From Chthoniobacterales bacterium (GTDB lineage Bacteria; Verrucomicrobiota; Verrucomicrobiia; Chthoniobacterales; Terrimicrobiaceae): a stretch of DNA of 32,612 bases. The position numbers and the translations under genes were made by a program. The stretch is taken from contig JACSRU010000071.1 of the NCBI GenBank assembly GCA_014879575.1, forward strand, positions 1 to 32,612. Reading direction: 5' to 3'. Of the stretch, positions 1-32,612 are shown in pieces (positions within the stretch are counted from its first letter, which is position 1; every line of letters begins with the position of its first letter). Below the pieces are notes generated by a model. The model was not told the DNA's origin and did not search any database. It worked only from the letters and a program-made list of their open reading frames with translations.

Positions 1-3
1 CTT

Positions 4-114
4 CTGGAGGGACGACCTCCGTGTCGTCCGCCCCGGATGAGATTCTTCACACCAACCGCCAACGGACCAGACAGAGCAGGTCCCTCCAGAGCATAACGCG
101 GATCCTCCGGAGGA
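4..114. repeat. Inverted pair of short hairpin repeats plus a palindrome
   Basis: Two related hairpins face each other. On the plus strand at 4-30, the head CTGGAGGGAC starts a 7-bp stem (10-16 with 23-29) around a 6-nt loop. A competing 5-bp stem (6-10 with 16-20) is also possible. On the minus strand at 89-63 the same head CTGGAGGGAC leads into a 5-bp stem (64-68 with 79-83) with a 10-nt loop. A perfect 12-bp palindrome, TCCTCCGGAGGA, lies at 103-114, just downstream of the rsfS stop. No T-run follows, so these look like dispersed REP-type elements rather than classic terminators. The family assignment is an inference from the shared head and the intergenic position. Confidence 0.5.
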
Positions 115-119
115 AAACT

Positions 120-470
120 TCAGCCATCCAAAGGAATCCGCCGGGCATCACCCCACAGATTCTCAAGATCGTAAAACTCCCGCTTGTCTCCGTAAAAAAG
201 ATGACAAATCACGTCGCCATAATCGAGAACCACCCATTGGCTGACGGGATATCCATCCTCGGCCAGCGGACGCCGGGCAAACTTCTCGCGAAGGGATTCC
301 CGGATACTTGAGGAAATCGCCTTCAATTGCGGCTCCGAGCTTCCGGAGCAAATCAAAAAAAAGTCGGTGAATCCCGAGATCTCGCGGAGATCCAGCAAGA
401 CAAGATTTTCCGCCTTTTTATCAGCGGCCGCTGCGGCACACGCCCGAGCCATGGTCTCGGAATCAGTCAT
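120..470 (-). CDS. rsfS: Ribosomal silencing factor RsfS (Iojap/YbeB family)
   Basis: The 116-residue product has the full length and layout of the RsfS/YbeB/Iojap family. Members bind ribosomal protein uL14 on the free 50S subunit and block subunit joining, lowering translation when nutrients are scarce. Family features visible are the N-terminal helix, the segment ending in GFTDFFLICSG, and the C-terminal WVVLDYGDVICHLF and REFYDLENLW stretches. The ATG at 470 overlaps the end of nadD by 8 nt, so the two genes are very probably co-transcribed and translationally coupled. The nadD-rsfS pairing is common in bacteria and supports both calls. The identification is secure from sequence pattern alone. 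Confidence 0.95.
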   Translation of the reverse strand: MTDSETMARACAAAAADKKAENLVLLDLREISGFTDFFLICSGSSEPQLKAISSSIRESLREKFARRPLAEDGYPVSQWVVLDYGDVICHLFYGDKREFYDLENLWGDARRIPLDG

Positions 471-1059
471 TCCGATACAGTCGGTGTTTGGAAATAATCT
501 CGCATGTGGATTCCGGAATCAGATACCGCACGGAGAGCCCCCTGGCAATGCGATTCCGGATCTCCGTGGAGGAAATCTCCACCGGACGGGAAATCACCGG
601 CCAGCCGGTCTCCAGGATCGCCCTGCCGCGCGTCAGAACGACGAACTGCACCAGCGACTTGAGGTCGGCGATCTCCTTCCATGTGTGCAGGCTCGCCAGG
701 TTGTCGTCCCCGATAAAATAATGAAATTTGGCCTCCGGATAACGCACGGCCATTTCCCGCACCGTATCAATGGCAAAGGAAGGCCCGGCCCTCCGGATCT
801 CGCAGTCATCCCAATCCAACCCCGCCTCGCCCCGCACCGCCTCCCGCACCATCTCGCACCGCAGTTCCGCCGGAGCGGGCGGACTCGCAAGCTTGTGCGG
901 TGAAATCCCGCTCGGGATCAAAATCACGCGGTCCAGGGCAAGGGATTCCAAGGCTTCACGGGCCAGGATGAGGTGCCCGTGATGAATGGGATCAAAGCTG
1001 CCGCCAAAGAGGCCTAGTTTTCGAAGTGCCACCATCTCGTCAATACCTGCCTCCGTCAT
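463..1059 (-). CDS. nadD: Nicotinate-nucleotide adenylyltransferase
   Basis: The enzyme transfers AMP from ATP to nicotinate mononucleotide, giving deamido-NAD in cytoplasmic NAD synthesis. The nucleotidyltransferase signature GSFDPIHHGH sits at residues 20-29, and the ISSTEIR motif that contacts ATP is near the C-terminus. The frame stays open upstream to 1257, but that extension is low-complexity, lysine- and proline-rich, and would run into the divergent nagZ start. I chose the ATG at 1059 (198 residues), which has a GGGGGA stretch about 9 nt upstream. The ATG at 1035 is the alternative, leaving only a few residues before the beta strand that begins the fold. The stop overlaps the start of rsfS. 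Confidence 0.93.
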   Translation of the reverse strand: MTEAGIDEMVALRKLGLFGGSFDPIHHGHLILAREALESLALDRVILIPSGISPHKLASPPAPAELRCEMVREAVRGEAGLDWDDCEIRRAGPSFAIDTVREMAVRYPEAKFHYFIGDDNLASLHTWKEIADLKSLVQFVVLTRGRAILETGWPVISRPVEISSTEIRNRIARGLSVRYLIPESTCEIISKHRLYRND

Positions 1060-1240
1060 TATGCCGGTTCCCCCATTTGCGCCACTCATTTTTCCCGACA
1101 TCCCAATGCCTCCGAAAACAGAACCGGCCTCACGGGATGCAAATCCTGTCGAGGTCCTGACCCTGGTCAACGGGGGAGGGGAGTTGGTGCGGGGCGTCCT
1201 CCATTTTTTCTTCTTTTTCAGTGGTTTTTGATTTCGGTTG

Positions 1241-2353
1241 ATGATTTCTGGAGGCATGCCAATCCACGATGCGGGTCAGCTCCTTCTTGTGGGCGTGCCG
1301 GGACCGGAACTCGACTCCGACTCCGCGCGTCTTTTCCGAAAAATCCAACCCGGAGGCTTCATCCTCTTCGGGCGCAACATCCAGTCTCCCGGGCAATTGC
1401 GGAAGCTCCTCGATGACTTGCGGGACCTTTCCGATGTGGAGCCGATTCTCACGATCGACCAGGAGGGCGGAAGGGTCTCGCGCCTCAAACTCATTGGAAA
1501 CGAACCCCCAAATGCCCAGCAGCTCAGGGACCGCGACGATCTGGAGCTCATCAAAAGGCACGGAGACATCACCGGTCGGCTGCTCCGGGTGTTTGGCTTC
1601 AACCTGGATCTCTGTCCCGTCCTCGATATTTCGTATGATGACGAAGCCGACAACTCGCTTCGCGGACGCTGTTACGGGAGAACGGTGCCGGAGGTCATCG
1701 CCAAAGCGGGAGCTTTCAACACCGGGCTGCGTGCCGCCGGCATCCTCTCCTGCGGCAAGCATTTCCCGGGCTATTCCTCCGCGGGCATGGATCCCCATCA
1801 CGAACTCCCCTTCCTCGACCGCTCGCGGGAAAAAATGGAGAGCGAGGAACTTGCCGTCTTCCGTGCGTTTACCGATTCCGTGGACAGCATGATGATCGGC
1901 CATATCGCGATCTCCGGGTTGGACGAAATCCGGCGACCCGCATCGCTTTCCCCGGCCATTGTCCGGGATCTGCTGCGGAAGGATATGGGGTTTGGGGGGC
2001 TGGTGATGACGGATGACCTCGATATGGGGGCAATCCTGAACCATTTCGGTTTTGACGAGACGATGCGGCTCGGCCTCGAGGCCGGCAATGACATGCTCAT
2101 GATTTGTCACCGGGTGGAGATGGCGCTCGCCGCAAAATCCGCGATCGAGCCCCTCGGTGACGCACTCTGCCCCGCACTGGAATCCGTCGCGCGCAGCAAG
2201 GCCCGCCTGTCGCCCCCGTCTGTGTTCACGGTGGAGTCCTTCCAGAAAATTGACGCGGAGATTCGGGAATTGCGCATTGCCACGCTCGGCGAGAGTGAGG
2301 CCGACACGCGGAGTCCGGAGGATGGCAAACGCTCTCCGGTCGAGCTCTACTGA
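1241..2353 (+). CDS. nagZ: Beta-N-acetylhexosaminidase, glycoside hydrolase family 3
   Basis: NagZ removes the N-acetylglucosamine unit from GlcNAc-anhydromuropeptides during peptidoglycan recycling, normally in the cytoplasm. In this 370-residue protein the family signature KHFPG is at 173-177. It is followed by the flexible catalytic loop carrying DPHHELP (184-190), whose histidine is part of the proposed acid/base dyad. The segment VMTDDLDMGA (255-264) contains the nucleophilic aspartate, D258. No signal peptide is visible, in keeping with a cytoplasmic NagZ. The start is uncertain: TTG at 1238, ATG at 1241 and ATG at 1256 are all in frame. The GGAGG near 1250 is too close to 1256 to serve it. 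The gene diverges from nadD and converges on prfA. Confidence 0.9.
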   Translation: MISGGMPIHDAGQLLLVGVPGPELDSDSARLFRKIQPGGFILFGRNIQSPGQLRKLLDDLRDLSDVEPILTIDQEGGRVSRLKLIGNEPPNAQQLRDRDDLELIKRHGDITGRLLRVFGFNLDLCPVLDISYDDEADNSLRGRCYGRTVPEVIAKAGAFNTGLRAAGILSCGKHFPGYSSAGMDPHHELPFLDRSREKMESEELAVFRAFTDSVDSMMIGHIAISGLDEIRRPASLSPAIVRDLLRKDMGFGGLVMTDDLDMGAILNHFGFDETMRLGLEAGNDMLMICHRVEMALAAKSAIEPLGDALCPALESVARSKARLSPPSVFTVESFQKIDAEIRELRIATLGESEADTRSPEDGKRSPVELY

Positions 2354-2355
2354 AT

Positions 2356-2373
2356 TTCCCGCTCCAGCGGGGA
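2356..2373. terminator. Hairpin between convergent nagZ and prfA
   Basis: CCCGC (2358-2362) pairs with GCGGG (2367-2371) across a TCCA loop, and can extend outward by a wobble pair and a T-A pair. It sits in the 34-bp gap between the convergent stops of nagZ and prfA. Neither side has a proper T-run, so efficient intrinsic termination is doubtful. Confidence 0.35.
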
Positions 2374-2387
2374 GAAAGAACCAACCC

Positions 2388-3470
2388 TCAGGGAGCCTGG
2401 ATCCCGGCTTCCTTCAACCGGGCCTCGATGTCGCTTTTTTGAAGTGCCTCCACTATTTCGCCGATTTCTCCGCCAAGGAATCTGTCGAGATTGTAGAGCG
2501 AGAGCTTGATCCGATGGTCGGTCACGCGGTTCTCCGCGAAATTATACGTCCGGATTTTTTCCTCGCGCCCTCCGCCGCCGATCAGGCTTTTTCTGTGGGC
2601 GGAATATTTTTGCTCCTCCTCGCGGCGTTTGTCCTCGAGGAGGCGTGAGCGCATGATTTTGAGGGCGGCCTCCTTGTTTTTCTGCTGGCTCCGTCCGTCC
2701 TGGCATCGCACGATGCGCCCGGTGGGGATGTGCATCACCTGCACGGCGGAGTCGGTGGTGTTGACTCCCTGTCCGCCGGGCCCCCCCGCGCGGCAGACCT
2801 CGATACGGAGATCCTCTGGCTTGAGGTCAATGTCCACCTCCTCCGCCTCCGGCAACACCGCAACGGTGGCGGTGGAGGTATGAATCCTTCCCTGGGCCTC
2901 GGTTGCCGGCACACGCTGCACACGGTGAACGCCGCTTTCATAGCGGAATCTCCGGAAGACCGATGCGCCGGAAACCCGGAAAACCATCTCGCGAAATCCC
3001 CCGAGATCCGCCGAACTGGAATCCATCTCCTCGACCTTGAGTCCGAGCGAATCCGCGTATCGGGAATACATGCGGAAGAGATCGGCCGCAAAGAGCGCCG
3101 CCTCGGTCCCGCCGGTGCCCGCCCGGATTTCCACAATCGCATCCCGGTCCTCGTCCGGCTCGGGCGGCAACAGCGAAATTTGAACCTCGCGCTCGAGTTC
3201 GGGGATCAACGCCACGAGCGCAGGAATCTCCAGGGACGCAAGCTCGGCCATTTCCCTGTCCTCCGAAGCGGCCAGCTCCCGGTTGTCCGCAAGTTCCTTC
3301 GCCGCCTTGGCAAGACGCGCCCATGTCTCAAGCAGAGCCTTGATGGAGGCGTGCTCGCGGAGCACCTCCCGGGCACGAACGGCATTGTCGAACAACCCGG
3401 AGGAGGAAATCTCGCGTTCGAGTTCCTCAAACCGAACGCGCTTTCGTGCGACAAGGGATCCGAAGTCCAT
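2388..3470 (-). CDS. prfA: Peptide chain release factor 1
   Basis: RF1 reads UAA and UAG stop codons and triggers hydrolysis of the peptidyl-tRNA on the ribosome. From the ATG at 3470 the protein is 360 residues, the usual RF1 length. The PAT anticodon-like tripeptide (188-190), specific to RF1 rather than RF2, lies in RVQRVPATEAQGRIHTS. The catalytic GGQ is at 232-234 in RAGGPGGQGVNTTDS. The open frame extends to 3536, but that extra stretch runs through the intrinsic terminator downstream of rpmE and shows no family similarity, so the downstream start is preferred. prfA following rpmE is a common bacterial arrangement. Confidence 0.96.
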   Translation of the reverse strand: MDFGSLVARKRVRFEELEREISSSGLFDNAVRAREVLREHASIKALLETWARLAKAAKELADNRELAASEDREMAELASLEIPALVALIPELEREVQISLLPPEPDEDRDAIVEIRAGTGGTEAALFAADLFRMYSRYADSLGLKVEEMDSSSADLGGFREMVFRVSGASVFRRFRYESGVHRVQRVPATEAQGRIHTSTATVAVLPEAEEVDIDLKPEDLRIEVCRAGGPGGQGVNTTDSAVQVMHIPTGRIVRCQDGRSQQKNKEAALKIMRSRLLEDKRREEEQKYSAHRKSLIGGGGREEKIRTYNFAENRVTDHRIKLSLYNLDRFLGGEIGEIVEALQKSDIEARLKEAGIQAP

Positions 3471-3503
3471 GATAAGATCGAGGGAATGCGTCCGTTCGGG
3501 CGC

Positions 3504-3544
3504 ACAAACAAAAAACGGTGAATGCAGGGCGTGCATTCACCGTT
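3504..3544 (-). terminator. Intrinsic terminator downstream of rpmE
   Basis: A perfect 13-bp stem (3514-3526 with 3532-3544) closes a 5-nt loop. Read on the minus strand, it is followed directly by TTTTTTGTTTG. It lies between the rpmE stop and the prfA start and would end the rpmE transcript. prfA then needs readthrough or its own promoter in the roughly 35 bp that remain. Confidence 0.85.
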
Positions 3545-3561
3545 CCTTTTGGTGGAAAAAT

Positions 3562-3789
3562 CTAAGCCTTCTTGGCGAGGCGGGGGGCGCGCACCGTGCC
3601 ATACCGGCGCTTGAACTTGTCAACGCGCCCGGCGGTATCGACAAACTTCTGCTCTCCGGTGAAGAACGGATGGCACGCCGCACAGATGCCGATCTTGAGG
3701 TTTTCGCGGGTGGACCGTGTGCGATAGGCCGCTCCACAGGCGCAGAGGATGACGGTCTCGCGGTAGTTGGGATGAATATCAGGCTTCAT
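3562..3789 (-). CDS. rpmE: 50S ribosomal protein L31, zinc-binding form
   Basis: The 75-residue product begins MKPDIHPNY and carries the L31 core, with PFFTGEQKFVDTAGRVDKF near the C-terminal half. Four cysteines (C16 and C18 in LCACG, C36 and C39 in ICAAC) make it the C+ form that binds zinc. In many bacteria a cysteine-free paralogue replaces this form under zinc limitation. L31 bridges the two ribosomal subunits at the central protuberance. The start at 3789 is set by family similarity; the frame continues upstream only through non-homologous sequence. It is transcribed ahead of prfA but separated from it by a strong terminator. Confidence 0.96.
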   Translation of the reverse strand: MKPDIHPNYRETVILCACGAAYRTRSTRENLKIGICAACHPFFTGEQKFVDTAGRVDKFKRRYGTVRAPRLAKKA

Positions 3790-3841
3790 TCTTGAAAAGT
3801 GGGCCACTTTATCGTGATTGTGCCTGAAAGCAACAACGAAA

Positions 3842-5224
3842 ATGACCAACCGGATTCTTGAAAGATGGAAGGCCGTCCTCGACACCAGCACCGGAGGCGC
3901 CATTTTCTCGCCTTCCGGCACCCTCCTGAGAACATGGGCCGGGATCGAGGAGGAGTCCCGTGCCCTCGAATCCCGGATGCCCGCGGAATCAGGCGGAATC
4001 GCTCTGCAAACCGGAAACCATCCGTCCTTCCCGGCCCTGATCCTGGCCTGCTGGCGGGCCGGGCGGATCGTCACCCTGTTCGACACGGATTTTTCCGGAG
4101 AGAGCCGCCAAGCCGTCGAAAGCGAGTTGGGGATCACGTGGCGCGTGTCGGCAAGCTCCGGGGAGTCCCTGCGGTTTGATAAGGCCTGCGGGACGGCAAA
4201 AAAAGGGGCCGACGGGGTTTGCCTTCACAAGCTCACTTCCGGAACAACCGCCCTCCCGAAGGCGCTTGCTTTTTCAGGAGAGCAACTCGAAACCGATTGC
4301 GATCAGATCTGCCAGACGATGGGGATCGGCCGCTCGGACTCGAGTTACGGAGTCATCGCCATGACGCATTCCTACGGATTCAGCCATCTGGTGACTCCAC
4401 TTCTCTGCCGGGGAGTTCCCCTCGTGGTCGCCAACGATCCGCTGCCCCACGCCATTGCGGGCGGCCTGCTGCGAACTGGTGCCACGATTCTCGCCGGCGT
4501 TCCGGCAATGTTCCGCGGATTGCTTGCGGCAACCAGTCTGCCCACGACACTCCGGCTTTGCATCTCTGCGGGCTCGTTGCTCGACCCACAAGTGGCCGGC
4601 GAATTCCATGAAAAATTCCATCGGAAGATCCACGTCTTCTACGGAGCCTCCGAGTGCGGGGGAATTTGTTACGATGCTTCAGATCAGGCGATCGCCATGC
4701 CCGGATTTGTCGGGAAGCCGCTTTGCGGCGTGACAATCACGTCCTCGGGCGCTCCGGGTGGGGGGAGAATCCGGCTCTGGTCCGGAGCGATTGGCACCGG
4801 ACTCGCCGGTCCGGATGGATCCTTCCAACCGGCAGACTTGCTCGTGGACGGGCCGGACGGCTTCCGGATTGTCGGGCGCGAATCCGACCACATCAACGTC
4901 GCCGGACGCAAGGTCAACCCGACGGAAATTGAACAGGTGCTTGCCGACTTTCCAGGGATCCGGGAATCCGTCGTTTGTCGGGGAGCCGCAACGGCCCGGG
5001 GAGAAGAAATCTGCGCCCTCGTGGCCGCTCCTGCGATCCCCGAACTCCTCCTCCGGCAACATTGTGCCGCACGCCTTGCTTCCTGGAAGGTGCCGAGACG
5101 CTTTGCCTTCGTTGAAAAAATCCCCGCAAATTCCCGGGGAAAGATCAACCGACTCGACATCGCCCGCGAATTTTTCCCCTGCGCGTCGTCTTCGGGCACT
5201 CCGGGTGGAGGCGTCGGGAAGTAG
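3842..5224 (+). CDS. AMP-forming acyl/aryl ligase (ANL superfamily)
   Basis: This cytoplasmic adenylate-forming enzyme activates a carboxylic acid with ATP, usually before transfer to CoA or a carrier protein. All core motifs are present in its 460 residues: the phosphate loop TSGTTALPK (132-140), the A5 motif YGASE (267-271), the hinge region around GRESDHINVAGRKV (345-358), and the C-terminal catalytic lysine K434 in NSRGKINR. It is shorter than typical 500-600-residue acyl-CoA synthetases because the N-terminal domain is compact. The substrate cannot be read from the sequence. A TTG at 3818 is an alternative start. It diverges from rpmE, and the small unknown gene at 5289 follows after a short gap, possibly in one transcript. 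There is no carrier protein or biosynthetic partner nearby. Confidence 0.82.
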   Translation: MTNRILERWKAVLDTSTGGAIFSPSGTLLRTWAGIEEESRALESRMPAESGGIALQTGNHPSFPALILACWRAGRIVTLFDTDFSGESRQAVESELGITWRVSASSGESLRFDKACGTAKKGADGVCLHKLTSGTTALPKALAFSGEQLETDCDQICQTMGIGRSDSSYGVIAMTHSYGFSHLVTPLLCRGVPLVVANDPLPHAIAGGLLRTGATILAGVPAMFRGLLAATSLPTTLRLCISAGSLLDPQVAGEFHEKFHRKIHVFYGASECGGICYDASDQAIAMPGFVGKPLCGVTITSSGAPGGGRIRLWSGAIGTGLAGPDGSFQPADLLVDGPDGFRIVGRESDHINVAGRKVNPTEIEQVLADFPGIRESVVCRGAATARGEEICALVAAPAIPELLLRQHCAARLASWKVPRRFAFVEKIPANSRGKINRLDIAREFFPCASSSGTPGGGVGK

Positions 5225-5288
5225 CGAGGGAGGTTGACCTTTGGCGAAAAAGTGGCAATTTTCTCAACTTGCCGTAGGCTCACATATT

Positions 5289-5744
5289 ATGTCAGCGATC
5301 ACACCACCGGAACGTGAGGTGTCCCACCGCGAAGCCATTGCGCTGCCCCTCCTGCGTCCCGTCCCAAAGCCGTCGGTGCCATCCGCCACTCCGACGAGCG
5401 TCCCTCCGTCCGGTTCCCCGCCTCCGGTGCAAAATGTCCAGAAGCTGAACCTCGATCTCCTCACCGAAGGGCACAAGGTCGTCATTCGCACGTCAAATAG
5501 CACGTATAACTTTGAAATGCTCGGCGACCTGCGCTGCAAGGTGATCCCCGGCAAGCCATCCGCAAGATCCGGACACGCAGTCCTCAGAGGCGGACTCAAT
5601 GCCGATGCCACGGAATACCTTCCCAACCGAATTCTTGTCGGGGGACGCGCCGCCTACCAATTCGACGACGAGGAAACGGCGATTCTCACCTCCGTGATTG
5701 AATCCATTTTTTGGGTCGCCACAAAAAATCCATCCCCGGCCTGA
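5289..5744 (+). CDS. Conserved-looking protein of unknown function
   Basis: I do not recognise this family. From the ATG at 5289 the protein is 151 residues. A proline- and serine-rich, probably disordered N-terminal third is followed by a compact domain of roughly 85 residues that starts at KVVIRTSNSTYNFEMLGDL and ends near IESIFWVAT. No signal peptide or transmembrane segment is evident. An in-frame TTG at 5241 has AGGGAGG seven bases upstream, the better ribosome site of the two, and would add 16 residues. The gene lies 64 bp after the AMP-forming ligase and could share its transcript. Codon usage matches its neighbours and the frame is clean, so I take it as a real gene. Confidence 0.65.
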   Translation: MSAITPPEREVSHREAIALPLLRPVPKPSVPSATPTSVPPSGSPPPVQNVQKLNLDLLTEGHKVVIRTSNSTYNFEMLGDLRCKVIPGKPSARSGHAVLRGGLNADATEYLPNRILVGGRAAYQFDDEETAILTSVIESIFWVATKNPSPA

Positions 5745-5812
5745 CCGAATGGTGCTCCGCGACCGACAAAAAAGGGAATTTCCGCGGGCTTCACCGGGCA
5801 TTCCATGAACGG

Positions 5813-5866
5813 CCAGGCTTCCGGGAAGCCCCGTCCGGCCTGCAGGCTCCTACTCCCGGGAAAGGT
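5813..5866. repeat. GC-rich hairpin repeat after the small minus-strand ORF
   Basis: The segment contains the near-perfect palindrome GGCTTCCGGGAAGCC, flanked on the outside by GGCC on both sides, and next to it the 10-bp palindrome GCCTGCAGGC, which overlaps the TGCAGG in this region. There is no T-run on either strand. It looks like a REP-type intergenic element lying just beyond the stop of the possible gene at 5850-6014. Confidence 0.4.
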
Positions 5867-6014
5867 CCTTCCTCAACCGACGCAGACCTTCGAGGATCTC
5901 CTGGTCGGAACGGGTCAGCTTCGAAGTGGGGAGATGGAACTCCAACTGCACGGCAATCGGACGGATTGGACGACGGGAATTCCAAAGGATTTTGCGGAGT
6001 GATTTCATGCTCAT
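5850..6014 (-). CDS. Possible small basic protein (54 residues)
   Basis: A short open frame begins at the ATG at 6014, with a second in-frame ATG at 6008, and ends with TAG at 5850. The product is strongly basic in its first half (KSLRKILWNSRRPIRPIAV) and has a helix-like acidic/basic end, TRSDQEILEGLRRLRKDLSR, which reads like protein rather than random translation. A GAGAGGA stretch lies about 10 nt upstream of the first ATG. The 19-bp palindrome at 6040-6058 sits where a repressor would act. No family is recognised. It fills the only gap longer than 300 bp in the window. It could still be a chance frame. Confidence 0.4.
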   Translation of the reverse strand: MSMKSLRKILWNSRRPIRPIAVQLEFHLPTSKLTRSDQEILEGLRRLRKDLSRE

Positions 6015-6039
6015 AACGCCCGCATCCTCTCATCTGCGG

Positions 6040-6058
6040 TAGGACAAATGATGTCCTA
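6040..6058. promoter_or_regulatory. Operator-like 19-bp palindrome
   Basis: Perfect 7-bp arms around a 5-bp centre: TAGGACA-aatga-TGTCCTA. It overlaps a TATA-like stretch read on the minus strand (GATATAGG) and lies 26 bp upstream of the possible small gene ending at 5850. It is also about 220 bp upstream of the DNA glycosylase fusion on the plus strand. The symmetry suggests a dimeric repressor site; which regulator binds is unknown. Confidence 0.5.
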
Positions 6059-6087
6059 TATCGAAAATTGTTGAAAAGTTTTTGGTG

Positions 6088-6120
6088 GGAGGGGCGGGGA
6101 GTGGCATCCCCGCTCCTGCC
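6088..6120. repeat. GC-rich hairpin repeat
   Basis: GCGGGGA (6094-6100) pairs perfectly with TCCCCGC (6107-6113) around the loop GTGGCA, and GGGG/CCCC flanks lie outside with a small bulge. There is no T-run. It resembles the other intergenic hairpins in this window. The rest of 6015-6274 shows nothing else I can name. Confidence 0.4.
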
Positions 6121-6274
6121 CCAATCAGGGGGAGGGCTTGCAAACTCCCACTCTTTTCTTGTCGCCCGCCACAGATGGTGCAATGACATGCTGAAGTGCC
6201 ATTTGGGTGCCGGGACGTTTTGATCCGAAAAAATCTCCGACCAAAACCTCCCGGTTCCGGATTGCAGGAATCCC

Positions 6275-7633
6275 GTGAAAGCACAAACCAACGGACTGAC
6301 AAAAACGACCAGTTTTTTCCTCGAGCCCGTTGGCCCATTTCGCCTCGACCTCACCGTCTGGACGCTGCGCCGCCGCTCCAGCAACGAGGTGGATCGCTGG
6401 GATGGCACCACCTATCGGCGGGTGTTGATTCTCGACGGCCTGCCGGTAGATGTCTCGGTCGCCCAATGGGCTCCGCCGGATTCCCGACGACTGCACGTGA
6501 CGCTCGCCGGACAACAGATTTCGGAAAAGGTAAAAACATTGGCAAAAAAATCTCTGGAGCGTCTGCTGGGGCTCCGGGTGGATTTGTCGGACTTCTACCG
6601 CCTTGCCGCACAGGACGACCGGCTGCGCCCGCTGGTGAAACGATTTCACGGAATGAAGCCGCCGCGCCTTCCCTCCCTTTTCGAGGCCCTGGCAAATGCC
6701 ATCGCCTGCCAACAACTTTCCTTGTCCCTCGGCATTTTGTTGCTGAGCCGACTGACAAAATCCTTTGGGGTTTCGGCGAATCCCCGGATGCCGGGATCGG
6801 CGCGCGCCTTTCCCCGGCCTGAAGACATTGCCAATCACCGCCCGTCGGATTTTCGGAAATTGGGTTTCAGCCACACCAAGGGCGAATCGCTCATCCGGCT
6901 GGCACAAGCCTGCCTGCACGAGATCCCCTGTGATGCGCTGGAAAAGGCCAACAACGCCAGCGTTATGGAATGCCTGCAGGCCTGGAAAGGCATCGGGCGC
7001 TGGAGCGCGGAATACGTGCTTCTGCGGGGCCTGGGGCGGCTGGACATCTATCCCGGTGACGACGTCGGGGCGCGCAATAATTTGCAACGCTGGTTGAAGC
7101 TCCGCAAGCCCCTCGACTACCCGGGAGTCCGACAGATCACCGCTTGCTGGCAGCCCTATGCCGGGCTAATTTATTTCCACCTGCTACTGGATCGGCTCGA
7201 TGCGGGGGGACACCTCGCGGCGCCCGTTCCAGAAAATCTCCCCCAAAAACCAACCCAAGCCACCAAACCCATGATCCAACTCAAGCGTGTCTATGAACCC
7301 TCCGCACGAAGTGACGGCAGGCGAATCCTCGTCGAACGTCTCTGGCCACGCGGATTAACAAAGGAAACCGCAAAGCTCGACGACTGGCTGCGCGACGTGG
7401 CACCCAGCACGGAATTAAGAAAATGGTTCAGCCATGATCCCGCCAAATGGACGGAGTTCCAGCGGCGCTACCGCAGCGAGCTGGACGCGCATCCGGAGGC
7501 TTGGCAACCGATTCTCGACGCCTCGGCAAACGGTGTCGTCACGTTGTTGTTCAGCTCCCACGACGCCGCGCACAACAATGTCGTCGCCCTCAAGTCTTAC
7601 CTGGAATCCCGGAAGTCCAGACGCTCCAAATAA
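6275..7633 (+). CDS. AlkA-type DNA-3-methyladenine glycosylase fused to DUF488
   Basis: This 452-residue protein joins two domains. Residues 10-310 match the AlkA family, which excises alkylated bases: an N-terminal TBP-like fold, then the helix-hairpin-helix core. The hairpin is around LQAWKGIGRWSAEYVLLRGL (234-253), and the catalytic aspartate pair is in YPGDDVGARNN (D262-D263). After a proline-rich linker (315-332), residues 333-446 form a complete DUF488 (YeaO-like) domain, recognised by IQLKRVYEP, RILVERLWPRGL and WFSHDPAKW; its biochemical role is not established. The GTG start at 6275 has AGGAA just upstream. The internal ATG at 7271 that would begin a separate DUF488 protein has no ribosome site, so a true fusion is favoured. 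The next gene starts 22 bp downstream. Confidence 0.85.
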   Translation: MKAQTNGLTKTTSFFLEPVGPFRLDLTVWTLRRRSSNEVDRWDGTTYRRVLILDGLPVDVSVAQWAPPDSRRLHVTLAGQQISEKVKTLAKKSLERLLGLRVDLSDFYRLAAQDDRLRPLVKRFHGMKPPRLPSLFEALANAIACQQLSLSLGILLLSRLTKSFGVSANPRMPGSARAFPRPEDIANHRPSDFRKLGFSHTKGESLIRLAQACLHEIPCDALEKANNASVMECLQAWKGIGRWSAEYVLLRGLGRLDIYPGDDVGARNNLQRWLKLRKPLDYPGVRQITACWQPYAGLIYFHLLLDRLDAGGHLAAPVPENLPQKPTQATKPMIQLKRVYEPSARSDGRRILVERLWPRGLTKETAKLDDWLRDVAPSTELRKWFSHDPAKWTEFQRRYRSELDAHPEAWQPILDASANGVVTLLFSSHDAAHNNVVALKSYLESRKSRRSK

Positions 7634-7655
7634 GCCCCGCACACCAATCCGCTTT

Positions 7656-9317
7656 ATGATTCCCTTCGATGCCGCGCACAGGAGCCTGCACTATCCGGAT
7701 GATCGTCGGATTTGCCTCTGGGTGCGGCCCTCGCTGGTGTTCGGCGCCGGTGTGGCGGTGCTCCTTTTTCTTGCGCCTGCCTGGATCCAATGGGCTATGG
7801 CCGGGCTGCCAAACATCGTCCCGTCGCCGGGAGCAGCCTCTTCCTCAAGCCCCCACGGTTTTCCACTTTGGTTGAGGCTGTGCCATTTCCTGAACTTCGC
7901 CTTCATCATGCTGTTGATTCGCAGCGGGGTTTGCATCCTGATGGATCACCCGCGGCTCTACTTCAATGACCATTGCACACCGGGCAGCGAATGGCTTCGC
8001 CTGACCCCTCTGAGCGTTCCCACGGATCGCCTTTGGACGGCAAAAGATGACTCCCGCTACATCTCGCCGCTTTTGGCCACTCCGGGATACCGACATTCGA
8101 TCGGCATTGCCCGCGTCTGGCATTTCCTCGTTGTTCACGGCTTCATTCTGACCGGTATCGTGTTTTATGTCCTGCTGATGTCCACCGGCCAATGGCGGCG
8201 ACTGGTGCCGGAATCCTGGGATATCATCCCCCAGGCGTGGGCCTACCTCGTCCATTATGCGACGTTCCACCTGCCGCCCGAGCCCAACGGATTCTACGCC
8301 TACAACCCGCTGCAGCAACTGGCTTACTTTGGCGTCGTCTTCGGACTCGGTCCCCTGGCGATATTGACCGGGCTTGCCATGTCGCCGGCCGTGGTCAATC
8401 GCTTCCCCTGGTATGCCCGCCTTTTTGGAGGCCGACAATCTGCGCGCTCCATCCACTTTTTGAACATGCTGGGGTTCGTGGGTTTTATTGTCATTCATGT
8501 CGCCCTGGTGGTTCTGACCGGGTTCGTGCGCAACATGAACCACATCGTCATGGGCACCGACACGCTTCACCCGCAGGGAATGGTCCTGGGACTGCTTGCC
8601 ATTGGTGCGGTGGGACTTTCCTGGGTGGCGGCGCATTATCTGTCCTGGTATGCGCCCCGGCAGCTTCAGCACACGCTGAAACTGGTGACCTACCCCATGC
8701 AGTTGCTGACTCTGAATCGTCTCTCGCCGCAGAACGCCTATACCAAAGACGACATTTCTCCATATTTTTGGCCCAACGGAAAGGTGCCGACACGATCCGA
8801 CTGGGAGCATCTGGTGGAAACCGGATTCCGGGATTATCGGCTGAAAATCGGGGGTTTGGTGGAAAATCCGGTCGAACTTTCGTTGACGGACCTCGCCGCC
8901 TTCGGCGAGCAGGACCAAATCACCATGCACCATTGCATCCAAGGCTGGAGCGGAATCGCCCAATGGGGAGGCATCCCGATGGCAACCATCGTCAACCTCG
9001 TGCGCCCCTTTCCCAAGGCGCGCACCGTGGTTTTTTATTCCTTTGGCGACGCCCTCTATGGCGGCGCCTATTACGACACGCAATCCCTCGAGAACGTGCT
9101 CAAGCCCCAATGCCTGCTTGCCACGCGGATGAACGGAAAGCCCCTCCCGGAAGTCTATGGCGCACCCATCCGACTGCGCGTCGAGAATCAACTGGGCTAC
9201 AAAATGGTCAAGTGGATTGAACGCATCGAGTTTGTCGAGTCGGAAAAATCCGTGGGCCTGGGCGAGGGCGGCAAAAACGAAGACGACGAGTATTTCGATC
9301 TCCTGCCCAATATCTGA
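7656..9317 (+). CDS. Cytochrome b membrane domain fused to sulfite-oxidase-type molybdopterin domain
   Basis: The 553-residue protein has six likely membrane helices (about 26-48, 72-96, 154-176, 222-245, 267-291, 307-330). Histidines H77, H156, H161, H267, H281 and H327 in or near them are candidates for heme b ligands. A linker leads to a C-terminal molybdopterin oxidoreductase domain (about 380-530). Its MHHCIQGWSGIAQWGG segment holds C427, the expected molybdenum ligand, in a context like MsrP. This looks like an MsrQ-like and MsrP-like pair in one chain, taking electrons from the quinone pool. No twin-arginine signal exists. Positive charges cluster in the N-terminus, loops 2-3 and 4-5 and the C-terminal side, so the catalytic domain is predicted to be cytoplasmic. 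The substrate is unknown. Confidence 0.82.
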   Translation: MIPFDAAHRSLHYPDDRRICLWVRPSLVFGAGVAVLLFLAPAWIQWAMAGLPNIVPSPGAASSSSPHGFPLWLRLCHFLNFAFIMLLIRSGVCILMDHPRLYFNDHCTPGSEWLRLTPLSVPTDRLWTAKDDSRYISPLLATPGYRHSIGIARVWHFLVVHGFILTGIVFYVLLMSTGQWRRLVPESWDIIPQAWAYLVHYATFHLPPEPNGFYAYNPLQQLAYFGVVFGLGPLAILTGLAMSPAVVNRFPWYARLFGGRQSARSIHFLNMLGFVGFIVIHVALVVLTGFVRNMNHIVMGTDTLHPQGMVLGLLAIGAVGLSWVAAHYLSWYAPRQLQHTLKLVTYPMQLLTLNRLSPQNAYTKDDISPYFWPNGKVPTRSDWEHLVETGFRDYRLKIGGLVENPVELSLTDLAAFGEQDQITMHHCIQGWSGIAQWGGIPMATIVNLVRPFPKARTVVFYSFGDALYGGAYYDTQSLENVLKPQCLLATRMNGKPLPEVYGAPIRLRVENQLGYKMVKWIERIEFVESEKSVGLGEGGKNEDDEYFDLLPNI

Positions 9318-9377
9318 AACGGCCTTCCGCTAATCGGAACACAGTTCATTTCTGGATTTTTAATGCGTTTGCCCTGC

Positions 9378-9396
9378 GCCCGCCACGAAGGCGGGC
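9378..9396 (+). terminator. Possible terminator after the molybdopterin fusion gene
   Basis: GCCCGCC (9378-9384) pairs with GGCGGGC (9390-9396) around ACGAA. The T-rich tract is weak and offset (CTTTT about ten bases on). It lies 60 bp past the stop at 9317. Confidence 0.4.
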
Positions 9397-9521
9397 TGAC
9401 ACCACTTTTCGCTGCCATGACCGGCATCATCCGTCTCGATCCGGGTGACCGGGTAATTCCTTTGGCAGGCGTGCTTTTTTTACTTGTCAGGCGATCCTGC
9501 GTCAGATAGAGAAGCACTCCT

Positions 9522-10169
9522 ATGAAGCCCATTGCGCTCCTCCTGGCCCTCTTCACTGCCGCAACCGCCCATGCCGGATCTTTCGGTGGCCCCCCGCCCT
9601 TCACGAATGGCAGCCCGCTCGAATCCGGAGTTGATGGAGCCTATCAGGCCTCGGCCCGTGGAAACAATCTGAGCGGCATCATCACCTTCAGCTACAATAA
9701 TGGGGTCCAAACCCTCGTCGCGACAGCCAATCGGTGGGCCATTTTTTCTCAAGGACAGGTTTTCACCGGAGCAACCGATGCCGCCATCAATGATGGAAAA
9801 ATTTCCGGCGTCTTGGAAACCTCCCCCGTGGCTCCCGTGGCGCGCACCAGCACGACCTCCAGCTTTGTCAGTTGGGTCAGCACAGCACCGGCCACCACCT
9901 CATCCTCTACAAGAACGGAAGGAACAACTCTGGCTCCCTTGGCCAATCCCTCCGGATACTTTAATGCCAAATTGGACAACAATTCACCGACCGGAAGCTT
10001 CAAGGGCAACGGAGTGCTGGCGGGCATCTTTACGAAAACCGTCACTTCCACGGGCATTGATGTCAGCGGTGTCAATACCCAGACGACCGGACCAAACACA
10101 ACGGTCACCACGGAACAAATCAACGCCCCCTTCAAGGTGAAGGGCGTCCGGGCACACACCGGATCCTGA
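9522..10169 (+). CDS. Secreted protein of unknown function
   Basis: The 215-residue product starts with a clear signal peptide, MKPIALLLALFTAATAHA, with a likely cut after AHA at residue 18. The mature part is rich in threonine, serine, glycine and asparagine and probably beta-rich. Its first segment runs through GSFGGPPPFTNGSPLESG and a region with alternating hydrophobic residues (IITFSYNNGVQTLVA). There is no cysteine, no membrane anchor and no sorting tail, so it is likely periplasmic or exported. I do not recognise an enzyme motif. It is followed by a 168-bp gap in which I see no gene, and then a pseudopilin gene on the same strand. Whether the two are linked in function cannot be told from sequence. 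Confidence 0.75.
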   Translation: MKPIALLLALFTAATAHAGSFGGPPPFTNGSPLESGVDGAYQASARGNNLSGIITFSYNNGVQTLVATANRWAIFSQGQVFTGATDAAINDGKISGVLETSPVAPVARTSTTSSFVSWVSTAPATTSSSTRTEGTTLAPLANPSGYFNAKLDNNSPTGSFKGNGVLAGIFTKTVTSTGIDVSGVNTQTTGPNTTVTTEQINAPFKVKGVRAHTGS

Positions 10170-10337
10170 CACGTTACCCAGGCGCGTTGGCTTGAATCCC
10201 GGCTTGAGATTCTTTCCAGGGAGAGGACGTCTCATTTTTCCGGGATTTCCTGAAAACTCCGGAGATGGATCTCTCGGGGTTCCCCTGAGTGTTTCAATGT
10301 CGGAAGGGTTTCCAGAGTCGTGCGTCGGGGTTTTCAC

Positions 10338-10868
10338 ATGAGCGACAAATCCAGGCATTCGGCGCGGGGGCTCACCATGATTGAGGTGCTGGTGAGTATT
10401 GCCATCGTGAGCATTCTGGCTTCCATGGTGACTCTGGCCTGGCCCAGGGTCATGGCTTCGGTGGCGGCCGCCAAATGCATGGGAAACATGCGCTCCCTTC
10501 ACGTTTCTTTGGGATCCTACGTCACCGACACCGGTCACTGGCCCCAACTGCCGGAAAATCTCGATGTTTCCGGAAGCAATGACGCCGCCTACGAGGATTG
10601 GTGGCTCGAGGAGTTGAAGCCCTACGGGGGGATTCCATCGGTTTGGCAGTGCCCGCTGATCCAAAGCAAGATTTCCAACAAAGATCCCGACGGGCGTCCC
10701 AGGATTCATTACACGCCGACGCCATTCGACGAGATCCCTTCCACTCCCTTTAAGTGGCCCACCCAGCCCTGGCTGGTTGAGATCGGCAATATTCACGGAC
10801 GGGGTGCCAATATTTGTTTTACCGACGGCTCGATTCGTTCGATGGATGATGTGCTGGATTTGAACTGA
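10338..10868 (+). CDS. Type II secretion-like pseudopilin
   Basis: The 176-residue protein has a prepilin leader, with processing expected after G11 in SARG-LTMIEVLVSIAIVS. The conserved glutamate is at position 5 of the mature protein, and a 20-residue hydrophobic helix follows. The globular part contains CPLIQSK and ends with GANICFTDGSIRSM. The F-T-D-G turn resembles the H-X9-DG C-terminal motif of pseudopilin-like proteins that are abundant in Planctomycetes and Verrucomicrobia. A GTG at 10320 would extend the leader by six residues; the ATG at 10338 is preferred. There is no prepilin peptidase or secretion ATPase in the window, so it would have to work with machinery encoded elsewhere. 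Confidence 0.85.
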   Translation: MSDKSRHSARGLTMIEVLVSIAIVSILASMVTLAWPRVMASVAAAKCMGNMRSLHVSLGSYVTDTGHWPQLPENLDVSGSNDAAYEDWWLEELKPYGGIPSVWQCPLIQSKISNKDPDGRPRIHYTPTPFDEIPSTPFKWPTQPWLVEIGNIHGRGANICFTDGSIRSMDDVLDLN

Positions 10869-10951
10869 AGGCCCCGCGCATTCCGTCCGTGCGGGCGCCA
10901 AAGGTAAAGATTGCCACCTCCGGTGTTCCTTGCGAACCTCCCGACGCATCC

Positions 10952-12019
10952 ATGAGCAAAATTATCATTCTTGGCGGCGCGGGTTTCCTTGGGATGAACT
11001 GTGTCCGGTATTTCCGTGAGGCCGGCCATACGGTCTGGGCTTTCGACAACCTGGTGCGGCGGGGATCGGAATTGAACCTTCCCGAATTCCGGAGACTGGG
11101 CGTCGAATTTTTCCATGGGGATGTCCGAAACAAGGAGGATTTCGTCACGCTGCCCAAGGGGGTGGATTTTGTGCTCGATTGTTCGGCCCAACCGTCCGCG
11201 ATCGATGGCTACAACAATCCCACTTTCGATCTGACCAATAACACCTACGGTTTGGTGAATGCGCTGGAATTTGCCCGCGAACGCGGAGCCGGATTTCTTT
11301 TTTGCAGCACAAATCGGGTTTACAGTGCCGACCGGGTCAATGCGTTTGCGACGAAGGAAGAGGAGACCCGTTGGGTCTGGGACGCTTCGCGGATTCCTCC
11401 CACGAGGGGCTTCGATCCGGTCCGGGGATATTCCCAGGAGTTCGACGTGGATGGTGGCGCCCACAGCGTTTACGGCTTGTCGAAGATCTGTGCGGATCTC
11501 ATTTGCCAGGAATGGGCGCGGGCGTTCGACGTGCCCACGGTGGTCAACCGCTTCGGCGTCCTCGCGGGGCCGGGCCAGTTTGGAAAATGCGCCCAGGGGT
11601 GGGTTGCCTGGTGGGCGATCGCCGCGCACTTCGACTTTCCGCTCCAATATATCGGTTGGAAGGGAAAACAGGTCCGCGACATCCTCTTCGCCGAAGATGC
11701 CTGCCGACTCTTCGAGTTGGAGATGAAAAATATCGGGGCCGTGAAAGGTCAGGTGTTCAATGCCGGAGGAGGGGCCGAAAATACGCTTTCCCTGCTCGAA
11801 GCCACGGCGTTGGTCAATGAGCTGACCGGGAAAAAAATGACCCCCGGACTCGCGCCCGAACCCCGCACGGCGGACTTTCAGATCTGGGTCAGCGATTATC
11901 GCAAGGCCACCGATGCGCTCGGATGGCGGCCTCAGATTGATCTCCGCACCGGATACCAATCCATCGTGGAATGGGTCCGCCGCGAGGAGTCGGCACTTCG
12001 TGGGCTCTACGCCTCGTAA
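10952..12019 (+). CDS. NAD-dependent epimerase, CDP-paratose 2-epimerase-like
   Basis: The 355-residue protein is an extended short-chain dehydrogenase. GGAGFLG near the N-terminus binds NAD, a serine/threonine-rich strand (FLFCSTNRVY) precedes the active site, and YGLSK supplies the catalytic tyrosine and lysine. The GPGQFGKCAQGWVAWW segment and GKQVRDILF are typical of the CDP-paratose/CDP-tyvelose 2-epimerase branch, which interconverts dideoxyhexoses for lipopolysaccharide. The exact substrate is an inference, since related enzymes epimerise other nucleotide sugars. The ATG at 10952 places the nucleotide-binding strand right at the start. There are no glycosyltransferases or other nucleotide-sugar genes nearby, so it looks isolated from any O-antigen cluster. 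Confidence 0.8.
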   Translation: MSKIIILGGAGFLGMNCVRYFREAGHTVWAFDNLVRRGSELNLPEFRRLGVEFFHGDVRNKEDFVTLPKGVDFVLDCSAQPSAIDGYNNPTFDLTNNTYGLVNALEFARERGAGFLFCSTNRVYSADRVNAFATKEEETRWVWDASRIPPTRGFDPVRGYSQEFDVDGGAHSVYGLSKICADLICQEWARAFDVPTVVNRFGVLAGPGQFGKCAQGWVAWWAIAAHFDFPLQYIGWKGKQVRDILFAEDACRLFELEMKNIGAVKGQVFNAGGGAENTLSLLEATALVNELTGKKMTPGLAPEPRTADFQIWVSDYRKATDALGWRPQIDLRTGYQSIVEWVRREESALRGLYAS

Positions 12020-12095
12020 CGCGCCATGTTGTCGTGTCCGCAGTGCGGTTTCGTGAGGGCTTGGGAGTTACGAGTCCGTTGAGGAAAGGTAGTTA

Positions 12096-12126
12096 TTGCA
12101 GACAGCGGGATTATTTCATTTATTAT
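12096..12126 (+). promoter_or_regulatory. Possible promoter of the 2-oxoacid dehydrogenase operon
   Basis: TTGCAG at 12096-12101 is followed, after 17 to 19 bases, by the AT-rich TTTATTAT (12119-12126), just before the ATG at 12135. This is the only AT-rich stretch in the 115-bp gap. If used, the transcript would have almost no leader. Confidence 0.4.
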
Positions 12127-12134
12127 TTTTTCTA

Positions 12135-13151
12135 ATGCCAACACCCAAGGAGGAACCCCCCGTAACGAGTGCGGAGTTTATCAAGGCCTACCGTGTGATG
12201 CTCCTGGCGCGTGTGCTCGAAGAGAAGCTCGCGAGTCTCTACCGGGGAGGGATGATTAAAGGCGGGGTGTTTCTCGGGCGCGGACAGGAAGCCTTGAGCG
12301 TCTCGGTGGCGCAGCCCCTCAGGAAGGGAGATATTTTTGCGCCGTTGATTCGCGACCAGGCGGGAAGAATGGCCTTTGGGGACACCGTGCTCGATACCCT
12401 GCGGACTTACCTCGGTTCGCAGCTCGGCCCAATGAAGGGACGGGATGGGAATATTCACCGAGGCAGACCCCGCGAAGGCTATTATGCCATGATCAGCCAC
12501 CTGGGGGCGATGGTTCCTGCCGTTGCCGGAGCTTTGCTGGCCCGGCGACTGAAAGGGGAGACGGGAATCGTCGGGGCAACCTGCCTTGGGGATGGCGCCA
12601 CCTCGACGGGCGCCTTTCACGAGGGGCTCAATGCCGCGGCTGTGGAGAAACTGCCCCTTGTGTTGGTTGTCGCCAACAACCAATACGCCTACTCCACCCC
12701 GAACTCCCGGCAGTTTGTCTGTCGCGACCTGATCGACAAGGCCATCGGCTACGGGGTCGCTGCCCACAAGGTGGATGCAACGGATCTGGAGCAGTGTCTG
12801 CTGACATTGCGCAAGGCGGTTCGGGCCGCCCGCGAGGGCGGAGGACCCCAGTTTGTCGTGGGCGATCTTCTCCGCCTTGTCGGACACGGGGAACACGATG
12901 ACGCGCACTATGTGGATCCTGCCTTGAAGTCCGCCCCGATCGGACGCGATTGCCTCCTCCTTGCCGAGGAGCAGATCATTGCAAAAGCCTGGGCCACCCG
13001 CACGGAGACCGCCGCCTGGCGGCAGGAAGCCGAGGGGGAGGTCAACTCCACCGTGGACAAGGTCCGCCGCGAACCCGGACCGAACCCGGAGGATGATGAT
13101 TGGATGGCCTACTCGAAATCCGAGTTCGCGGAACACTACGCCGGAGCATGA
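12135..13151 (+). CDS. pdhA: 2-oxoacid dehydrogenase E1 component, alpha subunit
   Basis: This is the thiamine-diphosphate-binding alpha chain of a pyruvate-type dehydrogenase. The complex decarboxylates a 2-oxoacid and passes the acyl group to E2 lipoate. In the 338-residue product the ThDP motif begins with GDG (152-154) and ends with NN (181-182), with GATSTGAFHEGLNAAAVEKL between. The DGNIHRG region resembles the phosphorylation-loop area of the family. Pyruvate is the likeliest substrate, but acetoin or branched-chain oxoacids cannot be excluded. The stop codon overlaps the start of the beta-subunit gene (ATGA), implying coupled translation in equal amounts. The first in-frame start at 12096 would add a hydrophobic stretch without family support. 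Confidence 0.9.
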   Translation: MPTPKEEPPVTSAEFIKAYRVMLLARVLEEKLASLYRGGMIKGGVFLGRGQEALSVSVAQPLRKGDIFAPLIRDQAGRMAFGDTVLDTLRTYLGSQLGPMKGRDGNIHRGRPREGYYAMISHLGAMVPAVAGALLARRLKGETGIVGATCLGDGATSTGAFHEGLNAAAVEKLPLVLVVANNQYAYSTPNSRQFVCRDLIDKAIGYGVAAHKVDATDLEQCLLTLRKAVRAAREGGGPQFVVGDLLRLVGHGEHDDAHYVDPALKSAPIGRDCLLLAEEQIIAKAWATRTETAAWRQEAEGEVNSTVDKVRREPGPNPEDDDWMAYSKSEFAEHYAGA

Positions 13152-14116
13152 GCAGCATCACTTATTTGGAAGCCATCCGGCTCGCACAGGAAAAAGCTCT
13201 TGCCGACGATCCCAGGGTCTTCCTCTACGGTCAGGATGTCGGAAATTTCGGAGGCGCCTTCAAGGCCTCGAAGAACCTTGCGAAGGAATTTCCCGGAAGG
13301 GTTTTTGACGCTCCCTTGAGCGAGGATGCGATCATCGGCATGGCGGTCGGCGCCGCGATCGAGGGAATGCGTCCGATCGTGGAGATGCAGTTCGCCGATT
13401 TCTCCACGTGCGGATTCAACCAGATCGTGAATCACGCGGCGACGCTCTATTACCGCACGGGGGTTCCGTGTCCGATTGTCGTGCGACTGCCATCCGGCGG
13501 CACCTCCGGCGGCGGCCCGTTTCACAGTCAGAGCATGGAGGCTCTCTACGCGCACTACCCCGGACTTGTGGTGATGACGCCGGCCACCGTGGAGGATGCC
13601 TACAGCATGCTGCTCGAGGCGGTCGCCCTTGATGACCCGGTGATCTTTTGCGAACACAAGTTTCTTTATTATCACCTGAAAGCCGAGGAGCTTCCCGAAA
13701 CGGCCCTGCCGGTAGGCAAGGCACGGCTGGCCCGCGCGGGACGGGATGCCACGATTGTCACCCATGGGGCCATGTTGCACGAGGCGATTGCTGCCGCCAA
13801 CGAACTGGCGACGGATGGATACGAGTTGGAAATCGTGGATTTGCGCACGGTCAAGCCGCTGGATATGGACATCGTGCTGGCCTCGGTCGCCCGCACCGGA
13901 CGCCTACTCTGCGTGAGCGAGGAATGGCCGTGGGGTGGAGTCGCCGCCGAGGTGATCGCCCGGGTGACCAGTGAGGGGTTTGGTCTCCTGGATGTCGCTC
14001 CGCAGCGGCTCAACGCGAAGGATACGCCGGTTCCCTATCACCCGGATCTTTGGTCTGTTCACCGTCCGACAGCCTCTGCGATTGCCGAGGCCTCCCGAAG
14101 ACTGTTAAACATCTAA
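13148..14116 (+). CDS. pdhB: 2-oxoacid dehydrogenase E1 component, beta subunit
   Basis: The 322-residue beta chain pairs with the preceding alpha chain to form the alpha2-beta2 E1 heterotetramer. It contains the transketolase pyrimidine-binding region (YLEAIRLAQEKAL, PLSEDAIIGMAVGAAIEGMRP, EMQFADFS), with the conserved VVRLPSGG and HSQSMEALYAHYPGL segments. The C-terminal transketolase domain (DATIVTHGAM, VDLRTVKPLD, SEEWPWGG) follows. Its ATG overlaps the alpha-subunit stop by four bases, and the E2 gene starts 5 bp after its stop, so all three form one operon. Length and domain order are those expected for the family. Confidence 0.92.
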   Translation: MSSITYLEAIRLAQEKALADDPRVFLYGQDVGNFGGAFKASKNLAKEFPGRVFDAPLSEDAIIGMAVGAAIEGMRPIVEMQFADFSTCGFNQIVNHAATLYYRTGVPCPIVVRLPSGGTSGGGPFHSQSMEALYAHYPGLVVMTPATVEDAYSMLLEAVALDDPVIFCEHKFLYYHLKAEELPETALPVGKARLARAGRDATIVTHGAMLHEAIAAANELATDGYELEIVDLRTVKPLDMDIVLASVARTGRLLCVSEEWPWGGVAAEVIARVTSEGFGLLDVAPQRLNAKDTPVPYHPDLWSVHRPTASAIAEASRRLLNI

Positions 14117-14121
14117 ACGTC

Positions 14122-15312
14122 ATGGCTCTTGCTCCCATACTCATGCCACAGCTCGGCGAATCCATTGCCGAAGCTACGATTATCCGGGTTCTTTTCAAGG
14201 AAGGTGATCCGGTTCCGGCGGATGCCGATTTGATGGAAGTGGAGACAAACAAGGCCGTCATGAGTGTCACGGCGCCCTGTGCCGGCACTCTTGGGCAGAT
14301 TTTGGCGGAGACCGGGCAGAGCTATCCTGTGGGGGCGACTCTCGGGCATATCGAAGTCAGCCCGGAGGATGCCCGGCGTCTGGGGCTGGAGGAGGAACCC
14401 AAAACAGCGGGCACGAAACAAAAACGGGTGGAAAAAAAGCCCGCACCCCCTGTCGCAGTGGAGCCAACGATCAAAGGGGGACTTCCAGTTCCCGCGCATG
14501 CGGGAGGTGCCAGCTACCTTTCGCCCAGGATGAAGGCCCGCATGGCGGAACTCGGCCTGCGCATGGCGGACCTCTCGGGGATCCCCGGCAGAGGAGCCGG
14601 CGGGCGCGTGACGATCGAGGATCTCGAACAATTCATGTCCGGAATTGAACGGAATAAAACCACGCCCGCATCTCCGATGCGCAAGGCGGTTGCGGATGCG
14701 ATGATCCGGAGTTGGTCACGTCCCCTCGCCACGGTGTTTCGTCCAATCATCATGGACAATCTGCTGGCCCATCGGAAAAGTCATCCGCAGAAACCCGGCC
14801 CGGCACTCTACGCGCTGCGCGCCCTGGCCATGGCACTGGGGGAAAACAGCACGCCTGCCGGACGACTGATCGGGGAGCGCATCGTTCACCCGCCTTCGGT
14901 GGATATCGGGTTCGCGGTGGAGGCGGAAGACGGAGTTCTGGTGCCGGTGATCCGGAATGCCGATCAGTATCCGCTGGATGATCTGGTGCCGCGATACAAC
15001 CGCCTGGTCGAACTTGCCCGTCAGAGAAGGCTGCCCGCTGCGGATACGGGCGGTTCGATTGCCACGGTGACAAATTATGGAACCTTTGGCCTGACCCTGG
15101 CGACGCCCATTCCCCTGCCCGAACAGACTCTCCTGATCGGCATGGGCGTTGGAAGAACCGTGCCTTTCTGGAACCCGGCGATCATGGAATTCCTGCCGGT
15201 TGTCGAAGCCCAGTTCACCCTGAGCTTTGACCATCGGGTGCTTGATGGCGGCGCGGCGGGACGCTTGCTCAAACGCGTGGCCGAGTTGTTGGAAGATCCG
15301 GTGCAACTTTAG
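14122..15312 (+). CDS. pdhC: 2-oxoacid dehydrogenase E2 component, dihydrolipoyl acyltransferase
   Basis: The 396-residue E2 core protein takes the acyl group from E1 on a swinging lipoyl arm and transfers it to CoA. One lipoyl domain (about 1-75) carries the lysine for lipoylation, K44 in VETNKAVM. A charged linker leads to the peripheral-subunit-binding domain (about 130-172: LSPRMKARMAELGLRMADL, then GAGGRVTIEDL). The catalytic domain (about 185-396) ends with the active-site motif FDHRVLDGG. Having one lipoyl domain is usual for many bacteria. No dihydrolipoamide dehydrogenase gene follows, so E3 must be supplied from elsewhere. Confidence 0.93.
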   Translation: MALAPILMPQLGESIAEATIIRVLFKEGDPVPADADLMEVETNKAVMSVTAPCAGTLGQILAETGQSYPVGATLGHIEVSPEDARRLGLEEEPKTAGTKQKRVEKKPAPPVAVEPTIKGGLPVPAHAGGASYLSPRMKARMAELGLRMADLSGIPGRGAGGRVTIEDLEQFMSGIERNKTTPASPMRKAVADAMIRSWSRPLATVFRPIIMDNLLAHRKSHPQKPGPALYALRALAMALGENSTPAGRLIGERIVHPPSVDIGFAVEAEDGVLVPVIRNADQYPLDDLVPRYNRLVELARQRRLPAADTGGSIATVTNYGTFGLTLATPIPLPEQTLLIGMGVGRTVPFWNPAIMEFLPVVEAQFTLSFDHRVLDGGAAGRLLKRVAELLEDPVQL

Positions 15313-15376
15313 TGCGTCCGGTTCCCGGCCACGCCCGGCACTTGCGACACCAAAGGATTTGCCCTATCACCAAGCG

Positions 15377-17020
15377 ATGATCAAAAAATTGTCAATCGCA
15401 GTCGTCCTCCTGGCGATTTCGATTTTTGTTGCGGTGCTGATTTTTCTCAGGGGAGGCGGTCCCTCCGATGCGGCGGCGATTGTTCCCGAAGACACGGTTC
15501 TGCTCGCTTCCTTCAATGACCTGCCCCGATCCTATTTGCGGTGGCAGGAGACGTGTCTGGCCAAGCTGGCGAAAGAACCGGAAATCCGCGCCTTCCTCGA
15601 AAAACCCCTGGGCGTCTGGAATCGGAATCCGGCCGCCGGAGAGACGGAGACGATTCTCACCGCCCTCAAACCTGGAAAGTTCTTTGTGGCTGTCACGGGC
15701 GTGAGTGTTGATCGGGTGGATACTCTGGTGGGCTTCCAATACTGGGGAGGACGCCAGGAGTTCGACAAGGCGGTCGAGCGGATGCGCAGGGAATTTTCTC
15801 CGGGCAAAGTGACCAGCCAGGACCATGACGGCGAAACAATCGTTTGCAGCCAGCACGACAAATACGCCATTTTTTCGGCAACCTCCGGACGCTGGGGATT
15901 TGTTTCGACAAGCGTTGAGGCGGTCCAGGCCGCATTGGACAGGGTCCGGGGAAAAAAATCCGGGAAACCGACACTGGCATCCAGCGCACGCTTTCGGGAG
16001 GTTTCCCGGCGCCTGTTGCCTTCCGCGGACATCACATTTTTTGTGCAACCCCAAAGCGCGATCGATGCCCTTCTGGAAGTCGGACACTTGCTGGGTGCCG
16101 AGGCGATTCCGGAGCAACTGGCGGCACTCCGCTCGACGGAAGCGGTCGGCGGCTCCATGAAACTTGACGGGGAAGTGCAGCGGGATGCCTGGTTCTTCCT
16201 GCGGCGGAGCACCCTGCCGACGGAAACCCTCACTCACAAAACCGGGCGTTTCACATCGCCTGAAACGATTGTCTTTGTGGATTTTCTGGCGAGGTTTGCC
16301 GGTTCAGCAGCCCTTGTGGACAAGGCGCTGACGGGAAAGACCCCCCAGTCTTCCGTGGTCGAACTGACGGAACTTGTTACCGCCGCCTGCGGCCCCGAAT
16401 GTGCATTGATTGTCAACTGGGCCAACGGCCAAATGGCGCCTTCTGGAGTGTTGGTGTTGGAAATCTGCGATCAGCAAAAGGTGACCGCCCTGTTGAACAA
16501 AGCCATTTCATTGTTTCCCGAAACCCGGATCGTCGAGGATGGCGGTCTCAAACTTTATAGCACACCCTCCCTCTCGAATCCGCTGACCTCGCCGACTTGG
16601 ACCGTGACGGACCAATTTCTGATCTTTGGCCTCGAGTCGGCAAGCGTCCTGCGGGCGGCCCGTTCGGAAAGCGCAAACCTCACAACACTGCCGGCCTTCG
16701 CTCCGGCACTGTCCACCTACCGCTCCGCAAATGAGGCTTTCGCGTTTGTGGACACCCGCGCCGTGTTTGAGCGCGCCTACGCGACACTGCGTCCCGTTCT
16801 CCTCTTCGGAGCCCAGATTCTGCCCGGTGCCAGGGATCTGATTGACACGGGAAAACTGCCGCAAACCGAGACGGTCACCCGCCATCTTCCCCCCATCATC
16901 TTTTCCCAGCGGCGATTGGAAGAGGGCGTTCTTCTGGAATCCAGCGGTCCGGTCACCGTAAGCCAGCTGGCTTTCGCCGCAGGGGCGGGTGGATTTCTGG
17001 GGGCGTCTTCAAGAAATTAG
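15377..17020 (+). CDS. Membrane-anchored protein of unknown function
   Basis: The product, 547 residues from the ATG at 15377, begins with a lysine-bounded hydrophobic helix (residues 5-24, SIAVVLLAISIFVAVLIFL). This is either an uncleaved anchor or a signal peptide without a clear cleavage site, so most of the chain should lie in the periplasm. The body has repeated patterns of the type seen in DUF3352-like and other planctomycete/verrucomicrobial proteins: PEDTVLLASFNDLP near the start, GFVSTSVEAVQAALDRVRG in the middle, and a later TVTDQFLIFGLESASVLRAAR. No catalytic motif is seen. The DUF3352 resemblance is only suggestive. It sits between the dehydrogenase operon (64-bp gap) and nusA, which has its own promoter. 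Confidence 0.7.
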   Translation: MIKKLSIAVVLLAISIFVAVLIFLRGGGPSDAAAIVPEDTVLLASFNDLPRSYLRWQETCLAKLAKEPEIRAFLEKPLGVWNRNPAAGETETILTALKPGKFFVAVTGVSVDRVDTLVGFQYWGGRQEFDKAVERMRREFSPGKVTSQDHDGETIVCSQHDKYAIFSATSGRWGFVSTSVEAVQAALDRVRGKKSGKPTLASSARFREVSRRLLPSADITFFVQPQSAIDALLEVGHLLGAEAIPEQLAALRSTEAVGGSMKLDGEVQRDAWFFLRRSTLPTETLTHKTGRFTSPETIVFVDFLARFAGSAALVDKALTGKTPQSSVVELTELVTAACGPECALIVNWANGQMAPSGVLVLEICDQQKVTALLNKAISLFPETRIVEDGGLKLYSTPSLSNPLTSPTWTVTDQFLIFGLESASVLRAARSESANLTTLPAFAPALSTYRSANEAFAFVDTRAVFERAYATLRPVLLFGAQILPGARDLIDTGKLPQTETVTRHLPPIIFSQRRLEEGVLLESSGPVTVSQLAFAAGAGGFLGASSRN

Positions 17021-17043
17021 TTTGCCCGCGAATGTCTTGTGAC

Positions 17044-17072
17044 TTGACCCCCCAGGGGCGAAGGCGCATATT
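17044..17072 (+). promoter_or_regulatory. Probable sigma-70-type promoter of the nusA cluster
   Basis: TTGACC (17044-17049) and CATATT (17067-17072) are separated by exactly 17 bases. It lies in the gap between the membrane-protein stop and nusA. Transcription would start near 17079, leaving a leader of about 65 bases. Confidence 0.6.
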
Positions 17073-17097
17073 GTCCAGTTCCCATTCAGATGACGAC

Positions 17098-17121
17098 GGC
17101 GGGATAGGTTCCCGCCTTTTT
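17098..17121 (+). terminator. Terminator-like hairpin in the nusA leader
   Basis: GGCGGG (17098-17103) pairs with CCCGCC (17111-17116) around a 7-nt loop and is followed at once by five T residues. It falls after the predicted promoter and before the nusA ATG at 17145. It could therefore act as an attenuator of the nusA transcript as well as a terminator for the gene upstream. Confidence 0.6.
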
Positions 17122-17144
17122 CATCGGTGGGCAACCCGATTTTT

Positions 17145-18410
17145 ATGAACTCTGAACTTATAGCGATGCTCGATTACCTCGAGCGTGAAAAAGGCATCAA
17201 ACGGGAAATTCTCGTGGAGGCAATTTCCGATGCCCTTCTGGCGGCTTCCAAGAAGAGTTTCACGTCCGGAACCCGGGAATTACGCATCGAAATCAACCCC
17301 CAGAACGGCGCCATTCGCGCCATGGCCAGGCTGCTCGCCGTGGAAAAGGTGACCAACCCCCATGATGAAATTTTGCTTTCCAAGGCGAGAGCGGTCAAGG
17401 CCGACGCCGTGGTGGGTGAGGAGGTTGATATCGAGGTGACTCCGAAGGACTTCGGCCGCATTGCGGCCCAGGCGGCCCGGCAGGCGATCAACCAAAGGCT
17501 CCGCCAGATCGAGCGTGAGATGATTTATGAGGAATTCAAGGATCGCGCCGGGGAAATCGTCAATGGGACGGTCCGCCGATTTGACAAGTCCGATGTGATC
17601 CTTGATCTCGGGAAATTTGAAGGGGTCATGCCGTCGCGGGAGCGGGTTGTGACGGAAGATTACAATGTGGGGGATCGCCTCCGCGCGTATGTCGTTGCCG
17701 TGGATAATGCCTCCCGGGGACCGGAAATCATCCTTTCCCGAAGCCATCCGAATTTTGTGCGCCGACTTTTTGAGCTTGAGGTGAGCGAAATCGCGGATCG
17801 TACCGTCGAGTTGAAAGTCATTGCCCGCGAAGCCGGTCACCGGACCAAAGTCGCCGTCCACAGTGAGGATCCCAAGGTGGATCCCGTCGGCGCCTGCGTC
17901 GGCATGCGCGGAGCCCGCGTAAAGAACATTGTGCGCGAATTGAACAACGAAAAAGTGGATATCATTCGCTGGGATCCGGATCCCGTGAAATTCGCGACCG
18001 CCGCGCTCAAGCCGGCGAACATCCGCAACATCACAGCCGAAGAGGCGACCAAGACGATCCATGTGCTGGTCCACAAGGACGACCTTTCGCTGGCCATCGG
18101 ACGTCGCGGACAAAATGCCCGCCTGACCGCGAAGCTGACCGGTTGGGAAATTGACATCCAGGAGGACAAGACGGCCGCCCAGGTCATGGTAACAAAAACG
18201 GCCGAGGCCGCTCAGACTCTCGCGCCGGCTCTTGGGATCAGTGAGGAGGACGCCCAGAAACTGGCGTCCAGCGGAATGGTTTCGATCGAGGCCGTTCAGA
18301 CGGCGGACGCGGACGACATTGCGGAAGCCCTTGGGGTGGCTGTCGAGGTCGGACAGAAAATATTGGACGCTGCCCTGGCGGCATCCGGAGAAAAAACCTC
18401 GGCAGCTTGA
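17145..18410 (+). CDS. nusA: Transcription termination/antitermination protein NusA
   Basis: NusA binds RNA polymerase and nascent RNA and modulates pausing, intrinsic termination and antitermination. The 421-residue product has the N-terminal polymerase-binding domain (MNSELIAMLDYLEREKGI onward, about 1-125), an S1 domain (about 130-200, GEIVNGTVRRFDKSDVILDLG), and two KH domains (about 200-345) including GACVGMRGARVKNIVREL and LAIGRRGQNARLTAKLTG. A short C-terminal helix-hairpin-helix region (about 350-415) contains GISEEDAQKLASSGMVSIEA. The start at 17145 follows AT-rich sequence without a clear ribosome site. infB follows after 36 bp. rimP, which normally precedes nusA, is absent here. 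Confidence 0.96.
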   Translation: MNSELIAMLDYLEREKGIKREILVEAISDALLAASKKSFTSGTRELRIEINPQNGAIRAMARLLAVEKVTNPHDEILLSKARAVKADAVVGEEVDIEVTPKDFGRIAAQAARQAINQRLRQIEREMIYEEFKDRAGEIVNGTVRRFDKSDVILDLGKFEGVMPSRERVVTEDYNVGDRLRAYVVAVDNASRGPEIILSRSHPNFVRRLFELEVSEIADRTVELKVIAREAGHRTKVAVHSEDPKVDPVGACVGMRGARVKNIVRELNNEKVDIIRWDPDPVKFATAALKPANIRNITAEEATKTIHVLVHKDDLSLAIGRRGQNARLTAKLTGWEIDIQEDKTAAQVMVTKTAEAAQTLAPALGISEEDAQKLASSGMVSIEAVQTADADDIAEALGVAVEVGQKILDAALAASGEKTSAA

Positions 18411-18446
18411 CGGAGATGAAACGCTCCCTCCCGCTCAAATTATTTT

Positions 18447-20609
18447 ATGGCAGAGAAAGTTACAAAAAAAACCACGGACGACAAAACATCGAAGCCCCGG
18501 CGGGCTTCCTCTGTCACGCGCAAGACTCCAGCTTCTAAAGCGGTTCCGGAGTCTCTCTCTCCGGCGTCAGAAGCCGCGTCGGCATCCAAGCCTGCCCCCA
18601 AACAGACGGCGGCCACCGTGGACCTGCTGGAGCCCAGGAAAAAAGTCAAACGAACCGACAGCACGCGAAAGATCACCCCCCTCAAACCTTTTGTCACGCC
18701 GATCGGCGCGGCGGTTGAGTTGCCGCCCGTTGAAAAGTCGGCGGAACCCGCCGAGCCCGCGATACCGCTCGATCTGGTAACCGGTGAAGAGCCTTCCCCG
18801 GAGGCGGCTCCCGCAGAAGCCGTGCCGGAAAAAAAAGTCCTGCACCTCAAGCCCCCGATCATTGTGAAGGATTTGGCTGATCACCTCGGCCTGAAACCCT
18901 TTCAAATCATCAAGGATCTGATGTCCCTTCAGATCTTTGCCAATATCAACCAGACGATCGAGCCGGATGTCGCAGCCAAAGTTTGCGACCTTCATGGAGT
19001 CGTTTTTGAGCGTGAGCGCAAGGATACGTCGAAAGGCCACCACAAGGTGGAAGTCAAGGTTGAGGCACCCAAGGAGCCGGAAAAGCCGAAGCCGGATGAA
19101 CTCTTCCTCCGGGCTCCCATCATCACGTTCATGGGGCATGTGGATCACGGAAAGACCTCCCTGCTCGATGCCATCCGCAAGGCGCGGGTGGCTGCCGGTG
19201 AGGCGGGGGGGATCACCCAGCATATCGGTGCTTACAGCGTGGAGCGAAACGGCCAGCGGATCACATTCCTCGACACACCCGGCCATGCGGCGTTTACTGC
19301 GATGCGGGCCCGCGGAGCCACCGTTACGGACATTGTCGTGCTTGTGGTGGCGGCCGATGACGGATTGATGCCCCAGACGCTGGAGGCCATTTCGCACGCC
19401 CGCGCGGCCAAGGTGCAGATCATGGTCGCGATCAACAAAATCGACATGCCATCGGCCAATGTGGACCGGGTGAAAACCCAACTTCAGGAGAATGGATTGG
19501 TTCCGGAGGATTGGGGCGGCGACATCATTTGTCTTCCCGTGAGTGCCATCAAGGGAACGGGTGTGCCCGAGCTTCTGGACATGATGGTCCTGCAGGCCGA
19601 GATCTTGGAACTCAAGGCCAGCAACACGGCGGATGCCCGATGCACCGTGATCGAGGCACAGGTCGAGCAGGGCCGCGGCCCGACCGCCACGGTCATCGTT
19701 CGCATGGGCACCCTCCGCGTCGGGGATGCCTTTATCTGCGGAAACTACTGGGGCAAGGTCAAACAACTCATCAACGATCTCGGCAAGGCGGTCCGGGAGG
19801 CCGGCCCTTCAACGCCTGTCAAGGTTCTCGGACTGAGCGGCCTGCCCAATGCCGGGGACGAGCTTATGGTGATGGCATCGGAAAAATCGGCCCGCATCCT
19901 TGGCGAAGAACGCCTCGAGGGAATCCGCCACAACAAACTGGCCGCCCCCCAGCGGGCCACCCTCGAAAATCTCTTCGCCAACCTCGCCCAGGACCAGAAG
20001 CCCGCGCTCCAAATCGTGGTCAAAAGCGATGTGCAGGGGTCTCTCGAAGCCATTGTCTCCTCGCTCAAGGACATCCCGCAGAAAAAAATCTCGCTGGAAA
20101 TCATCCATGCGGCGGTCGGTCCGATCACGGATTCCGACGTCCTCCTCGCCAGCGCGTCCAACGCGATCATCATCGGGTTCAACACGAAGACGGAAAATAC
20201 CGCCGCCCAATCGGCCAAGCGGGAGGGCGTTCAAATCAAGCTTTACAGCATTATCTACGAATTGCTCGATCAGGTGCGCGAGGCGATGAGTGGCATGCTG
20301 GAGCCCGAGCTGCGCGAGGCGATCATCGGCCATGCCGAGGTCCGGCAGGTCTTTGAACTCAGCAAGGGGAAGGTGGCCGGATGCATGGTGACCGACGGAC
20401 GCATTGCCCGCACGGCGCGCGCCCGCGTGTTGCGTCGCCGCCAGCCGATTTACGATGGCGGGCTGGCCACCCTGCGCCGCTTCAATGACGATGTGAAGGA
20501 GGTCCGCGCGGGTCTGGAGTGCGGAATCAAGCTCGGCGATTTTTCCGAATATCTCGCGGAGGACATCATCGAGTGCTACACGCTCGAGAAGATTGCCCAG
20601 CAACTCTAG
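18447..20609 (+). CDS. infB: Translation initiation factor IF-2
   Basis: IF-2 is the GTPase that places initiator fMet-tRNA on the 30S subunit and drives 50S joining. The 720-residue protein has a disordered lysine-, proline- and alanine-rich N-terminus (1-135), then an IF2-N helical domain (about 136-195). The G domain carries GHVDHGKT (230-237), DTPGH (276-280) and NKID (330-333), and is followed by domains II, III and the C-terminal fMet-tRNA-binding domain. All GTPase motifs are intact. It lies 36 bp after nusA. The 38-bp gap to rbfA contains a terminator-like hairpin. Confidence 0.97.
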
Positions 20610-20618
20610 GATTTTCAT

Positions 20619-20643
20619 CGGGGTGGATGCGCCCCGCCTTTTT
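20619..20643 (+). terminator. Terminator-like hairpin between infB and rbfA
   Basis: CGGGGTG (20619-20625) pairs with CGCCCCG (20630-20636), one pair being a wobble, around a 4-nt GATG loop. CC and five T residues follow. It ends four bases before the rbfA start codon, inside what should be an operon, so it may cause partial termination or block ribosome entry. Confidence 0.6.
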
Positions 20644-20647
20644 ACCC

Positions 20648-21001
20648 ATGAAACATCGTCTTGAAAGGGTCTGTGAAGTCCTGAAGCGGGAACTCGGGGT
20701 CCTCTTTGTCCGGGAGATCGATTTTTCCCCCGTGCTGGTGACGATCAATTCCGTCGATGTGACTCCCGATCTCAAGCAGGCGCATGTCTTTGTCACGGCA
20801 CTGGGCAGTCCCGGCCAGCAACGCCATGCGCTTGAGAAACTCGAACGTCATCGCGCCCATTTGCAGGGGGAAATCGCCAAAAGAGTCACGTTGAAACACA
20901 CCCCGCACCTGTTTTTCAAACTCGACGGTTCGATGGAGCGCGGCGCTCGCGTGCTCGGCATCATGGAGGAACTCGGGCTGGATCACTCCGGGGATGTTTG
21001 A
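20648..21001 (+). CDS. rbfA: Ribosome-binding factor A
   Basis: RbfA is a small KH-fold protein that binds the 30S subunit and helps mature the 16S rRNA 5' end, notably in the cold. The 117-residue product shows the expected segments: HRLERVCEVLKRELGVLF at the start, SVDVTPDLKQAHVFVTALG in the middle, and LKHTPHLFFKLDGSMERGAR before the final helix. The ATG at 20648 is chosen by family similarity; the same frame runs further upstream inside infB without homology. No ribosome site is visible because the start sits right after a hairpin and T-run. The end overlaps nrnA by 8 nt. Confidence 0.93.
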   Translation: MKHRLERVCEVLKRELGVLFVREIDFSPVLVTINSVDVTPDLKQAHVFVTALGSPGQQRHALEKLERHRAHLQGEIAKRVTLKHTPHLFFKLDGSMERGARVLGIMEELGLDHSGDV

Positions 21002-21962
21002 CGAGATTCTTGCCCCTTTGAAAAGTGCGCGGCGCGTGCTCGTGGCCAGCCATGTGCGCCCGGATGCCGATGCGCTGGGGTCCACGCTGGCGGCGGCCCT
21101 GTGGTTGAGGGGACTCGGGAAGGAGGTCGTGACCTGGAATGAGGATGGAATGCCGGAAAAATTCCGCTACCTGCCCGGGCACGAGGGGATTACCGCGCCT
21201 CCGGAGATTCCGGAGAAGTTCGATGTGTTTCTGGCACTCGACACCTCGGTAAAAAATCGCCTGGGATCCGTGGTGAATGCCATTGCGCCGGGTGCGCTCT
21301 GGATCAACATTGACCATCATGTGAGCAATGAATGCTATGGCGATATCAACCATGTCGATCCGACTTCGCCGGCCACGGGACAAATTCTTTATGAGTTTTT
21401 TCGCGCCATAGGTGTGGAGATTTCGCATCCCATGGCGGACAACCTCTTCGCGGCAATCTCGACGGACACCGGTTCCTTTCAATACCAGGGGACGGATTCG
21501 CGCACGTTTGAAGCGGGCGCCGGATTGATTGCTGCGGGGGTTGATGTGGCGACCCTCTCCCGGGCGATGTATGAGAACCAGCCCAGACGCCGTTTCGAGC
21601 TTCTCCGCTTTGCGCTCAACAGGACCGAATTCCACTGTGCAGACCGTATCGCCACCTTCTCGCTGACCATGGAGGATGCCGGTCGCCTGGGGGTTCTCCC
21701 GGAGGATAACGAGGGAATCATTGACCAGGTGCGCTCGATTGAAGGCGTGCAGGCGGCCATATTTTTCGAGGAGCTGCCGGAGGGCAGGGTCCGGGTGAGT
21801 GCCCGCTCGAAAAATCCCGCGCTGGATGTCTGCAAGATCTGTCAGATTTTCAAGGGGGGCGGCCATCGGTTGGCGGCGGGCGCCCGGATTTCGGGATCTC
21901 TCGCACAGGTGCGGGAAGAATTTTTAAAAGTTGTAAGTGATGAAATCCTCAAACGAGATTGA
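20994..21962 (+). CDS. nrnA: DHH-family phosphoesterase, oligoribonuclease/pAp phosphatase
   Basis: NrnA-type enzymes degrade very short RNA oligonucleotides and dephosphorylate pAp, using a manganese pair. The 322-residue protein has the N-terminal DHH domain: SHVRPDADALGS with D24 and D26, the aspartate in LALDTS, and the DHH triad at 107-109 in INIDHHVSN. The C-terminal DHHA1 domain contains the substrate-binding GGGHRLAAG. Its ATG overlaps the rbfA end by 8 nt, and its own end overlaps truB by 23 nt, so it is translated within this tight cluster. The order rbfA-nrnA-truB-ribF is found in many bacteria and supports the call. Confidence 0.93.
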   Translation: MFDEILAPLKSARRVLVASHVRPDADALGSTLAAALWLRGLGKEVVTWNEDGMPEKFRYLPGHEGITAPPEIPEKFDVFLALDTSVKNRLGSVVNAIAPGALWINIDHHVSNECYGDINHVDPTSPATGQILYEFFRAIGVEISHPMADNLFAAISTDTGSFQYQGTDSRTFEAGAGLIAAGVDVATLSRAMYENQPRRRFELLRFALNRTEFHCADRIATFSLTMEDAGRLGVLPEDNEGIIDQVRSIEGVQAAIFFEELPEGRVRVSARSKNPALDVCKICQIFKGGGHRLAAGARISGSLAQVREEFLKVVSDEILKRD

Positions 21963-22662
21963 CGGTGTATTGTTGGTGGACAAGGCCGCGGGGATGACCT
22001 CCCACGATGTCGTCGCGATCACGCGGCGGGCTCTCAACACAAAAAAGGTTGGCCACTGCGGCACGCTGGATCCCCGTGCCACCGGACTTCTGCTCCTTAC
22101 GCTCGGACGCGGAACAAAGATTCAGGATCTCCTGATGAGCGAGGACAAGGAATACGTGGGAACCATGGAACTCGGGAAGATCACCAACAGCCAGGATGCG
22201 GACGGCATCGTGACAGAAAGTCGGCCGGTTCCCCAACTCGCTTCGGAACAGATCGAGCAGGCGTTCTCGAAATTTCATGGCGATTTTTATCAGACACCGC
22301 CGATGGTGAGTGCCATCAAAATTGATGGGGTCCCGCTCTACAAACTGGCGCGCCGGGGGAGGGAGGTCGCGCGCGAGCCGCGCTTTGTCCATGTCTATGC
22401 GCACGAGATTCAGAAAATCCGACTCCCGGAAATTGATTTTCGCGTCGTCTGCAGCAAGGGCTTCTACGTTCGCACCTATGCCCATGACATCGGGCAGGAA
22501 CTTGGCTGCGGCGCCCACCTCAAGTCCCTCCGGCGCACGAAGTCCGGACGATTTCATGTGGAGGACGCGCTCCCGGTCGAGGATTTGAAGTCCGGATCCC
22601 TGGACTCCGTCATGCCTCGCATTCTGTCGCTGCCTGCTGTCTCGAGGCTGCGCGGCGCTTGA
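21940..22662 (+). CDS. truB: tRNA pseudouridine-55 synthase
   Basis: TruB converts U55 in the T-loop of tRNAs to pseudouridine. The 240-residue protein is on the short side for the family and keeps the catalytic core: GVLLVDKAAGMTSHDVV (9-25), the active-site aspartate D44 in HCGTLDPRATGLL, YVGTMELGKITNSQDADG, and the CSKGFYVRTYAHDIG segment. The usual C-terminal PUA-like extension is reduced, as in many bacterial TruB proteins. A GTG at 21937 directly precedes the chosen ATG. The start lies inside the end of nrnA, implying coupling. Confidence 0.95.
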   Translation: MKSSNEIDGVLLVDKAAGMTSHDVVAITRRALNTKKVGHCGTLDPRATGLLLLTLGRGTKIQDLLMSEDKEYVGTMELGKITNSQDADGIVTESRPVPQLASEQIEQAFSKFHGDFYQTPPMVSAIKIDGVPLYKLARRGREVAREPRFVHVYAHEIQKIRLPEIDFRVVCSKGFYVRTYAHDIGQELGCGAHLKSLRRTKSGRFHVEDALPVEDLKSGSLDSVMPRILSLPAVSRLRGA

Positions 22663-22707
22663 GCGCGGGGCGTTCGGATCTTCTGCGGGGGTGGATTCGG
22701 TTTAAGA

Positions 22708-23661
22708 ATGAAAGTCTTTCACAAGCTGAGTGAGTTGGGCGCGGTTCCCGGGCCTGTGGTGATCGCCGCCGGGGTTTTTGATGGTCTGCACCTCGGCCAT
22801 CAGGCGGTGCTCAAGTGTGCCTTGGAAACCGCGCGAAGTGTGGCCGGCACGGCTGTCGTGCTGACGTTTGACCCGCACCCTTCGAAAATCCTGCGTCCGG
22901 ATAACGCCTCCCGACTGCTGACCTCCACCAGACACAAACTCCGTTTGATGGAGGATTTTGGAATGCCTGCGGTGCTTGTGTTGCCGTTTGATCGGGATTT
23001 TGCCTCGGTGGGGGCGGAGGATTTTCTGCGTGCCTTGAAGGCCAGCACCCCGCAGCTCACCCGAATTTGCGTGGGACAGGGTTGGCGATTCGGACATGAG
23101 AGGCGGGGGGATGCCGGGTTGCTCCAACGGGTTGGCCGGGACTTGGGGTTTGAAACAAGCGAGGTGCCACCCATTCAGATCCACGGAATCACGGTGAGCA
23201 GCACGCGGATTCGTCAACTTGTCGAGGCGGGGGATCTGGCGGACGTCCGCAGGTTCCTCGGCAGAAACTATTCGGTGTTTGGCACCGTCAGGAAGGGGGA
23301 TGGCCTCGGAAGACAAATCGGCTTTCCCACGGCAAACCTTGCAACGCACAATGAACAATTTCCGCCAAACGGGGTCTATTGCGTCCGGGCAAGAGCCGGG
23401 GACCGAAACCTGGTCGGGGTCGCCAACATCGGGATCCGTCCCACCGTCCAGGCTGCCGGTGAGCGACTCCTTGAAGTGCATCTGATCGCATTCGAGGGCG
23501 ACCTCTATGGACACGATCTCGAGACGGAATTCGTGCGCTTCCTGCGCCCGGAAAGGAAATTTCCGGATGTGGCCGCCCTCCGGGACCAAATCGCACGCGA
23601 CGTGCAGTCCGCCTGCCGGGCGGAGGCATCCGCTCCGGACTTGCGTGACGGGGAGGCTTGA
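22708..23661 (+). CDS. ribF: Bifunctional riboflavin kinase/FAD synthetase
   Basis: RibF phosphorylates riboflavin to FMN and then adenylylates it to FAD. The N-terminal nucleotidyltransferase domain has GVFDGLHLGH (22-31) and the ISSTRIR-type loop, seen here as VSSTRIRQLV. The C-terminal flavokinase domain starts near FGTVRKGDGLGR and has the GFPTANL signature and the late catalytic region with LEVHLIAFEGDLYG. The 317-residue length matches the family. The gene starts 45 bp after truB and is the last member of the nusA cluster before a 134-bp gap. Confidence 0.95.
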   Translation: MKVFHKLSELGAVPGPVVIAAGVFDGLHLGHQAVLKCALETARSVAGTAVVLTFDPHPSKILRPDNASRLLTSTRHKLRLMEDFGMPAVLVLPFDRDFASVGAEDFLRALKASTPQLTRICVGQGWRFGHERRGDAGLLQRVGRDLGFETSEVPPIQIHGITVSSTRIRQLVEAGDLADVRRFLGRNYSVFGTVRKGDGLGRQIGFPTANLATHNEQFPPNGVYCVRARAGDRNLVGVANIGIRPTVQAAGERLLEVHLIAFEGDLYGHDLETEFVRFLRPERKFPDVAALRDQIARDVQSACRAEASAPDLRDGEA

Positions 23662-23795
23662 GGAACAATCCCCTTCATGCCAAGCGATCATGGCTCCGAT
23701 GCGCCGGGGATTTTCCCAAACCTCGTGAACGGGCGGCTTGGTGCAGCCAGGAAGCCTGCGATCCGCCGGATTCCGGAAAGGAAGCGTCGTCTCCT

Positions 23796-24869
23796 ATGAA
23801 ACGGGATTCCCTGCTGACGGTTTACGATCAACTGACCAAACTCATCGACAAGTTGCCGGGGGGGCTCCAGAAGCCGATTCTCCGGGAACTCACCCCCATC
23901 CGACAGGTTTTTCTCGAACAGCGGCCGCCTCGCATCATGCTGGTGGGAGATCCTTCGGAAAGCGCTCCGGAGTTTCTTGCCTCGCTTGGCGCGACCCGGC
24001 TCGAGACAGGCGGTAGCGACAATGGGTGGCGTTCGTATCGCATTGCAAGGCGGGGCGGAGTCCTCCTCCTGGACGCCCGGAAGGATGTGCCGCAGGAGCA
24101 CGTGCAGAATGCCCTGCTCCGCCATCAACCGGACGTGGTCCTTTTTCTTGAGGCGCCCGGAGTTCCGGCTTCCGAGTGGAAGGAATTCGTCGCGCTCTGC
24201 GGTCTTGTGGAATCTCCTGTCGTCGCCCTGGCCTCGGGAAGTGCCTTTCGTCTCCAGGCGCAGCTGTCCGCGGAACACACCCTTGCGCGCCGCGTGCTCC
24301 GCGTGGTGTCCCGGCAGGATCCCGCCTGCGTCGAGGCCATTTGCGCGGCACTCCCGCTCTCCGCCCAACTGGAATTCGCCCGTCTGACCAATGCCCGGCG
24401 GGCACAGGCACACCTCGCGGGCTCGCTCCTCAAATCGTTTAGCGCACTCTGTGGCGTGATCGGGGTGCAGCCGATTCCTCTGGCGGACATGCCCATCCTG
24501 ACCACCCTCCAAACATTGATGGTCGGTCTGATCATCCACACCACCGGACGTCCGTTCAGCCCGCGGCTCGTTGCGGAGTTTTTTGGAGTGCTCGGATTCA
24601 ATATTGGTGCCGGACTCCTACTGCGTGAAGGCGCCCGCATGATTGTCAGGATCATTCCGATCTGGGGAAATGCCGTCTCAGGGTTTATCGCGGGCGCCGG
24701 AACCTACGCAATTGGCAAGGCGGCGATTGCCTACTTCATCGAGGGCACTCCTCGAAACGAAACCCGAAAAATCTTTCGCTCCCTGCTGCCGCGCTTCGGG
24801 AAAAAACCAAAACTCCCGCCCGCACTTCCCGATCCCACCGGACCCAATCCGTCGAAGCCAAAAAATTGA
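23796..24869 (+). CDS. DUF697 (YcjF-like) protein with a degenerate GTPase domain
   Basis: The 357-residue protein has a C-terminal hydrophobic DUF697 domain (about 205-315), recognised by GVQPIPLADMPILTTLQ and by glycine-rich membrane-like helices around FNIGAGLLLREGARM. The N-terminal part (about 45-175) resembles an Era-type GTPase fold, but the site expected to be a P-loop reads LVGDPSESAPEF (49-60) without the GK-S/T signature. The G3-like strand reads LLLDARKD, and no NKxD is visible, so nucleotide binding is probably lost. The role is unknown; DUF697 proteins are usually membrane-associated and often accompany GTPases. The start at 23796 is preferred over upstream starts within ribF-proximal sequence. 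Confidence 0.75.
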   Translation: MKRDSLLTVYDQLTKLIDKLPGGLQKPILRELTPIRQVFLEQRPPRIMLVGDPSESAPEFLASLGATRLETGGSDNGWRSYRIARRGGVLLLDARKDVPQEHVQNALLRHQPDVVLFLEAPGVPASEWKEFVALCGLVESPVVALASGSAFRLQAQLSAEHTLARRVLRVVSRQDPACVEAICAALPLSAQLEFARLTNARRAQAHLAGSLLKSFSALCGVIGVQPIPLADMPILTTLQTLMVGLIIHTTGRPFSPRLVAEFFGVLGFNIGAGLLLREGARMIVRIIPIWGNAVSGFIAGAGTYAIGKAAIAYFIEGTPRNETRKIFRSLLPRFGKKPKLPPALPDPTGPNPSKPKN

Positions 24870-24912
24870 CAGACGACGGACTGGGATTCCCGGAACGACG
24901 CATTGGGTAAAC

Positions 24913-24930
24913 TCCGCCACAGGGGGCGGA
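24913..24930. terminator. Hairpin between convergent DUF697 gene and mntR
   Basis: TCCGCC (24913-24918) pairs perfectly with GGCGGA (24925-24930) around ACAGGG in the 73-bp gap between the two converging stops. No T-run follows on the plus strand, and on the minus strand the T-run precedes it, so termination is uncertain. Confidence 0.35.
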
Positions 24931-24942
24931 TGCAAAAACACA

Positions 24943-25434
24943 TCAACGAACCATCCCGACCTCCCGGCGGGTGGCTTCGGATGGCTTTTTCTTCTTTTTA
25001 TCGGCAAGAAATTTTTCCATGGCGGAGAGCGTCTGATCGCTCACATGGTGTTCGATGCCCTCGGCGTCCGCGCGGGCTGTTGGGGGCGGGACTCCCAGGG
25101 CCTCCAGAAAGGCCACAACCTTCTCGTGCCGCGCCCGGGTTTTCCCGGCCAACTTCCGTCCGGCCTCCGTCAGAAAAATGGACCGATACGGCTGGGTGAC
25201 CACCAACCCCTCCCGCTGCAGTCGCTGCACCGTCCGGATCACCGTCACGTGCGTCACGCCCAACGATCTGGCCAGATCGGTTGCCCGCGCCTCGCCACAA
25301 TCCGCTATGAGTTCCGCGATCGCCTCAACGTAGTCCTGTGCCCGCTCCTGGGCATGTTGAAGACGTGTCTGCTGTTGCCACCGTGCGGTGTCCGGATCGT
25401 TCCGGGGAGTGCGTCCCCTTGCCTTCGCTGTCAT
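24943..25434 (-). CDS. mntR: Manganese-responsive regulator MntR (DtxR family)
   Basis: MntR binds Mn(II) and represses manganese import genes. The 163-residue protein has a winged helix-turn-helix (about 35-95: [31 protein letters not shown]), then the dimerisation and metal-binding region, with [13 protein letters not shown] and [13 protein letters not shown] supplying Glu and His ligands typical of MntR. The ATG at 25434 is preferred to 25470 because the upstream residues are not homologous. It diverges from mntH across 121 bp that contain an MntR-like operator, which makes the functional assignment strong. The lysine-rich tail ([12 protein letters not shown]) goes beyond the family core. 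Confidence 0.93.
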
Positions 25435-25463
25435 GAAAAAGAGTGTGCCGCCGGAAAAGACGA

Positions 25464-25493
25464 TTGACAAGCCCAGGCTACGAGGTCTATTGT
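25464..25493 (+). promoter_or_regulatory. Probable mntH promoter
   Basis: A consensus TTGACA (25464-25469) is followed after 18 bases by TATTGT (25488-25493); 17 bases gives CTATTG. The mntH start codon is 62 bp beyond the -10. The MntR-like palindrome begins about 12 bp after the -10, in the initially transcribed region. Confidence 0.65.
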
Positions 25494-25504
25494 TTGCCCC
25501 ACAA

Positions 25505-25520
25505 TGTAGCGAATGCTACA
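25505..25520. promoter_or_regulatory. Probable MntR operator
   Basis: A perfect palindrome, TGTAGC-gaat-GCTACA, lies just downstream of the predicted mntH transcription start. Its TAGC-N4-GCTA core matches the core of the operator known for enterobacterial MntR. The adjacent mntR and mntH genes support the assignment. Confidence 0.7.
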
Positions 25521-25555
25521 AACACGAGCATGAAGAAATCTATTGGGGGAATCGA

Positions 25556-26959
25556 ATGAACAGGACGCGGGGTTCGGAGCCGGGAAATCCCTGTTTGGAA
25601 CTGGAAGCCTGGAAGCGCCAGGCGGCGGAGGTGAGCCTTCCGGAAGTGCATCGCAGCATCGCGGTGCCGGGGAGTGGCTCGTTTTGGCGAAAGATGATGG
25701 CCTTCGCGGGACCGGGTTTTCTGGTGGCTGTGGGTTACATGGATCCGGGAAACTGGGCGACGGATTTGGCGGGTGGCGCGAAGTTCGGGTATTCGCTGCT
25801 GTTTGTGATCCTGCTGTCGAATCTGATGGCCATCCTCCTCCAGCATCTTTGCGTGAAGCTGGGGGTGGTGACCGGACGGGATCTGGCCCAGGCGTGCCGG
25901 GATCACTATTCGCGGCCCGTGGTCTGGTTTTTGTGGGTGATTTGTGAGCTGGCGATTGCGGCCTGTGATCTTGCCGAGGTCGTGGGATCGGCGATCGCCC
26001 TCCAGTTGCTGTTTGGAATCCCCCTGGTTTGGGGTTGCGTGATCACCTGTCTGGATGTCCTTGCGGTGCTTTATCTCCAGAGGAAGGGCTTCCGGTATGT
26101 GGAGGCGATTGTGGTGACGCTGATTTTGACGATCGGGGGGAGTTTTGCCGCGCAGTTGGTTTTTGCGAAGCCGAGCCTGACCGGGGTGCTGATGGGTTTT
26201 GTGCCGACGGCGGAAGTTTTTCGAAATCCGGAAATGCTTTATCTGAGCATCGGCATCCTGGGGGCGACCGTGATGCCGCACAATCTCTATCTGCATTCAT
26301 CCATTGTGCAGACGCGCAAGTTTGCGCGCTCGCCGGAGGGCAAGCGCGAAGCCATCAAATTTGCGACCATAGATGGCACGAGTGCCCTGATGTTCGCGCT
26401 GTTTATCAACGCGGCCATTCTTGTGCTCTCCGCTGCGGCGTTTCATTGGTCCGGACACCAGGATGTGGCGGAAATCCAGCATGCCTACAAGTTGCTGAGC
26501 CCGATTCTCGGGGTTGGCGTGGCAAGCACGCTCTTCGCAGTGGCACTTCTTGCCGCAGGGCAGAACGCCACGCTCACCGGGACGCTGGCCGGACAGATCG
26601 TCATGGAGGGCTTTCTGAATTTCCGAATGAGACCCTGGCTCCGGCGTCTGGTCACCCGGATGATCGCAATCGTTCCGGCGGTATTTGTCATTGGGTATTT
26701 TGGCGAAGGCCGCACGACCGATCTCCTGGTGGCGAGTCAGGTCATCCTGAGCATGCAGCTGGGCTTTGCGGTCTGGCCGCTTCTTCGGTTTACCGGAGAA
26801 AAATCGAAGATGGGCGAGTTTGTGAACCCACTTTGGATTGCCGTTCTGGGATGGACGACGGCTTTTGTGATCATTACGTTGAATCTCAAACTTCTCTTCG
26901 ATCTCTTTGTGCCGGAAGCCGTGCGCCGGGCGATCGCCACGAGGCTCGGACTCCCCTAA
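25556..26959 (+). CDS. mntH: Proton-coupled manganese importer, Nramp family
   Basis: MntH takes up Mn(II), and to a lesser degree Fe(II), across the inner membrane with protons. The 467-residue protein has a short cytoplasmic N-terminus and about eleven membrane helices. It carries the two metal-site motifs of the family: DPGN (63-66) in helix 1, and the helix-6 MPHNLYLHS segment, with A/M-P-H as in characterised members. The ATG at 25556 has GGGGGA six bases upstream. The first 40 residues are longer than in Escherichia coli MntH. A universal stress protein gene starts 5 bp after the stop. Confidence 0.96.
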
Positions 26960-26963
26960 TGCC

Positions 26964-27389
26964 ATGTATGACATCATTCTGATTCCTCTGGAGAATACTC
27001 CGGCCGACGAAACCATTTTGGAACACATTCGCCCGTTGGGAAGGCTCGTCGGTGCGAAATTTATTCTGATCCATGTGGCGGACGGTTTTGGAGCCAGGCA
27101 TTATGAGCAACTCAATTTGGCGGAAAGCGAAGAGATCCAGGCTGACCGGGCCTATCTCGAGAGCCGTGCGGGTGCGCTTCGGGCGGAAGGGTTTTTGGTT
27201 GAGAGTGTCCTCGCGATGGGGGATCCGCCGGCCGAGATCATCAAGTTTGTGGAGACGCATCCGGTGGATCTGATCGCCATGTCCACTCATGGCCATCGTC
27301 TGATTGGTGATCTCCTCCACGGTAGCACCGCCGACAAGGTTCGCCACCGGGTGGGGGTGCCCGTTCTCCTTCTGAAAGTCAAACCCTGA
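26964..27389 (+). CDS. Universal stress protein (UspA family)
   Basis: The 141-residue single-domain Usp starts directly with the first strand (MYDIILIPLENTPAD) and ends with VDLIAMSTHGHRLIGDLLHGSTADKV and VPVLLLKVK. The glycine-rich THGH...GST region corresponds to the ATP-binding loop of the nucleotide-binding Usp subgroup. It begins five bases after the mntH stop, so it is very likely co-transcribed and under the same manganese control. Pairing of Nramp transporters with Usp domains occurs in several phyla. The actual function in metal handling is unknown. Confidence 0.9.
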   Translation: MYDIILIPLENTPADETILEHIRPLGRLVGAKFILIHVADGFGARHYEQLNLAESEEIQADRAYLESRAGALRAEGFLVESVLAMGDPPAEIIKFVETHPVDLIAMSTHGHRLIGDLLHGSTADKVRHRVGVPVLLLKVKP

Positions 27390-27418
27390 AACGCATCGTG
27401 GGTTTTCGATGCCGTTTT
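27390..27418 (+). terminator. Intrinsic terminator of the mntH-usp operon
   Basis: AACGCATCG (27390-27398) pairs with CGATGC-GTT (27407-27416), with a single bulged C, around an 8-nt loop. The stem runs into TTTT, with a second T-run a few bases further. It starts immediately after the Usp stop. Confidence 0.7.
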
Positions 27419-27444
27419 CGGATTTTACCCGCTGTGGGGGAAGG

Positions 27445-30575
<3,131 letters not shown>

Positions 30576-30597
30576 GAACCTGCGGGAAAAGTGCCAG

Positions 30598-30618
30598 CCG
30601 CCAGCTTGCGGCGGAAAA
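30598..30618 (+). terminator. Weak hairpin after pyrG
   Basis: CCGCC and GGCGG pair around AGCTTGC a little downstream of the pyrG stop. There is no T-run. It may be a terminator for pyrG or an intergenic repeat; nothing else is evident in 30576-30741. Confidence 0.3.
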
Positions 30619-30741
30619 ACGGCGTCCTGCCGCGTTGTGACTGTGTGCATTTGCTGCCGACAACCAAGTTGGCCCCGGAGCGGGCCAAGCGGAAACCACC
30701 CTTCCATCCACACGGATGTGTTGATTTTTGAAATGTAGGTC

Positions 30742-32385
30742 TCAGACCTTTTTGCGACGGCGGAGGAGCAGGGTGAGTCCGGCACCCATGCCGAACAGCG
30801 TTCCGATGCTCGGCTCAGGCACCACGGTGAGGGTCAGGGTATTGGAACTCCAATTCAGGGTTGATCCCGAGAACGCTCCAGGGATCGTACCCAGGGTGAA
30901 ACTCGTCGCGGCAGCACTTCCAGCGACCGTCATGAGCGTGTAGGTGCCATTGGCAAGGCCGCCGCCGTCGAAGATGTCCACGGTGTAGGTGCCGGTGCCG
31001 GTCTGGTTGCCGGTGACGACAACCTTGGTGGCGCCAACCGACCCGTTGAGATCAAAGGCCAGGCGCGAGGAACTCGTGAGGGAGAAATCCTCGACATTCA
31101 GCGCGATTCCCGAGGAAAGGCGCAGCGTGTCGGTGCCTGTGCCATCGCCAAGCGCGAGGTCCCCGGCGGCCACGGCGTCGTTGTGGCCTGCGACGAGAGT
31201 GCCCTCATTGACGGTCATGCCATTGGTGAAGGTGTTGTCCGCACTCAGCAGAAGTGTGCCGGCACCGACTTTGGTGAGACCTGCGGTGCCGCTGATCACG
31301 CCGCTGATGGTCAACTGATCGGCATCCACACCGATCCGTGCGTTTCCGAAGGTTCCCGTGTTCACCCCGCCGCTCCAGGTGTTGGTGCCGCTGACGCTGC
31401 GCAGGGATCCGGCGTCGTTGTGCCCTTGACCGCGAAGGGTGAGGGCTTTGTTTGCGATTGTGACATTGTTGACCAGCTCAAGAGCGTCGTTGTCATGGTC
31501 CTTGGTTCCCCCGCCAAAGAAGACATTGGCCGTGCCGGTTCCCAATGCGTTGTTGTGCTCGGCCCGAAGAACTGTCGAACCCCATTTGTGGGTGGCTCCG
31601 ACCTGGGTGTCGCCGGTGTAGGTGTTGTTACCCTGCAGACGGACCACGGCGTCCGCACCATCCGTCGTGAACGCCACGGTTCGGGCTCCCCCGGATTCGC
31701 TGATGGTTCCGCTCAGCGTGAATGTTGATATGTCGCTAAAAATAAATCGGAGGCTAGTGCTGCCAAAGATCACATTATTTGTGTAGGTCTGAGACAAACC
31801 TCCCAGACACAAAACGGCTCCTGAACCAAGGATGTTGACCGTATTGCCATTCAACGCGGCCGCATGACCTGCCCAGACCGTCCCGCCGATGATCTTCACT
31901 TCGCCGGTGAAAGTGTTGCTGCCGGAGAGATAAAGTCTTCCGCTGCTGGCATCGAGATCGAATCCCTTGGTTCCGGTGAGGACGGAGGAAATCTGCAGAT
32001 AATCCTGAAGGCTACTGTTCAGACGTTTGAAAGTCGGCTTTCCGCTGGTGGTGTCCAGGTTGATGGTCCCTCCGACAACCTTCCATGCAGTCGTCGTGAC
32101 GCCATCCACGTTGATGCCGCCAAGGGTGATGGTGCCGGTGTTGGTAATGGTGCGTCCAGAGTCGGAGCCACTGAAGGTGGCCACGGCATCGATTCCTCCG
32201 GCTATGACCCCTCCGTCCCACTTTAAACTGTCGTTCCAAGTGCCAGAGCCAGTGATACTCTGCCATGTGCCGTCGGCACCATAGGAACTAAGAGCGAGAC
32301 CGAACGAAGCAACCAGAGGGAGAAGAACGCAGGAGAACGAACGGCGGAAAAAGCGTCCGCGAAGGAAGTGGGAAACGGAGGGCAT
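30742..32385 (-). CDS. PEP-CTERM protein with autotransporter-type beta-strand repeats
   Basis: The 547-residue exported protein has an N-terminal signal peptide (about 1-37, with an arginine-rich start and a hydrophobic core ending LALSSYGA). A long beta-helix-like passenger follows, rich in G, T, N and S. The repeat type is the autotransporter-associated beta-strand repeat, clearest in GLTKVGAGTLLLSADNTF and earlier in GSNTFTGEV and GNNTYTGDTQV. The end, VPEPSIGTLFGMGAGLTLLLRRRKKV (522-547, PEP at 523-525), is a PEP-CTERM sorting signal: PEP, membrane helix, basic tail. It would be processed by an exosortase encoded elsewhere. It is likely surface or matrix material. It stands alone at the window end. 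Confidence 0.9.
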   Translation of the reverse strand: MPSVSHFLRGRFFRRSFSCVLLPLVASFGLALSSYGADGTWQSITGSGTWNDSLKWDGGVIAGGIDAVATFSGSDSGRTITNTGTITLGGINVDGVTTTAWKVVGGTINLDTTSGKPTFKRLNSSLQDYLQISSVLTGTKGFDLDASSGRLYLSGSNTFTGEVKIIGGTVWAGHAAALNGNTVNILGSGAVLCLGGLSQTYTNNVIFGSTSLRFIFSDISTFTLSGTISESGGARTVAFTTDGADAVVRLQGNNTYTGDTQVGATHKWGSTVLRAEHNNALGTGTANVFFGGGTKDHDNDALELVNNVTIANKALTLRGQGHNDAGSLRSVSGTNTWSGGVNTGTFGNARIGVDADQLTISGVISGTAGLTKVGAGTLLLSADNTFTNGMTVNEGTLVAGHNDAVAAGDLALGDGTGTDTLRLSSGIALNVEDFSLTSSSRLAFDLNGSVGATKVVVTGNQTGTGTYTVDIFDGGGLANGTYTLMTVAGSAAATSFTLGTIPGAFSGSTLNWSSNTLTLTVVPEPSIGTLFGMGAGLTLLLRRRKKV

Positions 32386-32612
32386 AATTTATAGGGGATT
32401 GTGACGATAATGAGTCGTAAGACGTGTGTCTTGTAAAGAAAAATTTTGCGACCAAGGCGATTTTTTTGACTTACGTATTCCGCAGAAAGTTCCGTCGCAT
32501 CGTGGCGGCATGACTTCCCTCGGGTGCCACTCGAGTCCATATATTTTACTGGAAATTTAGACCATTTTCCTCAAAGATACCTGTTTCGCCGCGCCATGTG
32601 TGCGAAAACGCC
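32386..32612. other. Right-end intergenic region without an evident gene
   Basis: These 227 bases lie upstream of the PEP-CTERM gene. Read on the minus strand, AT-rich stretches (TTTACA, CATTAT, CCTATAAATT directly before the ATG) may form its promoter, but no spacing is convincing. A small hairpin, CTCGGG with CTCGAG around TGCCA, sits near 32519-32535. An ATG near 32596 could begin a plus-strand gene outside the window, but too little is visible. Confidence 0.3.

Follow-up and report, generated by a model that had tools for sequence, protein, structure and literature searches.

A one-chain cytochrome b-Moco oxidoreductase with a predicted cytoplasmic active site, apparently turned over with respect to a two-gene sister system

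Introduction

On which side of the membrane does a molybdenum-cofactor (Moco) enzyme act when it shares a single chain with a cytochrome b? The question is raised by an open frame at 7656..9317 (+ strand) of a contig from a Chthoniobacterales bacterium (Verrucomicrobiota; GenBank assembly GCA_014879575.1, contig JACSRU010000071.1), whose 32,612 nucleotides were analysed as a whole and are called the window hereafter. The frame encodes a fused cytochrome b-Moco oxidoreductase of 553 amino acids and has 78 full-length homologues. In the MsrPQ system (YedYZ), a sulfite-oxidase-fold Moco reductase receives quinol electrons via a membrane heme protein; the Moco subunit, MsrP, is a protein of its own that reaches the periplasm by Tat export, and MsrQ comes from another cytochrome family. 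The cytochromes FdnI (formate dehydrogenase-N) and HyaC (hydrogenase-1) likewise serve separate periplasmic catalytic subunits, through their loops I-II and III-IV. A preliminary description of the window, made from its letters, had instead read a six-helix protein lacking a Tat signal, whose charges would put the Moco domain inside the cell.

We conclude, with a probability of about 0.72, that the gene encodes a one-chain cytochrome b-Moco reductase that is inverted relative to a two-gene sister system and has, on its predicted topology, a cytoplasmic active site. The protein is a variant combining known kinds of domain (PF01292 and PF00174), remarkable for this apparent inversion.

Results

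One chain with a cytochrome core and a Moco domain

The fusion itself was confirmed, both domains lying on one chain and above their curated cut-offs in profile searches. The first, the di-heme cytochrome b core, matches PF01292 at residues 69-292 (7860..8531, + strand; E 1.2e-15, 58.2 bits vs a cut-off of 30.1), and the Moco domain matches PF00174 at residues 392-531 (8829..9248, + strand; E 8.1e-32, 110.6 bits vs a cut-off of 24). A chance frame or fusion is excluded by the 78 homologues, which are 59-78% identical and align over essentially the whole length. Our scan of genome contigs gave 80 loci in Acidobacteriota, Verrucomicrobiota, Gemmatimonadota, Eremiobacterota, Planctomycetes and Chloroflexi; the alignment comprises the window protein and 78 near-complete homologues (79 rows), three N-terminally short proteins (L042, L074, L079) having been left out. 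Met stands at the position aligned with the start codon (7656) in 69/79 rows, and no clear ribosome-binding site was seen upstream of it. The window protein is the sole PF00174 match found in its own genome (97.7% complete), which also encodes TatC.

Six long membrane helices, as first proposed, are present in an AlphaFold2 model built from 49 sequences (mean pLDDT 80.0, pTM 0.78), at residues 25-49, 71-95, 149-177, 218-241, 260-287 and 307-332, and six peaks appear in the averaged hydrophobicity profile of the 79-row family. The N-terminal tail (residues 1-24; 7656..7727, + strand, as are all features of the gene) holds four K/R, among them an invariant RR at 17-18, and is predicted to be cytoplasmic. 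Helix 1 (7728..7802) is missing in archaeal and Corynebacterium relatives. Helices 2 to 5 correspond to core helices I to IV: core helix I (7866..7940) carries the heme ligand His77, core helix II (8100..8186) carries His156, core helix III follows at 8307..8378, and core helix IV (8433..8516) carries His267 and His281. The loops I-II (residues 96-148; 7941..8099; highly conserved, six K/R) and III-IV (residues 242-259; 8379..8432) are predicted to be cytoplasmic, and loop II-III (residues 178-217; 8187..8306; two K/R) to be periplasmic. Helix 6 (8574..8651) connects to the C-terminal domain, itself predicted to be cytoplasmic, in which Cys427 (8934..8936) presumably binds the molybdenum and is followed by Trp at +4 and Ser at +5.

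The distribution of the histidines is that of FdnI/HyaC-type heme ligands, i.e., one each on core helices I and II and two on IV, and all four are kept in at least 95% of the 79 rows. Cys427 is invariant among the aligned family rows. Loop I-II is among the best-conserved stretches of the 79-row alignment (DHPRLYF...CTP...EW...WTAKDD..Y...P..PGY.H), and the part of the full model that sulfite-oxidase structures match begins at residue ~126, inside this loop. Loop I-II is accordingly placed by the model in predicted contact with the Moco domain, a packing that fits the separation of the two by an even number of helices. Cys107 (7974-7976), which lies in loop I-II, the loop predicted to face the Moco domain, is conserved in 79/79 rows.

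A patchily distributed family

The fused gene is patchy within its own lineage: a relative of the membrane part was found at E 1e-15 in 4/288 genomes of the phylum, the source genome included. Remoter fused relatives, 35-49% identical among the matches listed, are plasmid-borne in Rhodococcus, Variovorax, Bradyrhizobium, Mesorhizobium, Methylocystis, Paraburkholderia, Curtobacterium, Corynebacterium and haloarchaea, in records that name the protein merely 'molybdopterin-dependent oxidoreductase'. For comparison we picked, for diversity, 13 fused and 10 split (two-gene) plasmid-borne loci from the matches listed (40 and 50 rows); the same four heme histidines are present in 13/13 and 10/10 of them. 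Two of the records required care, since the annotated 833-residue Methylocystis protein contains the fused enzyme as its C-terminal part only, and helix 1 of the P. caledonica protein is missing from the annotation but encoded by an upstream open frame. In several genomes the fused gene is present two or three times, on separate contigs (L012/L072/L074, L006/L062/L079, L057/L073 and L003/L052). We found no description of the fused family or of its proposed inversion in the open-licence literature searched.

Folds of the two modules

Folded alone, the membrane core matched the FdnI chain 1kqf_C with Z 12.2 (177/216 residues, rmsd 3.5) and the HyaC structures 6g94_A and 4gd3_A with Z 11.1 and 10.6, while bc1/b6f rows ranked lower (bc1 Z <=9.3). 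FdnI was found with the core alone and was absent from the structural matches of the whole-chain model. Foldseek with the core returned no PDB match at E <=0.001 (E 0.05 for the FdnI/HyaC fold), and HMMER searches starting from the full-length protein or from its profile had no solved cytochrome b561 relative among the matches listed. The window protein and FdnI/HyaC have PF01292 and the four-helix di-heme core fold in common; they differ in that the partners of FdnI and HyaC are separate and periplasmic, whereas the window protein is fused and predicted to be inverted. Given this fold and the Moco-facing loop I-II, homology alone would place the Moco domain outside. Such an orientation was the one first suspected, and it was dropped after comparison with the loops of the split systems: where the partner-facing loops of FdnI/HyaC are periplasmic, the charge pattern of the window family is reversed, which predicts the opposite side.

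The full model matched the sulfite-oxidase fold (2blf_A, Z 21.3) and eukaryotic nitrate reductase (2bii_A, Z 20.0). The best NCBIfam match was MsrP (NF003767), at 72.1 bits far under the equivalog cut-off of 207, and the window protein is without the Tat signal that MsrP carries on its Moco subunit. It differs from MsrPQ also in architecture, being one chain where MsrPQ is two proteins of which the Moco one is exported. After the molybdenum-binding Cys, the family reads C-I-Q-G-W-S, MsrP C-V-E-A-W-S and plant sulfite oxidase C-A-G-N-R-R; Cys-x3-Trp-Ser is thus common to MsrP and the window family. Membership of the sulfite oxidases or plant-type nitrate reductases was rejected on account of Ser432, which stands at Cys+5 in place of Arg. 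We take this Arg to be part of the anion pocket in sulfite oxidase and eukaryotic nitrate reductase.

No conserved Tat signal

The proposed lack of a Tat signal held throughout the family, with a loose Tat pattern in just 4/79 N-termini and 3/79 loops preceding helix 6. The twin Arg 17-18 (7704-7709) is found in 79/79 homologues, in a consensus (DRRFRIW) that is not Tat-like. Tat export through this pair was considered and rejected as a means of carrying the Moco domain across: the residue at +2 is Arg in 72/79, and an inside N-terminus followed by six helices leaves the C-terminus inside. Nearer to the Moco domain, RR occurs within residues 283-312 in 15/79 rows, mostly as RRNMNH, and no conserved twin-Arg motif was found directly before helix 6 in the 79 rows. 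By inspection, RR precedes helix 6 in 0/13 plasmid-borne fused proteins.

A comparable order of modules is described for Sco3746 of Streptomyces, which has five helices, heme-bearing ones among them, and ends in a Moco domain that is experimentally C-out; its helices export fused reporters, in a Tat-dependent manner, through a twin-arginine motif that precedes the last helix (PMC5449189, from the portions of that paper used here). Compared by description and not by alignment, and as far as those portions go, the Sco3746 type resembles the window family in having heme-bearing helices, one further helix and a Moco domain on one chain, and differs from it by the conserved twin-Arg before the last helix, which the window family is without. 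Seven proteins (L091, L095, L098, L099, L100, L102 and L103) from the window's own bacterial order are polytopic, with a different hydrophobic N-terminal part and a C-terminal Moco domain. They show an RRxFL-like motif ahead of the last helix, and by this signature are likely to be further dual Sec-Tat proteins.

Reversed charges in the two-gene sister system

The same cytochrome occurs together with a separate Moco protein in Agrobacterium, Rhizobium, Microvirga and others, where the two genes are annotated 'cytochrome b/b6 domain-containing protein' and 'molybdopterin-binding protein'. The split and fused modules are homologous over most of their length, with up to ~38% identity, and have the heme histidines and the loop motif GGRQSAR in common. 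In contrast to the fused form, the split system consists of two chains, its Moco subunit bears a Tat lipoprotein-type signal, and its charges put the Moco-facing loops outside. The signal, RR followed by a hydrophobic stretch (TRRRFLIG and similar) with a lipobox-type Cys near its end, was seen in 9/9 annotated Moco subunits (Halomonas L119, whose start is not annotated, was left out of this count), and on this basis the split Moco protein is presumably exported.

We compared loop charges between the 10 split cytochromes, the 13 plasmid-borne fused proteins and 21 of the 79 family rows. Loop II-III has 8.3 K/R in the split forms (7-10, n=10) vs 1.85 (1-3, n=13) and 2.0 (1-3, n=21) in the fused ones, and the core N-tail has 3.1 vs 0 (n=13) and 0.24 (n=21). 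The opposite holds for loop I-II, with 3.5 vs 7.0 (n=13) and 7.24 (n=21), and for loop III-IV, with 2.0 vs 3.7 (n=13) and 4.05 (n=21), although the conserved arginines of the latter may be functional and imitate a topology signal. The charges of the split cytochromes agree with the positive-inside rule if these proteins lie as FdnI does, an orientation favoured by 9/10 of them; over the four inner segments, P. fungorum is narrow (10 vs 11) but among the nine, and Halomonas is tied (9 vs 9).

These comparisons change the grounds for an inside C-terminus more than the conclusion. The preliminary description had argued from the charges of the window protein, which are weak evidence: with AlphaFold helices, K/R make up 14/115 residues vs 3/80 on the opposite side (Fisher P=0.033), and with 15-residue caps P=0.072. 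The comparative evidence is strong, all 79 family rows having more K/R on the side of the N-terminus than on the other side (mean 12.4 vs 3.3).

Helix 1 is missing in 5/13 plasmid-borne fused proteins, from Corynebacterium and four haloarchaea. In these proteins core helix I comes at the very beginning, 0 K/R precede it, and no helix was found encoded in frame upstream of their genes. An odd number of helices, which had been named in advance as speaking against an inside C-terminus, is thus found in these relatives, yet the charges keep them in an N-out/C-in arrangement: five helices with an outside start bring the Moco domain inside again. On sequence grounds, a cytoplasmic C-terminus and Moco domain is supported for the family, and the enzyme would then act on cytoplasmic substrates.

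Trees of the two modules

Split and fused proteins are parted by a supported branch in the trees of both the Moco domain (98/88) and the core (100/100). In the Moco tree, the split proteins are the closest relatives of the fused ones, of which the forms lacking helix 1 diverge first; the core tree leaves this order open, and the Corynebacterium branch is long and unsure in its placement. The simplest history would be a single inversion, occurring together with fusion and the loss of Tat export, with helix 1 gained later in one branch. The trees leave the direction, fusion or fission, open.

Gene neighbourhood

In the window, the gene upstream (6275..7633, + strand) joins an AlkA-type DNA glycosylase (AlkA_N, HhH-GPD) and a DUF488 domain in a single frame and stops 22 bases short of the start codon of the fused gene; no nitrogen gene was found beside the latter. 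Neighbours were counted over 81 loci, 72 of which have >600 bases downstream. A gene for an HPP transmembrane protein, which we take to belong to a nitrite-transport family, immediately follows the fused gene on its strand in 28/72 loci (for L045 and L070 this placement comes from coordinates). NnrS-like genes occur in 18 of the 81 loci, CRP-type regulators in 11, ScdA/RIC-type hemerythrins in 9 and NirK-like multicopper proteins in 5. Genome by genome, HPP is encoded in 14/21 genomes carrying the fused gene and lies just behind it in 13/14, a count obtained by matching HPP coordinates against the contig ranges of the fused loci; it is present at one place per genome, except for two adjoining fragments in one of the 14. 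Among the remoter relatives, nirK adjoins the fused gene in Halobaculum, an annotated HPP gene is on the same stretch in Halomarina, and a flavohemoprotein gene is nearby in Rhodococcus (345 bits to 'NO-inducible flavohemoprotein', under the cut-off of 432). The HPP, NnrS, ScdA/RIC and NirK-like neighbours argue for nitrogen-oxide or nitrosative-stress chemistry.

NarG exceeds its cut-off in only 1/22 genomes with the fused gene. For NirK the figure is 4/22, and NirK was rejected as an obligatory partner. A nearby chaperone, which the preliminary description had suggested looking for, did not emerge: the survey of family loci gave no recurrent chaperone gene near the homologues.

The neighbourhoods hold other recurrent genes. 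Two groups of DUF488 genes are near the fused gene in 10 and 9 of the 81 loci, DUF488 genes also accompany it on the Variovorax, Bradyrhizobium, M. loti and Methylocystis plasmids, and a UDG-superfamily gene is near it in 4 loci. Among the split systems, that of Microvirga stands before msrA and msrB, and the rhizobial ones L121 and L125-L127 stand behind an ECF sigma factor gene, with a DUF1109 protein as well in L121 and L126. The sections of PMC3511200 drawn on here describe a Caulobacter sigma factor, sigma-F, that acts with a DUF1109 regulator and controls an Oxidored_molyb protein.

Discussion

In the reading that we prefer, helices 2-5 would form an FdnI/HyaC-type di-heme b cytochrome, and helix 6 would tether a Moco domain of the sulfite-oxidase family to it. 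The whole unit would be inverted in the membrane, with the N-terminus, the heme-proximal loops and the Moco domain all cytoplasmic. Judging from the cytochrome family, membrane quinol would be oxidised near the periplasmic face, and electrons would cross the two b hemes to the cytoplasmic Moco, reducing the substrate with cytoplasmic protons. By analogy with NarGHI, the reaction would be electrogenic.

Which substrate is reduced is a question on which we lean less firmly than on topology. Our leading candidates, at somewhat under even odds, are nitrogen oxides, nitrate included, or products of nitrosative damage. Against them speak the lack of Arg at Cys+5, the small number of genomes with NirK above its cut-off (4/22) and the want of a nitrogen gene next to the fused gene of the window. 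The fuller scheme, in which the cytochrome was flipped by a redistribution of K/R at the time of fusion and the protein became a quinol-driven, energy-conserving cytoplasmic nitrogen-oxide reductase working with HPP as a nitrite channel, is a tentative one that we think unlikely to hold in every part.

A cytoplasmic S-oxide comes second to the nitrogen-oxide and nitrosative reading and is a rather doubtful substrate. The enzyme would then keep the proposed topology and reduce methionine sulfoxide or another S-oxide, as a cytoplasmic equivalent of MsrPQ; we think this unlikely, but it is the best placed of the competing explanations. MsrP being the best NCBIfam match (72 bits vs 207), the MsrP-like residues at +4 (Trp) and +5 (Ser), and the msrA and msrB genes adjoining the Microvirga split sister all speak for it, but the neighbours of the fused gene are HPP, NnrS, ScdA/RIC and NirK-like genes and not Msr genes. 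It is clearly less probable that the protein, again in the proposed topology, belongs to the sulfite-oxidase family as a respiratory nitrate reductase, the nitrite formed being exported by HPP: eukaryotic nitrate reductase has the same fold, HPP adjoins and NarG is scarce in these genomes, but the pocket signature is MsrP-like and not that of the plant enzyme. Least probable of all, and in our view very improbable, is a Moco domain outside the membrane, with the FdnI orientation kept and the folded C-terminal domain exported late, as in Sco3746 (C-out and Tat-dependent in the cited portions of PMC5449189), or by an unknown route, since the core fold, the exported two-gene sisters and the Tat-embedded polytopic Moco proteins of the same bacterial order are set against the want of a conserved twin-Arg before helix 6, a would-be cytoplasmic loop II-III stripped of positive charge, and helix-1-less forms that would require an uncharged cytoplasmic N-tail.

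If the inverted, cytoplasmic arrangement is right, the fused and split forms would represent a clean natural inversion of a whole redox membrane protein between sister families, in which the heme ligands and interface motifs were kept through the inversion. The family would add a widespread, uncharacterised, putative cytoplasmic Moco reductase to the repertoire of soil Acidobacteria, Verrucomicrobia, Proteobacteria, Actinobacteria and haloarchaea, one whose gene adjoins genes for the handling of nitrite and NO.
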